From assembly GCA_002709225.1 (NCBI GenBank), contig PAQH01000008.1, forward strand, positions 55,919-119,918: a stretch of DNA of 64,000 nucleotides. The letters are read 5' to 3'. This DNA comes from Planctomycetaceae bacterium (GTDB lineage Bacteria; Planctomycetota; Planctomycetia; Pirellulales; Pirellulaceae). Below the pieces are notes generated by a model. That model ran no database searches. It saw only the letters and a program-made list of their open reading frames with translations, and had not been told where the DNA came from. Positions 1-64,000 of the stretch are shown here, piece after piece (position 1 is the first letter of the stretch; every line of letters begins with the position of its first letter). A program made the translations under genes and the position numbers.

Positions 1-862
1 CCTTGCCCGCCGGTCCCACGGCAATGCCTTTGGGACCATTAAACGTCGCGGTCCGGGCCGCACCACCATCCCCGGTGTAACCTTTGGCACCGGTACCCGC
101 GACATGCCTGAGCACTCCACGTCCAAGTTCCATCTGCCAGATGCTGTGTCCTTCACGGAGGGCAATCCACAACATTTTTCCCTTGATAAACAGCGCTCTG
201 GGACCCAATAGTGGCTTGCCACACGCGATCTGGCCATCACGGGGCAGGACACGTTCTCCCGTACCCGCAACGGTATCCACCAGCCCTGTCTGAAGATCGA
301 CTCGACGAATACGGTGATTGCCAATATCGGCGATGTAAAGACCGCCGCGTCCGTCCAATGCGATACTGTGAGGGACATTAAACGTGGCTTGCACCGCGGG
401 GCCCCCATCGCCGGAAAAACCCTTCTTACCCGTCCCCGCCACGGTGGTAATCGTGCCGGTACCCGCTGCCACTTTGCGTACCAGATGGTTCTGCATCTCA
501 ACAAAAAACATGTTCCCGGCGGCATCAAACCGAACCTCGTACGGTTCGTTGAGCTGCGCCGCTTGAGCCGGGCCGCCGTCTCCTGAATAACCCTTACTGC
601 CCGTACCGGCGACCGTTGTCAAACGTCCCGTTGCCAGATCGATCCGTCGTACCCGGTGATGACCTACTTCGGTGACGTAGAGTGCCCCGTCGGGGCCCAT
701 TTCCACTCCGAATGGCTGAGCAACATTGATCTTGCGCGCTTCCCCAGCAGCGCCGTTATCGCTGTCCTGACCCGTACCGGCAACCGTATCGATGGTCCCC
801 GCCGCCACAGTCGCGGCCATCGCCAGCCAGCCGCACAAACAACATCTCAGGACACATTTCAT
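1..862 (-). CDS. NHL-repeat beta-propeller protein, secreted, 3' end outside window
   Basis: The reverse strand is open from an ATG at 862 to the left edge, giving 287 visible residues. The protein begins with a signal peptide (MKCVLRCCLCGWLAMAATVAA, cleavage probably near residue 21). The rest is made of repeats that each carry a VAGTG motif, usually followed by a GYSGDGGPA-like stretch; I count at least five, at intervals of about 45-55 residues. This is the NHL repeat pattern, which folds as a beta-propeller blade. Such secreted propellers are common in planctomycetes and are presumed to bind ligands or act at the cell surface; no enzyme activity can be assigned. The C-terminus lies beyond the left edge, so length and any extra domain are unknown. 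A second ATG at 857 is in another frame. Confidence 0.85.
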   Translation of the reverse strand, partial: MKCVLRCCLCGWLAMAATVAAGTIDTVAGTGQDSDNGAAGEARKINVAQPFGVEMGPDGALYVTEVGHHRVRRIDLATGRLTTVAGTGSKGYSGDGGPAQAAQLNEPYEVRFDAAGNMFFVEMQNHLVRKVAAGTGTITTVAGTGKKGFSGDGGPAVQATFNVPHSIALDGRGGLYIADIGNHRIRRVDLQTGLVDTVAGTGERVLPRDGQIACGKPLLGPRALFIKGKMLWIALREGHSIWQMELGRGVLRHVAGTGAKGYTGDGGAARTATFNGPKGIAVGPAGK

Positions 863-934
863 GAGCTCAATTCTCTCTGTATTGAAGAACATTTGACCCT
901 CCGTGCGCAGGAGCCACTGCTGCGAGTGGCAAGT

Positions 935-2080
935 CTACACCTGGCTCACCCGATCAGCGATCAGTCGATCAAGTTCCTGCCTCAACTGGTCCAGAATCGT
1001 ATCGTAAGGGTAGGCGCCGATCGTCTGCTCCCCCCGTTTAAGGTTGACATATTGGGGGCCACACCAAAGCCCTAAATCAGCGTCGTCAGTCTCGCCAGGG
1101 CCGTTTACTCGGCAGCCCATCACCGCGATTGTGATGGCGTACTTTTGCGCATACTGTGTCATCTCTTTGACACTCTCTGCCAGTTCGATAAACGCCTCAT
1201 TCTCAACACGCGAACAACTCGGACAGGAGATGATGTTCAGGGTCTCCAGGCCGTAGTCGACGACGGAACGGACGCGGCCCGACGCGATGTCACTGAGAAT
1301 CTGTCTCCCTGCCTCAATCTCCTCTACTTTCCGCTCATTGGACACCGTCAGCGACACGCGCAGCGTATCTCCAATACCACGGCTAACCAGTTGCTCCAAC
1401 GCAATACGAGTCTTGATGATGCCGTCCGGTGGCAAACCGGCCTCGGTAACCCCCAAATGAAGCGGAACATCGGGACGATGCTCGGCAAATCGCTGATTGA
1501 CATCAATGACTTTGCGGGGGTCTGAATCTTTTAGGGAAACGCAATATCTTGTAAATCCAAGGTCGTCTAAGAAACGACAATGCTCCCAGGCACTCTCTAA
1601 CATTGGAGTAACCGAATCCTGAGGCTCAAATTCACCTTTCTTGGCCGGATCGACGCTACCGCAATTCACACCGACGCGCATCGCACAGTCATGTTCCCGC
1701 GCGATTGCGGCCAGCCACGCAACCTTTTCGGTCCAGGGCTTGTCGCGCTCATGGTGATACAAGTGGCCCGGGTTATAACGAATCTTGTCGACGCAGGGAC
1801 CCACCGTGTCCGCCAACCGGTAATTCTCTTGCAGGTCGACCGCGAGATTCGCCTTGGTTTGCTTTCGAATTTCAACCAGCGCATCGGCATCGCGTTGGCT
1901 GTCAACGGCCACCCGAACAATATCCGCGCCAGCCGCCTGTAACGCATTGATCTGCTGGACTGTAGCATCAATGTCCTGGGTCGCCGTGGCGGTCATGCTC
2001 TGTACAGCCAGTGGATGCTGGCCACCAATCACAATCGAGCCAATCGTAACTTCACGGGTTGGGTTGCGTTCGATTTCCAT
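935..2080 (-). CDS. ispG: 4-hydroxy-3-methylbut-2-en-1-yl diphosphate synthase (flavodoxin/ferredoxin)
   Basis: 381 residues, the usual size of the short bacterial form. IspG is the [4Fe-4S] enzyme of the MEP isoprenoid pathway that converts methylerythritol cyclodiphosphate to HMBPP in the cytoplasm. The N-terminal TIM barrel starts with [13 protein letters not shown] and VQSMT. The cluster ligands are visible as SCPSC (Cys286, Cys289) and GCRVNGPGE (Cys323, Glu330). The ATG at 2080 begins [11 protein letters not shown], a normal family start. It stands alone, convergent with nothing, about 70 bp from the NHL gene and 70 bp from the GH88 gene. The next pathway enzyme, IspH, is encoded near 9 kb on the other strand, so the two are not one operon. 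Confidence 0.97.
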
Positions 2081-2152
2081 AGACTCGCACCAATCGGTCC
2101 AAAACGGTGTTCATGGTCGGCTTTGTTGATCAGCAAACTATCGTATTTGCCC

Positions 2153-3268
2153 TCAATCCGCCAACGCCTTCGTCAACGCCTCAACCAGGAAGAATTCACC
2201 CCACATGACCGATTCATCGACACCCAATTCCTTGCGGGTATGGTAGACACCATGCTTGAGAATCCCCTCCCAACCAGCGGTTTCATTCGCCAAATACTCC
2301 GGGGCAACCAAGGCGTCAAGCATCTGCAAGGCTGTCTCTCGGTAAACACCTGCGCGCTCCGCAGACTCGGTTTGGCTCGACAAATCCAGTAGCCCACTGG
2401 CCGCGATGGCGCCGGCCGACGACTCTCTCTGCGCTCCCTGTGGAGGTGGCTGGGACAGGTCTGCAGCAAAGTCCCAGTAAGGAACCTTGTCGTCTGGCAA
2501 ATGGGCTACCCAATAGTCCGCATTCCGTTCGGCGACCGTACGAAACTCAACCTGGTTCGTCAAAGCAAAGCACTGACTATAGCCGTACAGCGACCAGCCC
2601 AGGCCGCGTGCCCAGCAACTCTGGCCATGCAATCCCTGGTGGGTTGACTGCTTCTGGAACTCTCCTGTTTCCACATCGAAGAGTCCTTCATGCGCGGTCG
2701 AACCATCTTCTCGTACCAATCGGTCGCGAGTCGTACGGCAATGGGCAGTCGCAATACGCCCTAATTGCTGGTCCAGCGTTTCATTCGCCGCGTAAAAAAT
2801 AAGCGGCACGTTCATCATGATGTCAATAAACAGCGATTCGGGACCAATGAAACTACACAGGTACCGCCCTTGATGACGAAACCGCTTGGCCAATGTTTCC
2901 CCTGCCTGAACCACAACATCGTTGTAACTCCGATCCCGGGTCAGTCGGTACCAAGGCAAATAGGTGTTCAAGAAAATGAAACCCAAGTCGTGAACATTCT
3001 CATCGTGTTTGCGATGTTCAAGCAACTGGGAATAATGTTCGGCTCGGCGCCGCCAGTCAGGATCGCCAGTGCGCTGGTGAAACTGCCACATCATGCCCGC
3101 CAAGAACCCACCAGTCCAATCGGTCCACAACTCGCCGTCGTGCCGCCACTTCCCACCAACACTGTAGATGGGAAAGTAATCCGGATGTTGTTCGACGAGG
3201 CGAGCCACCTGCTGTTCGGCAAATTCAAGTGCGCGCGTGTAACGTACTCGACGCTGTTCATCAGTCAT
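2153..3268 (-). CDS. Glycoside hydrolase family 88 (unsaturated glucuronyl hydrolase-like)
   Basis: 371 residues, typical of GH88. These enzymes remove the 4,5-unsaturated uronic acid left on oligosaccharides by polysaccharide lyases, by hydrating the double bond. The fold is an (alpha/alpha)6 barrel. Visible family features are WTGGFLAGMMW (about residues 51-61), HDLGF with Asp94, and the SLFIDIMMNVP segment with Asp149; the two Asp residues match the spacing of the catalytic pair in characterised unsaturated glucuronyl hydrolases. No signal peptide is evident, so it is probably cytoplasmic and acts on imported oligosaccharides. No lyase or transporter is adjacent. Exact substrate (pectin, ulvan, glycosaminoglycan) cannot be told. 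The start ATG at 3268 gives MTDEQRRVRYTRALEFAEQQ. Confidence 0.88.
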   Translation of the reverse strand: MTDEQRRVRYTRALEFAEQQVARLVEQHPDYFPIYSVGGKWRHDGELWTDWTGGFLAGMMWQFHQRTGDPDWRRRAEHYSQLLEHRKHDENVHDLGFIFLNTYLPWYRLTRDRSYNDVVVQAGETLAKRFRHQGRYLCSFIGPESLFIDIMMNVPLIFYAANETLDQQLGRIATAHCRTTRDRLVREDGSTAHEGLFDVETGEFQKQSTHQGLHGQSCWARGLGWSLYGYSQCFALTNQVEFRTVAERNADYWVAHLPDDKVPYWDFAADLSQPPPQGAQRESSAGAIAASGLLDLSSQTESAERAGVYRETALQMLDALVAPEYLANETAGWEGILKHGVYHTRKELGVDESVMWGEFFLVEALTKALAD

Positions 3269-3466
3269 TTTCTGCTCTCACCCAACGGTTGCCCTCAGGC
3301 ATCCTGTTTTTTTTCGTTTGACCAAGAATCCTAATAGGGGCGCCCGTCATGGACAACCATCCTGACCAGAGTCCCTATGACTCGGAACCACAAGGCAACA
3401 TCCTGTTCCGCCTGTTAGTTCACTCTCCCAGCTCTCTCTAACCGGGTCCCGGTAAGGTCCCAATCA

Positions 3467-4438
3467 TCACCTTCTAAAAGCGAGTTCTACAAACACTGGG
3501 AGGTGATCCGACCCGATATCATTCCCTACTTTTCGGTTCAAAACAGCGACTCGTGATGACACCAGACAATGGTCTATTGGAATTCCAAATAATGGGTTAC
3601 CACTGGGCCAACTCGGTTGCACACCCCAACCCTGCCTACTATCCAGCAAACGAGTCCTGGACAGCAGATCCGCAAAGGCAGGACTCCAGGACGTCGTATT
3701 CAAGTCCCCCACTATGACCACCGGATCTGTCTCACGCTGAACCAGATCTGCCAGGCAACGCAACTGATGATTTCGTGACACGACGCGTTGGGAAGAAATC
3801 GGAGACGCCGTATGCACCACGAACAAAGTCCATTTGCTGTCGGCATGGCGGGTCCGCACGCGCAAACAATAGTCCGCAGCGTCGCCCAACGGGATCGCAC
3901 GTGCCTCGGACCACGGATAGCGGCTAAACAACGCCATCCCAAAGCCGCCAGGCCGTGGCACAGATAACGAAAACGGATATCTCATTTCCAGCGGCCGTAA
4001 CGTCTTGCCCCAAGAAGGAGTGATCTCCAACAACGCCAACCAATCCGGATCGGTGCGGCGCACGTAATCCAAGAGGCGGCCCCTTCGCTGATTGGAAAAC
4101 TGCACGTTTGCCGCCACAGCGGTAAACGAACCTCCTCGATGATGTACTGTCGGGGGAACGCGGTACAAAGGCAGCACGACCATCAGGTTAACGGATGCCA
4201 GCAGTACTGCGTGTACGGCTTGCTTCCATTTACCGGCCAGCCAAAACAGTGTACCGCAGATGACTAACACCACGAGATACTGAACACGAAAATGGCCCAG
4301 GGTCTCCAAATACCAATGCCAGCTGGCTCCAAACGCCAACAATGTCAGCAAGGCAACCGTGTGACTGATTCCGATCGGCACAAACCAACCACTTACTGGG
4401 ACTCTACCCACGGTGGCATTCTGTCTGTTTACGGGCAC
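3467..4438 (-). CDS. Membrane-anchored endonuclease/exonuclease/phosphatase-fold protein
   Basis: I chose a GTG start at 4438 because AGGAG lies nine bases upstream; a longer TTG-start version reaches 4483. The product is about 323 residues. The first 100 residues hold about three hydrophobic helices (around IGISHTVALLTLLAFGASW, YLVVLVICGTLFWLAG and AVHAVLLASVNLMVVLPLY). The C-terminal part is an EEP-fold hydrolase with the metal and catalytic motifs: VAANVQF, LEITPSW (Glu), VVHTAS (His), GDLNTTSWS (Asp, Asn) and GSDHLPV (Asp-His). The family cleaves phosphodiester bonds in DNA, lipids or inositol phosphates. The catalytic domain would face the periplasm if helices are arranged as usual in the related YafD-type proteins, which is inference. 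Substrate unknown. Confidence 0.82.
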   Translation of the reverse strand: MPVNRQNATVGRVPVSGWFVPIGISHTVALLTLLAFGASWHWYLETLGHFRVQYLVVLVICGTLFWLAGKWKQAVHAVLLASVNLMVVLPLYRVPPTVHHRGGSFTAVAANVQFSNQRRGRLLDYVRRTDPDWLALLEITPSWGKTLRPLEMRYPFSLSVPRPGGFGMALFSRYPWSEARAIPLGDAADYCLRVRTRHADSKWTLFVVHTASPISSQRVVSRNHQLRCLADLVQRETDPVVIVGDLNTTSWSPAFADLLSRTRLLDSRQGWGVQPSWPSGNPLFGIPIDHCLVSSRVAVLNRKVGNDIGSDHLPVFVELAFRR

Positions 4439-4633
4439 GAATGCACACTCCTGCAAGCTGCCGTGCGAACCCCTCGCTGTCAAACGGCACAGTACCCATC
4501 ATAATAGAAATTACTTCGAGTAATCTGGTTGCACTTGAGACCGGTAGTGATCTGACGGTAGTACGCTCAGTCAAACCGTGGCTCACACTGTTGTCTTCCT
4601 ACTGGCCTTCTCTTGCTGGTCTGCTGAACCACC

Positions 4634-6055
4634 ATGGTGAATCCAATGAACCAACCCACCAACTTGTATCAACTCCGCGAGACCGGCTGGAAAAGCAAAA
4701 CCGTCAAACGCGAAATCCACGACAACTTCGTTGCCGCCTTAGAACGAGGCGATAATATCTATCCTGGCATCGTCGGCTATGAAAACACGGTTCTTCCTGA
4801 AATTAACTTGGCCCTGCTCGCTCAACACGACATGTTGTTTCTGGGAGAAAAGGGACAGGCCAAGAGCCGCTTGATGCGTTCGCTGGTTCATTTGCTTGAC
4901 GACGCGATCCCGTACCTGGACGTCCCGCAAATTCCGCTCCATGATGATCCTTTGGATCCTATCACGACCGCGGGTAAACGCTACGTTGCGGAGCATGACG
5001 AGGCTACAGTTCCGATCGCCTGGTGGAACCGCGAAGATCGCTATACCGAACGCCTGGCACCGGGCACCAAGTTCGCTGACATCATCGGTGAAATCGATCC
5101 TGCGATGCTGGCAAGTGGTACCAGCATGTCGGCAGAAGAATCACTGCATTTCGGCCTCATCCCTCGTATGCACCGTGGCATATTCGCAATGAATGAACTG
5201 CCCGAACTGGACGAACTTGTACAGGTCGGTATGTTCAATATTCTGGAAGAACGCGATGTGCAAATCCGCGGTTTTCCTGTCCGCTTTGACATCGACGTGC
5301 TGATCCTGTTTTCGGCCAACCCTGCCACCTACAACCGTAGTGGGAAAGTCATTCCGCAACTAAAAGACCGTATTGGTTCACTCATTCAAACCCATTATCC
5401 GCGAAGTCGGGAATTGGGAATCGAAATACTGGAACAAGAAGCCGGGGGCGAGGCGCAGGGACCTTACCCAGTCGCAGTTCCATATTTCATGCGAGAAATT
5501 ATCGAACAAATTACGATCCAGGCCCGTCAGTCCAAGTTCATTGATCAACAGTCCGGTGTAAGCGCCAGATTCAGTCTGGCAAACTACCGTACGATGATCG
5601 CCAGTGCCCGCCAGCGTGCCATCGCTCTCGGAGAACGCCCCGCGGTACCCCGCATTAGCGACCTGGGTCACCTCTACTCTTCCTCGCTTGGAAAGCTAGA
5701 ACTCGATCTGATGGGCAGCCACCAGATGTCGGAACGGCAGGTACTCGACGCGGTACTCTCCGAAGCCATCGGCATCGTGTTTCAAGAGTATGTCGACAAA
5801 CATGGCCTGGAAGCGATCGGAGAAATTTTCGGCAAAGGGGTCAAGGTCGAAGTGGGCGACGCGCTACCATCATCTCAATATGCCGACCGACTGAAACGGG
5901 TTCCACCTGTTTGGGATAAGGCTTTTGAAGTCAACGCCTCTACAGACGACGCGATGCGCGCTTCCTGCGTGGAATTCGTGCTGGCCGGGCTGCATTCACT
6001 CGACCAGGTATCACGAGCCCAAGCGCACGGGCAGGTAACGTACACAGTCCGCTAG
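4634..6055 (+). CDS. MoxR/ChlI-like AAA+ ATPase
   Basis: 473 residues, with an alternative start at 4646 (MNQPTNLYQ). It is a AAA+ ATPase of the magnesium chelatase ChlI-like branch. Walker A is GEKGQAKSR (residues 71-79). The usual Walker B is replaced by [11 protein letters not shown], with Asn before Glu; from memory this is normal in this branch rather than a mutation. Further AAA features are [20 protein letters not shown] (sensor 1 and the arginine region). Such ATPases normally work with a von Willebrand factor A protein encoded next door to remodel or insert metals into client proteins. No VWA gene is seen here: the next gene at 6099 is a lipoprotein. The client is therefore unknown. 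Confidence 0.85.
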
Positions 6056-6098
6056 GAACGCAAGCGGTTGCCAACTCGCGCAGCCGTAGAGGCGATCA

Positions 6099-7352
6099 AT
6101 GCCAGCAGTACCCATTTCCAAACGAATTGGCGCACAAACCACGAAGCTCACGACTGCGCAGCAGGCCCTGAACCTGACCATGCTGCTCACAGTAATCGGA
6201 TGTGAGGTGGAAAACAACGTCCCAACCGATCCGCCTGAAGCCACCAGGCAAGAATCCGCAGGAGTCCCACAAACGCGGATAACCCGTGACCTGCTCGACG
6301 AATCACTCGCACTGGGACGACGATTTCTGTTAGCAAGGCAGACGCCACACGGCGACTTTCGCTATCAGGTCAATTTTCTGGATCGGGAAGAATCACTAGA
6401 CCCGGCACAAGTTCGCAAAGCGGGAGCGCTCTGGGGTGTCGCTCTGATTCACCACGATCAGCCTGCGCGCCAGACTAGAGAGTCTCTGCTCAAAGGATTC
6501 GCGTTTTATCGTAGCTGCTCTCACCCCTCCGAAGGTGGCGGACAGTTCATCGCCCATCCAGGCGCGCTCCACGGAAAAACTGGGACAATGGCGCTTGTTT
6601 CACTAGCGCTAATCGAGTTTCTGCGTACCGAACAGGTCCCCGAGTGTCGGCAACAGTTGGACAACTATCTCGCGTTCCTGCTTACACTGCGCACCGACAC
6701 AGGCCAGTTCAGAAAAGATTACGAACTCGATACGGGTTTTTCGTTCTCTGAACCGATGCCCTACTTTGACGGAGAGTCACTCCTGGCAATAACCAAGGCC
6801 GCGCGGTACCTGCAGCGCCACGATCTGCGAACTACCGCGATTAAGTCTGCGCACAGGATGTTTGGAATGTATGGAAAGCGCGCACGAGAAGCCGAAAACG
6901 ACAGTCCTTTGACCAAGGCTTTCTACCAATGGGGATCAATGGCGTTCTTTGAACTCTATGCGAGCGGCTGGGAAAACACTGAGATATTTGCATCCCACAC
7001 GATCGACCTGGCTCACTGGATGATTGACGTTCACCGGACCGAAGAACGCAAGCTCAACACAGGCTATGCATTGGAAGGCATCAGCTGTGCGTACGAGTTA
7101 GCCCGGCTGACACAACAGACCGCAGCGCAACAGAAATTTGCCGCGGTCATCGAGCGACAACTCTACAAACTCATCGGTTGGCAATTGACCAGCCCGATCC
7201 CGTGTGCCTATCTGCAAACGCACTCGGCGGCCGTCGCACCGTTCGCTGGGGGCGTCATGAACGCATGTGACGATCCAGAGCTCCGTATTGACGTCACACA
7301 ACATCAGATGCACGCCGTAATCCTCGCGCGGCGTTTCCTGTGGCCGCGCTAA
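6099..7352 (+). CDS. Hypothetical lipoprotein, alpha/alpha-toroid-like
   Basis: 417 residues from the ATG at 6099. The N-terminus holds positive residues, then a hydrophobic run ending in VIGC (Cys35), a plausible lipobox, so the protein may be lipid-anchored. The remainder is rich in helices with repeated patterns such as RKAGALWGVALI, HGKTGTMALVSLALIEFL and YFDGESLLAITKAARYL, spaced like the helical hairpins of six-hairpin glycosidase, terpenoid cyclase or lantibiotic cyclase toroids. This fold guess rests on periodicity and motif style only. I do not recognise catalytic residues with certainty and assign no reaction. It follows the MoxR-like gene by 43 bp on the same strand and could be co-transcribed with it. 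Confidence 0.7.
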   Translation: MPAVPISKRIGAQTTKLTTAQQALNLTMLLTVIGCEVENNVPTDPPEATRQESAGVPQTRITRDLLDESLALGRRFLLARQTPHGDFRYQVNFLDREESLDPAQVRKAGALWGVALIHHDQPARQTRESLLKGFAFYRSCSHPSEGGGQFIAHPGALHGKTGTMALVSLALIEFLRTEQVPECRQQLDNYLAFLLTLRTDTGQFRKDYELDTGFSFSEPMPYFDGESLLAITKAARYLQRHDLRTTAIKSAHRMFGMYGKRAREAENDSPLTKAFYQWGSMAFFELYASGWENTEIFASHTIDLAHWMIDVHRTEERKLNTGYALEGISCAYELARLTQQTAAQQKFAAVIERQLYKLIGWQLTSPIPCAYLQTHSAAVAPFAGGVMNACDDPELRIDVTQHQMHAVILARRFLWPR

Positions 7353-7408
7353 AACGGCATACACGAACCTCAATACCCACCTGCATGCCGCGGGACCGCA
7401 GCGTGAAC

Positions 7409-8752
7409 TTACACAAGTTCTTTGATGATGTGGCCACCGTTGACCAGAGGTACGGGTCGCCCTAGCGGGGTATTGTAAATTTTGCGGCTATCAATACCCA
7501 TCAAGTACAGCACCGTCCGCAGCAAATCCTGAATCCCAATCGGAGTCGTTGTTGGTGACGCAGCCTGTTTATCGGTAGCGCCGATGACACCGGGCTTTGT
7601 GCCCCCTCCCGCGACCAGCACACTCTGCGCTTGTGACCAGTGATCGCGCCCCGCGTTATTATTAATACGTGGCGTGCGCCCCATCTCACCCATCATGATC
7701 ACGAGCGTGTCATCGAGCAGACCATGTTCCTCCAACTCGGTGACTAGCGCGGCAAAAGCCTTGTCGGCATGCGGTGCCAAGGCGCTGTCGAGACTGGTGA
7801 AATTGTCCACGTGTGTGTCCCAACTGCCGTGCTCAATGCCGACAAAACGGCAGCCCGATGCCACCAGGCGGCGCGCCAGCAGAGAACATTGACCAAGCGA
7901 CGTAAGGCCGTAACGTTCGCGAACTTCGGGTTTCTCCGAGTTGATATCAAAAGCACTACGCGCAGCAGGTGAAGTAATCAGGGAAAACGCTTTCTCGTAA
8001 TACGTCGCCATCGCCGCGGCGCGACCGGTTGTCTCGGCCTGCGCACCCAGTTTCTCTGCCTCTTCAAGCAGCATGCGCCGGAGCTCAAATCGACGCCGGC
8101 CAACGTCTTGCGACAACATCAGATCACGAACCTGGAAATCAGGCTGTACCGGATCGGTCTCAACGACAAACGGCGAGTACAGCGGGCCGTAAAACCCGGG
8201 ACCACCTGGACCCAGTGGGTTGGGCACATTGACGTATGGCGGAACCGGGCCAGCCGGGCCAAGTTCACGTGCGATCATCGAGCCAATGGAAGGGTACAAC
8301 TCGTTGTACGGCATCCCCGTCTGTTGTCCATCACCAAAATTGGGCGGATACCCGGTCATCACCCAATGATTGCCAGTCGCGTGGCCATTGTCCCGGTGGC
8401 TATGGCTGCGAATGATCGTATATTTGTCAGCGATGCGTGCGCAGTGCGGCATCAGTTCCCCGATCTGCAACCCAGCGACATTTGTTGAAATCGGTTTGTA
8501 AGGCCCACGAATCTCACGAGGCGCGTCCGGCTTCAGATCCCACATATCGATGTGACTGGGCCCACCCTCCAGGTACAACATAATGCAGGATTTGGCTTTG
8601 ACCGGTTTGTCGTTGGCTGCCTCTGCCTCCCATTTCAGCAGTTGCGGAATGGTCAACCCCGACAGCATTCCAGTTCCGCCGATTCGTAGCGCTCGACGAC
8701 GGGTCATCCCGTCACAGAAAGTGCCCTTTGCCAGACCCAAGTCAACCTTCAT
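7409..8752 (-). CDS. DUF1501 domain protein (sulfatase-like fold), Tat-exported
   Basis: 447 residues. The N-terminus has a Tat-like signal (TRRRALRIGGTGMLSGL). The body matches DUF1501, a planctomycete-expanded family related to alkaline phosphatase/sulfatase folds: MLYLEGGPSHIDMWDLKP at the start of the domain, then HSHRDNGHATGNHW, a middle HGSWDTH segment, and EMGRTPRINN plus GRDHW near the C-terminus. GGAGAATGACAG precedes the ATG at 8752, supporting that start. DUF1501 genes usually follow a DUF1549/DUF1553 partner; this one has no such partner beside it, unlike the copy at 18850. Biochemical function of the family is not established. The stop lies 57 bp from the converging gene ending at 7352. 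Confidence 0.9.
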   Translation of the reverse strand: MKVDLGLAKGTFCDGMTRRRALRIGGTGMLSGLTIPQLLKWEAEAANDKPVKAKSCIMLYLEGGPSHIDMWDLKPDAPREIRGPYKPISTNVAGLQIGELMPHCARIADKYTIIRSHSHRDNGHATGNHWVMTGYPPNFGDGQQTGMPYNELYPSIGSMIARELGPAGPVPPYVNVPNPLGPGGPGFYGPLYSPFVVETDPVQPDFQVRDLMLSQDVGRRRFELRRMLLEEAEKLGAQAETTGRAAAMATYYEKAFSLITSPAARSAFDINSEKPEVRERYGLTSLGQCSLLARRLVASGCRFVGIEHGSWDTHVDNFTSLDSALAPHADKAFAALVTELEEHGLLDDTLVIMMGEMGRTPRINNNAGRDHWSQAQSVLVAGGGTKPGVIGATDKQAASPTTTPIGIQDLLRTVLYLMGIDSRKIYNTPLGRPVPLVNGGHIIKELV

Positions 8753-8988
8753 CTGTCATTCTCCGGGTTGTTGACACCAACCAACACATCGGCTCTTTCA
8801 ATATCCATGCAGTGGGAACTGATTATCGGCCCCTATTCAACCCAACGCAAGCCAGAACCGGCTCGCAAAACCCCGCCGCATTTCCTAGTCTTTATCGACT
8901 GCCTTGGTTCGCCAACCTGAACCCGATCGGGCTGACACCGACAGGATTGGGGTGGTAACATCTGTGTGGTAGAGGAGGTTGATCTAAA

Positions 8989-9924
8989 ATGCACATCATA
9001 TTGGCAGCACCCCGCGGGTTTTGTGCCGGGGTGAACATGGCGATTGAAAGCCTAGAGATGACGTTGGACACGGTCGGTCCACCGGTCTACGTCTACCATG
9101 AGATTGTCCATAATCAGCACGTTGTGCAACGTTTTTGCAAGAAAGGGGCGATCTTCGTCAATGAGTTACACGAAGTTCCTCCCCAGGCCACATTATTGTA
9201 CTCGGCGCACGGAGTCGCTCCTGAAATCCGCCAGTTGGCGAAAGAACGTCAACTGCGAACGATCGATGCCACTTGCCCGCTGGTCACCAAGGTCCATCTG
9301 GAGGCAATTCGCTACGCTCGTGAAGGCTATACCATTTTACTGATCGGTCACAAAGGGCACGACGAAGTAACGGGAACGCTCGGCGAAGCCCCTGAGGCGA
9401 TGCAATTAGTCGAGTCCCCTGAAGATGTGGCAAAACTCGATCTACCTGACGACGCAAAAGTCGCCTATCTGACACAGACAACACTGTCCGTCGACGACGC
9501 CAAACGCATTATCGAAGCATTGCGGATGCGTTTTCCGCAAATTACCGCGCCCCCCAAGGAAGACATTTGCTACGCGACGCAAAACCGTCAAGAGGCAGTT
9601 CATTCCCTCTCGGTCGAAGCAGACGTCGTCCTTGTGCTGGGCAGCCAGAATAGCTCAAACAGTCAGCGATTGAAGGAACTAGCGGAGGAAAAGGGGATTC
9701 AGGCGCACTTGATCGATGAGGCAGCGGACATGGAAGACACCTGGTTCTCCAACGAACATACGGTTGTCATCACTGCCGGCGCCAGTGCCCCCGAATCGGT
9801 GGTCCAGGAGTGCGTGACGCACCTTCAAGAGCGGTATCATGCCACTCTGGAAGAACGCGTCATTCGCGACGAAAACGTCTTTTTCCCTCTGCCCAAAGAA
9901 CTACGAGTGCTTGGTTCCAGTTAG
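8989..9924 (+). CDS. ispH: 4-hydroxy-3-methylbut-2-enyl diphosphate reductase
   Basis: 311 residues, normal length. IspH is the last MEP-pathway enzyme, a [4Fe-4S] reductase that turns HMBPP into IPP and DMAPP. All three cluster cysteines are visible in their motifs: PRGFCAGV near the N-terminus, DATCPLVTKVH in the middle and ICYATQNRQEAV in the C-terminal third. The substrate-binding stretches YHEIVHN and SAHGVAP and the GSQNSSNSQRL motif are also present. A strong AGAGGAGG lies about ten bases before the ATG at 8989. It is monocistronic here: the neighbours on both sides are on the opposite strand. Confidence 0.97.
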   Translation: MHIILAAPRGFCAGVNMAIESLEMTLDTVGPPVYVYHEIVHNQHVVQRFCKKGAIFVNELHEVPPQATLLYSAHGVAPEIRQLAKERQLRTIDATCPLVTKVHLEAIRYAREGYTILLIGHKGHDEVTGTLGEAPEAMQLVESPEDVAKLDLPDDAKVAYLTQTTLSVDDAKRIIEALRMRFPQITAPPKEDICYATQNRQEAVHSLSVEADVVLVLGSQNSSNSQRLKELAEEKGIQAHLIDEAADMEDTWFSNEHTVVITAGASAPESVVQECVTHLQERYHATLEERVIRDENVFFPLPKELRVLGSS

Positions 9925-9986
9925 GCTCACAACCAGTTGCCGCCCAGCCGTTGCCGGCGGCCCTCACCAATGCCGCTCGGCAACCT

Positions 9987-10397
9987 TCATTCTTCGTTGA
10001 TTCCGGTTGACTGATTCGCGCGGCGTTTCCAGTCGACCAAATAAGGCCGCATACGGGCCAACCTGACCGGGCCGATGCCTTTGACGCGCAGCAGCGCGTC
10101 GATATCAACGAATCGACCGTCGTTGCGCCGCGAAACGACAATCCGCTGTGCTAGTGCGGGACCAATTCCCGGCAACAAAGTCAACTCCGGCCAATCTGCC
10201 CGATCAAGGTCCACTTGAAAATTGACTTCCAGAGGGGTTGCGCGATCAATATCAACCCCGACCCCCAGCAAGGTCGACCAGCAGACGGTACAAGTAATCA
10301 GCAATACCAAGGCAACAAAGCCCAATCCAGCGATCGTGACCTGGTCGTTACGGCAGATCAATAGCCGACGAGGTGCTGATTGTGTGGAGTTATTCAT
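9987..10397 (-). CDS. Helix-hairpin-helix (ComEA-like) membrane-anchored protein
   Basis: 136 residues. One hydrophobic helix (about residues 21-45, IAGLGFVALVLLITCTVCW) anchors the N-terminus. The rest carries two helix-hairpin-helix units: LTLLPGIGPALAQRIVVSR and ALLRVKGIGPVRLARMRPYL. This arrangement is that of ComEA-type proteins, which bind double-stranded DNA at the cell surface during uptake in transformable bacteria. DNA binding is a family expectation. No other competence gene is in the window, so a role in transformation is not shown. The ATG at 10397 is the only good start. Confidence 0.82.
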   Translation of the reverse strand: MNNSTQSAPRRLLICRNDQVTIAGLGFVALVLLITCTVCWSTLLGVGVDIDRATPLEVNFQVDLDRADWPELTLLPGIGPALAQRIVVSRRNDGRFVDIDALLRVKGIGPVRLARMRPYLVDWKRRANQSTGINEE

Positions 10398-10558
10398 AAT
10401 ACCTGGCAGGGGCTGGCGAGCTCAAGCGATCACCTTGTCTACAACCGCATCAGGAAGAACTGGCCTCGATGCAGGAGTCTGTCTGTCAGATCAGAGCACA
10501 ACCGTTATTATGATGAAACCTCACAACTTGTACGAATTTTATTACTGGTGGCGCCACT

Positions 10559-11500
10559 ATGCCTGACTTCACCCAAGTCCAGTGGGACGAGGACTTGATT
10601 AACGACTGTCACTATCTTATCCGACTGGCCATCCGCGAAGATCTTGGACGTTCGTACGATTGCACCACCGTCGGGTTGATCCCACCCGAGTTGCAAGGCG
10701 AGGCCGTAGTAACGGCGCGCTGTGACGGAATTGTCGCTGGCCTGGAAGCGGCGCAACAAGTGCTTCACGAGATGGAAATCGCCGAGATCTGGGAACCCTT
10801 GGCAAGAGACGGCCAAATGGTGACGGCGGGCACAAAACTAGCTTCAGTACGTGGATCCGCACGAGATTTACTCACCTCAGAAAGGATGATCCTGAATTTC
10901 ATTGGAAGACTATCGGGTATTGCGACCCTGACGCGACGATTCGTGGATGCTGTTGCCGGCAGCAACGCGCGCATTTACGACACACGAAAAACAACACCTG
11001 GCTGGAGACGCCTGGAAAAATTTGCCGTTCGCTGCGGAGGCGGGCGTAATCACCGTACCGGCCTCTATGACGCCATCTTGATCAAAGACAATCATCTGGC
11101 CTTGCGCAACGACCAACTGACTTCGGAAACTTCACCAGGATCGGCAGTGGAAGTGGCTCGTGCATTCACGTCCGAATTACGCCCGCCGAAAGACAATACA
11201 GAGCCGATGCTGATCGAAATTGAAGTTGATACCCTCCAGCAATTCGATTCGGCACTCGCCAGCCACCCCGATATTATCTTGCTGGACAATATGTCAACAC
11301 AGCAACTTTCCGATGCCGTTGCCCAGCGCGATCGAATCGGCAGCGCCACAGAGCTCGAGGCCTCGGGAGGGGTAACTCTGGATACCGTTCAAGCAATCGC
11401 CGCGACCGGAGTCGACCGAATTAGCGTGGGCAGCCTCACGCATTCAGCCGTCGCACTCGACGTGGGATTGGATTGGCTCCCGCCACCCACTCCTCACTGA
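10559..11500 (+). CDS. nadC: Nicotinate-nucleotide diphosphorylase (carboxylating)
   Basis: 313 residues. NadC (quinolinate phosphoribosyltransferase) makes nicotinate mononucleotide from quinolinate and PRPP in de novo NAD synthesis. Family signatures are clear: SERMILNFIGRLSGIAT, YDTRKTTPGWRRLEKFAV, CGGGRNHRTGLYDAILIKDN, the Glu/Asp residues in LIEIEVDT and ILLDNMS, and the C-terminal EASGGVTLDTV with ISVGSLTHS for phosphate binding. The ATG at 10559 gives MPDFTQVQWDEDLI. nadA and nadB are not nearby. The gene is about 160 bp downstream of the divergently oriented helix-hairpin-helix gene, so the gap should hold both promoters. Confidence 0.97.
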   Translation: MPDFTQVQWDEDLINDCHYLIRLAIREDLGRSYDCTTVGLIPPELQGEAVVTARCDGIVAGLEAAQQVLHEMEIAEIWEPLARDGQMVTAGTKLASVRGSARDLLTSERMILNFIGRLSGIATLTRRFVDAVAGSNARIYDTRKTTPGWRRLEKFAVRCGGGRNHRTGLYDAILIKDNHLALRNDQLTSETSPGSAVEVARAFTSELRPPKDNTEPMLIEIEVDTLQQFDSALASHPDIILLDNMSTQQLSDAVAQRDRIGSATELEASGGVTLDTVQAIAATGVDRISVGSLTHSAVALDVGLDWLPPPTPH

Positions 11501-11610
11501 GAACCCCATTCAGCTCTTGCCTACCGATCACGCGGCCACTAGAATTTCCGCTTTGGTTGGCTGCATCCACTCTGCACTACTCGTGTTCACCGTTAGGGGA
11601 GTTTTCTACT

Positions 11611-11751
11611 ATGCGTCAGGCCTTCTTCATCGCCATCGTCTCCGCGGCTTGTATTCTGCCGTTCTTTGGTTGCAGTGGTCCGGATGCCGGCGGTTCGGGA
11701 AGTGGTGGTGATTCAGCTCCCGCCACGGATAGCAATACCACCTCCCCGTAG
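11611..11751 (+). CDS. Small lipoprotein, 46 residues
   Basis: An ATG at 11611, preceded by TAGGGGAG, opens a 46-residue frame. A longer frame in the same phase reaches back to 11473, overlapping the end of nadC, and looks spurious. The protein has a short signal sequence and a lipobox ending PFFGC (Cys21), followed by a Gly/Ser-rich, then Ala/Thr/Ser-rich tail (GGSGSGGDSAPATDSN). Nothing beyond the anchor and a flexible tail is visible. Tiny lipoproteins with such tails are frequent in planctomycete genomes; function unknown. It ends 440 bp before the sugar-binding lipoprotein. Confidence 0.6.
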   Translation: MRQAFFIAIVSAACILPFFGCSGPDAGGSGSGGDSAPATDSNTTSP

Positions 11752-12190
11752 CGAATCGTAGCGGCAAGCTGGCCGCTTGCCGCACTTGAACTGTATACCC
11801 CAAGAACTGTATACCCCAAGTGGTTCTCTGCTCGGTTGCTTGCCACCCGGCAAGTCTGCGAACCCTTGTTCCTGCGCAATTGACGACTTAGAATCTAGCG
11901 CACGTTACAGCTCAGGTTTGACGGTTGATTCTCCATAGGGTCCGATCGTTGCGCTCGTTTTGATGGCGCACTTAGTCTGGTGCTGCGCTCACCACCCACA
12001 GGGGGTTGGCATCAGCGGCTGAGAAACTCCGCGCTTGTCGGGAGGCTTTCAGCAGTTGCTGAATGGGCTGACCACCGAATACCCAACCGCTTCGGCCCCC
12101 GTAAACGGAGCGTTTTCGCTTACCAAATTCAGGTGCGTCTGTTGTCAGCCAACCGGGCTCTCAGCAACTGTACATCCCCGAGGAGCAAAC
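11752..12190. other. 439 bp gap before the sugar-binding protein gene
   Basis: No credible gene on either strand. It contains a perfect 16-bp tandem duplication (11789-11820). The ORF that runs upstream of 12191 in phase with the sugar-binding protein has no coding character and is treated as leader DNA. A promoter for the ABC genes is expected here but I could not identify one with confidence. Confidence 0.5.
11789..11820. repeat. Perfect 16-bp tandem duplication
   Basis: The unit AACTGTATACCCCAAG occurs at 11789-11804 and again at 11805-11820 with no mismatch. It is intergenic. The unit contains the palindrome GTATAC. It is one of several short tandem duplications in gaps of this window. 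Confidence 0.9.
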
Positions 12191-13306
12191 ATGTCTCGAA
12201 ACAAAACAAGCTACCTGGCGTTGATGCTCTCAACCTTGACACTATTGGTCACCGTGGTTGGCTGCGGTGGCAGCTCAAGTGCGCCAGCACCGGAAGCATC
12301 CGAAGAGACCGCGTCTTCAACAGCTACCAGCGAGCGACAATCGGTCGCTTTTGTGACGAACCAGATTGCTGACTTCTGGAATATCGCAAAAGCGGGTTGT
12401 GAAGATGCGCAGAAGGATTTCAACATCGATGTCGATGTACGCATGCCGTCCGAGGCAACTGCGGTGGAACAAAAGCGAATTGTCGAAGATCTCCTAACCA
12501 GTGGCGTACAGGGAATCGCAATCAGTCCGGTCGATGCCGACAACCAAGTAGATTTCATGAACGAAACGGCCAAGAAGGTGTCACTGATCACGCATGACTC
12601 CGACGCCCCGGGAACAGATCGATTGATGTACATCGGCATGGACAATTATCGAGCGGGCCGGATGTGTGGCCGCCTCGCAAAAATGGCCCTACCAGATGGC
12701 GGCAACGTGATGCTCTTTATTGGCCGATTGGAACAAGACAATTCCAAGTATCGACGCCAGGGCGTGATTGACGAATTACTTGACCGGGAAGCTGAACCGG
12801 GGCGTTTTGACGACGACCCGGAACAGGTAATCAAGGGTGAAAAGTATACGATCCTGGGAACCTACACGGACCAAGGCAAAGAGGACGTCGCGCAACGCAA
12901 AGCAGCTGACGCCATCAACGCTTTTCCTGAATTGAATGCCATGGTGGGTTTGTTTGAATACAATCCCAAAGCCATCTATCAGGCACTCAAACAAGCCGGA
13001 AAGCTCGGCGAAATCAAACTCGTCGGGTTCGACGAAAACGACGTCACCTTGCAGGCCATCAAAGATGGCGATTGCATCGGAACTGTCGTGCAAAACCCCT
13101 ATCAATACGGCTACAAATCGGTCGAAGTTCTCTCGAAATTGCTGGCTGGCGATACTTCGGTCATCCCCGCCAGCAAGGAAATCGACATCCCCGCGCGGAT
13201 GGTTGTAACTCAGGAAACACTCGACACTCTTTCCGCAGAAGACCAGGAATCCGCTGAGGAAGTTGATACATTCTGGGCAGACCTGAAAGCCAAGAAAGGG
13301 GGCTAG
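12191..13306 (+). CDS. Sugar ABC transporter substrate-binding lipoprotein (RbsB-like)
   Basis: 371 residues from the ATG at 12191, which has GAGGAGC just upstream; the longer in-phase frame from 12035 lacks support. The signal ends in a lipobox VVGC (Cys25), then a Ser/Ala/Glu linker. The mature part is a periplasmic-binding-protein type 1 fold: SVAFVTNQIADFWNIAKAG, GIAISPVDADNQVDF, LITHDSDAPGTDRLMYIGMD, and MVGLFEYNPKAIYQAL with IKLVGFDENDVTLQAIKDG. This matches ribose/galactose-type binding proteins. It would deliver a sugar to an ABC importer. The ATPase follows 45 bp downstream, but no permease gene is present (see findings). The sugar is unknown. Confidence 0.9.
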   Translation: MSRNKTSYLALMLSTLTLLVTVVGCGGSSSAPAPEASEETASSTATSERQSVAFVTNQIADFWNIAKAGCEDAQKDFNIDVDVRMPSEATAVEQKRIVEDLLTSGVQGIAISPVDADNQVDFMNETAKKVSLITHDSDAPGTDRLMYIGMDNYRAGRMCGRLAKMALPDGGNVMLFIGRLEQDNSKYRRQGVIDELLDREAEPGRFDDDPEQVIKGEKYTILGTYTDQGKEDVAQRKAADAINAFPELNAMVGLFEYNPKAIYQALKQAGKLGEIKLVGFDENDVTLQAIKDGDCIGTVVQNPYQYGYKSVEVLSKLLAGDTSVIPASKEIDIPARMVVTQETLDTLSAEDQESAEEVDTFWADLKAKKGG

Positions 13307-13351
13307 GAGCTGTCCGCCAGGAAGCTCCTCGAACCTGAGGCCACGTCCGAA

Positions 13352-14863
13352 ATGAACTCTGACGCTGTACCGTTGCTGGAAGTTGACCAGATCAGCAAGC
13401 AGTTTCCTGGCGTGCGCGCACTGCATCAGGCCAGCCTGACCTTGAAACGCGGTGAAATTCTAGCGGTCATCGGCGAAAATGGCGCTGGCAAGAGTACGTT
13501 GATGAAGATCCTGGCCGGTGTACAACAACCAAGCCAGGGCAGGATTCTCGTTGCTGGCCAACCGGTGCAAATAGCCAGCGTTCAACAAGCTCTAGATCTG
13601 GGAATCTCGCTGATTCATCAGGAGCTGAATCTAGCTGACAACTTGGACGTCGGTGCCAACATCTTCCTCGGCAGGGAGCCGTTGCGAAACGGCTTCATCG
13701 ATCGCCAAACAATTCGCGCCGAAGCCCAAAAGTACCTGGACATGATCGGGTTGAGCGTGAGCCCAGAAACACGTGTCAGTAGCTTGACGATTGGTCATCA
13801 ACAAATGATCGAAATCGCAAAGGCGCTCTCGGTCAATGCTCGCGTTCTGATCCTCGACGAGCCCACTTCCAGTCTCTCGGCGCGCGAATCGGAAAAGCTG
13901 TTTCAAACCCTTCGCGACTTGCGCGCCCAAGGCGTGAGCATGATCTATATCTCGCACCGTCTGGGCGAAGTACAGGCACTTGCCGATCGCGTGACAGTAC
14001 TTCGCGACGGGGAAAATGCTGGCCATCTCGACTCTGGAGAAATTACCCACAATACGATGGTACGTTTGATGGTAGGGCGCGATATCTCGCAGTTTTATGC
14101 AAGACGGAAACGCGTTCCACAGGAAATACTCCTGCAAGTAGATCAGTTGGTCACGCCGACCTGGCCACAACATGAACTTTCATTTCACGTACGCGCGAGT
14201 GAAATTGTCGGCGTCGCAGGCCTGGTCGGTGCCGGACGCACGGAGATGTTACGCACCTTGTTTGGCATCGACCAAGCACTCTCAGGTACGGTCAGCGTTG
14301 CTGGAAAACACGTCAATCTGCAAACTCCCCAAGCCGCAATTCATGAAGAAATTGCATTGGTTCCTGAAGACCGTAAACAACACGGCTTGCTCGTCGAAGA
14401 TACCGTCCGGCGTAATATCGGATTGCCAGGCTTACGTCGAAACAGACATTTCTCTGGCTTTCTGAATTCCACTGCGGAAACAAACGCGGCGGAAACGATG
14501 ACCGATCGGCTGGCCATTCGCACTCCCGGCCTTGAGCAAGTCTCTCAGTTCCTTTCTGGCGGAAATCAACAAAAAGTCGTGCTCGGCAAATGGCTCGCAC
14601 TCCGTCCACGGATCCTTCTCCTCGATGAACCGACTCGCGGAATCGACGTTGGTGCGAAAAGAGAAATCTATCGACTGATGGAAGAACTCGCACACGAGGG
14701 TGTCGCTATCTTGTTCGTATCAAGTGAAATGGAAGAAATCCTGGGCATGAGCGACCGTGTTCTGGTAATGCATGAAGGACGTCTTGCGGGTGAACTCAAT
14801 CAAGACCAACTCAATGAAGAGTCTGTTATGCAGTTGGCCACCGGTGGCGTAGTGTCGGTCTGA
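13352..14863 (+). CDS. Sugar ABC transporter, two-domain ATP-binding protein (RbsA/MglA type)
   Basis: 503 residues, the normal size of the duplicated ATPases of ribose/galactose/xylose importers. Domain 1 has Walker [10 protein letters not shown] (residues 41-49), the signature [15 protein letters not shown] and Walker [12 protein letters not shown]. Domain 2 has the family-typical degenerate Walker [11 protein letters not shown], the signature [16 protein letters not shown] and [15 protein letters not shown]. It drives uptake with the binding protein encoded just upstream. The expected RbsC-type permease should come next, but the following 400 bp are non-coding and then an SDR gene begins. 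The last codons and the stop lie inside a 17-bp tandem repeat. Confidence 0.95.
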
Positions 14864-14904
14864 ACCCACTGTCGGTCTGAACCCACTGTCGGTCTGAACC
14901 CACT
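14854..14904. repeat. 17-bp unit, three perfect tandem copies over the stop codon
   Basis: GTCGGTCTGAACCCACT occurs at 14854-14870, 14871-14887 and 14888-14904. The first copy includes the final codons and the TGA (14861-14863) of the ABC ATPase; the other two are downstream. Since the stop is in the first copy, the duplication leaves the protein unchanged. Confidence 0.95.
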
Positions 14905-15266
14905 GTCCTCTGCGCAAGTACAGCCCGGGACAGTGCGAATCCTGCCAAGCGGTAACCCGGCACTTTCGCAACCCGATACCCAACCCACAGGCAACTTTAA
15001 GCAGAGATTTGGGTATGTTGAGCGAAACACGCACTCTAACCAGAACCGGCCAAAATCAACTGCGAACCGGTTCAAGATCCGGAAGCACTAGACTAAAGTC
15101 TGGGAAGCGACGAAGTGTTGTAGCACAACACGTCACCCTATTCTGCTAAACCTGGACCGCTCCTCCTTCACCGCGCCACAATGCCCGCCTTCTTGTGAGC
15201 AAGAATCGTGCTGTTAGCAAGAATGCAATATCCTTTTAAGGTTCTCCTTTTATTGAGGTTTCCGTC
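14864..15266. other. 403 bp gap between ABC ATPase and SDR genes
   Basis: This is the place where a sugar permease gene would be expected, and none is there. Apart from the two extra repeat copies at its start I see no gene, RNA or clear terminator. A weak purine-rich TTGAGG lies before the SDR start. Confidence 0.5.
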
Positions 15267-16064
15267 ATGGCCAATCCCGATGTCCAAAGCTTGTTTGATC
15301 TCTCCGGGAAAGTCGCACTCATCAGCGGTGCCAGCGGCTACCTGGGTAGCGCCATGTCCTCAGCTCTGGCCGAAGCCGGCGCCACAGTGGTCGTGACGAG
15401 CCGTGATCCAGACCGAGCGGCCGCCGCAGCGGCCGCACTTCCACAACCGGGTAACGCCAACCATCACGCCCTCGTAATGGACCAACACGACCCCGAGTCC
15501 ATTGAACGCGTTGTCACACAATCCACCGAGGTTACAGGCGGTATCGACATCCTGGTTAACAATGGACAATTTGGACCGGGTAACGACTGGACTGATATCA
15601 CCAGCGAACAGTTCAATACCCAACTACACAATGCCAGTGGTTATTTCACCTTGGCTCGCTTGGTCAGAAATCAGGCTGTTGAACGTTCTCAAGGTGCCAG
15701 TATCGTGATGATTGGATCGATGTACGGACAAGTCGCCTCTTACCCTGAAGCCTATGAAGGTGTCTGTAACGCAAGTCCGGTCTCCTATCATGCCTTGAAA
15801 GGTGGGATCATCCACATGACGCGACATCTGGCCGTTTATTGGGCCCAAGATTGTGTGCGCGTCAACTGTCTCAGCCCCGGCGCATTTCCCAATCCGGAAA
15901 GTGTCCCCGATGGGTTGGTAGACCGTCTTATTCCGCGATGCCCCATGAAAAGAATGGGCCTACCCCACGAGTTAAAGGGGGCGCTCGTTTTCCTGGCGAG
16001 CGACGCCAGCAGCTACATGACCGGACAAAACCTCACCGTCGACGGTGGCTGGACTGCTTGGTAA
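15267..16064 (+). CDS. SDR family oxidoreductase
   Basis: 265 residues, a classical short-chain dehydrogenase/reductase. The cofactor loop is SGASGYLGSAM (about residues 18-28), the structural NNG motif is present as VNNGQFG, and the catalytic residues are in MIGSMYG (Ser) and SYHALKGG (Tyr and Lys). The C-terminal YMTGQNLTVDGGWTAW is typical. The closest style is gluconate 5-dehydrogenase and related sugar-acid or polyol dehydrogenases, which would suit the preceding sugar-uptake genes, but substrate assignment is inference. TGAGG precedes the ATG at 15267. Cytoplasmic. Confidence 0.92.
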   Translation: MANPDVQSLFDLSGKVALISGASGYLGSAMSSALAEAGATVVVTSRDPDRAAAAAAALPQPGNANHHALVMDQHDPESIERVVTQSTEVTGGIDILVNNGQFGPGNDWTDITSEQFNTQLHNASGYFTLARLVRNQAVERSQGASIVMIGSMYGQVASYPEAYEGVCNASPVSYHALKGGIIHMTRHLAVYWAQDCVRVNCLSPGAFPNPESVPDGLVDRLIPRCPMKRMGLPHELKGALVFLASDASSYMTGQNLTVDGGWTAW

Positions 16065-16305
16065 CCCCTATCGACCTGCGAACTTGGGCTGGCCTCCTCG
16101 CGTCAACAACCTGGAGTCCATCTGCATCCAGCCACTTCCTCACCAGAACCCACAGGAACCGTGCTTTGTCTTGACGGTGCCCGTCGGCTATTCTGTAAGG
16201 ATGTCTGATGGGCTGCCTGCCGGTCGCTGCCACCTTGCGAAAGGGGTTTCCCATCGATCGCACTTACAACAATTAAACTTGAGCGATGAGGTCGACACCG
16301 TGACG

Positions 16306-18837
16306 ATGTCAGGGAACCCTATCGACCATTTGAACCGAGTCACACGCGCACTAGCTTGTGTGCTGTTGTGCTCGGTAAGTGGCCGGGCGGCCGTCGCCCA
16401 GATTGACTTTGCTCGTCAAATCAAGCCCATTCTGGTAGCCCACTGCGTCAAGTGCCATGGGCCGAAAAAGCACGAAGCGGGGCTCCGCTTAGACACTGCA
16501 ACTACGCTTTTGGATGGCGGCGAACGGGGGCCTTCCGTCGTTCGCGGTAAAGCCGATGCGAGCCTGCTGATCAAAGCGATTTCAGGCACCGACGTGGCAG
16601 TCAGTAAAATGCCTCCCGAAGGTCGTGGACTCAACTCGAAACAACTGGCCTTGTTGAAGGCCTGGATCAACCAGGGCGCCAAGCCTCCGGCCGACGAGGT
16701 GGTCGAAAAAAACGATATCGATCATTGGTCATTCCGTAAACCAGAACGTCCAGATTTGCCACAACTGAACGGAAAACACATTGTCCACCAGGCAATCGAC
16801 TTGTTCATTCTGGATAAGCTCGCAGAGAAAAAACTAACCGCCTCTCCTGTCGCACAACGGACCACCCTGATCCGACGTCTGCGTTTAGACCTGCTGGGGA
16901 TGCCTCCTACCTATCGACAAGTACTGAACTTTGTGGAAGACAAACGGCCAGATGCCTATGATCGCCTGGTTGACCGCTTCTTGGCTTCACCCCGTTACGG
17001 CGAACGTTGGGGACGACATTGGCTGGACAACGCGAGATACGCCGATTCAAACGGTTTCACGAGAGACTTTTCCCGCGAGATGTATCGCTATCGAGAATGG
17101 GTTCTCGACGCCTACAACCGCGATCTCCCGTTCGACCAATTCATCATTGAGCAAATCGCCGGCGATCTGTTGCAGAATCCCACTGCAAACCAATTGATCG
17201 CCACTGGTTTCCATCGCAACACTCTGATTAATGAAGAGGGGGGGACTGACGATGAACAGTTCCGCGTGGATGCGGTCGCAGACCGTGTCGCGACAACGGG
17301 CTCTGTCTTTCTCGGTCTTACCATGGGCTGCGCCCGTTGCCATGACCACAAATTCGACCCGCTTTCCCAGCGCGAGTATTACGAATTTTTCGCATTCCTG
17401 AACAATTGCAATGAACCGACAATTGAAGTCCCTTATGATTGGCAGATTAAGTCGGGCTGGCTTACGAACCGAGAACGGATTCGTCAACGGATTACCAAAC
17501 TGGAGCAGCAACTTGAGCAGCAGGCCGGCGCCTTTGCGACGGCACAACAGACCTGGGAACAGGCTTTGCCGCCGGAAGAGAGATCCAAACTCCCCGGACC
17601 TACGCAGGAAGCGTTGTTAACCGAGTTGTCGAAACGCACCGATGACCAAAAACAGCTGGTTGTCGACGTATTCAAAAAGAGCAAGGAAGCTCGGGACGCA
17701 TTTCCCGAAGTCGACCAGATCAATCAATTGCGACGCAGTGAGCCCGTGATTCCAACCACGATGGTCCTGCAAGAACGGGATAAAGCCCGGCAAGCCTATA
17801 TCCATCGACGTGGCAACTTCCTTGATCGCGGCAGAAACGTCCGAGCCGGAGTGCCCGCCGCTCTGCATCCGCTGCAATCGACAAGTGACACTCCCAACCG
17901 ACTCGATCTTGCGCACTGGCTCGCCTCACCGGATAACCCACTCACACCGCGTGTCGTCATGAACCGTTTCTGGCAACGGTATTTTGGACGCGGGATTGTC
18001 GAGACCGAAAATGACTTTGGAGTCCAGGGCAGCCCACCGACTCATGAAAAACTACTCGACTGGCTCGCGACCGAGTGGATCCAACGCCGCTGGAGCATGA
18101 AACAAATGCACCGTTTGATCGTGACCTCCGCAACCTATCGTCAATCCTCAAAGGTGCGCGGGGATCTGGCAGCAGTCGATACGAACAACAAATTTCTCGC
18201 GCGTCAGGCACGGGTACGAATTGAAGCGGAGATCGTACGTGACAATGCGTTGGCAGTTGCTGGCCTGCTGTCTGGAGTCATCGGTGGACCGAGTGTCTAT
18301 CCACCACAACCGGAGGGCGTCTTCGAATTTACGCAGGATCCAAAACCCTGGAACACTGAGACGGGTGAAGACCGTTTTCGTCGTGGCATGTACACGTTCT
18401 TCTGGCGTTCCAGCCCCTACCCATCGCTGATGGTGTTTGATTTTCCTAATTCCAATGTAACCTGTACGCGCCGTGTACGATCCAATACTCCATTGCAGTC
18501 CTTGACGCTCGCCAACGACATTCAGTTCGTGGAGTGTGCCCGTAGCCTCGCACGCCGCGTTCAACAGGAAAGCTCCCCTGACTTTACCGCCAAAGCCGAC
18601 TTCCTGTTTCTGGCGACGCTAGCCCGACGTCCCTCCACTGCGGAACGAGACGCTCTCTCAAGACTGTTCCAACAACAACAGTCCGCGTTCTCCGCGGATC
18701 CAATCGCCAGGCAGCAAATCCTGGGCATCACAGAGGATTCAACAGACAGCCACGCCGACAACCAGAACGACCTGGCTACCTGGACAGCCGTAGCTCGTGT
18801 CATCCTGAACTTGGACGAATTCATCACTCGAGAATGA
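16306..18837 (+). CDS. Planctomycete cytochrome c / DUF1549 / DUF1553 protein
   Basis: About 843 residues from the ATG at 16306 (GTG at 16300 is also possible). An in-phase frame reaches back to 16045, but that part overlaps the SDR end and looks non-coding. A signal peptide (TRALACVLLCSVSGRAAVAQ) is followed by a single haem motif HCVKCHG, the planctomycete cytochrome C domain. DUF1549 follows (RLRLDLLGMPPT, RYGERWGRHWLDNARYADS, FIIEQIAGDLL, TGFHRNTLINEEGGTD, TMGCARCHDHKFDP), then a coiled, Gln/Glu-rich middle, then DUF1553 (NPLTPRVVMNRFWQRYFGRG, WSMKQMHRLIVTSATYRQSS, NTPLQSLTLAND). Secreted; thought to act with the DUF1501 protein encoded 12 bp downstream. The pair is a planctomycete hallmark of unproven activity. 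Confidence 0.93.
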   Translation: MSGNPIDHLNRVTRALACVLLCSVSGRAAVAQIDFARQIKPILVAHCVKCHGPKKHEAGLRLDTATTLLDGGERGPSVVRGKADASLLIKAISGTDVAVSKMPPEGRGLNSKQLALLKAWINQGAKPPADEVVEKNDIDHWSFRKPERPDLPQLNGKHIVHQAIDLFILDKLAEKKLTASPVAQRTTLIRRLRLDLLGMPPTYRQVLNFVEDKRPDAYDRLVDRFLASPRYGERWGRHWLDNARYADSNGFTRDFSREMYRYREWVLDAYNRDLPFDQFIIEQIAGDLLQNPTANQLIATGFHRNTLINEEGGTDDEQFRVDAVADRVATTGSVFLGLTMGCARCHDHKFDPLSQREYYEFFAFLNNCNEPTIEVPYDWQIKSGWLTNRERIRQRITKLEQQLEQQAGAFATAQQTWEQALPPEERSKLPGPTQEALLTELSKRTDDQKQLVVDVFKKSKEARDAFPEVDQINQLRRSEPVIPTTMVLQERDKARQAYIHRRGNFLDRGRNVRAGVPAALHPLQSTSDTPNRLDLAHWLASPDNPLTPRVVMNRFWQRYFGRGIVETENDFGVQGSPPTHEKLLDWLATEWIQRRWSMKQMHRLIVTSATYRQSSKVRGDLAAVDTNNKFLARQARVRIEAEIVRDNALAVAGLLSGVIGGPSVYPPQPEGVFEFTQDPKPWNTETGEDRFRRGMYTFFWRSSPYPSLMVFDFPNSNVTCTRRVRSNTPLQSLTLANDIQFVECARSLARRVQQESSPDFTAKADFLFLATLARRPSTAERDALSRLFQQQQSAFSADPIARQQILGITEDSTDSHADNQNDLATWTAVARVILNLDEFITRE

Positions 18838-18849
18838 TCAAATAAAACT

Positions 18850-20292
18850 ATGGATCCAATTATTCGAGACCCGTTGGACCAGACGCGCCGACACTTCTTT
18901 CAAGATTGTCGTGTCGGATTAGGCGCCATGGCGTTGGGATCGATCCTGAACGCAGACCGGGATGTATCAGCGGCTGCCACAACAACTCAGCATCCCTTGT
19001 CACCGCGCCCCGCGCATTTCCGGCCGCAAGTCAAGAATGTCATTTTTCTGTTCATGGCTGGAGGGCCCAGTCAACTGGAGTTGTTCGATCACAAACCCAA
19101 GCTACAGAGCATGGAAGGGCAAGTGATTCCAGAGTCTTACGTAGAAAACAAGCGGTTCGCGTTCCTCAAAAAGGATGCCAAACTGCTGGGTACGCGCCGC
19201 AAATTCCAGCAACATGGCGCTGCTGGCGCTGAGATATCAGAGTGCCTCCCACACCTGGCATCCGTCAGTGACGAACTCGCTGTCATTCGCTCGATGTCGA
19301 CGGATGTATTCAATCACGGCCCCGCAAAATTCTTCATGAACACGGGATACAACCGATTTGGGCGTCCCAGCATGGGTGCGTGGGTTACTTACGGGATCGG
19401 CAGTGAGTCACGTGACCTGCCCGGCTTTGTCGTCCTCCAATCGGGACCGCGCGGACCACGCGGCGGTTCTCCAAACTGGGGTAGTGGATTTCTGCCAACT
19501 ACATTTCAAGGCGTCCCCTTTCGCAACCAGGGACAACCCATCCTCAACCTGGCCAATCCCCAGGGCATCAATCGAGACCGCCAGCAACAATTCATTGAAG
19601 CGGTCAATGATTTCAATCGAATCCGCCTGGAAGAGATCGGCGACCCTGAAATCGCAACCCGTATCGCCTCTTACGAAATGGCGTTTCGGATGCAAACAAG
19701 TGCGCCAGAACTGATGTCTATTTCACAGGAAACACCCGAAACACTTGCGCTCTATGGTGCCGAACCAGGGGCCCCCAGTTTCGCCAACAACTGCCTGTTG
19801 GCCCGGCGACTGGTGCAACGAGGGGTCCGCTTTGTTCAATTGTATCACACCGACTGGGACCACCACGGCAACAAAGGAACTGAACTTGGCGAATCGCTCG
19901 ACAAAGTTACCCGCGAAATTGATCGCCCGGCGGCCGCTTTGATCAAGGACCTGAAGCGGCTGGGCATGCTTGATGAGACACTGGTGATTTGGGGTGGTGA
20001 GTTTGGCCGCACTCCTCAGGGAGAACCGCGACAGTATCTAGGACGGGATCACCACATCGAAGCATTCACAATGTGGTTAGCCGGTGGTGGCATCCAGCGT
20101 GGAGTTACCATCGGAAAAACGGATGACCTGGGATACTACCCCGTCGAAGATCGCGTTCACGTGCACGATCTCCATGCCACGGTATTGCACTTATTGGGCC
20201 TCGATCACCTGAAGCTGACATTCCGTTTCCAGGGGCGAGACTTCCGTTTGACAGACGTGGCAGGAAAAGTGATTCCCAAGTTGCTCGCTTGA
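18850..20292 (+). CDS. DUF1501 domain protein (partner of the DUF1549/DUF1553 protein)
   Basis: 480 residues, starting 12 bp after the previous gene and surely co-transcribed. The N-terminus carries a twin-arginine-like motif (DQTRRHFFQDCRVGLGAM). The DUF1501 core is recognisable: NVIFLFMAGGPSQLELFDHK, the central FVQLYHTDWDHHG, and VIWGGEFGRTPQGEP followed by GRDHHIEAFTMW. These His/Asp-rich stretches suggest metal binding as in the alkaline phosphatase superfamily. It belongs to the same family as the protein at 7409 but its active-site surroundings differ (DWDHHG against GSWDTH). Function of the family is unknown. Confidence 0.93.
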   Translation: MDPIIRDPLDQTRRHFFQDCRVGLGAMALGSILNADRDVSAAATTTQHPLSPRPAHFRPQVKNVIFLFMAGGPSQLELFDHKPKLQSMEGQVIPESYVENKRFAFLKKDAKLLGTRRKFQQHGAAGAEISECLPHLASVSDELAVIRSMSTDVFNHGPAKFFMNTGYNRFGRPSMGAWVTYGIGSESRDLPGFVVLQSGPRGPRGGSPNWGSGFLPTTFQGVPFRNQGQPILNLANPQGINRDRQQQFIEAVNDFNRIRLEEIGDPEIATRIASYEMAFRMQTSAPELMSISQETPETLALYGAEPGAPSFANNCLLARRLVQRGVRFVQLYHTDWDHHGNKGTELGESLDKVTREIDRPAAALIKDLKRLGMLDETLVIWGGEFGRTPQGEPRQYLGRDHHIEAFTMWLAGGGIQRGVTIGKTDDLGYYPVEDRVHVHDLHATVLHLLGLDHLKLTFRFQGRDFRLTDVAGKVIPKLLA

Positions 20293-20373
20293 TGGCGCAA
20301 GCAACTCATTGAGTAGTGGTCCAGCAATCACGCCTGATTTGATCGCACACGAGTTGGGAATGACTCCGGGCGA

Positions 20374-20751
20374 TCAGGTGGCAACTGCCACGGCTTCAAT
20401 TTCCACCTGTAATCCCTCGTGGGCCAGCGCAGAAACACCCACCACCGTAGCGGCGGGATAGGGAGGGGTAAGAAATTCCCGCCGCACCTCTCGGAACAAG
20501 GACAAGTCCCGTTCCAAGTCGACGAAATAGGCGCGAAGCATAACGACGTCTTCCCAGGTGGCCCCGCCCGCCTCCAACAGTTCTCGTATCTGCTCGAACA
20601 CTTGCCGGATCTGCGTTCGCATATCCGCATCCAAATCCTGTGGCACCTGGCCAGAGAGAAACAACCACCGCTGTCCTTCCGCGACAACCCCCGGCGAATA
20701 ACCAACAGCCTCGGCTCTGATACCCGGTGCTTCGACAACACGCGTTCGCAT
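20374..20751 (-). CDS. RidA/YjgF family protein
   Basis: 125 residues from the ATG at 20751, chosen because a perfect AGGAGG lies eight bases upstream; a frame from a GTG at 20772 contains that ribosome site and is rejected. RidA proteins hydrolyse reactive enamine/imine intermediates such as 2-aminoacrylate to ketoacids. Visible features are GQRWLFLSGQVPQD, the VFEQIRELLEAGGATWEDVV helix and the C-terminal LQVEIEAVAVAT. The usual catalytic Arg of the archetypal family (in an RxxV context) is not obvious: the corresponding stretch reads MLRAYFVDL. It may belong to a RidA-like subfamily with a different role. No adjacent PLP enzyme. Confidence 0.88.
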   Translation of the reverse strand: MRTRVVEAPGIRAEAVGYSPGVVAEGQRWLFLSGQVPQDLDADMRTQIRQVFEQIRELLEAGGATWEDVVMLRAYFVDLERDLSLFREVRREFLTPPYPAATVVGVSALAHEGLQVEIEAVAVAT

Positions 20752-20896
20752 CCCTGTCCCTCCTAACATCACGAGCCGTCTGCGGTTTCCGGCGGCACCT
20801 AGCGGTCACCGATCACGCGCACGCGTGGAAAGCTATCGACTCCACGCGTCAAGCGAAATCTTCGTTATACCAGCTATACCCAACACCCTACCGACA

Positions 20897-22084
20897 CTAA
20901 GACTGCTCCACACCGCAAAACGCTAAAGCTGTCAACGCATAGACTCTCGCCACGCGTAACAGCTCATCAACGGGGACAACCTCGTCGACCGTGTGAGCCC
21001 CAACTGCATTTGGTCCATGGGTAATCGCCGGAATTCCCCCACGTTGTACAAAACAATTCCCATCATCAACAAAGGGCTTTGCACCGAGTGGCAACGTCTT
21101 ACTGGTTACCCGGCCGTGCGCCGTCTGGAAGCTCGTCACGAGTGGGTCCTCAGCGGCAATTTCAAAAGCGTCTCTGGTGAGTTGAAGGCCACCTTCGACC
21201 TGAACATGCTCAGAATCAGAGATTTGCCGCAAAATCTCATTGAACTGGGCTTGCACGTCACCAAACGTAGTTCCGGGGAGCCACCGTCGTGTCCCAGCTA
21301 ATGCGAGCTCAATCGGCGCCTGATTGAAAATCTCCCCGCTATGTACCTGACCAACAAACAGGCTTTCGCGGCCAGCTAATGGATGTGTTTTTCCTGCCAA
21401 TTGCTGATCCAGCAGTCGCAATTTTCGCAAAAGTTCTGCACCTGCGTGAATGACACTTGGTTGATCGCTGCCACCGAGGACTTCATGAACAGGTCGACCG
21501 GCTCGTTTCACAGACGTCTCAAAGAGAGCCAAACCACGGCCTACGACCGGCAATCGGTCACAGAGGTATTCAGGTAGTAATACTCCGTCACCAATAAATC
21601 CTCCGTCAATCAAACCTTCTACCTGGCTCCCATCACCCCAGGGCGCTTCGTGCAAATCGTGAGCTGTCAGCAGCAAACCTCCACCGGGTAGTACATCCAG
21701 ATCTCGCAAGACACGCATGGCCTCAACCGCAGCTGCCAATCCGCCTTTCATATCCGAAGCCCCGCTGCCATGCAATTTTCCCTCAGCCACTCGCGCGGGA
21801 ACAAAAGGTAAATGCACGGTGTCGAGATGACCGTTGAATTGCAGTGTGCGACCAGGTCGTCCGGTTGACATGCGCGCGACCACTGCGGGAGCCTCGGGCC
21901 AGCCGGCCGCTTCACGCGACACTTCGAATCCGGCATCGCGCAGCAGATGTGCAAGGTGGTCCGCCACCTGTGAGGCGGAACGCGTGGGGCTGGGAATGTC
22001 GACCAACTCGACCGCGGTCTGCACCAGACGATCCCGCTCAACCGCATTACAAATAGCATCGATAATGTCCAAGTCCGGACTCAT
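20897..22084 (-). CDS. M20 family metallopeptidase/deacylase (ArgE/DapE type)
   Basis: 395 residues from the ATG at 22084; AGGAGG sits nine bases upstream of it but only three from the alternative ATG at 22090. M20 enzymes are two-zinc amidohydrolases acting on N-acyl amino acids or small peptides. The metal motif NGHLDTVHLPF holds the first His and the catalytic Asp; the second metal segment is HGSGASDMKGGLAAAVEAM, with the bridging Asp; HDLHEAPWGDGS supplies the acidic pair region. The dimerisation domain (IFNQAPIELALAGTRRWLPG) and the final THGPNAVGAHTVDE histidine segment are in place. Substrate unknown; acetylornithine, succinyl-diaminopimelate and aminoacyl-histidine types are all possible. 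Confidence 0.9.
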   Translation of the reverse strand: MSPDLDIIDAICNAVERDRLVQTAVELVDIPSPTRSASQVADHLAHLLRDAGFEVSREAAGWPEAPAVVARMSTGRPGRTLQFNGHLDTVHLPFVPARVAEGKLHGSGASDMKGGLAAAVEAMRVLRDLDVLPGGGLLLTAHDLHEAPWGDGSQVEGLIDGGFIGDGVLLPEYLCDRLPVVGRGLALFETSVKRAGRPVHEVLGGSDQPSVIHAGAELLRKLRLLDQQLAGKTHPLAGRESLFVGQVHSGEIFNQAPIELALAGTRRWLPGTTFGDVQAQFNEILRQISDSEHVQVEGGLQLTRDAFEIAAEDPLVTSFQTAHGRVTSKTLPLGAKPFVDDGNCFVQRGGIPAITHGPNAVGAHTVDEVVPVDELLRVARVYALTALAFCGVEQS

Positions 22085-22560
22085 TTCCATCTCCTCCTAT
22101 TTGGAATCACCATTCCGTCGCCGCTGCAAGCCGGTATCAAACCATGGTCCACGCAAACAACACTGCGACCTTGCTAACATCTACTGGCCAATCAGCGAGA
22201 ACACGCCACCGCAGCTCCGCCAATCGATAACTCCACAACCAATTGAATCCTTGAAATTAGCGCGTTTTCGCCGGCCGGTACCCTTCCCAAGTGTGAAGTC
22301 CTGTCTAGAATGCCGTAGTGGTAGCGTTCTGTTGCCAAAACAACTCCAAGCCCTGTACGTCCTGTAGAGGCTTTTATAGCGTTCGCTAATCCAGTGTTCG
22401 AGACGCTTACAATCAGGCAATTGTGTTGTTCCTCATGCAAACGCTAGTAGTGGCCGCACACGCTAGTAGTGAGCGGGGCACACTGCCTCTGCCGTAGTTG
22501 CTGGGTGTGCTGTTGGTTTCGAGGGAAAGTGCAACGTTCCGTTTCTATCTGTGAACCACT
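22085..22560. other. 476 bp gap between divergent M20 and ArsR genes
   Basis: A divergent promoter region. The reading frames within it (for example 22181-22440, reverse) have no recognisable product. It holds a 12-bp direct repeat about 90 bp upstream of the ArsR gene (22441-22471). Confidence 0.45.
22441..22471. promoter_or_regulatory. 12-bp direct repeat upstream of the ArsR gene
   Basis: ACGCTAGTAGTG occurs at 22441-22452 and 22460-22471, a period of 19 bp. The position, 90-120 bp before an ArsR-type regulator, would fit an autoregulatory site, but ArsR operators are usually inverted repeats, so this is only a possibility. It may instead be another short duplication of the kind seen elsewhere in this window. 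Confidence 0.3.
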
Positions 22561-22905
22561 ATGAATTCAAGCCTCCCAGTACCAACAGACACTGCTGCTC
22601 CATCGCAATCGTCTGCAGAGCCGAACTCAGTAACCATCAGCGAGCTGGCTCAACTTTTTAAGATCCTCTCGGATGAAACACGTTTGCGGATTGTGGTACT
22701 CTTGCACAACGAACAAGAACTCAACGTTCGTAGCCTCTGTGCCCGACTGGGCCATAGCCAACCAGCCGTCAGTCACCACCTGGCCTTAATGAAAATGGCA
22801 GGGCTGATTGCGTGTCGTCGCGACGGCAAACACAACTTCTACCATCTGCTGCCAACACAACTTGGCGACCTGGATAAGTTGATTCCGGGCATTTCCAATC
22901 TGTAA
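22561..22905 (+). CDS. ArsR family winged-helix transcriptional regulator
   Basis: 114 residues. The HTH is clear: LAQLFKILSDETRLRIVVLL, then LNVRSLCARLGHSQPAVSHH for the recognition helix, then LMKMAGLIACRRDGKHNFYH for the wing. ArsR proteins dimerise and release DNA on binding metal or another ligand. The N-terminal 25 residues are Ser/Thr/Pro-rich and probably disordered. The classic ELCVCDL metal site is replaced by LNVRSLC, which leaves a single Cys, so arsenite/cadmium sensing through that site is unlikely. No transporter or metal-resistance gene is adjacent; the target is unknown. Confidence 0.9.
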   Translation: MNSSLPVPTDTAAPSQSSAEPNSVTISELAQLFKILSDETRLRIVVLLHNEQELNVRSLCARLGHSQPAVSHHLALMKMAGLIACRRDGKHNFYHLLPTQLGDLDKLIPGISNL

Positions 22906-23372
22906 TCCGGTCACCGTGCCTCTCCTCCGCTACCGGCACTTTCTAGGCGGCATGGTGAGCACGATCACCGCCCGCAAACAATGCCTGTATTGTTGCGCCG
23001 CGACAAATCGTCTGTGATGTAATTGACCGTACAGGCACGCGGCACGGTGTTACCGGCCAGCGTCACGATCCGGGGTTTTGTCTCCTGGAAAGCCAATTAG
23101 GCTTCCCGGACCAATCGTGATTCTGTTACGATATTTTCGCGTTACCGTCTGGTCGTGAGAATCAAACTTACCTCCAGGTTCAAGTCGGTTACCGAGCCTG
23201 AATGGGCCGCCTTCGAAAGCGCCACCCTGTACCCAAGCAATTGATTCCGTGACACGGTTACCGCCTCTGATCCGCACTCGGATTATGGAGAGACGCATGT
23301 GCTCTCTAGCTGCTCCGCCGAACAATCCGTCTCGACCCGCAACGATTGCTCCTACAAATAAAGGCCGGAATT
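22906..23372. other. 467 bp gap between ArsR and PHA-system genes
   Basis: No supported gene. The segment 23050-23325 has a 91-residue reverse reading frame with no family resemblance. The motif GTTACCG recurs several times between 23048 and 23265, at irregular spacing, without forming a clear repeat array. Confidence 0.4.
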
Positions 23373-23675
23373 ATGCCCGCGTTTCGTGTTGAAACTTCGC
23401 ATGCCCTGGGACAATCGGAAGCGGTTATACGCCTGAAGTCATTCGTAGACAACATCCGTGAACAATTCAAAGAGCAGGTTACCGAAATGACCGGAGAATG
23501 GGAGGAAACGACTCTGCGTTTCTCTTTGACAACCTATGGCTTCACAATTAGCGGAACGCTTGACGTCAAAGAAACCCAAATCGATGTCGCAGGGCAGCTG
23601 CCGTTCGCCGCGGTAGCTTTTCGAGGAAAAATCCAACAAACCATCGCACAGGAATTGAACCGCGCGCTGGCTTGA
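23373..23675 (+). CDS. Polyhydroxyalkanoic acid system family protein
   Basis: 100 residues from the ATG at 23373 (MPAFRVETSHALGQ); the upstream in-phase extension from 23346 is short and unneeded. The family consists of small proteins found near polyhydroxyalkanoate genes in proteobacteria and as singletons in planctomycetes. Features are SHALGQSEAVIRLKSFVDNI at the N-terminus, an alternating beta-rich middle (LRFSLTTYGFTISGTLDVKE) and the closing helix KIQQTIAQELNRALA. The fold resembles small lipid/START-like beta sheets, but that is inference. No PHA synthase or depolymerase is in the window, so granule association is not supported by context. Confidence 0.8.
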   Translation: MPAFRVETSHALGQSEAVIRLKSFVDNIREQFKEQVTEMTGEWEETTLRFSLTTYGFTISGTLDVKETQIDVAGQLPFAAVAFRGKIQQTIAQELNRALA

Positions 23676-23835
23676 CTGGTTTCCATCCGTTCACACTTGA
23701 GACTCTCCCGCGCCTGCACCGGCGCACCAATCGTATGCTGCGAAATACGTTCCCTCTATTCCACGCAACTTTTTTTGACAACGCTCTACGTGGAAGGCAC
23801 CCTTTGAGTTGCCACTTTCTTTCCTTGAATAACAC

Positions 23836-25821
23836 TTGCCAGAAGCGTCAACCGTAGTGCAACAAGAACAGTTTCTGGATGTCATTGATCGTGATGAAGC
23901 AGAGCGACGCTTTCACGGCGCCCTGCGACTCGAGACTTTGTCAACCGAATCCATACCTCTCTCTGACGGATGGGGAAGAATTCTCGCTGAAGACATTGTC
24001 TCGCAAGTCGACGTGCCGTCTTTCGACCGCTCAAACTACGACGGCTTTGCGGTTCAGTCAGCCGACACCGTTGGAGCACACGAAGAAAATCCCCGGACAG
24101 TAGAGCTACTACCGGAAGTGATCGCGACAGCGGTGATTCCCAGCTCCGAGATCAAGCCGGGAACTGCGGTCTCTATCGCAACAGGTGGCATGCTGCCACG
24201 GGGTGCCGATGCCGTAGTAATGGTCGAACACGCAGATCTCGATGGGACAAAGCTGTTGATTCGCCGTGCCGTGCCGCCTGGATTCGGAATCGCCTTCGCA
24301 GGTACCGATGTTGCCGCAGGTGAAACCGTCATACACCGCGGGCAACTCTTGACAAGCCGAGAAACGGGTGTGCTGGCCGCGATTGGTGCGGCCAGCATAC
24401 CCGTCTGGAGCCGCCCACGTGTAGCGATTGTCTCGACTGGTGATGAGATCATTGCACCTGATGAGCCAATGAGACCGGGCATGATCTACGATTCCAACGC
24501 CCAGATCATTGCAGACGCCGTTCGTGAACTGGGTGGCGAACCAATCCTATTGGGAATCGTCAAGGACGATCTTCAGCCGCTGCGTGACAAGCTCCACGAA
24601 GCATTGCAGAGCTGTGATGTCGTATTACTCTCGGGAGGAACCAGTAAAGGTGCCGGCGACCTGTCGTACCGCGCAGTCGCCGAACTTTCGGACCCTGGAA
24701 TCGTCGCCCATGGTGTCGCGTTGAAACCGGGAAAACCGATTTGCCTGGCAGCCAGTCTTGGAAAACCGGTGGTCATTCTTCCCGGCTTCCCAACGTCGGC
24801 GATTTTTACCTTCCATGAATTTGTGGCACCGGTCATCCGGCAACTCGCGGGCCGCCCCCAAAGCCAGTCCGGCGTCGTAGCAGCCCGTATGGCAATGAAG
24901 TTCAATTCAGAGATAGGTCGCACCGAATACCTACTCGTCAACCTCTGTGAACGTCACGAAACCGAGCCCTCTACAGAGCCCAACCAGACAAGCCAATCCT
25001 TGGTGGCTTATCCGATGGGCAAAGGATCTGGCAGCGTTACCGCCTTCAGCCGCGCCGACGGATTCGTGACCATCGGACGACACGAAGAAATCGTAGCAGC
25101 CAATACTTCAGTGCAGGTCACATTGTTAGGACGGGATCTTGAAGTTGCAGATCTGGTCATTATTGGCAGCCATTGTGTGGGCCTTGACTTCTTGGTGGGC
25201 AAACTTCAGGAGCTCGGATTTCATACGAAGTTCCTCGCTGTCGGTTCCAGTGGTGGGCTCGACGCAGCTCGCCGTGGCGAATGCGATCTGGCAGGAATCC
25301 ACTTGCTTGATCCCGAAACGGGGACCTATAACCGGCCATTCCTGGAGCCTGGAATGACCTTATTACGCGGCTACGGTCGCTTGCAAGGAATCGTCTTTCG
25401 GCCAGACGATGTGCGATTTGTCGGTAAGGATGCCACCGCATGCATAAAGCACGTCAAAGAAGCCAACAACTGCTTAATGGTCAATCGAAATCAAGGAAGC
25501 GGAACACGAATTCTGATCGATCAACTACTCCAAGGCGTACAGCCCCCTGGTTATGCGATTCAATCGCGCAGCCACAACGCCGTCGCTGCGGCCGTTTCCC
25601 AACAACGTGCCGATTGGGGAGTCGCAATTCGTACCGTCGCCGATGCCGCAAATCTTGCCTTTGTGCCGCTTTCTGAAGAGCAGTACGATTTTGTCGTGCC
25701 CGAGCAGCGTCTCATGAAACCTGTGTTACGCGCACTGCAAAACCTGCTGGCGGATTCAGCGATCCGGCAGCATTTGATAGAAATGGGATTTACTCCGGCA
25801 CCGCTGACAGATCCTCACTAG
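23836..25821 (+). CDS. moeA: Molybdopterin molybdenumtransferase MoeA fused to a molybdate-binding-like PBP domain
   Basis: 661 residues from a TTG at 23836; a GTG at 23857 is the other option, and no ATG is in phase nearby. Residues 12-433 are MoeA: PSFDRSNYDGFAVQS, GGMLPRGADAVVMVE, RVAIVSTGDEI, LSGGTSKGAGDLS and LPGFPTSAIFTFHEFV. MoeA inserts molybdate (or tungstate) into adenylylated molybdopterin. Residues 438-661 are a PBP-like domain related to periplasmic molybdate-binding proteins but cytoplasmic here (VGLDFLVGKLQELGF, GIHLLDPETGTYN, NRNQGSGTRILIDQLL, SHNAVAAAV, DWGVAI). This fusion is known in archaea and some bacteria. With mobA and fhcC nearby it forms a cofactor neighbourhood. Confidence 0.94.
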   Translation: MPEASTVVQQEQFLDVIDRDEAERRFHGALRLETLSTESIPLSDGWGRILAEDIVSQVDVPSFDRSNYDGFAVQSADTVGAHEENPRTVELLPEVIATAVIPSSEIKPGTAVSIATGGMLPRGADAVVMVEHADLDGTKLLIRRAVPPGFGIAFAGTDVAAGETVIHRGQLLTSRETGVLAAIGAASIPVWSRPRVAIVSTGDEIIAPDEPMRPGMIYDSNAQIIADAVRELGGEPILLGIVKDDLQPLRDKLHEALQSCDVVLLSGGTSKGAGDLSYRAVAELSDPGIVAHGVALKPGKPICLAASLGKPVVILPGFPTSAIFTFHEFVAPVIRQLAGRPQSQSGVVAARMAMKFNSEIGRTEYLLVNLCERHETEPSTEPNQTSQSLVAYPMGKGSGSVTAFSRADGFVTIGRHEEIVAANTSVQVTLLGRDLEVADLVIIGSHCVGLDFLVGKLQELGFHTKFLAVGSSGGLDAARRGECDLAGIHLLDPETGTYNRPFLEPGMTLLRGYGRLQGIVFRPDDVRFVGKDATACIKHVKEANNCLMVNRNQGSGTRILIDQLLQGVQPPGYAIQSRSHNAVAAAVSQQRADWGVAIRTVADAANLAFVPLSEEQYDFVVPEQRLMKPVLRALQNLLADSAIRQHLIEMGFTPAPLTDPH

Positions 25822-26024
25822 TCCTGTGGCCAAGATCCCTGCAGCGGTGGCACCCTGTCACCTCAAGAACCATCACGACTTGCCTCAGAGGAAGTCACCG
25901 AGCAAACTGATAAGAACTGTTCAATCCCACCCTCCGAATCACTCGAATCGATAACGCGATGATTGTTCTTGCCACTCAGGGGCAGGAACAAACTCTTATT
26001 GAATCTCTGGAACATTGAGCCGGC

Positions 26025-26267
26025 ATGAAACCCCTCGACCAACTCCTTTATGACTACAATCTGACGGTCGAGGACCTTGCCGAACAATCAAAACTCCACG
26101 TTGAGCGAGTGGTTGCGATCCTCGAAGGACGGTGGACACCTTCCCCCCAGGACCGCAATCGCATTGCAGCTGCGCTGGGCCTCTCAACAAATGAGATCAT
26201 TTGGGGACATACCATGGATCCACGCAACGTACGGTATCGACAGTTTGGCCAACGCGACAAGAGCTGA
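26025..26267 (+). CDS. Small XRE-type helix-turn-helix protein
   Basis: 80 residues. A single HTH of the Cro/CI type spans about residues 10-60: LTVEDLAEQSKLHVERVVAI and RNRIAAALGLSTNEIIWG. The tail TMDPRNVRYRQFG is, from memory, conserved in similar planctomycete proteins. It likely binds DNA; no sensor domain is present. It is 200 bp downstream of the MoeA fusion on the same strand and converges with fhcC. Regulation of the surrounding genes is possible but unproven. Confidence 0.8.
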   Translation: MKPLDQLLYDYNLTVEDLAEQSKLHVERVVAILEGRWTPSPQDRNRIAAALGLSTNEIIWGHTMDPRNVRYRQFGQRDKS

Positions 26268-26318
26268 CGTGTAAAATTCTCAACCACTGTCAAACGAAGC
26301 CATACGTGGGCACGCGGA

Positions 26319-27137
26319 CTAACTGGAACGAATCAGCACCTCGCCCCTGCCACCCTCGATCAAGTCACCGTTGTAGAGATCGAACTGAGCCGAAAAAAGA
26401 TCACTGCAAAACGGAAAATCAAGTTCTTGCAGCCGCCGCAACAAGAGCCTCAATATGATGGGACGATAGCGACAGGCAAAGCGGAAGCTGGGCAAGAGTT
26501 CTGGCGCGTGATTCCCCAGGTACACCAACGTTCCGCGTTTCATACCTGCCGCATGGCGGATGCCACTTTGGCCGCAAACAAGAATCGTACCTGCCAACAT
26601 GTTGAAAGCAGCCAGATCCCCTACACTGCCACCCACGACAAGCATCCCACGGCGCATTGTATGACCAATTTCATTGCCCACATCGCCTTCAACGAGAATC
26701 GTACCACCTGTCATACCGCGAGCGCTACCACGATACGCAGCGCCGACCAAATGGCCTGCGCGACCACGAACGTGAATTCGCCCCCCATGCATTTCCCCTC
26801 CCAGCCAATCTCCCGCATTACCGGCCACCTCAATTCGGCCACCGGTCATTTCGCTTCCCACGTGCCGACCTGCGTCGCCAGCGACATAAATCCTGCCACG
26901 TTGCATCTTGGCGCCCACCCAATGGACACCGGACAACTCGCCCTCGAATCGGATCGATTCATCAGACGCATCCCCAGAAACGGAAAAAAAATCACCCAAG
27001 GGAACCTTGCGATTGCCCTGGTAGATCTCCCAGGAACGGATTTCGTCGAGAGTCTTACCCCGTAATGCCTGTGGTGTCACTCCCTCGATTTCAACGGGTA
27101 TGGGACCAGGTGACCGGTAAGAAAGTACAAGCGTCAT
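26319..27137 (-). CDS. fhcC: Formylmethanofuran dehydrogenase subunit C
   Basis: 272 residues from the ATG at 27137 (MTLVLSYRSPG); a TTG four codons upstream is also possible. The protein is the right-handed beta-helix GXGXG domain of FmdC/FwdC/FhcC: repeated units such as MQRGRIYVAGDAGRHVGSEM, MTGGRIEVAGNAGDWLGGEM, MHGGRIHVRGRAGHLVG and MTGGTILVEGDVGNEIG. In archaea it is part of the Mo/W formylmethanofuran dehydrogenase; in methylotrophic and planctomycete bacteria it is part of the formyltransferase/hydrolase (Fhc) complex of the tetrahydromethanopterin pathway for formaldehyde oxidation. Genes for the other Fhc subunits are not in the window. It is divergent from mobA. Confidence 0.92.
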   Translation of the reverse strand: MTLVLSYRSPGPIPVEIEGVTPQALRGKTLDEIRSWEIYQGNRKVPLGDFFSVSGDASDESIRFEGELSGVHWVGAKMQRGRIYVAGDAGRHVGSEMTGGRIEVAGNAGDWLGGEMHGGRIHVRGRAGHLVGAAYRGSARGMTGGTILVEGDVGNEIGHTMRRGMLVVGGSVGDLAAFNMLAGTILVCGQSGIRHAAGMKRGTLVYLGNHAPELLPSFRFACRYRPIILRLLLRRLQELDFPFCSDLFSAQFDLYNGDLIEGGRGEVLIRSS

Positions 27138-27214
27138 TGGTTGATCCAAATGGGGGATTCCTTAGATTTGAGGAGTATAACGCAGGTCGACACATTGTTT
27201 ACACCTGGTACCCC

Positions 27215-27889
27215 ATGAACGAATCTCAGATGGAAGGCCTCAAGATAGGAGGCCTCGTGCTTTGTGGCGGTCGTAGCCGCAGGATGGGGCTGGATAAAGC
27301 CAGTTTGCCTTTCGGTTCAGAAACCATGTTGAGTCGCGTCGTACGCAAACTCTCCCAAGTCGTTTCACCGATTGCAGTCGTCGCTGCGCAAGACCAAACG
27401 CTTCCCGAACTCCCCGATTCAGTACTTGTGGCGCGTGACTTGGAAGCCAACCGTGGTCCACTGCAAGGGCTATTTTCGGGGATGCGTTGCCTGCAGGGCT
27501 CTGTCGACGCATTGTTCGCAACAAGTTGCGACGTGCCACTGCTGAGTCCAGCATTCGTCCAACGACTGATAAAACTACTTGGTGCCCATGACGTTGTGGT
27601 CCCCGTAGACACGAAATACCACCATCCATTGGCTGCCATGTACCACATTCGCATCATTGGGCAAGTTCAAGAGTTACTTGACTCCAATCGCTTGAGACCC
27701 ATTCATCTCTATGACCAGGTCCACACTCGGCGAATCGACGTAGAAGAGATGCGTTCGGTCGATCCAAATCTAAACACGCTAGCCAACCTCAATCGGCCAG
27801 AGGATTACCTGGCGGCCCTGCAAACCGCTGGGTTCTCTGTTCCACGTGACGTCTACTCCACCCTACAAAATACCATTGATGATGATTGA
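27215..27889 (+). CDS. mobA: Molybdenum cofactor guanylyltransferase
   Basis: 224 residues from the ATG at 27215; an ATG at 27230 (MEGLKIGGLVLCGG) is possible. The long in-phase frame to 26657 is antisense to fhcC and is rejected. MobA attaches GMP to Mo-molybdopterin. The nucleotide-binding signature LVLCGGRSRRMGLDKASLPF, FATSCDVPLLSP and the C-terminal LANLNRPEDY are all typical. Alternatively it could act in the related CTP-dependent MocA branch, but the LCGGRSRRMG motif favours MobA. Its stop overlaps the start of the next gene, so the two are translationally coupled. Confidence 0.93.
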   Translation: MNESQMEGLKIGGLVLCGGRSRRMGLDKASLPFGSETMLSRVVRKLSQVVSPIAVVAAQDQTLPELPDSVLVARDLEANRGPLQGLFSGMRCLQGSVDALFATSCDVPLLSPAFVQRLIKLLGAHDVVVPVDTKYHHPLAAMYHIRIIGQVQELLDSNRLRPIHLYDQVHTRRIDVEEMRSVDPNLNTLANLNRPEDYLAALQTAGFSVPRDVYSTLQNTIDDD

Positions 27890-28745
27890 CCACACAATCG
27901 GTTTGATCGGAATTGGCTTGCTGGGTACCGCAATGGCCGAGCGGTTGCAAAATTCAGGGATGAAGGTCTTTGGATACGACATTGTCGCAGCACGGTGTCA
28001 CGAATTGAGCTCATCCGGAGGTCAAGTTGCCCAATCCGCATCACAAGTCGCGGAAGAGTGCTCCTTCGTTCTGCTCAGCTTGCCGCACTCGGGAGTCGTG
28101 CGTGATGTAATCGCCGAGCTACCCGTCAAGAAAATGCGGAACCACATCATTGTCGACACAACGACCGGGGATCCCCGCACCAGCGCCCAGTTGGCCGAAT
28201 CCCTGAAAACCTCAAACATCGGGTACCTCGATGCGACGGTTGCCGGGTCGAGCGAACAGGCACGACGTGGAGACATCATCATCATGGCGGGGGGCAAAAC
28301 TGAAATCTTCGACAAATCTCGCTGGCTACTCGACCTGCTCGCCGCAAACGTCTTCCAAATTGGCCCGGCAGGCAGTGGTGCCCGCATGAAACTTGTCGTC
28401 AACCTGGTACTTGGTCTCAATCGCGCCGTCCTGGCAGAGGGGATCTCTTTAGCAGAACGTTGTGGTCTGGATACCCAGCTGGCACTAGAAGTACTCAAAG
28501 CGGGAGCCGCCTATTCGGCGGTCATGGACAACAAGGGCGAGAAGATGGTCAACCGTGACTTTTCCACCCAGGCAAGGCTTGCGCAGCATCTTAAGGATGT
28601 CGATCTGATTCTGCAGTTGGCAGCACAGTCGGACCTGTCGGCACCGTTGTCGGAAACTCACCGCTCGCTACTGTTAAAAGCGGTCGAGCAAGGATATGGA
28701 AACGCCGACAACAGCGCAGTCATCCGCGCCTACCACGATACCTGA
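27879..28745 (+). CDS. NAD(P)-dependent beta-hydroxyacid-type dehydrogenase
   Basis: 288 residues from the ATG at 27879 (or 27882), overlapping the mobA stop (TGA at 27887-27889) by about 11 bases. It is a 3-hydroxyisobutyrate/tartronate-semialdehyde-type dehydrogenase: Rossmann motif IGLIGIGLLGTAMAERL, VLLSLPHSGVV, the substrate-binding YLDATVAGSSEQARRGD (family pattern DAPVSGG), then GSGARMKLVVNLVLGLN with the catalytic Lys, and the KDVDLILQLA helix. Members reduce or oxidise short hydroxy acids or act as imine reductases. The DATVAGSS variant departs from the usual DAPVSGG, so the substrate may be unusual. The overlap with mobA suggests one transcript, but no functional link is known. Confidence 0.9.
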   Translation: MMIDHTIGLIGIGLLGTAMAERLQNSGMKVFGYDIVAARCHELSSSGGQVAQSASQVAEECSFVLLSLPHSGVVRDVIAELPVKKMRNHIIVDTTTGDPRTSAQLAESLKTSNIGYLDATVAGSSEQARRGDIIIMAGGKTEIFDKSRWLLDLLAANVFQIGPAGSGARMKLVVNLVLGLNRAVLAEGISLAERCGLDTQLALEVLKAGAAYSAVMDNKGEKMVNRDFSTQARLAQHLKDVDLILQLAAQSDLSAPLSETHRSLLLKAVEQGYGNADNSAVIRAYHDT

Positions 28746-28977
28746 ACTGGGCCAATACGCCTTTACGGAGAAACAGCTCTTGGCGTAGTTCGGCCACCGC
28801 AGCCGGACGCTGCCACCAGAAAATGACAGCAGCAAACACAAACCTCAGGTAACCCGTCGGAAACCTGCCACCCGCCACAGATATACTACCTGGATTCACA
28901 AACTGAGTTACCGTAAGTTGATCAAACAGATCAGAGGCAAAGACGTACTTCACTCTATTGGTCGCCTATTCACCGTG

Positions 28978-29376
28978 ATGAAACACCTCTCCACAAACCT
29001 GCTATGGGCCGCTGCCTATGGAATCTTCCTGGCTACCACCGTGGGATCTCTGTTCTGGGTGCGCGGTAACGTTGCTCAACAGTTTCAAAATACCCAATCC
29101 CAGTCAGACTGGGACCTCTGGCGACAAGAGGCAGCCCGCCAGTCACAGGGTACAGGACCCGTTCAACGACGTGTCCCCCAAAGCAGACAACCGCCAATTG
29201 TTGTGTTAATGGGACAACACTTTGTGGTATGCGTCGCCGCCGTCGCGACTCTGGGTTCTGCATTATTCGGAACATTGATGTTTCTCATTCGTGGTGCTTG
29301 GGCCGATACAACCCCCGCTCCGCACCTGGAACCAGTCCCGGCCTCCGGTTCTCCAGACACCGATTCCAACCTGTGA
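28978..29376 (+). CDS. Hypothetical two-helix membrane protein
   Basis: 132 residues from the ATG at 28978; an in-phase start at 28918 is less likely. Two hydrophobic segments are visible: LLWAAAYGIFLATTVGSLFW near the N-terminus and VCVAAVATLGSALFGTLMFL near the C-terminus, separated by a Gln/Arg-rich polar stretch of about 55 residues. The tail is Pro/Ser/Asp-rich. I recognise no family. It is followed 41 bp later by another small membrane protein on the same strand, so the two may form an operon. Confidence 0.6.
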   Translation: MKHLSTNLLWAAAYGIFLATTVGSLFWVRGNVAQQFQNTQSQSDWDLWRQEAARQSQGTGPVQRRVPQSRQPPIVVLMGQHFVVCVAAVATLGSALFGTLMFLIRGAWADTTPAPHLEPVPASGSPDTDSNL

Positions 29377-29417
29377 ACGAGCACAAGTCGACGTTTGGGT
29401 AAAAGACAAGCAACCTT

Positions 29418-29909
29418 ATGAGCGGCCCACAAACTTCCATCGTGGATCCTCGATCCACACCACAACTGCCGGTCAGGATCACCTGCTGGCCGGCCCGTCA
29501 AAAGCCGATATGGAGCGCCTTCGTCGCCGTACTTTTCGCATTCGCCGGGTCGTTCGCTGGGGAGGTTTCTGGAAGCCCCTTGATGGGATTCTTGGCCGCA
29601 AGTGCACTGGTCCTGTCGACATGGAGAAGATGGGTTCCGATCACCTTCGAAATCAGCCAAACAGGTATCGAACGCATCATTCTGGGAAGAAAATTCCGTT
29701 GTACCTGGCTACAAGTCGGCCGTTACGAGGTACGTCCCAACGGAATCTGGCTGCTCCCCGAAGCTGAGCCAACCCCAGGTGAATTTTTTTGCGGATTGTT
29801 CATCGAAGTCGAGGCCCCAAGCGAAGCTCTGGTCAACACAGTTGATCACTGTTTTCGAACTCGGTTTTCGTCGGAGAGTAGCTTTATCATTTCCCCGCGA
29901 GCACATTGA
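29418..29909 (+). CDS. Hypothetical membrane protein with PH-like tail
   Basis: 163 residues. After a polar N-terminus, residues about 35-75 are hydrophobic and could form two helices (FVAVLFAFAGSFAGEVSG and LMGFLAASALVLSTW). The following part (VPITFEISQTGIERIILGRK, then CTWLQVGRYEV) reads like the small beta-barrel found in bacterial PH-like membrane proteins, though this is only a resemblance in pattern. No motif for catalysis. Probably co-transcribed with the preceding gene. Function unknown. Confidence 0.6.
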   Translation: MSGPQTSIVDPRSTPQLPVRITCWPARQKPIWSAFVAVLFAFAGSFAGEVSGSPLMGFLAASALVLSTWRRWVPITFEISQTGIERIILGRKFRCTWLQVGRYEVRPNGIWLLPEAEPTPGEFFCGLFIEVEAPSEALVNTVDHCFRTRFSSESSFIISPRAH

Positions 29910-30083
29910 GTCCGGTGACTGCAACAACTTACTCGACAAATACGAGCGTTCTCTTTTCAACCTGACGTGAACTTCTGGCCGGAGTACCACTAAGAAACTC
30001 GTCTCTTGTTGCCAGGCAAGCAAGTTTCTTCGACAATTGAAATTTGCGTTTCTTCGTTCTTTTCCCTCAGAAACAACACACCC

Positions 30084-31478
30084 ATGTCCACTCCAGACGC
30101 CAACTCGGTCACGGAACGTATCGCCATAGCCCAAACCACCGAAGAGCGGTTTCTGCGGCAGATTTTCATCCGGGCACAGATGACCGACTTTGTTCGTGAC
30201 CCACTCTTGATGGATCGGTCCGACGGGCTGCACTATTGGGACGTCCAAGGGAAACAATACCTTGACGGCTTGTCGGGGATTTATGTCGCCAACGTGGGGC
30301 ACAATAACCGGCGCGTTATTAATGCTGTCCGAGAGCAACTCGATCAAATGGCATTTGCACCAGTCATGCACGGCTCCAACCCCGTCGCGGTTCAACTTGC
30401 CAACCGCCTGGTCGATATCGCACCAGGTGACCTGTCCGCGGTGAAATTCGCCTCCGGTGGTTCGGAAACCACCGAAGCGGCGATCAAGATGGCGCGCCAA
30501 TTTCATCATCTTCAGGGCCGCAGCAAGAAATACAAGATAATCTCCCGTTACGAGTCCTGGCATGGGTCGACAACCGGCTCCCTGTCCGCTTCCGGGCTCA
30601 CCGCGCGACGCAGTCTCCACGAACCGCTGGCTCCGGGATTCATTCACGTCTTTCCGCCTACTTGCTACCGCTGCCCCTTCGGAAACGACCTCTCCGATTG
30701 TGGTATCACCTGTGGGAGTATTATTGAAAGTGTGATTGAAATGGAAGGTCCCGATACCGTAGCAGCCATCATCGTGGAACCGATCGGGCACACCGGAGGC
30801 ATCATTGATCCACCGGAGGAATATCTCCCCCTGTTGCGTGAGATTTGCGATCGCCACAACGTGCTGCTAATCTTCGATGAGATCATCAATGGAATGGGCC
30901 GCACTGGAGAGATGTTCGCGGCCGATACATTCGGTGTTGTTCCTGACCTGCTCTGCCTGGGGAAAGGACTCAGTGGCGGTTACGCTCCCGTGGCAGCTCT
31001 CCTCGCAAGGAAGCACGTCGCCGATGCTTTCTGGGGGGACTCCGCAGTGAATCCAGGGTTTGTGGAAGGACACACTTTTGAAGGAAACCCTGTCGCCTGC
31101 GCAGCGGGACTCGCCGTCATTGATGAAATGCTGGAACACGACCTCTGCAGTAATGCGAAAAAAATGGGACAACGCTTGCGGGGACACCTGGAAGCCCTGC
31201 GAAAACACGGCATCGTCGGTGACGTCCGCGGAAAGGGCCTCTTTCTAGGTGTAGAATGGGTAGCGAATCCAGCAACGAAAGAGCGTTTTTCGCCGCCTCT
31301 GGGAACAGCAATCGGCCGCCGTGCGCTCGATCTGGGGTTGCTTACGCGATTTGATCCGCATTGGCTGGCCGTTGGACCACCGCTGACGATCAACGCATCC
31401 CAGATCGACGAAATCGCTCAGATCCTCGACCAGGCAGTTGGACAATGCCTTGCCGAACGGGGCTTCCAATCCAGCTGA
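30084..31478 (+). CDS. Class III (omega-type) aminotransferase
   Basis: 464 residues from the ATG at 30084; the upstream extension to 30006 is not supported. A PLP fold-type I enzyme of the ornithine/beta-alanine/GABA aminotransferase class. Visible landmarks: YLDGLSGIYVANVGHNN, ASGGSETTEAAIKMAR (cofactor phosphate), YESWHGSTTG, LLIFDEIINGMGRTGEMF (Asp to the pyridine nitrogen), CLGKGLSGGYAPVAA with the Schiff-base Lys, and the C-terminal GKGLFLGVEW with TRFDPHWLAVGPPLT. A polyamine, beta-alanine or aminoketone substrate is plausible; the exact one cannot be read. An SDR gene follows 114 bp later, which could process the product aldehyde or ketone. Confidence 0.93.
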   Translation: MSTPDANSVTERIAIAQTTEERFLRQIFIRAQMTDFVRDPLLMDRSDGLHYWDVQGKQYLDGLSGIYVANVGHNNRRVINAVREQLDQMAFAPVMHGSNPVAVQLANRLVDIAPGDLSAVKFASGGSETTEAAIKMARQFHHLQGRSKKYKIISRYESWHGSTTGSLSASGLTARRSLHEPLAPGFIHVFPPTCYRCPFGNDLSDCGITCGSIIESVIEMEGPDTVAAIIVEPIGHTGGIIDPPEEYLPLLREICDRHNVLLIFDEIINGMGRTGEMFAADTFGVVPDLLCLGKGLSGGYAPVAALLARKHVADAFWGDSAVNPGFVEGHTFEGNPVACAAGLAVIDEMLEHDLCSNAKKMGQRLRGHLEALRKHGIVGDVRGKGLFLGVEWVANPATKERFSPPLGTAIGRRALDLGLLTRFDPHWLAVGPPLTINASQIDEIAQILDQAVGQCLAERGFQSS

Positions 31479-31592
31479 TGCTCATCCGCTCGCCATCCCA
31501 AGCGGGGAGTCGAGCCACATTGAATTGGTATCGCACCAGGTGCGCCAATTCCAAAGCTCCACACTCACTCACAAGCACGAACGGAATACCGC

Positions 31593-32381
31593 ATGGCTGA
31601 AATTCTGAAATCGGCGATCGTGACAGGCGGTGCTTCAGGAATCGGTGAAGCAACCGTCCTGATGCTCGCGGAACAGGGTTACCATGTTTGGGCAGGTGAT
31701 ATCCAGATCACTGATGAATCCCAGTCCGCTTTCACGAAACGAGGTATCCAATTCAGACATTGCGATGTTCGCAATGAACAACAGATAATCGACTTAATCT
31801 CCAACGCTGCTAAGGCAACCGGCCGTATCGACTTACTGGTCAACAACGCTGGTGTCGGAATGGTAAAAGCGATCACCGATGTCGCTGCAGAGGAATGGGA
31901 CTTGTGCCTTGACACCAATCTCAAAGCCGCTTTTCTGACCTGTAAATACGCCATTCCACGGATGCGCCCCGCAGGTGGTTCGATCGTCAATATCGCTAGT
32001 AATGCTGGCTTACTACCGCGCGCCCACGACCCGGTCTACTCGATTAGTAAAGCGGCACTGGTCGCACTCACTAAGAGCCTGGCTCTTTGCCATAGTGTTG
32101 ACAAGATCCGTGTCAATTGCGTCTGCCCTGGTCCAGTTGGTGACACCGGGATGATTAACGCCGACATCGCAGCGGCGGCGGATCCGGTGGCATTTCGTCA
32201 GTCACTAATTGATGCCAGTCCCCTGGCACGTGCCGCGCAGAGGATGATCTCACCACGAGAAATCGCTGCCGCAGTAGTCTACCTGGCGAGCGAGCAGAGT
32301 CAGATGATCACAGGAACAGCTATTGCGATCGACGGCGGTAAATCGCTTGGAGTGCCCCCTGGGGTCCCAACACCACAATAA
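31593..32381 (+). CDS. SDR family oxidoreductase
   Basis: 262 residues. Classical SDR: VTGGASGIGEATVLML for NAD(P), VNNAGVGMV, the Ser in NIASNAGLLP, and YSISKAALVALTKSL with the catalytic Tyr and Lys; the C-terminal QMITGTAIAIDGG is standard. An Asp follows the second beta strand (VWAGDIQ), which usually favours NAD over NADP. It lies after the class III aminotransferase on the same strand and may be its partner; substrate unknown. Not closely similar to the SDR at 15267. Confidence 0.92.
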   Translation: MAEILKSAIVTGGASGIGEATVLMLAEQGYHVWAGDIQITDESQSAFTKRGIQFRHCDVRNEQQIIDLISNAAKATGRIDLLVNNAGVGMVKAITDVAAEEWDLCLDTNLKAAFLTCKYAIPRMRPAGGSIVNIASNAGLLPRAHDPVYSISKAALVALTKSLALCHSVDKIRVNCVCPGPVGDTGMINADIAAAADPVAFRQSLIDASPLARAAQRMISPREIAAAVVYLASEQSQMITGTAIAIDGGKSLGVPPGVPTPQ

Positions 32382-32594
32382 GTTCTCGGCATGTAGTTGG
32401 TATCACTACGCCTCACTGCCGTATTACGATCCCGCTTCCGGTTAGGACCGTCGCGTTGGCAAATGTCGTGCGTTTCATCTGACTGATGTCTGCCCCTGGC
32501 ATTCGTCTTGCCATCATAATCATGCTACGATCTCTGCTAACTGTTTGCGCATTGTCAGACAGATTCCATACCCTCACTTCAACACGTTGATTCC

Positions 32595-33626
32595 ATGCCG
32601 GCAACGCGTTCCATCATCGAGTTCAACAATGCCGAAGAGCCCTTGTTTGCTGGTGTAGACGTCGGGGGGACGAACACCAAGATCGGGATCGTCGACAACC
32701 AAGGTAGAACCCTCGCCTTTACGACGCTGCCAACCGAAGAAGAGAAAGGCGCAGAGGATGCAGTTCAGCGCATGGCCCTGGCCGTGCGAAGACTGACAGA
32801 GGAACACGGCGTCGATCAGGATTCGATCCAGGCAATCGGCCTAGGCACTCCCGGATCGATGGACATTGAACAAGGAATGATCGTCGAACCACCCAATATG
32901 CCGCACTGGAGAAACTTTCCGATCCGCGACCGACTGAGTCTCGCATGTGGAAAACCAGTTCGATTCGCCAACGATGCCAATGCCGCCGCCTACGGGGAAT
33001 TCTGGATTGGCAGTGGCAAATCACATTCCAGCCTAATCATGTTAACCCTTGGAACCGGCGTCGGCGGTGGAGTCGTTGTCCACGGTCAACTGATTGATGG
33101 AGTCAATAGCTTTGGGTCGGAATGCGGTCACATGATCGTCGATTCCCGACCCGATGCCAGACTGTGTGTTTGGGGAGGAGGACGCGGAGAACTAGAGGCA
33201 TATGCCAGCGCGCCAGCGGTCGTTGCCCGCACCCAAGAAGTCCTGTCCGACAACCGTGCTTCGTCAGTACACAATCGTGTCGGGCAAGGAGAAACACTGA
33301 GTACTCGCATGCTCGCCGAGGAAGCCGAAAACGGCGATGCTTTTGCAACTGAAATTGTGCTGGAAACTGGGCGTTACCTGGGAGTCGCAGTTACCACACT
33401 CGTCCACATCATTGACCCAGGTGTTGTAATCCTAGGTGGCGCTATGAATTTTGGAGGCTCAGAAACCGACACCGGGAGGCGTTTCCTGGCGGCAATACGA
33501 AGCGAGTTCCAGTCGCGCGCTTACGGGATCGTACGCGACAAAACGACGATCAAGTTTGCCGCCCTGGGGGGTGACGCAGGCTACATCGGCGCAGCTGGAA
33601 TTGCCCGTGCCGCGCGGGCAGGCTGA
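32595..33626 (+). CDS. ROK family sugar kinase (glucokinase-like) with eroded zinc site
   Basis: 343 residues. ROK kinases phosphorylate glucose, N-acetylglucosamine, fructose and related sugars. The phosphate loop is AGVDVGGTNTKIGIVD, the catalytic Asp is in RFANDANAAAYGE, and GTGVGGGVVVHG and IDPGVVILGGAMNFG bind the adenine nucleotide. The ROK zinc site (normally His plus CxCGxxGCxE) is altered: GHMIVD keeps the His but the loop reads LCVWGGGRGELEAYAS, with only one of the Cys ligands left. Whether zinc is still bound is doubtful. The gene stands alone, 213 bp after the SDR. Cytoplasmic. Named glucokinase only by family. Confidence 0.9.
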   Translation: MPATRSIIEFNNAEEPLFAGVDVGGTNTKIGIVDNQGRTLAFTTLPTEEEKGAEDAVQRMALAVRRLTEEHGVDQDSIQAIGLGTPGSMDIEQGMIVEPPNMPHWRNFPIRDRLSLACGKPVRFANDANAAAYGEFWIGSGKSHSSLIMLTLGTGVGGGVVVHGQLIDGVNSFGSECGHMIVDSRPDARLCVWGGGRGELEAYASAPAVVARTQEVLSDNRASSVHNRVGQGETLSTRMLAEEAENGDAFATEIVLETGRYLGVAVTTLVHIIDPGVVILGGAMNFGGSETDTGRRFLAAIRSEFQSRAYGIVRDKTTIKFAALGGDAGYIGAAGIARAARAG

Positions 33627-33704
33627 AGTCTGCCCCCCTCGGCACGGAACGTAGTCACACCACCTGGCCAACCCCCCCATTCACAGACGGAAACCAGGCC
33701 ATTT

Positions 33705-34223
33705 CTAGCACAGGGTATTGAGTGCCTGCAGCGCGGCGTCGTAATCCGGCTCTTCGGTCACTTCACCCACCGTTTGCGCATAAGCGACAGTTCCTGTGGC
33801 ATCAAGCACAAAGACGCCGCGCGCCAGCAACTTGAGTTCCTCGATGAGCATACCCCAGTTCTGACCAAAATTACGGTCCTGGTAATCGCTACCAACGCGC
33901 ATGCTCTGAATATCTTCGGCCCCACAAAAGCGGCCCATGGCAAACGGTAAATCAAGGCTAATCGTCAACGCATTGATACGATCGCCAAGCTCCGCGAGTT
34001 CCTGATTGAATCGTTTGGTCTGGACCTGACAAACGGGCGTATCCAAGGATGGCACAACACTGATAATCGACGGCTTGCCGGCTAGGTCAGCGCGTGTCAC
34101 AGTGTGCAAGCCATCAGCAAAGTAGTGCACCGTGAAATCCGGTGCCGCCTGCCCGACTTGGACCGCCTCACCAGCCAAAGTCAACGGTGTTCCTTTGAAT
34201 GTAACTGCTGCTTCGCGCCCCAT
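33705..34223 (-). CDS. tpx: Thiol peroxidase
   Basis: 172 residues from the ATG at 34223, with GAGGG nine bases upstream; the longer frame to 34298 is rejected. Tpx is an atypical 2-Cys peroxiredoxin that reduces peroxides with thioredoxin. The peroxidatic Cys is in SLDTPVCQVQTKRF and the resolving Cys in MGRFCGAEDIQSM, at the expected spacing. The N-terminus MGREAAVTFKGTPLTLAGE is characteristic. An extra C-terminal Cys (last residue) is not a family feature. It converges with the ROK gene. Confidence 0.95.
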   Translation of the reverse strand: MGREAAVTFKGTPLTLAGEAVQVGQAAPDFTVHYFADGLHTVTRADLAGKPSIISVVPSLDTPVCQVQTKRFNQELAELGDRINALTISLDLPFAMGRFCGAEDIQSMRVGSDYQDRNFGQNWGMLIEELKLLARGVFVLDATGTVAYAQTVGEVTEEPDYDAALQALNTLC

Positions 34224-34546
34224 CCTAATACCCTCACATTCATGATTTAGAGAACCAAATAAACCCACTCCGCCAGGATCCCGGCGAGAACGAGCCAACG
34301 CACTGACGTGCTGTCCGGATCTTACGCGATTTCCAGAGGCACGTTGACTTTCGCGCGAACATTGGCGCCTGAAACGGAAACGGTTTGTTTAGTATCGCGC
34401 GATGCCAACAGAGCGACAAGGGGGTTACGATGCCCAGATTCCATCTCATGTGGTGCTCTGAAAGGTCACCGCACCAGCCAAAACACCGACGTTGCGCCAC
34501 ACACCCAAGCCCATAACGTAAAGATGCCAAACCGCGGCAGAGAGGG

Positions 34547-34747
34547 TTACTCGCTTGCCTCGTAAAGCACAATCACCAACACGTCCGAAGAAGAAAAACC
34601 CTGCGCACTACTGGACGGCGTCTGGGGCGCAATATTACCTGTGACCTGCACAATCTTCGCGCCCGAAGCCTCCACCCAATTGTTGATTTCTTCCTCAAGG
34701 TTCCAGAGTTCTGTTTCGACACCCTTGAAAATTTTGACCCGCCTCAT
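34547..34747 (-). CDS. Conserved small protein, 66 residues
   Basis: Start ATG at 34747, preceded by GGGAGGAAA. The product begins MRRVKIFKGVETELWNLEEE and ends SSSDVLVIVLYEASE, with an amphipathic helix (ELWNLEEEINNWVEAS), a central AKIVQVTGNIAPQTP and a closing beta strand. From memory, proteins of this pattern occur widely in planctomycetes as unnamed small proteins. The strand-helix-strand-strand outline suggests a compact alpha/beta fold. Function unknown. It lies between tpx and the ferredoxin gene, transcribed away from the latter. Confidence 0.7.
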   Translation of the reverse strand: MRRVKIFKGVETELWNLEEEINNWVEASGAKIVQVTGNIAPQTPSSSAQGFSSSDVLVIVLYEASE

Positions 34748-35151
34748 TGCCAGTTTCCTCCCCAAGAACGAAACATACGAATCAGTCTCCGGACTAGCTT
34801 ATTGTGTGGTGTCTTTTCATTCTGTCAATTGAATCGCGTTTGTGGTCCGCTACTGCCCGTCTGTTACACCAAATCCGGAAACCGCTGCCAACCACCCTAC
34901 CATTCACCCCACCCTGCCGCCTCACTTGCCCAATTAAGCAAGTCTCTCAGCACACAAAACGTGCGAATGGACCGCCAAAGTTATCGGACAACTTCAGGGC
35001 TATGGTTGTCTAGCCAGTGATTCTCAAAGCAATCGAAGCTGCCCACATTCCAACAAGCCTCGCGCAAATACCGGATTTGCTACTTTACTGGAATGCTGCA
35101 AAGGAGTTTGGTACATTGGGCCAAACTGTCTCCAAGCAGAGGAAAATCGGC
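34748..35151. other. 404 bp divergent gap upstream of the ferredoxin gene
   Basis: No coding region found; frames of 60-70 residues here have no family resemblance. Pyrimidine- and C-rich on the forward strand from about 34840 to 34960. It should hold the promoters of the small gene and of the ferredoxin/FAD oxidoreductase set. Notably it is far too short to hide an aldehyde oxidoreductase gene. Confidence 0.45.
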
Positions 35152-35628
35152 ATGCCTAAGAGTCTCAAGATTGTTCCGGATAAATGTACCGGCTGCATGC
35201 AGTGCGAGTTGGCGTGTTCCTGGGTACAAACTGGAACGTTTGCGCCGTCCAAGAGCGTAATACGAGTCAATGTATTCGATGAAGAAGCCAGTTACGCACC
35301 ATATACGTGCCTGCAGTGCGACGAAGCCTGGTGCATGACCGCCTGCCCAGTGAACGCTATCGGCACCGACCAGAATGGTGCCAAACTGGTTAGCGAAGAA
35401 CTCTGTATCGGCTGCCACCTCTGCACGCTGGCCTGTCCGTTTGGAACCGTTTTCACTCTGCCCAAAACCGACAAAGCGAGCAAGTGCAATCTCTGTGGCG
35501 GTGATCCGGCCTGTGCCGTTGCTTGCCCAACTTCAGCGATTGTATATGAAGAAAGTACACCCGCTGGCGACTGGTTTGGACCATGGTCGGAGAAGGTCAA
35601 TAAGAATTATGTGGCGGCAAATTCTTGA
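35152..35628 (+). CDS. Four-cluster ferredoxin subunit (AorA/HydN-like)
   Basis: 158 residues from the ATG at 35152, with GAGGAAAA upstream; the frame to 35017 is leader. Sixteen Cys in four groups would bind four [4Fe-4S] clusters: CTGCMQCELAC, CLQCDEAWCMTACP, CIGCHLCTLACP and CNLCGGDPACAVACP. This is the polyferredoxin subunit used by molybdenum/tungsten oxidoreductases and some hydrogenases to pass electrons. With the FAD oxidoreductase and the MoaD/ThiS-like gene that follow, it matches the aorA, aorC and aorD order of tungsten-dependent aldehyde oxidoreductase loci, but the catalytic aorB gene is absent from the window. No signal peptide, so cytoplasmic. Confidence 0.88.
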   Translation: MPKSLKIVPDKCTGCMQCELACSWVQTGTFAPSKSVIRVNVFDEEASYAPYTCLQCDEAWCMTACPVNAIGTDQNGAKLVSEELCIGCHLCTLACPFGTVFTLPKTDKASKCNLCGGDPACAVACPTSAIVYEESTPAGDWFGPWSEKVNKNYVAANS

Positions 35629-35764
35629 AACAATTCAAGCTTGTTGTGCAACTCCACGACACTGAAAATCGGCACCGACGAGACGCCATGGCTTTTCCGC
35701 CAGCAACGAAGGCCACTTATTCCCTGCCGGGTCTAACCCGGGCAAAACTGTTCGTGAGGAAATT

Positions 35765-37153
35765 ATGGCGACGCAACATGTGATCATCGGTGGCGGACCG
35801 GCAGCGACCAACGCGATGGAAACAATTCGCGAATTGGACCAGCAGGCTACGATCACGTTGATCAGTGATGAACCTGCCCATTCACGAATGGCACTGCCCT
35901 ACTGGCTCTCGTCACAAATCCCTGCCGCACATACACACACCGCGGATGCAGCGTTTTTCCAACAGCTCAATGTTGATGCGCGTATCGGACAGCGAGTCAC
36001 CGCAGTCGACCCGAACGGCCAAACAGTAACTCTCACAGACGGTGACAAGTTGGCCTTTGACAAGTTATTGATTGCCACGGGATCCTCGCCATTAGATCTG
36101 CCGGTACCTGGCAACGAACTCGCGGGCGTACAAAATCTCTGGTCACTAGGTCACACGCAACAGCTGCTTGATGCGACAAAAGATGCTGAACAACCTCGCG
36201 TGCTGATGATCGGCGCTGGATTCATCGGCTTCATCATGCTCAACGCGATGCACAAACGCGGCTGGAATTTATCGGTTGTGGAACGCGAGAGCCACGTGCT
36301 ACCACGCATGCTCAATGCCGACGCCGCCGGCATGGTCAACAGCTGGCTGACTTCCCGTGGAATCGATCTGCATTGCGGCGCAGCCGTTGAATCGATTGCC
36401 GAGGAAAGTGATGGTTCCAAGGTGGTGACATTAGACAATGGTACAACCCTTTCCGTGGACGTCGTCATTGTTGCAATCGGGATCAAGACAAATCTAGATT
36501 TCCTCGATGAATCTGGAATCGAAACAAACCAGGGAATCTTGGTCAACGAACAAATGCAAACCAATCTGCCGAATATTTTCGCCGCGGGCGATGTCGCCGA
36601 AGGCCCTGTGTTGGGTAGCGACAAAAAAGAGGTGCACCCCATTCAACCCACGGCGGTAGATCACGGACGGATTGCTGGAACGAACATGGCTGGGGAAACC
36701 GTCGCGTATCGCGGCAGTCTTTCTATGAATATTCTCGATTGCTGCGGACTCCAAACCGCCAGCTTCGGGCGCTGGGATGATACCAGCGACGATGTTCTGA
36801 CAATCTCCAATCCAACCGGCTTGGTCTATCGGAAATTGATTTGGCAAGAAGATCAGGTCGTCGGTGCTTTATTCGCCGGCCGCGCCAATGACATGGGCAT
36901 GTTGAACGACCTCGGCATGGTCAAAGGCATGTTGCAGACGCAAGCTCGAATGGGAGCCTGGAAGGAATTCTTGCAAGAAAACCCGTTCGACATCCGACGG
37001 GCTTACATCGCCGCGGGAGTGCCGCAACAATTAGTATCTTCCACGCTGCTGGGCCGCCCCAGTCAACCGCGCAAATACCGTTTTGGTGGCAAAGTTTCTG
37101 CGGTCCAAGCCAATCAGTCACACACAGTGTTCGTAGACGCAAAATCGAGTTAG
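35765..37153 (+). CDS. FAD/NAD-dependent pyridine nucleotide-disulfide-type oxidoreductase (AorC-like)
   Basis: 462 residues. Two Rossmann folds: IIGGGPAATNAMETIRELD at the N-terminus for FAD and RVLMIGAGFIGFIMLNAM near residue 150 for NAD(P)H, with the second FAD contact NIFAAGDVAEGP. The C-terminal half continues beyond the usual 400 residues with YRKLIWQEDQVVGALFAGRA and ends in a basic tail. No redox-active CxxC or CxxxxC disulfide motif is seen, so it is an NADH:acceptor (ferredoxin/rubredoxin-type) reductase rather than a disulfide reductase. It sits 136 bp after the polyferredoxin gene and probably couples NAD(H) to it. Confidence 0.9.
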   Translation: MATQHVIIGGGPAATNAMETIRELDQQATITLISDEPAHSRMALPYWLSSQIPAAHTHTADAAFFQQLNVDARIGQRVTAVDPNGQTVTLTDGDKLAFDKLLIATGSSPLDLPVPGNELAGVQNLWSLGHTQQLLDATKDAEQPRVLMIGAGFIGFIMLNAMHKRGWNLSVVERESHVLPRMLNADAAGMVNSWLTSRGIDLHCGAAVESIAEESDGSKVVTLDNGTTLSVDVVIVAIGIKTNLDFLDESGIETNQGILVNEQMQTNLPNIFAAGDVAEGPVLGSDKKEVHPIQPTAVDHGRIAGTNMAGETVAYRGSLSMNILDCCGLQTASFGRWDDTSDDVLTISNPTGLVYRKLIWQEDQVVGALFAGRANDMGMLNDLGMVKGMLQTQARMGAWKEFLQENPFDIRRAYIAAGVPQQLVSSTLLGRPSQPRKYRFGGKVSAVQANQSHTVFVDAKSS

Positions 37154-37275
37154 GTCGCATTAGCTCGACGACTGGACGCCTCGCTAGATGGCTCTCGTTG
37201 AACATTGATTTTCCTTTCCGATAGCTGTCACCGACCGAACACCGCGAGATCGTTCTGACACCCGTCCGTCACGCT

Positions 37276-37527
37276 TTGGACTCAATGGAATATTCCCGCA
37301 TGGTGATACAAATCAAGCTTATGGGCACCTTCAAAGATAGGACGCCCGCCGACGGCAAGCTGGAACTTCCAGACAACGCTTCCGTAGCAGCAGCCTTGGC
37401 CGCCTTGGAAATCGGAGATGAACGAGTACAAGTTCTGACGATCAATGGGAGCATGATTCGAGATCATGCGCAGCCGCTCTCTGATGGTGACGAGATGACC
37501 GTCATCCCTCCCGTGGGCGGCGGATAA
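37276..37527 (+). CDS. MoaD/ThiS-like sulfur carrier
   Basis: 83 residues from the ATG at 37276; an internal ATG at 37303 (MVIQIKLMG) would give a tighter 74-residue MoaD-like protein and may be the true start. The beta-grasp ubiquitin-like fold is evident: IQIKLMGTFKDR, then a hydrophobic helix (ASVAAALAALEI), then VQVLTINGSMI and DEMTVIPPVGGG at the end. The terminal Gly-Gly(-Gly) is the site of thiocarboxylation. In aldehyde oxidoreductase loci the homologous gene (aorD) serves synthesis of the pyranopterin cofactor. Here it follows the FAD oxidoreductase by 122 bp. Confidence 0.85.
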   Translation: MDSMEYSRMVIQIKLMGTFKDRTPADGKLELPDNASVAAALAALEIGDERVQVLTINGSMIRDHAQPLSDGDEMTVIPPVGGG

Positions 37528-37633
37528 TTGCCTGGCGCCCAGCTATTTCCAGGGAACGATTCCAGGGACTTCGCAATCACGACAAGTCGATGACATCTTG
37601 TAGAAAACGTGCCCGACAATACCAGGGTGGCGA

Positions 37634-40072
37634 TCAAGGATTGCGTTGGGAGGGGTTTGCCTGCTGTCTCAGTTCGCGTTGCAATTGCCGATAGCTCGCA
37701 TTGCCAGGCCGTAGTGTCACCAGCTTGTTGACCGATGCAACTGCCTCCTGGAACCGTTGCTGTTTTTGATAAATCAGTGTCAAGAACAAAACGTATTGTG
37801 GATTTCTAGGAGCAAGCTCAACGGTCCGCTCGAGTACCGTCGTTGCCTCCTCGACTTGGCCATTAAGATACAGCGACGAGCCCCAACGATACTGAAGTGC
37901 TGCATTATTGGGTAACAGGCTGGCATCACGAGCGTAGAGCTCTAATTCTTCGCGGCGAAGTTGCGCAACGCGTCTCAGGATCTGCTTGGCCCGAATGTTC
38001 TCTCCTGTAACGACGCCTGCTGCGGAACTGGAATCGGCCCGTTCGATTGACTGTACATTTCGTTCGAGCAAGTCAGCGAGATGTGCACGCGGTCCTGTCA
38101 CCGTCGGGTCCAGACGCAAGGCGCGTTCGTAATCTCTTCGGGCATCTTCCCACTGCCGCTGATTTTCATGCAAGATTCCCAGCATCAAGTGGGCTCCTAC
38201 GCGGTCGCTCTCCAACTTTAATCCGTCCTGATACTCTCGAAGCGCAGTCTCAAACAATGGTTTTAGCCTGGCACTTAATCGGTGTGGCGGAACATCAGAC
38301 AAGGCTCGCGCTGCCTCTGTCCGTACCAGTCTCCGGGGGTCGTCTAACACACTGGCCAAATCCGTAACACGCCGTTGACCAGAAAATCGAGGGGCCAAAC
38401 CTGCGGCTACGGATCGCACCTGGGGGTCAGGGTCCCGCAACCCCAAGCGGAATGCTTGAACCGCATCCGCCGATTCAAATTGTCCGAGTTCAGTCAGTGC
38501 CGTGGCCCGTACGATGCCTGGCTGCTTACGATCTGTCGCCAATCGGACCAACTCGAGCTCCACTCTGAGATCACCCGCTCGTGCCCGGGTTATCGTAGTC
38601 GCATAGTGGACATCAAGGTCGTCTTTGACTCCATACCACTTCTGGAAATACTCGGCAGCCCATTGATCCAGACGACGCAGATAATCCTTGACCTCCTGGT
38701 CACCGTCCTGTGCAGCGCGGACCCACGCGCCATAATCCACGAGTTGTTTTCTCACTGGTTTTCCAGGCCGAGCGTCCTTCAGATGACAACGAGAACAAGC
38801 ATTAGGAGTGCCTAACCTGGCACTCAAATCAGGGCGTGGTACCCGCAAACTATGATCACGACGCGGATCGACCTTCATGTAAGTTGTTTCTGGCATATGG
38901 CATTCCACACACCGTGCTCCCGGCGAATCTCCCCGGTGTTGATGATGTCGTGGGCCGTCATATTTACTGGCAGGATGCTGATGACAGGAGGTGCAGAGTC
39001 GGTTGTCGTTGTACTTCGGTTTTAGCGAATGTGGATCGTGACAATCTGTACAACGAATTCCCTTCTGGAACATCTTGCTCTGCAAGAACGAGCCGTGCAC
39101 ATACACTTCGTCTCGAATCTGACCGTCCGCATGATAAAGAAGCGGATCCAAAGTCGCATTGTTGAAAAAATCATAGAATTCAGCGCCCGCACGAAATCCA
39201 GCATGAACCACGCGCTGTCGCCGCGTATGGCAACGTGCGCACGTGTCAATCTCGATCTCAGAGCGAGCACTTTTCAAAGGCGCGAGCGCATAACCCCGCG
39301 TTCGATCCCAAAAAAAAGAAGACGCATTCGCCAACTGAACGTGAAGACTTCCCGGACCGTGACACGCTTCACAACTGACATCGATTTCAGAGTAGGTCGT
39401 CTGGTACGTTGCTGTCGTCACGTCATAGTTTTTCTGCAAGTTGGTTGAATGGCAATCCGCACAGCTCGTATTCCAACGCATGGTAATTCCGGTCCAATGC
39501 AAGGCGTCATCCGGGCTCAATTTCTCGTCTTGTACATCGGGAGGGGGCAAATAAAACCAACGACGCTCAGTAGTGTCCCAACACAACCGCAACACCTGCA
39601 GGCGTGCAATTGCATCCTTGGCCACTTTCTCCGAACGATCAAATTCCACCATATATTGCTGTAGTGGCTCGACACCTAGGACATACTTGACTTCAAAGTC
39701 TGCTTTTTTTCCATCAGGTCCTTCGGTGTTGACGTAAAACTGGTCACCGCGACGGAACATCCGGGAAGTCACTCCCAAGTGCGTTAGCTCTGCATTCTCA
39801 AAGTCACCCAAAACAGTGCCTGGTCTCGCGTGATCCATTGCGAGATCGTGATGCGATCCAGCAAAGTGCGTTGCCTGACTTTGGTGACACGAAATGCAGC
39901 TGGCCCGCCCCACATACACAGCAACCGCATCTTGCGGGATTCCGCTCCACCAATCCAGCACGAGAGCGGCACAGGTTATGCAGAGCAATCCGGCCGCTAT
40001 CCATTTCGGGTAGCGCCCCGCTGGAAACCGTATGAGGCGTGCAATGCAATTCAAAAGACGCTGTCGGGGCAC
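37634..40072 (-). CDS. Octaheme c-type cytochrome with HEAT and TPR repeats
   Basis: 812 residues from a GTG at 40072. An N-terminal hydrophobic segment (KWIAAGLLCITCAALVLDW) exports or anchors it. Eight CxxCH haem sites follow: CISCH, CADCH, CEACH, CARCH, CTDCH, CTSCH, CVECH and CSRCH, all before about residue 430. After that come HEAT-like units (VRATALTELGQFESADAVQA, VRSVAAGLAPRF, VRTEAARALSDVP) and then TPR units (VGAHLMLGILHENQRQWEDA, AALQYRWGSSLYLNGQVEEA). The haem domain resembles cytochrome c554/NrfA-like multihaem proteins. Periplasmic electron transfer is expected; the redox partner and any catalytic activity are unknown. The gene is followed by the divergent-free gap to the M50 protease gene on the same strand. 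Confidence 0.9.
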   Translation of the reverse strand: MPRQRLLNCIARLIRFPAGRYPKWIAAGLLCITCAALVLDWWSGIPQDAVAVYVGRASCISCHQSQATHFAGSHHDLAMDHARPGTVLGDFENAELTHLGVTSRMFRRGDQFYVNTEGPDGKKADFEVKYVLGVEPLQQYMVEFDRSEKVAKDAIARLQVLRLCWDTTERRWFYLPPPDVQDEKLSPDDALHWTGITMRWNTSCADCHSTNLQKNYDVTTATYQTTYSEIDVSCEACHGPGSLHVQLANASSFFWDRTRGYALAPLKSARSEIEIDTCARCHTRRQRVVHAGFRAGAEFYDFFNNATLDPLLYHADGQIRDEVYVHGSFLQSKMFQKGIRCTDCHDPHSLKPKYNDNRLCTSCHQHPASKYDGPRHHQHRGDSPGARCVECHMPETTYMKVDPRRDHSLRVPRPDLSARLGTPNACSRCHLKDARPGKPVRKQLVDYGAWVRAAQDGDQEVKDYLRRLDQWAAEYFQKWYGVKDDLDVHYATTITRARAGDLRVELELVRLATDRKQPGIVRATALTELGQFESADAVQAFRLGLRDPDPQVRSVAAGLAPRFSGQRRVTDLASVLDDPRRLVRTEAARALSDVPPHRLSARLKPLFETALREYQDGLKLESDRVGAHLMLGILHENQRQWEDARRDYERALRLDPTVTGPRAHLADLLERNVQSIERADSSSAAGVVTGENIRAKQILRRVAQLRREELELYARDASLLPNNAALQYRWGSSLYLNGQVEEATTVLERTVELAPRNPQYVLFLTLIYQKQQRFQEAVASVNKLVTLRPGNASYRQLQRELRQQANPSQRNP

Positions 40073-40183
40073 GGACCAGAACTCCTCCGGGACAAATACG
40101 TGTCAATCGTAATAACAATGGCAAGCTGTGCACATCGACTGTAGGGCAAGTAAACCTGTCATTCATCAAAACCTCGCCGTTGC

Positions 40184-41305
40184 CTACCCACCCCGGCGTC
40201 GTCGAAATCTTTGGCTAACTCGCTCAAGGAATGCCCGATCATCTTCAGAAATATTCTCTCTCCCGGACCTGTGCAAACGATCCAAGATCTCATCCAGCCG
40301 CTCTTCATCTTCAGGCTCGCGGTTTTGTCCCAGCTCCTCATTCTCGACAGGGAAAATATCTGCCGCTGCTACCACCGTGGTCGCTTCCCACTCACTCTCC
40401 AACGAAACCTGCGCGCGAGGCGGAAACACAGCTGTCCTGGTCCCATCGGCAGCCGACCATCCATCAAACATAGCCCGACGCTCCTGTTGTCGGTCCCGCA
40501 TCAACAATAATGCGCCAACAAACAAGAGTGAAATCCAAACGACTTGGCTCGCATTCCATTCTTGGTGCGCCCAGTACGCTGCGACACATAGCAACAGCGC
40601 GCTCAACCGCGTCACCCAGGTCATCGTCATTGCTACCTGAGCCGGACTCGTCGCTGGACGCCAAATCATCAACAATGCACGCGTGATACGATCTCCGTCA
40701 AAGGGAAACACAGGTACCAGATTCACGAGCAACAAGACCCAATTCACCCAAAATACCAACTTGACCGCAACAGTTAGATTCCACTCCGTTGAGCCAGCAC
40801 TATTCTCAAACAGCGATGCGGGTGCCAGCGGATGCAGCAGTTCAGGCACCACCAAATACGTATCCCACCAGACAATCAGCGGAATACAAACGAAGCACAC
40901 CAGGCCGTTGGCGAGCGGACCGGCCAAGTAAACGCGTAGTACGCTGTGCGGTGCGTGAGGTGGAATACTCAGGCGCGACAACCCACCCCAAGGAACCAGT
41001 ACCAGTTGCTCTACAAATCCGCCGCATCGAATCACTGCGCGAATGTGGGCCCATTCATGCAACAGCGCACTACCCAAGAGTATTGCCAGAAAAACACTGG
41101 CAAGTTGTATGATCCCTCCACGCCCGTCGAGTTGAGATTCACGCCATGCGTACGTCAGCGTACCAATCAAGAACACACCAAACAGCAGGTGCAAGTGGAA
41201 CGCGATTCCACCCCAACGGCCGAGAGAAACACTCAACGGGCGACGCGCCCGAGGTGCCCCAAACGGCTGTGAAGCCACTTCGCGGGTGTCTTCGGATCCA
41301 AACAT
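40184..41305 (-). CDS. Site-2 protease-like M50 metallopeptidase
   Basis: 373 residues. Membrane protein with the intramembrane zinc motif LLHEWAHIRAV (HExxH) in the second or third helix and the third ligand segment NLVPVFPFDGDRI (the NxxPxxxxDG motif). About six hydrophobic helices span residues 25-265. The C-terminal 100 residues are soluble, acidic and basic mixed (NREPEDEERLDEILDRLHR) and may be an adaptor tail. Such proteases cleave transmembrane segments of regulatory or signal proteins. The substrate is unknown, and no anti-sigma factor is nearby. The gene is 112 bp upstream of the octaheme cytochrome on the same strand. Confidence 0.9.
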   Translation of the reverse strand: MFGSEDTREVASQPFGAPRARRPLSVSLGRWGGIAFHLHLLFGVFLIGTLTYAWRESQLDGRGGIIQLASVFLAILLGSALLHEWAHIRAVIRCGGFVEQLVLVPWGGLSRLSIPPHAPHSVLRVYLAGPLANGLVCFVCIPLIVWWDTYLVVPELLHPLAPASLFENSAGSTEWNLTVAVKLVFWVNWVLLLVNLVPVFPFDGDRITRALLMIWRPATSPAQVAMTMTWVTRLSALLLCVAAYWAHQEWNASQVVWISLLFVGALLLMRDRQQERRAMFDGWSAADGTRTAVFPPRAQVSLESEWEATTVVAAADIFPVENEELGQNREPEDEERLDEILDRLHRSGRENISEDDRAFLERVSQRFRRRRGG

Positions 41306-41604
41306 GTGCTAGATCAATAAGGAGTGATGTGATCTTGCAATAGACGTGTCGATGTCATACCCAACGGCCTAGGATTTGACGTAGTGATTGACCACCGAAA
41401 GTCCCCCAGTACGCAATCGAGCAGCACCAGCAACTTCGGATACAGCACAAATTCCAACCCTTGAACGGAAAGCGGATTGAAAACCTCGAACGAACGCATC
41501 CGCGTTCCCCTGAAAACCCTTGGAGTAAAACAGCAATCCGGTTATTTTATCAACGATCGTGCCGGTTGCTCAATCGACTTCAGCCTCTTGGGAAGGTCGT
41601 AGCC

Positions 41605-42123
41605 ATGGAAGGGAGTGCAAAACGACTGCTGGAAACTCGCCTATTTCATGTCATCCGTCGCGAACAGCAATTCAATGACGGAACTCGCACAACTCGGGAG
41701 ATCATCTGTCACCCGGGAGCGGTCACCATCGTCCCGGTCATCGATGATGAACACGTCTGCCTGATCCGAAACTTTCGTATCTCTGTCGAAAAAACACTGA
41801 TCGAACTTCCGGCAGGCACGCTTGAACCGGGTGAGACCCCGGAGCAAACAGCGGTCCGAGAACTAGAAGAAGAAACCGGGTTTCGAACTAGCGAGTTGAA
41901 GCCGCTGCACTCATTTTTTCTGTCACCCGGAATCCTGAACGAACAGATGCACCTCTTTGTAGCCACCAATCTGACTCCGGGTCCTGCGCGGCGGGAACCT
42001 GGTGAACAAATCGAAAACTACGTTGTTACGTGGGACGAGGCCATGAAAATGGCTTGCGACGGCACCATACAAGACGCAAAGACTCTGGTTGGCCTGCTGC
42101 TGTATGATCACGTGCGCCGCTAA
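41605..42123 (+). CDS. Nudix hydrolase (ADP-ribose pyrophosphatase-like)
   Basis: 172 residues from the ATG at 41605; the frame back to 41461 lacks coding character. The Nudix box runs from Gly71 to about residue 93: GTLEPGETPEQTAVRELEEE then TGF, a full match to GX5EX7REUXEEXGU. The N-terminal ETRLFHVIRREQQFNDG and HPGAVTIVPVID are typical of ADP-ribose and nucleoside-diphosphate-sugar pyrophosphatases, which remove free ADP-ribose. The next gene begins 46 bp later on the same strand; a functional link is not evident. Confidence 0.92.
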   Translation: MEGSAKRLLETRLFHVIRREQQFNDGTRTTREIICHPGAVTIVPVIDDEHVCLIRNFRISVEKTLIELPAGTLEPGETPEQTAVRELEEETGFRTSELKPLHSFFLSPGILNEQMHLFVATNLTPGPARREPGEQIENYVVTWDEAMKMACDGTIQDAKTLVGLLLYDHVRR

Positions 42124-42169
42124 ATAACTCCAAGGGATGCTCCGCGTACTCGCAGCATCAAAGGGTACT

Positions 42170-45100
42170 ATGCTCAATCCCCAGCAATCATCCAGCAACG
42201 GCTTTTTCACATCGGGTCGTGTTATTTTTGCGATCGCCTTCATAGCTGGCGGAATCATCGCTTATCGGTTCATTCGCCCTCCCACCCCAGCACCTTCAAC
42301 ACGGCTCTCCGCTGAGTCAATTCGTGAATTAATCAACCTTAGAAACGTTGGCATTGCCCATCTGGAGAACGATGACTTTGAGCCAGCCGAACAAGCATTC
42401 CGTAAGATTGTAGAGCTGGCCCCCGACGAAAAAATGGGTTGGTGGAACCTGGCAATTTGTACATTGAAACAAATTGCTCAAGTACGCGACAGAGTAAAAA
42501 ATGAACCACCAGTAGCGCGGGACGCGGCGATCTCCAAAGCGGTCGATGCGGCAAATATTGCCTTACAACAGTTGCTAGCGCGCGAACCTCAGTCCCCAAC
42601 AGCATACTTTCTGGCAGCGCAACTGGCCTTGGAACTAAGTACCACCCCAGATTTCGAACATGATCCCGCAGCCAGAAAAGCCTACGAACATCTCTGCAAA
42701 GCCATGTCACTGGACTCAAGCAAGCAAAACATTGCGATTCGCTATGCCCTGTTTAATCCGTATGAAAATGCATTGCGTTCGGTCCAGGACGCCACCATTG
42801 TTTCACAAATGCGTAGTGCTCTGCGCGAGGCATTCGAGGCACAACCCGACAACCTGATCTTGCTTCGCTACCAACTTCTGGACCAAAGCCACACGGAAGA
42901 TCCGGAAATCGCAACAACAGTACAGCATGCGAAAACGGCCTGTGGGCCATTAAAACGTGCTCAAGGGAAACGATTGGCGTTCGATCCAATCAAGATGCTC
43001 GACGCCATCGTCACCGCTGCCCAAGAAAATGATTGGAAAACCGTCAACAGCCTGACATTTCCATTTACCAATCGAATCAACAAAGCGGAATTCAATGGCG
43101 CTGATTTGAAACGCTGTACTCCGGACACTTTGGAATTTGTTGTTTTTGATTTCAGCCAGTCGTTCTATCGAAGCAATCCACCACCTCCAACTGAGCAAGA
43201 ACCACCACTAGATATTCGCTTCCAGCCACAAGCAGCACAGGAAGCCTTGCAAACGCTAGTCGATGGCCGACAGATACGACTCGTCGATTTTGATCTCGAT
43301 GACCGTGTGGATGTGGCTGTTCTAAGGAAAGAGTCGCTCGATATCTTTGTACAGAATCCCGCGGACACGTCATGGAGTTTGCTGGGAAGTACTTCTATTC
43401 CCACGGGTACGCGTGGTTTTCTTGAGGCCGACTTATTTCTCGCAGACAAGGCAGGTTCACCCACCGCACCCGAACGACCAGGCATTCCGGATAGCCGCCA
43501 TAGTCACTATATGGGATTCGTCGTCTACGGAGACAATGGGGTAAGTATCCTCCGGAATAACCTCGACCAAAATCTGACGTCTCCGATTCTGATTGAAATC
43601 GATCAGAGTGAAGACTTTCGCGCGCTACGACAGGTACAGGCTGTTGCCGCAATCGATATTGAACACGATGGCGATCTCGACCTGATCGTATCCGCTCACG
43701 ATGGCATTTCAATTTGGTCCAATCACGGAGAAACCATCGCCTTCGAAAACCTGACTGAATTCTCCAGAATCCCGGAACAAAGTAGTATCTTCACTTCCCT
43801 GATCGTAGTGGACTGGGACCGGGACATGGATCTCGACGTGGTGCTGGGAAGCCCTGACTCTCAAACATCTGGCTACCTGGAAAACATCCTGCACGGTCGT
43901 TTCGTCTGGCAACCGTTTGAGGCTGACTTCAAAGCGACTCACTCCGGCCAACAGTTGTCTCTACTGGAAAGTGACGGTAATGCTTCGTGGGATCTCGTAG
44001 CCAGTGGACCTGATGGCGTCCGACTCCTGAAAACCTCGACCGTCGGCAACGTCCGCCATAAAGCGAGTCTGTCGCTGAGTCCCAAGGCATGCGACGGAAC
44101 TCTGGTCTGGGATTGTGACAACGATGGGTCATCAGACCTCCTACTGTGGGCCAGCGACGGACTGGAGATTTTGCGTGGACAGACAAACGGCGAGGCGTAT
44201 CGGCCTCTAGAAGGCGTAGCAGCATTAGTCAAACAACCGGTAATTAGTTGTGACACTGCCGACATAGATAACGATGGCGACCTCGATCTGGCGGTGCTAA
44301 CAGACGAGGGTATTGTGCTGTTTCAAAATGAGGGCGGTAATCAGAACAACTGGATTGCCATCAATGTGCGCGGCATCATCGATATCGGGCGGATGAACCA
44401 CTACGGCTATGGCACACTTCTTGAAGTCAAATCGAATGGTCGCTACCAAGCCCAAGTTGTCGCGCGGAGGACTAGCCATTTCGGAATTGGCAAGCAATCC
44501 GCAGCAGATGTCTTACGCGTACTGTCGACCACTGGTGTTCCGCAAAATCGGGTTCGCGTGAAAGCGAATCAACTGGTTCACGAGAAAATGGTCCAAAAGA
44601 CATCTTGTCCTTATGCCTACACATGGAATGGCACTGAATTTGTGTTTCTAACCGACTTACTCTGGGCAGCGCCTCTGGGACTACAAACTGCGGAAGGCAC
44701 GCTGGCACCTTCAAGACCCTGGGAACACTTGCTGATAGAAGGCAAGAACCTTCAGCTGCGCGACGGATCCTACTGGATACAAATCACCGAAGAACTCTGG
44801 GAAACCGCTTACTTAGATGAAGTCCGCCTGATCGCCATCGACCATCCGCAGAACACCGAAATCTACACCAATGAGAAAGTCGGGCCGCCAACCATTGCCA
44901 AACCTCATATCCATACTGTCCGCCAGCGTAGGCTCCCCGAACTTGCCACCGATTCGCAAGGACGCGACGTCAAAGACATTATCGAAAAACGCGATGGACG
45001 CTATCTACAGGGTTTCAATGGCCGCTTTCGTAAGGGACTCGTTTCGGAACACTATCTAGAACTCAATCTAGGCAAGTTGGAGTCGCCTGAAAAAATCACG

Positions 45101-45895
45101 CTGTTCTTGACAGGCTGGATCAACCCAACCGACATCTCAAGTAATGTCGGTATCGCGCAGGACCCACAACTAAACGCCCCGCGCCCCCCTGCAATAGAAG
45201 TCGTCGATAAGCATGGAATCTGGTGCGAAACAATTCCCTTCACAGGATTCCCTGGTGGAAAAACAAAGACAATTGCGATTGATTTGTCGAACGCGTTCTT
45301 GTGCGACGACTACCGCTTGAGGATCGTAACGAGCCAGGAGATCTGCTGGGATGAGGTATTTTTCTCTGTCGATGAAGAACCCGTGTCCATTCATCAAGTT
45401 CCACTGGAACTACGATCCGCTGATTTGCATTTTCGTGGTTTTTCGCGACGCATTCCTCACCCCGGTAACGGACCTGAAAACTACGACTACCAGAATGTCA
45501 GCCGGGCACCCAAATGGGCACCATTGCATGGCCGGTTCACCCGCTATGGTGATGTTCGCGAGTTATTACAGGCCACCGACAACCGCCTCGCAGTACTCGG
45601 TAGTGGAGATGAAGTCACATTGGAATTTGCGGGGACTGACAAACCACCGCCAGATGGATGGAGACGTGACTTCGTGCTCTACAACGCCGGCTGGGATAAG
45701 GACGGCGATTTGAACACCATTCTCGGTCAATCATCAGAACCACTGCCATTTCAAGAGATGTCTTCTTACCCCTACCCACCTCACGAAGGACTTCCAGACG
45801 AACCCCTTTATCGAGATTATCTCGACCGTTACCAGACCCGCCGACAGGATCTTTCCGCGTTCTGGAAGTGGGTTCAACGATATCGCGCCGAATAA
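42170..45895 (+). CDS. Large TPR plus VCBS/FG-GAP repeat membrane-anchored protein
   Basis: 1241 residues from the ATG at 42170 (AAGGG just before); the frame from 42137 is slightly longer. An N-terminal anchor (VIFAIAFIAGGIIAYRFI) is followed by TPR units (EDDFEPAEQAFRKIVELAP-like, then AANIALQQLLAREP). The middle is a beta-propeller of VCBS/FG-GAP repeats with acidic calcium loops: DFDLDDRVDVAVL, DIEHDGDLDLIV, DWDRDMDLDVVLG, DCDNDGSSDLLLW and DIDNDGDLDLAVL. From about residue 810 there is a different module, starting CPYAYTWNGTEFVFLTDLLW and ending with YNAGWDKDGDLNTILG and PLPFQEMSSYPYPP. From memory that last module recurs in acidobacterial and planctomycete proteins but is uncharacterised. 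Probably faces the periplasm. Confidence 0.88.
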   Translation: MLNPQQSSSNGFFTSGRVIFAIAFIAGGIIAYRFIRPPTPAPSTRLSAESIRELINLRNVGIAHLENDDFEPAEQAFRKIVELAPDEKMGWWNLAICTLKQIAQVRDRVKNEPPVARDAAISKAVDAANIALQQLLAREPQSPTAYFLAAQLALELSTTPDFEHDPAARKAYEHLCKAMSLDSSKQNIAIRYALFNPYENALRSVQDATIVSQMRSALREAFEAQPDNLILLRYQLLDQSHTEDPEIATTVQHAKTACGPLKRAQGKRLAFDPIKMLDAIVTAAQENDWKTVNSLTFPFTNRINKAEFNGADLKRCTPDTLEFVVFDFSQSFYRSNPPPPTEQEPPLDIRFQPQAAQEALQTLVDGRQIRLVDFDLDDRVDVAVLRKESLDIFVQNPADTSWSLLGSTSIPTGTRGFLEADLFLADKAGSPTAPERPGIPDSRHSHYMGFVVYGDNGVSILRNNLDQNLTSPILIEIDQSEDFRALRQVQAVAAIDIEHDGDLDLIVSAHDGISIWSNHGETIAFENLTEFSRIPEQSSIFTSLIVVDWDRDMDLDVVLGSPDSQTSGYLENILHGRFVWQPFEADFKATHSGQQLSLLESDGNASWDLVASGPDGVRLLKTSTVGNVRHKASLSLSPKACDGTLVWDCDNDGSSDLLLWASDGLEILRGQTNGEAYRPLEGVAALVKQPVISCDTADIDNDGDLDLAVLTDEGIVLFQNEGGNQNNWIAINVRGIIDIGRMNHYGYGTLLEVKSNGRYQAQVVARRTSHFGIGKQSAADVLRVLSTTGVPQNRVRVKANQLVHEKMVQKTSCPYAYTWNGTEFVFLTDLLWAAPLGLQTAEGTLAPSRPWEHLLIEGKNLQLRDGSYWIQITEELWETAYLDEVRLIAIDHPQNTEIYTNEKVGPPTIAKPHIHTVRQRRLPELATDSQGRDVKDIIEKRDGRYLQGFNGRFRKGLVSEHYLELNLGKLESPEKITLFLTGWINPTDISSNVGIAQDPQLNAPRPPAIEVVDKHGIWCETIPFTGFPGGKTKTIAIDLSNAFLCDDYRLRIVTSQEICWDEVFFSVDEEPVSIHQVPLELRSADLHFRGFSRRIPHPGNGPENYDYQNVSRAPKWAPLHGRFTRYGDVRELLQATDNRLAVLGSGDEVTLEFAGTDKPPPDGWRRDFVLYNAGWDKDGDLNTILGQSSEPLPFQEMSSYPYPPHEGLPDEPLYRDYLDRYQTRRQDLSAFWKWVQRYRAE

Positions 45896-46157
45896 TATGC
45901 AACACGCCGCAACGTCGGTCGCGCAGCACAAGTCACATTCCGTGGGCAGCCAGTTGATCTTGAACCGGCAACAACGCCACTACCGGTCTATCTCGTGCAG
46001 AACTCTCGCCAGGTCACCTCGCTTGCGATTGCGAACAGCCTACCGTTAGCACCCCTTCACAGTTGGCTCGTTCAACCCACAGCTCGGGCGTCAACACGAA
46101 CAGCCAACAACCCTAGTACTCCGGCGACTCTTACCACTTGCTCACTACGGAGACACG

Positions 46158-47204
46158 ATGCCACGCTACAACCAACAGCAACTCCTGGAACTCTGCGAAA
46201 CTGTCCTCAGACACCATGGAGCTACCAAACGGGAGTCCGAGATCGTGGGAAACCATCTGGTGGACGCCAACCTGGCAGGTCACGACTCACACGGAGTAAT
46301 CCGGCTTCCTCAATACATCCAGGACATCGAAGCTGGGCTCATTCGCCCTGGCGCAGCACACACTCTGTGCGCGCAAACGGAAACCACCGCGGTCATCGAT
46401 GCAAATGCAGTTTTTGGACAAGTCGCCGGACATGATGCCACTCTGCTGGCTCGCGACAAAGCCCGTAAACGGGGCGTTGCCGCAGTCACCGTACGGCGTT
46501 CGAATCACACAGGCCGTTTGGGGACGTACGGAGAGATGCTCGCAGCTGAAAATATGCTCAGCATTGTCATGGTAAACGGAGGTGGACGTGGACAATGGGT
46601 CGCACCATTCGGTGGACGACAGCGAAGACTCAGCACCAATCCCATGGTTATCGCCGCCCCCTCCCCGGGTCACTTTCCATTGTTGCTGGACATGAGCTCA
46701 TGTGTCGCACCCGAAGGAAAGGTCCGCAATTACTTGCAACGTGGTGAACGTGTACCTGCCGGCTGGCTGGTCGACGCCGATGGTCGCGAAACAACAGATC
46801 CACACGCGTTGTACACGGCGAACCCAGCCGCGCTCCTCCCATTGGGGGGATCAGCTGGACATAAAGGTTTCGGGTTAGCGGTCATGATCGACGTTCTCGC
46901 TGGAGCTCTCTCCGGTGCTGGGTGCAGTCGCGAAGAAACGGCGAGTGACCAAGGATCTGGTCACAGCGGATTGTTGATTATCGCGCTTGACATCACTTGT
47001 TTTCAAACAACGTCCGACTTCTTGGGAGAGCTAGAACCGCTCGTCAAACACCTCAAGACATGCCCACCAGCCGATGGTTTCACGGAAGTGCTAGTTCCAG
47101 GTGAGTCAGAATTCCGATGCCGCCAACAACGACTCGAAGAAGGCCTTGATATCCCAGAAGACACCTGGTCCAAGATCACGCGTGTCGCACCACCGGTTAA
47201 CTGA
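46158..47204 (+). CDS. Ldh-family (malate/sulfolactate-type) dehydrogenase
   Basis: 348 residues. The family is the NAD(P)-dependent type-2 malate/L-lactate dehydrogenase group, which uses an unusual fold unlike classical LDH and includes ureidoglycolate, sulfolactate and delta1-piperideine-2-carboxylate enzymes. Marks: ANLAGHDSHGVIRLPQYI with the active-site His, VRRSNHTGRLGTYGEM, GGGRGQWVAPFGG, RRLSTNPMVIAAP, and GHKGFGLAVMIDVLAGALSG. CGGAGACACG precedes the ATG at 46158. Which hydroxy acid it oxidises is unclear. Neighbours give no hint. Confidence 0.92.
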   Translation: MPRYNQQQLLELCETVLRHHGATKRESEIVGNHLVDANLAGHDSHGVIRLPQYIQDIEAGLIRPGAAHTLCAQTETTAVIDANAVFGQVAGHDATLLARDKARKRGVAAVTVRRSNHTGRLGTYGEMLAAENMLSIVMVNGGGRGQWVAPFGGRQRRLSTNPMVIAAPSPGHFPLLLDMSSCVAPEGKVRNYLQRGERVPAGWLVDADGRETTDPHALYTANPAALLPLGGSAGHKGFGLAVMIDVLAGALSGAGCSREETASDQGSGHSGLLIIALDITCFQTTSDFLGELEPLVKHLKTCPPADGFTEVLVPGESEFRCRQQRLEEGLDIPEDTWSKITRVAPPVN

Positions 47205-47238
47205 AACGTACGCGCAGTGTTTGCCACAGGTACCACCA

Positions 47239-48261
47239 CTAGTGCCACTCAGGCTGATACCTGAGGCCGAGATTCAATATGCGTTGAATCAATCTTTCGT
47301 ACGACATTCCGACTCGTTCGGCAGACTCCGCAAAATCTTCGCCAAATGACAGGTTCGGGTTCGGGTTCGCCTCCAACACGTAAACACGACCGTCATCAGT
47401 CATCCGCAGGTCCATACGAGCGTACCCACTGAGACACAAGATACGGTACACGCGCTTGCATAGTCTAGAAATCCGATCGACAGTGCTCACCGGCAGATTA
47501 TCCGCTGCTTCCGTAACGATGCCCAGCTCCTTTTGATGCTCAGAATCCCACTTCACTCGTCGCGTCGCGATGTTTGGGACTCCGGGAGGCAGGTTACGAA
47601 ACAACATCTCCCAAACAGGAAAAGTCTGCAAACGTTGATTTCCAATTACTCCAACATAGAGTTCACGCCCCTCAATGTATTCCTCAACAAGCGCATCAGT
47701 ACCAAGTTCTTCATGAACATAATTCACTCTTCGCTTGAGCTCATCTCCGTTGCGAACTACCGACTCCTTGCTAATCCCCAACGAGGCGTCTTCAATGACG
47801 GACTTGACAAGCAATGGATAGACATAGCGTCGCAGTGTTTTGACCTTTTTTCCCTTTTGAAAGAGGGAAAATTTGGGCGTTGCAACGCGATGATAGGAGA
47901 GCAGCTTCTTGCTTAGCGCCTTATCGTGTGCCAGCAGTAGGCCGCGTGGATTACAGCCTGTATAAGCTTGTTTCATCAGCTCGAGGTAGGCCACCACGTG
48001 TTGATCGTAAATCGCAACACCGTGAAATTCCTCGAGCAAATTGAATGCCACTTGCGGCTGAAAATCGAGCAACGTCTTGCGGATAATTCCTAAGTCATCG
48101 GCTACACCCAGCGGCACAACCTCATGCCCCATTTCCTTCAACGAAGTAACAACATCGAACTCGGTTTTCCACTGGACGATCTCGTCTTCCGTGAATCCTT
48201 CCATACTTGCTGGAGGCACCAAATCACGGTCCATAAGAACCACGACGCGCAGCTTCTTCAT
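47239..48261 (-). CDS. ATP-grasp ligase (D-alanine-D-alanine ligase-like)
   Basis: 340 residues, ATG at 48261 after AGGGGTG. ATP-grasp enzymes activate a carboxylate as acylphosphate and join it to an amine or thiol. The N-terminal domain begins KLRVVVLMDRDLVPP; the HDKALSKKLLSYHRVATP segment and PLLVKSVIEDASLGIS hold the ATP-binding Lys residues; ALVEEYIEGRELYVGVIGN follows; the metal site is GYARMDLRMTDDG and YVLEANPNPNLS (Asp, Glu, Asn). It resembles D-Ala-D-Ala ligase but is too divergent to be called Ddl. It lies downstream of a zinc metallopeptidase gene with 150 bp between, same strand. Substrate unknown; making or modifying a small peptide is a reasonable guess. Confidence 0.9.
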   Translation of the reverse strand: MKKLRVVVLMDRDLVPPASMEGFTEDEIVQWKTEFDVVTSLKEMGHEVVPLGVADDLGIIRKTLLDFQPQVAFNLLEEFHGVAIYDQHVVAYLELMKQAYTGCNPRGLLLAHDKALSKKLLSYHRVATPKFSLFQKGKKVKTLRRYVYPLLVKSVIEDASLGISKESVVRNGDELKRRVNYVHEELGTDALVEEYIEGRELYVGVIGNQRLQTFPVWEMLFRNLPPGVPNIATRRVKWDSEHQKELGIVTEAADNLPVSTVDRISRLCKRVYRILCLSGYARMDLRMTDDGRVYVLEANPNPNLSFGEDFAESAERVGMSYERLIQRILNLGLRYQPEWH

Positions 48262-48411
48262 GTCACCCCTGAACTACGTGATCGGTCTTCTCGACCAACT
48301 TAGTAGAAACATGGCAGAAATCAGTTGAATGGACGGCAAATAGAACACGCCAACGGTATCACTCGCAACGTCTAATGCGTTCCTCATTATCCGACTAGTT
48401 CAAACAAACTA

Positions 48412-49488
48412 CTAGAGCGCCACTTTATGATGTCCATGGTGCAAAATATTCATCGTCTGCACGGTCAGCATCGCTTGAGCGTCACGCTCCACTCGTTCGG
48501 GAGGCGATGCAATTCGCAGATTCAGTTCACGGCAACGATCAATCATCTCACTGATTATTTGATCAACCGTGTAACGGTACTGACCAGTCCAATGTGAAAC
48601 AAGCTGGCGTAGCTCACGCCGGTGCTTTCTCAAGAAAGAAGCTGCCGCCATCTTCTTTGCATGTTCTGGTGCGTTCGAAAACAGTCTCAACAAATCTCGG
48701 TCGTAATAACTATCCTGTCCGATACCGTAACGGCTGCGTTTTTCTTCGTAATAGTCGCCCAGCGTCTTACGAATTCGAGGAACCGAATCGACGTGCTCGC
48801 GAGAACGCACTTTCGGCTTTTCACTCCGTATCTCTTGCAGTGTCGATTCGACGTACCGCAGTTTCTTGATCACTGGCCAGCCGGCATATTTCACGCGCCA
48901 GCCTGACCGCGGCTTGAGCCACACAGCAAACGTTTCTGCAAAATCCTCCGCCGGATGCGCCTGTGCATACCAACCCTCAAGATGGTGTACATAACTTCGA
49001 CTGTACGGCTTCGGCTGATAATACTCTGGATACGTTTGCGAAGACCGACCGAACAAACGCTGCCAGGCGCGGCGCCGATGTAAAGCATACGCTGTATCAA
49101 TCGCGTGCCCCGCTTCGTGCCGCAGGATGCGCATACACTCGTGTTTTGTGCCCCCTTCGACCTCCAGCATCTGGTTCCGTTCCAACCGTGCAAGTCGTGG
49201 ATGCGCCAAGAAAAACGGGATAGCGATACCCGGTACTCCTTCGGGTGAAAACCAGTCTTCGGAGAGCCAGCAATGGGGACGAAAACGCAAACCGCGCGCT
49301 GTCAGCTCCAGGTACAACTGATTGACATACTTTTCCAGACGTGTGCCAGCAATACGCAGCTTGAGATCACAAATCCGATACTCCAGCAAAGCTGCGTCAG
49401 AGAGTCTCGACCAGGGCGGCTCTGCGGTCGCGGTAAATCGTCGTCCTTTTCCGTTTTTCGCCGTGGCAAGCGTTCCATTTCGCCCCAT
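48412..49488 (-). CDS. Putative zinc-binding metallopeptidase (HEAGH type)
   Basis: 358 residues from the ATG at 49488 (a GTG at 49506 is the alternative). The catalytic motif is MRILRHEAGHAIDTAYAL (HExxH), and AHPAEDFAETFAVWL provides a probable third ligand and the second acidic residue, as in gluzincin-like enzymes. The pattern matches the uncharacterised family annotated as putative zinc-binding metallopeptidase. No signal peptide; strongly basic overall. The C-terminus is His-rich (NILHHGHHKVAL). It precedes the ATP-grasp gene, probably on one transcript. The family has no assigned substrate. Confidence 0.85.
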   Translation of the reverse strand: MGRNGTLATAKNGKGRRFTATAEPPWSRLSDAALLEYRICDLKLRIAGTRLEKYVNQLYLELTARGLRFRPHCWLSEDWFSPEGVPGIAIPFFLAHPRLARLERNQMLEVEGGTKHECMRILRHEAGHAIDTAYALHRRRAWQRLFGRSSQTYPEYYQPKPYSRSYVHHLEGWYAQAHPAEDFAETFAVWLKPRSGWRVKYAGWPVIKKLRYVESTLQEIRSEKPKVRSREHVDSVPRIRKTLGDYYEEKRSRYGIGQDSYYDRDLLRLFSNAPEHAKKMAAASFLRKHRRELRQLVSHWTGQYRYTVDQIISEMIDRCRELNLRIASPPERVERDAQAMLTVQTMNILHHGHHKVAL

Positions 49489-49694
49489 CAATCCACCCAG
49501 TTTCACCCCGTTTTGAATCGCAGTAGTCTACATCCTCAGACATGTTACTACTTCAATAAGGTCGTTCAAGACGTCTTCTTACGGGAAGCGTTACAGGGTG
49601 GTCCAGATCAGAACATCGCACCCTGGATGGCAGTCAGAACGCCCGGCAAATCAGGGGCCTGCGAGTCCGAGACAGCGTATTTACGGACCACCCG

Positions 49695-50957
49695 TTAACC
49701 GATATCAACGCTGGCAGCCCCGATCAGCTGGACAAATTCCTGGTTCGTTTTGAACCGTTCCAACTGACGCGTCAACTGTTCCATCGCGTCGACGTGGTGC
49801 ATCGATGTCAAAGTCCGACGGAGTGCGGTTACAGCCCGAAGCGTATCGGGATCGTGCAATAATTCTTCGCGTCGCGTTCCAGACTGTGAAATATCAATCG
49901 AAGGCCAAACTCTCCGGTCGGCCAGTTTCTGATCAAGTACCAGCTCCATATTGCCGGTTCCCTTGAACTCCTGAAAAATCAATTCATCCATACGGCTTCC
50001 CGTATCGATCAGCGCAGTACCGATTACAGTCAACGACCCACCCTCTTCAAACGCCCGCGCTGTAGCAAATAACTTCTTCGGCACATCCATAGCCTTGATA
50101 TCAACGCCGCCGGACATCGTCCGGCCGGTATTACCAACCCATTTGTTGAATGCGCGAGCCAACCTGGTGATTGAATCCATCAACAAGAACACGTCTTTTC
50201 CCATCTCCGCGAGACGCTTACAGCGTTCCACAATCAACTGGGAAAGACGGATGTGGCTTTCAACATCCTGGTCCAAACTGCTGGCTACAACCTCACCGTT
50301 GACGTTCCGCCGCATATCGGTAACTTCTTCAGGGCGTTCGTCAATTAACAACACGATCAATGTCAGTTCCGGGTAGTTTTTTGCTATCCCTTGGCTGATG
50401 TGCTGTAGCATCACGGTCTTGCCAGTCCGAGGCGGCGCCACAATCAATGCGCGTTGCCCTTTCCCGAGAGGTGTCACCAGGTCCATTACGCGCGTTGTCA
50501 ACGGTTCCGGCCCGGTTTCCAAACGCAACCATTGCTCTGGATTGATCGGTGTGAGGTCTTCAAAACTCTTGACCGACACATACTCTTCCGGAGGCCCACC
50601 CTCCACATCCACAATCTCTCGCAATCGAGGACCTTGCTGCTTACGGGCTTGTTGTAAAATCCCACGAATCATGACACCGGGACGTAAACCAAGACGATCA
50701 ATCATCGTACCCGGTACAAACGGGTCGCTGCGTTCTCGTGAATAGTTGTTTTGCGGGCTACGAAGAAAACCGTATCCATTGGGATGGAGTTCCAATAAAC
50801 CATACCCAGCCGCGTTTGCTGTATCGTTACTGTCGTTGGACTGGTTTTCGTTACCCTGCCCACGACGGTTCGAATAATTCGGCCTCCGTCGGCGACGGTA
50901 GCGCCCGTTATTTCCTGACCTACCACCCGATCTGGTCCGTGGTCTTTTTTTCCCCAT
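49695..50957 (-). CDS. rho: Transcription termination factor Rho
   Basis: 420 residues. Rho is the hexameric RNA helicase that ends transcription. The first 45 residues are an Arg/Gly/Asn-rich insertion (RTRSGGRSGNNGRYRRRRR), a common feature of Rho in high-GC phyla and planctomycetes, possibly for RNA binding or phase behaviour. Then come the cold-shock-like domain (LLELHPNGYGFLRSPQNNYS), Walker A VAPPRTGKTVML, Walker B DVFLLMDSITRLARA, the Q loop VNGEVVASSLDQ and the R loop GGVDIKAMDVPKKLF. It lies upstream of the metallopeptidase gene, same strand, 206 bp apart. The 1 kb region before it lacks genes and could be a long regulatory leader. Confidence 0.97.
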   Translation of the reverse strand: MGKKRPRTRSGGRSGNNGRYRRRRRPNYSNRRGQGNENQSNDSNDTANAAGYGLLELHPNGYGFLRSPQNNYSRERSDPFVPGTMIDRLGLRPGVMIRGILQQARKQQGPRLREIVDVEGGPPEEYVSVKSFEDLTPINPEQWLRLETGPEPLTTRVMDLVTPLGKGQRALIVAPPRTGKTVMLQHISQGIAKNYPELTLIVLLIDERPEEVTDMRRNVNGEVVASSLDQDVESHIRLSQLIVERCKRLAEMGKDVFLLMDSITRLARAFNKWVGNTGRTMSGGVDIKAMDVPKKLFATARAFEEGGSLTVIGTALIDTGSRMDELIFQEFKGTGNMELVLDQKLADRRVWPSIDISQSGTRREELLHDPDTLRAVTALRRTLTSMHHVDAMEQLTRQLERFKTNQEFVQLIGAASVDIG

Positions 50958-51977
50958 GCCTCAACCTTGCAATCACACTTTTGTTACCGGAGCGTCGAGG
51001 GCGACCAGTTCGTCCCCGCGCCCAGCACGTAAATAAACCCAATCTGTCAACACCGTACAGAAGCCGCCTGCACTAGCCATTCTCTGCTGTTACGCCACTG
51101 ATCGAATACCCGGCTCCTACCCCTGCGCCGCGAGTACCGCTATTCCTGTGCTCCTGAAGTGCCTTTACTCCTGAAATATCCGAGTCCCTTGGAAACGGGC
51201 AAAACAAAATAGCGCCAACAACGACTGGGCGAAGGTACCACCCACGGATTCAGAAACGGCGGCGGTCAGAACCACTAACTAAGCGGGTATTTTCTCGTCA
51301 ACCAACGTGATTTACAGCACTCAATGTGCTACTGCTGTTCTCTGCAAACTGCTAGTTCTAACGCTTCACTCGGCCACATTCGGCGAGTTCAATCTCGCCG
51401 CCTTGTTTAACAATGGCAGGGTAAAACAGCAGCGATTCGAGCAAGCAATCGCAAGAATTCAAACAGAGAAGTGAAGCCTGACCGCGAATCCACAATCTGC
51501 TGAAACCGGAGCAGTCGGGAAAACCGATACCTAAGCTAAGTGGGCCAGAATCACTTACATGCTAGACAAGAGCCAGCCACGTTCGACAAGCCCCCATCAA
51601 CTATCGGCATCATACTAATGTGAACGCTGGTGTCAACCTGTTATTTCCCACCCAGGACCCAAGACCTGACAGCAGACTCCGGCCGCCAAACGCCTTGACC
51701 TGGTCGTATTTCCGCTGAATCACCGGCCCAAAATTAGTGAAAACGTCTTAACATTGTGCGGCGGCCTCTCCGCACGCAAAGAAATTGTGCGGCGGCCTCT
51801 CCGCACGCAAAGAAACCGTCTGTCACGCCTACTGAACGGACAAGCCTGGCAATCGATCGCAGACCACGCCGAAAAAAGTGCCGGTTCCCCGGCATTTTGA
51901 CTGCTCCAGCGCCCCCGTGGCAACCGATGCAGGAGGCTAGCTTCTCTAATCGCTACAATCGCAACAGTTGGTCAATC
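50958..51977. other. 1.02 kb gap upstream of rho and of the thioredoxin-YHS gene
   Basis: The longest non-coding stretch in the window. Only short frames without family resemblance occur on either strand. The two flanking genes diverge, so it must hold both promoters. Rho genes are often autoregulated through a long leader, which might explain part of the length. A tandem 31-bp duplication lies at 51753-51814. Confidence 0.5.
51753..51814. repeat. Two perfect tandem copies of a 31-bp hairpin unit
   Basis: The unit runs 51753-51783 and repeats at 51784-51814 with no mismatch. Each unit holds a short inverted repeat, GTGCGG, an 8-base loop, then CCGCAC, so each could form a small hairpin, followed by GCAAAGAA. 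Located about 165-225 bp upstream of the thioredoxin-YHS start. Confidence 0.95.
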
Positions 51978-53237
51978 ATGATGCAACAGCGCCAACGGTC
52001 ATTCGCCGTGATTATCGTCCTACTGGCCTGCGGTCTAGTACCCGCCGCGCCGCTCGCGGCCCAGATTGGTTGGCTGGGAGATCTGGACAAAGCAAAAGAA
52101 CAGGCGGCGCAAACACGGCGTTTGGTTTTGGTTCACTTCTGGTCGGATCAGTGCAACTCGTGTTTCCTGGTTGAACGCAACGTCTTTTCCAAACCCACCG
52201 TAGTACGCGCCATTCAGGCAAACTATGTTCCCGTCAAGATCCAAGTCGAGCAGCATCGGAATCTGGTAACGCAACTGCGCGTGCAAGCTTGGCCGACTGA
52301 TGTCATCCTCGCCGCCGACGGGCGCGAAGTCTATCGAGGTGTCACCCAGCAGGATCCCAACCGGTTCATTTCACACCTCGATCAAGTCGCCGCGTTGAAT
52401 CGGTACCTGCCACAATCGTCACGCCAGGCGAGCAATAACGGGGCCCAGCCTGCAGCCCCGAACGCCGTCAATTTCGCAACCCGACTGGAGACATACGAAG
52501 CACACCCCAACACGGCGCGAAACACGCATTCACCAGCGGCGTCTAATCAGTTCACATCCGCGTCTCCAACGGCGCGAGCGACCGCAAACCACGTTCCAGG
52601 TAGCCATACCACGGCTCACGCATCGACACCCAACCGGTATACCCAGCCACCTGCCGCAAACGGCACACGTGAACTAAGGCCGCCGCTCGCTACCACGGCT
52701 GCTCCCCAGAATCCTCGTACAGCGCCATGGAAGCGAAACCCACAACAAATGAGCCCAACCGCTTCCACTTCCTTTCATCGCAACGCGGCGCCTGCCTCCG
52801 TTTCAACTCCGGTCGCCAGGGTAGCTCCGAAGCAAGCAACGATGCCCACAGCCCGTGTGCAACCACGGGTTCAGACACCTGATCTAGGACTGGATGGATT
52901 CTGCCCTGTGACGCTCGCCTTGCAGCAAGTCTGGAAGTCTGGTGATCCACGCTGGGGCATTATTCATCGTGAACGGCTCTACCTGTTCTCCAGTGAAGAG
53001 GCAATGGAACATTTCTGGAAATCACCCGACCAATTCGCACCCATGTTGTCTGGATTTGACGTAGTCCGCTTCTTTCACAATGGTGAACTACGCTCCGGAC
53101 AACGGAAACACGGTGCCTGGTGGGGCCAAGAAATCTATCTGTTCGCCGATGAACATGCACTCAAACAGTTCTGGAGCAACCCCACTTTTTACTCGCGTAA
53201 AGTGCACGGATTGCGGCAGTCACGCGCAGCCCAATAA
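51978..53237 (+). CDS. Secreted thioredoxin-fold protein with C-terminal YHS-like domains
   Basis: 419 residues from the ATG at 51978 (51981 also possible); the in-phase frame back to 51756 crosses the repeats and is rejected. A signal peptide (SFAVIIVLLACGLVPAAPLAAQ) leads into a thioredoxin-like domain: LVLVHFWSDQCNSCFLVERN with a CxxC pair, then VQAWPTDVILAADG with the cis-Pro. Residues about 150-310 are low complexity, Ala/Pro/Thr/Asn-rich. The C-terminus has GFCPVTLALQQVWKSGDPRW followed by LYLFSSEEAMEHFWKSPDQF, a YHS-type unit, and a second weaker copy (GQEIYLFADEHALKQFW). YHS domains are linked to metal handling. A periplasmic redox or metal role is inferred. Confidence 0.85.
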   Translation: MMQQRQRSFAVIIVLLACGLVPAAPLAAQIGWLGDLDKAKEQAAQTRRLVLVHFWSDQCNSCFLVERNVFSKPTVVRAIQANYVPVKIQVEQHRNLVTQLRVQAWPTDVILAADGREVYRGVTQQDPNRFISHLDQVAALNRYLPQSSRQASNNGAQPAAPNAVNFATRLETYEAHPNTARNTHSPAASNQFTSASPTARATANHVPGSHTTAHASTPNRYTQPPAANGTRELRPPLATTAAPQNPRTAPWKRNPQQMSPTASTSFHRNAAPASVSTPVARVAPKQATMPTARVQPRVQTPDLGLDGFCPVTLALQQVWKSGDPRWGIIHRERLYLFSSEEAMEHFWKSPDQFAPMLSGFDVVRFFHNGELRSGQRKHGAWWGQEIYLFADEHALKQFWSNPTFYSRKVHGLRQSRAAQ

Positions 53238-53587
53238 AGACACGCCGGTGCTGCCTGCGCCGACATAGGAAGCCACCAGAAACCCTCGCTGAGGCGAAGC
53301 CCGGTTGTAGCCCCAGCACTCTTTACCGCCGATCCGGAACAGTCGGCCTGACAGCGTACCGAATTCTTGGCGGCGTACCGCATTCTTGGCGGCGTACCGC
53401 ATTCTTGGCACGCACGCGCCGGATTTGTGGGTCGGCCAACTTCGCGCTATGACCAGGGCGCGACACGTTCGCATTTTCAAGTAAATCGGCTCGACATGGG
53501 GCCACAGTACCCCGCAACGCTGGTTTACCAGGTGCGATTGGGGTAGGATTTGGCGTGGACCATTTGGGGTGCTGCTGGAGACCAATC
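53238..53587. other. 350 bp gap with tandem repeat
   Basis: No gene supported. The reverse frames here are built from the repeat at 53356-53412 and are low in coding character. Confidence 0.5.
53356..53412. repeat. 19-bp tandem repeat, three copies
   Basis: Copies start at 53356, 53375 and 53394. Unit GTACCGCATTCTTGGCGGC; the first copy has one change (GAATTC for GCATTC) and the last differs in its final three bases. Confidence 0.93.
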
Positions 53588-54589
53588 ATGCCCACCAATC
53601 GCCGTCAATTCTTGCAAGCCGCCGGAAATCTCGCCGTTGCCAGTACGTTGCCGCTAATTGCTTCTCGTACACAGTCCTCCCACGCAAAGGAACCCCAGGC
53701 ATTGCTTCCCATCGTGGATACACATCAACATCTCTGGGATTTGAATCGTTTCCAACCACCCTGGCTCAAAGACGCACCTCCCATCCTTAGTAAAAGTTAT
53801 GTCACCAAGGACTACTTGGCTGCAACGGCCAAAGTGAATGTCACGCAAGCGGTCTATATGGAAATCGATGTCGCTCCCCAGCAACAGGTTCAAGAGGCCA
53901 AACATGTCATTGAGCTTTCGCGGAGCAAGGAACATCCTACCGCCGCCGCAGTGATCTCTGGACGGCCCAACTCGCCTGAATTTGCCACGTACATCAACCA
54001 ATTCAAGGACGTCCCGGAAATCAAGGGTGTCCGACAAGTTCTCCATGTCGATTCAGCGCCGCGCGGACTTTGCCTGGAACCTACGTATGTCCAGTCCATA
54101 CAACTGCTTGGCAAACTCGGCAAGAGCTTCGATCTTTGTATGCGTCCCACCGAATTGTCCGATGGAAAAAAACTGGCCAGCCAGTGCCCGGATACGCGTT
54201 TTATCATCGACCATTGTGGAAACGCCGACCCGAAGGCCTTCCTGGCCGACAACCAGAGCTCAGAGGAACCCTGGCATCAAGTCGACCAATGGAAACGTGA
54301 CATGGACGGGCTGGCTAGCCTCACCAATACGATCTGCAAAATTTCGGGAATCGTCGCCCGTGCCCCCAAAGGGTGGAGCGCCGAACATCTGGCACCCATC
54401 ATCGACTTCTGCTTACTTCAATTTGGTCCGGACAGAGTCGTCTTTGGAGGTGATTGGCCCGTTTGCCTGCTGGGTGCACCCTATGCGAGCTGGGTGAGTG
54501 CCTTGAAAGAAGTGATCTCACAACGTAGCGAACAAGAACAGCGGAAGTTACTTCACGACAACGCTGTTCGTCTTTACGGTTTAGGGTGA
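53588..54589 (+). CDS. Tat-exported amidohydrolase (TIM-barrel lactonase-like)
   Basis: 333 residues from the ATG at 53588; the frame to 53555 adds an unlikely Cys-rich piece. The N-terminus TNRRQFLQAAGNLAVASTLP is a twin-arginine signal. The amidohydrolase_2 fold begins with IVDTHQHLWDLNRF (the HxH metal-site pair), and continues with GVRQVLH, FIIDHCGNADP (third His) and VVFGGDWPVCLL (catalytic Asp). The closest groups are L-fuconolactonase and 2-pyrone-4,6-dicarboxylate hydrolase-like lactonases. Export by Tat suggests a metal-loaded enzyme working in the periplasm. The Nramp-like gene follows 31 bp later on the same strand. Confidence 0.9.
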   Translation: MPTNRRQFLQAAGNLAVASTLPLIASRTQSSHAKEPQALLPIVDTHQHLWDLNRFQPPWLKDAPPILSKSYVTKDYLAATAKVNVTQAVYMEIDVAPQQQVQEAKHVIELSRSKEHPTAAAVISGRPNSPEFATYINQFKDVPEIKGVRQVLHVDSAPRGLCLEPTYVQSIQLLGKLGKSFDLCMRPTELSDGKKLASQCPDTRFIIDHCGNADPKAFLADNQSSEEPWHQVDQWKRDMDGLASLTNTICKISGIVARAPKGWSAEHLAPIIDFCLLQFGPDRVVFGGDWPVCLLGAPYASWVSALKEVISQRSEQEQRKLLHDNAVRLYGLG

Positions 54590-54620
54590 TCACCAGAAAG
54601 CTGCCCACTCGATATCGCGA

Positions 54621-56099
54621 GTGAACGTGGAAACGCAAGACACGCTCTACCCTGAACCGCCAGCTGCGTTACAAGTAGTGCGCTTGCGGTCGCTCGCGAC
54701 CTTTGCCGGGCCTGGCATAATCATCGCTTCCGTGACCATCGGGAGTGGTGAACTTGTCTGGGCATCCCGTAGCGGCGCCATTTTCGGTTACTCCATGCTC
54801 TGGTGCTTCCTGTATGCGGGTGTGTTCAAGGCAATTCAGGTCTATTCGGCGGCACGCCATATCACCCTCTGCGGTGAACACCCGATAGTCGGTTGGACCA
54901 AAATGCCTGGCCCACCGTTGTGGTTTCCATTGCTGATCGCCGTGCCAGCAATACTGTTGATGCCCGTAGCATTCTCTGGCATTCCAGAAATTCTTGGGGG
55001 TTATATCGATCACCTTGTTCGTTACGAAGCGGTGGAAACGGCAATCGGGCCATGGAAAGGGATCGAGTTCTGGATAAACACCTGGAGCTCGGTCGTCCTG
55101 TGCGTTTGCGTCACCTTAGCGGTGGCCTCCAGCTACGACATTCTGGAAAAGGCCTCGCTCGTCGTCTTAGGGGTGATGCTTGCTTGCATCATTGCCGCGG
55201 TGGCGGTACTGGGACCGAATCTGTCAGAGCTACTGACAGGCCTGTTCGTACCACAGGTCACCGATTTCCCCGAGTTTGTGCGGCGACCTGACCTCGCCAC
55301 CGAGTTCAACGACCGTAGCCCCTGGCTGGAGGTGGCGTTGTATTTGGCCGCGGTAGGAGGAGGGGCCTACGACTACATCGGTTACATAGGGATGCTACGT
55401 CAAAAACACTGGGGATTGGCTGGACAGCAAGTCGCCTCGCGAACAGAACTGGAAACGGCGACCCAAACCCAACCTGAAACAGTTCACAAAGCGCTCATCT
55501 GGAGCCGCGCCCCTTTCTGGGATATCAGTCTCTCCTTCGCCCTGGTAATCCTCGTAACTCTGCTATTCGCAGTTCTCGGCAAACTGGTATTGCACGACCA
55601 TGTTCCGGCCTTAGTCCCCGCCAATAACGATTTGTTGACCGCGCAGGAAGGCTTCGTGACTAAGCTGCACAGCAATCTGAAGTGGATCTACCGTGCGGGT
55701 GTCTTTCTAGCCTTGATGGGCACACTCTATGGTGCCTTCGAAATCTACCGCCACACTTTTGTCGAAAGCATCTCAGCGGTGGCGCCGCGCTGGACAACTC
55801 CGCAACGCGTCGCCCAACTGCGTCGATTAATCGTTCTCTATTGTTTCCTCGGAGGTCTGACCATGATCTGGTTGCCCGAGGGTATTGCCGGCAGTATCGT
55901 CGCTCGTATGACTTTCGGCTCGATCGTCAGTGGGGCGGCGTCATGCGGACTCTGGTGTTTCGCAATGCTCTGGCTTGATCGTGTGAGACTCCCCGCCCCT
56001 CTGCAAATGGGGCGGCGCTTATGGTGGAGCTTGCTCGTCTCAGGCGTGGTTATGACCGGTTTGGGAATCCGGTCGGCATACGACTATTTTTTCTCTTGA
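54621..56099 (+). CDS. Nramp-superfamily transporter lacking canonical metal motifs
   Basis: 492 residues from a GTG at 54621. About eleven hydrophobic helices. The first, FAGPGIIIASVTIGSGELVW, aligns with Nramp helix 1, where the metal-binding motif is normally DPGN; here it reads GSGE. The helix 6 equivalent (LAAVGGGAYDYIGYIGML) lacks the MPHN motif. The remaining topology, including the SGAIFGYSMLW segment after helix 1, is Nramp-like. The family carries Mn, Fe and other divalent ions, but this member has lost the known ligands, so its substrate is probably different. It follows the amidohydrolase and may transport a related small molecule, which is speculation. Confidence 0.85.
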   Translation: MNVETQDTLYPEPPAALQVVRLRSLATFAGPGIIIASVTIGSGELVWASRSGAIFGYSMLWCFLYAGVFKAIQVYSAARHITLCGEHPIVGWTKMPGPPLWFPLLIAVPAILLMPVAFSGIPEILGGYIDHLVRYEAVETAIGPWKGIEFWINTWSSVVLCVCVTLAVASSYDILEKASLVVLGVMLACIIAAVAVLGPNLSELLTGLFVPQVTDFPEFVRRPDLATEFNDRSPWLEVALYLAAVGGGAYDYIGYIGMLRQKHWGLAGQQVASRTELETATQTQPETVHKALIWSRAPFWDISLSFALVILVTLLFAVLGKLVLHDHVPALVPANNDLLTAQEGFVTKLHSNLKWIYRAGVFLALMGTLYGAFEIYRHTFVESISAVAPRWTTPQRVAQLRRLIVLYCFLGGLTMIWLPEGIAGSIVARMTFGSIVSGAASCGLWCFAMLWLDRVRLPAPLQMGRRLWWSLLVSGVVMTGLGIRSAYDYFFS

Positions 56100-56100
56100 T

Positions 56101-58098
56101 TCAGGAAGCGGCCGGCGTTTCAACACCGCCCGCCGCAGGTGGTTGAGGACTCTGTTTGGCACCATGCGGGGCTGACGCCGCCGCCTCTTTCCCCTGCGAA
56201 TCGCCTTCCGCTGTGCTGCCGGCCGTCAAACTCGGTGGGCGTGTCATCGCAAAATTCAATCTTCTCTCAACCAGCTTTCTGGCAAGTTTCTGAGCGCTGG
56301 CTTGGGCCGCTTCGGACCAGGCGCTTTCTGCCAGGGCAATTCGGTGGTGCTCCAACAACGTACCGCGTGTATAAAAGACGTTTAGGATCGCCAGGTTGTA
56401 GTCGACTAGTGCCCGATAGTAACCGCTCTCCGCGTCGACTGCCTGCCGTTGGGCGTCAAGCACCAAGTCTAGATCTGCCAAACCTTTGTCATTCTTATCA
56501 CGCTCCGACTTCAATCGAATAAGCGCGGCGGTCCGACGATTGTAAACAGACCGGGTCACCATGTAGGCTCGATCCAGTTCGGTAAACGCTGCGTTGAGTT
56601 CATGGGAAATCTGGCGTTCCATCTCTTGGAGAATCACGCGTTCTCGCATCTGTCTCAATTCGGCATGACGCAACGCGACATTCCCCAGGCGATTTCCAAT
56701 GGGCCCGGAGATTTCCATGCCGACGCGCCACTCCTGTAAATTCCCGGTCGCCAAACTATCGAAAGCACTGGCCTCATGATCACCAAACAAGTCGTCGCCA
56801 AATCCTCGGTAGCGATACTGCCCTACCAGGTCAACTCGCATTTTTTGGAAATTGCGTGCGGCAACTAATTCCAAGTCAGAACGCTTTACCTGCCATTGTT
56901 GTCTGCGCAATTCCACTCTCTTGTTCAGGGCGGTCTGCAACGAATCCTGCCAATCAAAAACTGTATCGATCGTAATTGGGTCTGAGGCCGGTACAATGAT
57001 ACGACCGTCACTGGTAGGTAATCCAAGCAGGCTACGCAACCGTCGCTCCACTGCGTAAACACCGCCAGTGCCATTCAGCAATCCACTCAGTGCATTTTCA
57101 ACTGAGGCCTGATTCGCATAGTACTGCTGGCGGGCAAACGCCTCCTGATCGGGTGTCCGAATCCCCGCGTCAACCCGTTGGCTCTCCAGTTGCCAGGCTT
57201 CGAGGGACAAGTCTTGTCCCTCACGTTTTGCATCTAAATCACGATAAGCAAAATGCAACTCCCAGAATGTCGTTTCAACATCACGCAACAGATTGCGAAC
57301 CTGGATCTCAAAATCGGCTAGGCTGACATCGGAGTTGATCCGTGCCATGAGCACACCGTTGTAGTTCCCCGGAGTTGCGTTCGGTCCCGCAATACGGTTG
57401 AACTCGGCACCAGATCCCTGAAGCAACGGGTGTCTTAGTTCACCAATGACGAGCGTGTCGAAAACACTTGAAAACCGCTGGAAGTCACTAGGTGGAATCG
57501 AAGATCGGTTGTAATTGGTCGCGTTCGACACGCTGAACTGGGTACCCGTAGCTGTTTGTTTGCTGATCCCTGTCTGAACATCAGCCAGCGTGGTAGTCAC
57601 ACCTGACTGACCACCACCAAAAAAGACGTTATTGAAAGAACGGTCCGTTTGCTCACCAATGACGTTGGAAGAGAATTGCGCATCAAACGCGCTCAACGCC
57701 GCCTCAACACCAGACCTTGGGTCAGCCTCTTGAATCGCTGGATCAAAGACAGTAACCGCTCCCTGTGGTGCTGACACAACGCGCCCACCTGCGTCTCTCA
57801 CTACCTGGCTGTTTTTGAGCGCAATACGGATTGCCTCATCCAGTGTCATGGGCCACTTCTCAGAATCCTGTGGCCGTCGAGCGGACGGTGGTTCCTGAGT
57901 TGCTTCGATGACAAGTTGGGAGACTTCGCTACGTTCGACATCAGGATATTCGATGTCCTGCACAACTGGAGACAACGAACTGAGCGGCTCAGAGTGCTTC
58001 TCTGACGAACGACATCCTCCTAAGCACAGACAGACCCACAACACTAGCACCGTCAACAAGGTCTGAAGTAGTGCATCGATTCGTGGCATTTGGGGCAT
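56101..58098 (-). CDS. TolC-family outer membrane efflux lipoprotein
   Basis: 665 residues from the ATG at 58098 (a GTG at 58107 is possible). A lipobox CLGGC follows a hydrophobic leader, so the protein is likely lipid-anchored like OprM. The body is helical and coiled-coil, as in TolC-type channels: VRNLLRDVETTFWELHFAYR, DQEAFARQQYYANQASVENA, and a second half with RQMRERVILQEMERQISHEL and LDLVLDAQRQAVDAESGYYR. The C-terminal 45 residues are Ala/Pro/Gly-rich. It is longer than usual (about 450-500) owing to extra N-terminal sequence before the first helical repeat. No inner-membrane pump or adaptor gene is adjacent. Confidence 0.9.
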   Translation of the reverse strand: MPQMPRIDALLQTLLTVLVLWVCLCLGGCRSSEKHSEPLSSLSPVVQDIEYPDVERSEVSQLVIEATQEPPSARRPQDSEKWPMTLDEAIRIALKNSQVVRDAGGRVVSAPQGAVTVFDPAIQEADPRSGVEAALSAFDAQFSSNVIGEQTDRSFNNVFFGGGQSGVTTTLADVQTGISKQTATGTQFSVSNATNYNRSSIPPSDFQRFSSVFDTLVIGELRHPLLQGSGAEFNRIAGPNATPGNYNGVLMARINSDVSLADFEIQVRNLLRDVETTFWELHFAYRDLDAKREGQDLSLEAWQLESQRVDAGIRTPDQEAFARQQYYANQASVENALSGLLNGTGGVYAVERRLRSLLGLPTSDGRIIVPASDPITIDTVFDWQDSLQTALNKRVELRRQQWQVKRSDLELVAARNFQKMRVDLVGQYRYRGFGDDLFGDHEASAFDSLATGNLQEWRVGMEISGPIGNRLGNVALRHAELRQMRERVILQEMERQISHELNAAFTELDRAYMVTRSVYNRRTAALIRLKSERDKNDKGLADLDLVLDAQRQAVDAESGYYRALVDYNLAILNVFYTRGTLLEHHRIALAESAWSEAAQASAQKLARKLVERRLNFAMTRPPSLTAGSTAEGDSQGKEAAASAPHGAKQSPQPPAAGGVETPAAS

Positions 58099-58342
58099 GG
58101 CACACACGCAAAACTAGAGCAACAAGAACTACTGTTCTCATTTGTTCGGATCAGATGATCACGCAACACCAAACAAGTAGGTTCAACCGGCAGGACCGCT
58201 GTAACCGGTAAAGACGAAGGGAAACAAGCGGTACCCGGATCGCGGTCAGCAAGCCGCCGCTCAGCTTGGCCCCACAAACGACGAATGGCTTGCGGTAAAA
58301 CCAAGGTGCTACTGGTGGTCAATCAAGCCGGCTCTGCGCCGC

Positions 58343-58987
58343 TCACGGCAACAGTAGCATTAGACCGGCCCAGGTTCCCACTTCTACGAGGGCAGCATCC
58401 CATTCCCACGGCAGCCTATAACGCAATTCAGGTACGGCGCTGCCGGGCCGATAGTGTCCCAGCGGATAAACGCGGGAAAAGGGTGGATCCAAAGTCATCT
58501 TGTAAGGCAACATAGCGATGGAACCCAGGAACCGGACCCCAGACACTGCCGGTTGCAACTTGCCCAAATCGACTTGACCATACCGTTCCAACAGCGGATC
58601 TTCAAAGTACAGGGGGCGGTACGACAATTCGTTGGCGGCCCAATAAAAAACCAGATCACCTCGATCCATTACCTGCGATCCAGCTGGTGCATCGGTAACA
58701 AACAGATCCTGGGAACAATCTGCGGGACGGGCCTCGGATTTCAACCGAATGTCCAAGGAAATATCGACCAGTGGCTTACGGCGGTATCCCAGTTCTTCGA
58801 GCGTAGGGCAGTCGTTGCGAACTGCGCGCTGCGGCCTTTTCGCTTCATCTGCGGAGGCTGCTGACTGGTCAGAAGCTTCCGCGGAGCGCGTAGCGGTGGG
58901 CTGCTGCTGAGCAGTAACCGCAAACGGCGCGCAAAACGTCGACGTGGCAGCCAACAGAATCCAACTCCAATCAATTCGCCACTGCAT
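58343..58987 (-). CDS. Hypothetical secreted protein
   Basis: 214 residues from the ATG at 58987, with AGGGAG nine bases upstream; the frame to 59011 is rejected. A signal peptide (SWILLAATSTFCAPFAVTAQ) is followed by a Gln/Ala/Ser-rich linker and a folded part with CPTLEELGYRRKPLVDISLD, WAANELSYRPLYFEDPLLER, and FLGSIAMLPYKMTLDPPFSR. From memory, similar proteins occur in other planctomycetes without a name. Four Cys after the signal, two of them in short CPTLEE and DCSQDLF contexts. It is transcribed in the same direction as the TolC-family gene, 245 bp upstream of it. Function unknown. Confidence 0.7.
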   Translation of the reverse strand: MQWRIDWSWILLAATSTFCAPFAVTAQQQPTATRSAEASDQSAASADEAKRPQRAVRNDCPTLEELGYRRKPLVDISLDIRLKSEARPADCSQDLFVTDAPAGSQVMDRGDLVFYWAANELSYRPLYFEDPLLERYGQVDLGKLQPAVSGVRFLGSIAMLPYKMTLDPPFSRVYPLGHYRPGSAVPELRYRLPWEWDAALVEVGTWAGLMLLLP

Positions 58988-59274
58988 GACAGACAACTCC
59001 CTAGATCGCAACGCAGGCTACCATTTTGACTCGGGCACAAAGTATCTAAGAGATTTGTCGACGATCCCGACGTCACCGTTTGCCAAGTTCTCTCCCAGGC
59101 CCGGTTACCGCTAAAACCGTCACAGCCTTGTCAAAAAGGGTAGTTTGTCGCAAGCTGTAAGCACTAGGCTATCTGTACGGTATGGCTGTTGCCCGCCGCA
59201 CGGGCAACCTTCCACGCCAGCTTCGAGAAAATTACCACGGGCACCCAGATTGCAAACGAGAAGGGAACAAGAGA

Positions 59275-59868
59275 ATGGAAGACGATCCTATCTACCTCGC
59301 AGCAATCAAACGATTTGATCAGGTTATCAAAGATGCGCAAACGCTGGGATTGAAGGAACCAACCGCGGTGGCACTCGCCACTGTCTCAGCGGAAGGAAGG
59401 CCCAGCGTTCGGATTGTTCTGATGCGGGGCCATGACGCCCGCGGCCCGGTTTTCTATACGAATTCGCAAAGTCGCAAGGGACGAGAGTTGGCGGCCAACC
59501 CACAGGCGGCACTCTGCTTTTACTGGGATCCAGCAGGACTGCAAGTGCGTATCGAGGGTCGGGTGGAACCCGTAGAAGCGCAGCAAAGCGATCTCTATTG
59601 GTCCACGCGTCCCCGCGAAAGTCAAATCGCCGCCTGGGCATCACAGCAATCACAACCAATGCAGGATGACGCCGAACTGAAACAGCAGTTTGAAGCGTAC
59701 CAGCACGAGTTCTCAGATCAAATAATCACTCGCCCCATCCACTGGTATGGATATCGCCTGCTTCCCGATCGCATCGAATTTTGGACCAGCCGCCCCGCTC
59801 GACTCCACGAGCGCACTCTCTACGAGAGATCGCCTGCGGGGTGGACCGTAGCACGACTGCAACCATAG
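59275..59868 (+). CDS. pdxH: Pyridoxamine 5'-phosphate oxidase
   Basis: 197 residues from the ATG at 59275, preceded by AAGGGAACAAGAG; the frame to 59182 is leader. PdxH oxidises pyridoxine or pyridoxamine phosphate to PLP with FMN and oxygen. The FMN site is visible in RPSVRIVLMRGHDARGPVFY and TNSQSRKGRELAANPQAAL; the C-terminal signature GYRLLPDRIEFWTSRPARLH and WTVARLQP close the protein. Normal length. Genes for PLP-dependent enzymes elsewhere in the window (class III aminotransferase) use its product, but there is no operon link. Confidence 0.96.
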   Translation: MEDDPIYLAAIKRFDQVIKDAQTLGLKEPTAVALATVSAEGRPSVRIVLMRGHDARGPVFYTNSQSRKGRELAANPQAALCFYWDPAGLQVRIEGRVEPVEAQQSDLYWSTRPRESQIAAWASQQSQPMQDDAELKQQFEAYQHEFSDQIITRPIHWYGYRLLPDRIEFWTSRPARLHERTLYERSPAGWTVARLQP

Positions 59869-59938
59869 ACTAAACGGGGCCCGACCACAGGGTATGCATC
59901 GGAAACTGCCTTCAACGCAGGCAGGGCTACTTCAGCCT

Positions 59939-60895
59939 CTAGCGTTTCTTTTTGGCCGCGGACGCCGCTTTTTTCTTGGCGATCTTGCGAGCCGTTTTAC
60001 GGACGAATAGATATTTCGGATTGCGATGATTGAAATCCGCGTCCGTGAGTCCCACATTGAGCTTGAGATCCAGATACGTGTATTCCTCAATCACCGGCCC
60101 CACTTTTGATCTGGATGAGGTCGGCCATTGGTAAGAAGCGTAACGGACAGGAAGCTGGGTTTCCCGATCCATGAATATTCGCGCCAAATAGAAATCGTGA
60201 TTCTTGTCTCGTTCGGGGTGTCGAATTTGAATCACATCACATTCACGCTTATTGATCTTTGCAACCGTATTCTTCACCTCACAAGGACCGCGTTGTCGGT
60301 CTCGGTTGCCGCGTTCCAACAACTTGATCAACAAGTTTTCCATACCCGCATGCGTGATCCCGTAGCGTTGTCCACGCATCGCAATTGGTCCATCGGGATC
60401 GAGCCAAACCGACCCAACCGTTTTGTACACCAATGTGTTGGGGGCCTCGTGAGCAACGAGTTTCCCACCATTTCTTCCCTCGACAAAAATCACTTCTCTA
60501 CCGGCAGCCTCTTTTGGCTTGAGCGAGTAAAGATAAATACTGAAGGGGACAACAATCCGTCCGTTTTCAACTCGGCGCGAACGCACCTTGGCAAACATGT
60601 ATTCGCGTTCCGCGGGTTTGCCGTCAGTTTGTTCGCGTTTCACCATCACACAGGTGTAATCTCGCACATGTTCGCGGAAATAGGCCAAGCGGCTCGCAGC
60701 CATCTCGAGGGCCGGGTCCAACGGATGTGCTGGAACCTGGTTCTTGCCGCTACCCAATTTGGCCTTCGACACCCGCAACACTGGTTCCCGCAACTTTTTC
60801 TCCGGTGGATCAGCAAATCCGATTGCAGGTGCAACAAACAATCCGGCTGTAATCGCGCTGGACAAAAACTCGCGTCGACGAGGCTCAACTCTCAT
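59939..60895 (-). CDS. DUF1571 domain protein, secreted
   Basis: 318 residues from the ATG at 60895 with GGGAG upstream. N-terminus MRVEPRRREFLSSAITAGLF resembles a twin-arginine signal. The domain starts VRDYTCVMVKREQTDGKPAE and continues VPFSIYLYSLKPKEAAGREV, EGRNGGKLVAHE, DPDGPIAMRGQRYGITHAG and RIFMDRETQLPVRYASY. DUF1571 proteins have a lipoprotein-localisation-factor-like beta sheet (LolA/LolB style) and are common in planctomycetes; lipid binding is an inference from that similarity. The C-terminus is Lys/Ala-rich (RKTARKIAKKKAASAAKKK) and may contact nucleic acid or an acidic surface. Confidence 0.88.
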   Translation of the reverse strand: MRVEPRRREFLSSAITAGLFVAPAIGFADPPEKKLREPVLRVSKAKLGSGKNQVPAHPLDPALEMAASRLAYFREHVRDYTCVMVKREQTDGKPAEREYMFAKVRSRRVENGRIVVPFSIYLYSLKPKEAAGREVIFVEGRNGGKLVAHEAPNTLVYKTVGSVWLDPDGPIAMRGQRYGITHAGMENLLIKLLERGNRDRQRGPCEVKNTVAKINKRECDVIQIRHPERDKNHDFYLARIFMDRETQLPVRYASYQWPTSSRSKVGPVIEEYTYLDLKLNVGLTDADFNHRNPKYLFVRKTARKIAKKKAASAAKKKR

Positions 60896-61156
60896 CTGCC
60901 GTTCTCCCTGCATCAATCCACCTTCGCTTCAACATGCCGCATTACTGATCAAACACCTGCCGATTGAGGGTTCACTCAGACATGATTAAGAGCAACAATA
61001 ACCACCAGTCCTGGTTTGTATCGCCCAGCCCGAGAGGAAAGAATCACTATCCTCTGAAAGGTAACCCCGATTGCTTCAAACTAGGAAACACAGTCCAAAC
61101 GACCGGCAATATTTGCGTAGCCTACTCATTTTGTTATTACCTGAGGAGTCCATCTA

Positions 61157-61855
61157 TTGCAGAATCCAGAACTAATTCTTGAAACAGTCGTCTCTGATAT
61201 GTTCGCAGAAAATGCCTATCTTGCTCAACTGTCCGGGCGTGATGACTGCCTGGTCATCGATCCCGGATTTGATGTCCACCGCATCGTTGAACGTTTAAGC
61301 GAACGCAAATTAACTCCCGCAGCGATCCTCAATACGCATGGTCATGCAGACCATATCGCGGGAAACGCGGGACTCAAACAGATTTGGCCAAATTGCCCTC
61401 TCATCATCGGCGCTAAAGATGCAGACAAACTGACCGACGCCAGCTTGAATCTCTCACAAGAATATGGATTTCCAATGACCAGCCCACCTGCGGATCACGT
61501 GGTGGACGACGGAGAAACCTATGTGGCAGCCGGATTCGAATTAGAGGTTCTCGAAGCGCCGGGGCATTCGCCTGGACACATTGTCTTTCTCTGGAAATCA
61601 TCCCCTTACGTAGTTTTCGGGGGTGACGTTCTGTTTCAAGGTAGCATTGGTCGAACCGATTTTGCCGACGGCAATTTCGAAGCATTGAGAACTGCGATAC
61701 AAACCCGGTTGTTTCGGCTTCCCGGTGACAGCATTGTGTTGCCCGGTCATGGAGATCCAACCACCGTTGAAGCTGAAAAGCAGTATAACCCGTTCGTTGG
61801 TGCCCCAGCAGGCTACCGCGACGAAAGGGCGCCAGAAAAACCTCCGAGCTCGTAA
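61157..61855 (+). CDS. Metallo-beta-lactamase-fold hydrolase (glyoxalase II-like)
   Basis: 232 residues starting at a TTG (61157); GAGGAG precedes it at proper distance and no ATG is better placed. The zinc-site motif NTHGHADHIAGN (HxHxDH), then APGHSPGH and FGGDVLFQGSIGRTD, and the final LPGHGDPTTVEAE supply all ligands of the two-metal site. Glyoxalase II hydrolyses S-lactoylglutathione; bacterial homologues lacking glutathione often serve other thioesters. The size (about 230) matches the short, MBL-fold hydrolase subgroup rather than full-length GloB. Confidence 0.93.
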   Translation: MQNPELILETVVSDMFAENAYLAQLSGRDDCLVIDPGFDVHRIVERLSERKLTPAAILNTHGHADHIAGNAGLKQIWPNCPLIIGAKDADKLTDASLNLSQEYGFPMTSPPADHVVDDGETYVAAGFELEVLEAPGHSPGHIVFLWKSSPYVVFGGDVLFQGSIGRTDFADGNFEALRTAIQTRLFRLPGDSIVLPGHGDPTTVEAEKQYNPFVGAPAGYRDERAPEKPPSS

Positions 61856-62120
61856 CCTTCCGGCAGATAGCCTCCGCCAACCGCACTGCAAAACCACACA
61901 ATCGCTGAAGTCGTTTTACGCCACGAAAATACTGCACTCAGGAAATCCAGCCATCATTTCCAGGCACTGTGTCTGCGAATGTCCAACCGAGTCGCCGGGT
62001 TCACTTGTCCTGTATCCAGGGATCATCCGTCAGGTTACATCACAAAACCAGGTGTTTCCCTGACGTGACAAGCAGGCAACCTGGTCCCTCTCCGGTCCGT
62101 TGTTTGCCAAGAATCGCGAC

Positions 62121-63095
62121 ATGTCCAAACACGATCAGCGTCTCTGCCAGCCGACTGCCACTTGGGAGCTACTTCGACTACGGGCGCAGCTATTGAAAGT
62201 GTTGCGTAGCTTCTTCGACAAACGCGGCTTTCTGGAAGTTGAAACACCGCTACTCTCCGCCGACACCGTGGTCGACCGCTACATCGATCCAATAATGGTC
62301 GAACTACCGGATCCCGGTCAACAGACCAGATGGCTGCAAACCTCGCCTGAATTTGGCATGAAACGACTACTCTCGGCCGGGGCTCCCGCAATCTATCAAG
62401 TTGCCAAAGCGTTCCGCGCCGGCGAACGCGGTCCGCTCCACAACCCTGAGTTCACGATTGTGGAATGGTATCGGAAAGAGGATACGCCACATCAGGCCAT
62501 GCAAACTTTGTCCGATCTGATCGAAGTCACGCTCGGCCAAGAGATTACTGAACGAATCAGTTACCGAGACGCCTTTCTTAGAAATGTGGGCCTGGATCCA
62601 CACACTGCGACATTGGCACAGTTACACCAGGTGGCCAAGGAGCGCGAATTGGAAATTCCTGAATCTCTGGGTGAAGATCATGATGAATGGTTGAACTTAC
62701 TGTTGGCCGAATTGGTGGCACCAGAGCTTGGAAAAACCCGCCCCACAATTCTGTTTGACTACCCAGCTGGGCAATCCGCCTTAGCGAGGTTGCGCTCTGA
62801 TGACCCACCAGTCGCGGTGCGATTTGAGCTCTATCTCAATGGAATCGAACTCGCCAATGGCTACCATGAGCTATGTGATCCGGTCGAATTACGAGAGCGA
62901 ATCCGCGCAACCAATCTACTTCGTCAGGCAGATGGCAACCGCTTGCTCCCGGAAGAAAGTCTGCTCTTGCAAGCGATGGAACACGGCCTCCCCGATAGCT
63001 GTGGCGTCGCCCTCGGATTCGACCGCCTCGTCATGCTGGCGAGTAAATCCACCAGCATTGATGAGGTATTGGCCTTTCCGTTTGAACGCGCGTAA
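62121..63095 (+). CDS. epmA: EF-P lysine ligase (lysyl-tRNA synthetase-like)
   Basis: 324 residues from the ATG at 62121 (a TTG seven codons earlier is possible). EpmA is a catalytic-domain-only lysyl-tRNA synthetase paralogue that attaches beta-lysine to elongation factor P. Class II motifs: FFDKRGFLEVETPLLS, LQTSPEFGMKRLLSAG (motif 2), YQVAKAFRAGERGPLHNPEF and GVALGFDRLVMLAS (motif 3). No anticodon-binding domain, which excludes LysS. The partner genes efp and epmB are not in the window. Without EpmB the substrate could be alpha-lysine. Confidence 0.92.
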   Translation: MSKHDQRLCQPTATWELLRLRAQLLKVLRSFFDKRGFLEVETPLLSADTVVDRYIDPIMVELPDPGQQTRWLQTSPEFGMKRLLSAGAPAIYQVAKAFRAGERGPLHNPEFTIVEWYRKEDTPHQAMQTLSDLIEVTLGQEITERISYRDAFLRNVGLDPHTATLAQLHQVAKERELEIPESLGEDHDEWLNLLLAELVAPELGKTRPTILFDYPAGQSALARLRSDDPPVAVRFELYLNGIELANGYHELCDPVELRERIRATNLLRQADGNRLLPEESLLLQAMEHGLPDSCGVALGFDRLVMLASKSTSIDEVLAFPFERA

Positions 63096-63304
63096 AACGC
63101 TCGACAGGAGGAACTCCGTTGTACGATTTGCTGTCTCACACGCCGCGTGGGTCGCAACAGTCCCCGCGACTAGGCGGCTTGCAGTTTGGCCGGTAGAAGT
63201 TACAACCCAGTGGGTGTCAGGTTAGCCTTACTACCCATCCGCTCTTAACCAATACACCCTCGCCATTTGTTGTTGACTAGAACTCATCTCAAAGAAATCG
63301 TGGT

Positions 63305-64000
63305 ATGGAACGGCCTCTTGGTATACGACCTCCAGAACCTCTAGGACTCGCCCCTAGCTTTGGCTTTGGTGACCGCTTGGGGCTGGCAACTCCTGGTCAT
63401 CTGGCCGCCTGGAAATCTAGTGGACATGGGATCCAGCCTATCTTTGCCCAACAGTCGATTCGTGAAATGCAGCGTACGGCGCGATCTCCCGAGATGGTTA
63501 TGGGTGATGTGCAAAATGTCCTGAAAGAAGAGCAGTTCTCAGGCCGCTGGAGTGCCGACGCTGACCACCTCAAGACAACGGACGACGTCAAGACAACCGC
63601 AGCAGCCGGATTTGTATTCTTCACAATCGACCCTTCGGACTACGTAGATCCACTCGCAAACAGCTACAATGAAACTGACCTGGACTCCAAGCTGCACAAC
63701 CAGCATCACGAATTGAACTGGGTCAAACAGTACCAGGGACGGCAGATCACCGTTGCAGATGGAGTGACAATCGAATTCGATCAACTCACCGTCCGGCGGG
63801 CGCTAATCAAGTATGGCCCAGCCGTCGCGCACACAATCGCCATGTCGCGCGAAATAGCATCGACAATGGAAGCCTTGGGCAAAGATTTCGAAATCGAACT
63901 CAGTGTTGATGAAACACCGCATCCTACAACGGCCGCAGAGCATTTCATCATCGCAGAACAATGCCTCCAAGCGGGGGTCAAACTAGTTAGCCTCGCCCCT
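63305..64000 (+). CDS. uxaE: Tagaturonate epimerase-like protein, 3' end outside window
   Basis: Open from the ATG at 63305 to the right edge, 232 visible residues. It begins MERPLGIRPPEPLGLAPSFG and has SFGFGDRLGLATPGHLAAW, REMQRTARSPEMVMGDVQ, the segment AAGFVFFTIDPSDYVDPLAN, and ELSVDETPHPTTAAEHFII, which together match the UxaE tagaturonate/fructuronate epimerase family as I remember it. UxaE links galacturonate and glucuronate degradation by epimerising tagaturonate to fructuronate. The first 15 residues look atypical, so the start is moderately certain. The rest of the protein lies outside. Confidence 0.82.
   Translation, partial: MERPLGIRPPEPLGLAPSFGFGDRLGLATPGHLAAWKSSGHGIQPIFAQQSIREMQRTARSPEMVMGDVQNVLKEEQFSGRWSADADHLKTTDDVKTTAAAGFVFFTIDPSDYVDPLANSYNETDLDSKLHNQHHELNWVKQYQGRQITVADGVTIEFDQLTVRRALIKYGPAVAHTIAMSREIASTMEALGKDFEIELSVDETPHPTTAAEHFIIAEQCLQAGVKLVSLAP

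Follow-up and report, generated by a model that had tools for sequence, protein, structure and literature searches.

A planctomycete aorA-aorC-aorD cluster with a distant aorB gene: probable trans assembly of an AorABC-type aldehyde oxidoreductase

The closest described counterpart of the genes considered here is the tungsten-dependent aldehyde oxidoreductase AorABC of Aromatoleum aromaticum, encoded by an aorABCDE operon (PDB 8c0z; PMC6365974, PMC10413684). In the Aromatoleum scheme, the aldehyde is oxidised at the W-bis-pterin site of AorB and the electrons travel along the cluster wire of AorA to AorC and NAD+; a C-terminal extension of AorA is required for filaments (PMC10413684). Related enzymes include the Pyrococcus furiosus AOR (1aor), a ferredoxin-linked homodimer, and the WOR enzymes, in which Class I consists of WorL alone and is ferredoxin-linked while Class III comprises WorL, WorS and WorN (PMC13328260). 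The published statements that we found infer subunit make-up from operons, as did Arndt et al. 2019 in judging all bacterial AORs to be three-subunit enzymes (PMC6365974), or from the genes adjacent to the large subunit, as did Putumbaka et al. 2026 in assigning WOR classes (PMC13328260), in a text that makes no mention of planctomycetes. In the literature searched, which leaves out most subscription journals, we came across no description of an aor locus divided in this way.

The window, by which we mean the whole stretch of 64,000 nucleotides that was analysed (positions 55,919 to 119,918 of contig PAQH01000008.1, assembly GCA_002709225.1), carries three aor genes and, upstream of them, a group of genes related to molybdenum or tungsten enzymes. 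Their positions in the window are as follows:

23836..25821, plus strand: MoeA-PBP fusion, predicted to serve metal insertion (possibly of W) into the pterin cofactor (Pfam MoeA_N, MoCF_biosynth, MoeA_C and PBP_like; NF011068 over cut-off)
26319..27149, minus strand: FhcC/FwdC, subunit C of the formylmethanofuran dehydrogenase (hydrolase complex) (TIGR03122, 266 bits versus a cut-off of 131)
27242..27889, plus strand: MobA-like nucleotidyltransferase (Pfam NTP_transf_3 over cut-off; NCBIfam MobA models below their cut-offs)
35152..35628, plus strand: aorA, predicted polyferredoxin "wire" subunit of 158 aa with four 4Fe-4S sites and a conserved C-terminal extension (best PDB match 8c0z_C)
35629..35764, plus strand: gap of 136 bp at the position of aorB in relatives, with no aorB remnant (tblastn)
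35765..37153, plus strand: aorC, predicted FAD- and NAD-binding cap subunit of 462 aa (best PDB match 8c0z_E)
37300..37527, plus strand: aorD, MoaD/ThiS-like sulfur carrier of 75 aa with a C-terminal GGG (Pfam ThiS, E 1.4e-12)

The aorA, aorC and aorD genes are all intact, and their matches in the PDB and Pfam confirm what a first-pass annotation of the letters had proposed, namely that a ferredoxin, an FAD/NAD oxidoreductase and a MoaD/ThiS-like protein are encoded here in the order of aorA, aorC and aorD. PDB searches returned the Aromatoleum subunits first, both for AorA (8c0z chain C, E 3.7e-48) and for AorC (8c0z chain E, E 1.5e-74, with the runner-up at 5e-39). AorC, which is also recognised by Pfam Pyr_redox_2 (E 2e-56), is 62-63% identical to the aorB-adjacent AorC proteins of relatives, in most of which aorD follows aorC. 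AorA is present as a single copy in the genome (next-best match 31%), and its 16 cysteines, arranged in four clusters, are invariant (16/16) across 24 relatives. So is W141, which together with the conserved W145 marks a C-terminal extension that is apparent in the sequence and that AlphaFold renders as a helix (residues 143-157) in a model of low overall confidence (mean pLDDT 44). The set thus shares with Aromatoleum an orthologous four-cluster AorA with its extension, an AorC and an AorD-like protein, and by analogy the extension may support filament formation here as well. As the first-pass annotation had also pointed out, only 136 bp separate aorA from aorC; tblastn of this gap with six AorBs returned chance matches only, and aorB is likewise absent from the matching gap in two other species of the genus, represented by the separate metagenome-assembled genomes (MAGs) RS398 and NAT155.

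That annotation had found no AorB in the window and had offered two explanations, an AorB encoded elsewhere or recruitment of the electron-transfer module to a different enzyme. Searching the whole genome, as it had suggested, located three aldehyde ferredoxin oxidoreductase (AFOR) genes, on contigs C34, C48 and C8 (at 15797; C8 is the contig that contains the window), none of them within the window. The gene on C34 (71536-73377) encodes an intact, full-length AFOR of 614 aa whose best structural matches are 9mqx_D and 8c0z_A (E 1e-190), and which we refer to as AorB; its distance from aorA-aorC-aorD, estimated from contig ends, is 55 kb or more. The catalytic residues Glu, Tyr and His of the Aromatoleum enzyme (E331, Y443 and H464 in Aromatoleum numbering; roles from PMC10413684) are retained as E328, Y440 and H461, as are the four cluster cysteines (C289, C292, C296 and C504). 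None of the 265 columns that are invariant in 22 operon-encoded AorBs is broken in the C34 protein, each operon AorB in turn breaking 0 to 9 columns in a leave-one-out control. In the AorB tree, it branches from within the AorBs that members of the class encode in operons (100/98), with no long branch and no acceleration.

The gene content, its intactness and the conserved catalytic and structural positions point to the first of the two explanations. We estimate at about 0.88 the probability that the window genes and the C34 aorB together specify an AorABC enzyme that assembles in trans; the enzyme would then be a known one, and only the arrangement of its genes new. AorB would be made from its distant chromosomal gene and join in trans a putative wire (AorA) and a putative NAD-linked cap (AorC), with AorD as a probable helper in cofactor maturation, as in a tungsten aldehyde oxidoreductase of the Aromatoleum type. 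By analogy with that enzyme, AorB would oxidise the aldehyde at a W-bis-pterin site, and electrons would pass from its own 4Fe-4S cluster through AorA to AorC and NAD+, or in reverse. What sets the proposed enzyme apart from that of Aromatoleum is the distance between aorB and aorA/aorC, and its source, an uncultured planctomycete.

The C34 AorB could instead be a lone ferredoxin-linked aldehyde oxidoreductase, AorA and AorC serving the AFOR of C48, that of C8 or a non-tungsten enzyme, a reading that we consider improbable. That the genome has two further AFOR genes, whose products could draw on this AorA and AorC, does count against trans assembly with the C34 protein. The resemblance of AorC to PadH, and of AorA to PadI, of phenylglyoxylate dehydrogenase also speaks for another partner; these NCBIfam matches nevertheless fall far below the equivalog cut-offs (255 of 475 bits for PadH, 87 of 700 bits for PadI), the PadI model spans 443 aa versus the 158 aa of AorA, and the 8c0z subunits are the best PDB matches. 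A third point in its favour comes from other phyla (Nitrospinota, Rokubacteria and others; L197, L199-L211, L214-L216), where the gene after aorA-aorC encodes a distant AFOR with about 30% identity to AorB, possibly a different catalytic partner. The C34 protein, however, is an orthologue of the operon AorBs; it has Lys and Ile where the Pyrococcus AOR (1aor alignment), to which it is homologous over its whole length and whose gene likewise stands alone, has the dimer-bridging Fe ligands Glu332 and His383 (roles from PMC12096430); and it shares with 8c0z_A an insert after the cluster cysteines that the Pyrococcus enzyme lacks. Unlike in the case of the Pyrococcus AOR, moreover, genes for partner subunits are present in the genome. 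The candidate on C8 has a ferredoxin-domain protein and a MoaD-like gene of its own.

Occurrence across the order also argues against a partner other than the C34 protein. In a sample of 296 genomes, the genomes with an orthologue of AorB (at least 73% identity) and those with one of AorC (at least 55%) were identical, nine in all (Fisher p 2e-17, not corrected for phylogeny). C48-type AFORs, about 31-37% identical to AorB, in contrast occur in many genomes without AorC orthologues, so that it is the C34-type AorB that tracks AorC exactly. Eight of the nine genomes have aorA-aorB-aorC together, in most cases with aorD next in line (the aorB of G027 is interrupted by a contig break); the ninth, in which aorB is split from aorA-aorC, is that of the window. 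The alternative raised in the first-pass annotation, recruitment of the module to a different enzyme, finds no direct support here, although it is a realistic possibility for the other phyla with a distant AFOR after aorA-aorC, and neither of the findings named there as fatal, an aorB in the window or membership of the ferredoxin/FAD pair in a complex that never includes AorB, was made.

The two remaining AFOR loci deserve mention in their own right. On C48 (L005:6791-11050), the AFOR gene lies beside the gene for formylmethanofuran dehydrogenase subunit B (FhcB) and an FwdD-like gene. On C8, about 75 kb upstream of aorA (L006:5356-11107), a 1132-aa cyclic-nucleotide-binding and 4Fe-4S protein is encoded with a divergent AFOR and the MoaD-like protein, next to multiheme cytochrome genes; this cluster looks like an undescribed Mo/W enzyme. 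On C34, aorB is flanked by genes for a nucleoside hydrolase and an FAH-family hydrolase, one to each side. We infer no pathway or substrate from this neighbourhood because the FAH-family hydrolase falls below every NCBIfam cut-off and a nearby KDPG-type aldolase has only a broad subfamily match. A promoter motif shared by aorA and aorB was likewise considered and rejected: a GGARTTTGGT look-alike was seen by eye in front of both genes, and a motif scan found it only before the aorA genes of this genus, with no shared promoter element of the two loci.

Comparison of the locus across related planctomycetes, another check proposed at the outset, placed the separation in a wider setting. An AorC alignment was used to scan 84,980 species, each represented by a single genome, and yielded 31 planctomycete or planctomycete-like loci, 21 of which have A, B and C together; five have A and C without B (RS398, NAT155, NP86, NP69 and ARS65), three have AorC with neither A nor B close by, and contig ends truncate the remaining two. 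RS398 and NAT155, whose AorC proteins are 95% and 84% identical to that of the window, carry aorA-aorC-aorD with the flanks of the window and a lone aorB in the neighbourhood seen on C34, from FabH to ClpX. The recurrence of these flanks in RS398 and NAT155, along with the A-B-C(-D) order in most relatives, indicates that the A-C-D order is more than a product of chance. In NP86, NP69 and ARS65, an aorB of 77-80% identity occupies other sites with unrelated surroundings, there being two copies in ARS65; every split genome that was checked has an aorB elsewhere. Parsimony on either the AorB tree or the AorA+AorC tree requires three changes between the linked and unlinked states, from which it follows that aorB probably became separated several times. 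We note that in two Gemmatales genomes (L159, L164, L253, L254) aorC is separate from an aorA-aorB pair, or each of the three genes stands by itself, and that a planctomycete-like aor operon occurs in a record titled as a Bordetella parapertussis MAG (L150), which is probably mislabelled.

The conservation of the split in three species bears on two further explanations, both of which appear highly improbable. An operon that lacks its catalytic gene invites the view that the window genes are decaying leftovers of a former AOR operon; the genes are intact, however, with AorA and AorC conserved at 83-97% in the three species and all 16 cluster cysteines kept, and an intact aorB persists at 93-97% in these same species. 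Equally, the genome is a draft (167 contigs, 83% complete), and misassembly may be imagined to have removed aorB from the window or binning to have brought in C34 from another organism, the more so as a similar orphan-aorB contig (C152) occurs in the unrelated MAG G218. RS398 and NAT155 nonetheless show aorA-aorC-aorD and aorB each in the context that it has here, the tetranucleotide distance between C34 and C8 is 0.074 (versus 0.060-0.072 within C8 and at least 0.155 for loci of other genera), and the ClpX encoded on C34 is nearest to that of another member of the family; on the strength of its composition, its ClpX and the two congeners, we reject the idea that C34 is a contaminant. The G218 contig is probably itself the contaminant because its DNA is 99.1% identical to the orphan locus of RS398. 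We accordingly rejected this second AorB of G218 (96% identical, on a contig of 4.4 kb, L075) as a true paralogue; the genome's own AorB is encoded in an A-B-C-D operon.

How the separation arose in this genus allows two accounts. The AorB tree groups the genus (100/99) with RS383, RS395 and UBA9460, whose aorB genes are part of the operon, and the AorB data reject its grouping with NP69 (AU p 7e-5). The AorA+AorC tree prefers NP69 as the neighbour, a difference in nearest neighbour that counts against trans assembly, without rejecting the grouping seen with AorB (p 0.115). The gene may thus have simply moved, or a relative's AorB may have replaced the original one by horizontal transfer.

An enzyme with subunits encoded in this manner, as is probable for this group of marine planctomycetes, would be misread by rules based on gene neighbourhood. 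The proposed enzyme resembles Class III WOR in having three subunit types; that class differs in having WorS and WorN encoded beside WorL, and neither gene is found near the C34 aorB, both occurring elsewhere in the genome (C34 versus C8), nor are they beside aorB in RS398 and NAT155. Taken by its neighbours, the C34 AorB matches the lone WorL of Class I, and the rule of PMC13328260 would make it a stand-alone ferredoxin enzyme in a genome that also carries wire and cap genes.

A broader suggestion, which we offer tentatively and hold to be less probable than not by some distance, is that the AorA wire and the AorC cap form a shared scaffold to which unlinked or duplicated AorB paralogues might attach in trans, so that the catalytic subunits of a nanowire could be exchanged or mixed. 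The idea of a shared wire with exchangeable catalytic subunits is worth entertaining because of two sets of loci. Latescibacterota, Gemmatimonadota and Zixibacteria (L167-L174, L177, L182) have the order aorA-aorB1-aorB2-aorC, with two catalytically intact AorBs for each AorA and AorC, the second of which falls in the clade of planctomycete AorBs; two distant planctomycetes (G424 C2 and G356 C104; L114 and L116, with L115 and L117) have the first AorB type in the operon and the second, planctomycete type unlinked. Were the suggestion true, the split loci, the operon-plus-orphan pairs of G356 and G424 and the tandem aorB1-aorB2 genes would be stages or forms of such a scaffold. The repeated separation of aorB and the tandem genes would in any event offer natural cases for an AOR nanowire that accepts different catalytic subunits, an engineering idea of its discoverers (PMC10413684).

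With respect to the genes upstream of aorA, the MoeA-PBP fusion and FhcC reported in the first-pass annotation are well supported by the matches listed above, while the MobA reported with them holds at the level of the Pfam family and not of the NCBIfam MobA models. In ARS65 (L153:1034-8943), aorA-aorC-aorD is flanked by a MoeA-PBP fusion on one side and a TupB/TupC-like transporter on the other, which links the genes to tungsten; the fusion found 10 kb upstream of the aor genes in the window is of the ARS65 kind. On the other side, aorD is adjoined by a gene on the minus strand (37634-40072) for a protein that joins a multiheme cytochrome to HEAT and TPR repeats, and this gene is conserved beside aorD in RS398 and NAT155.
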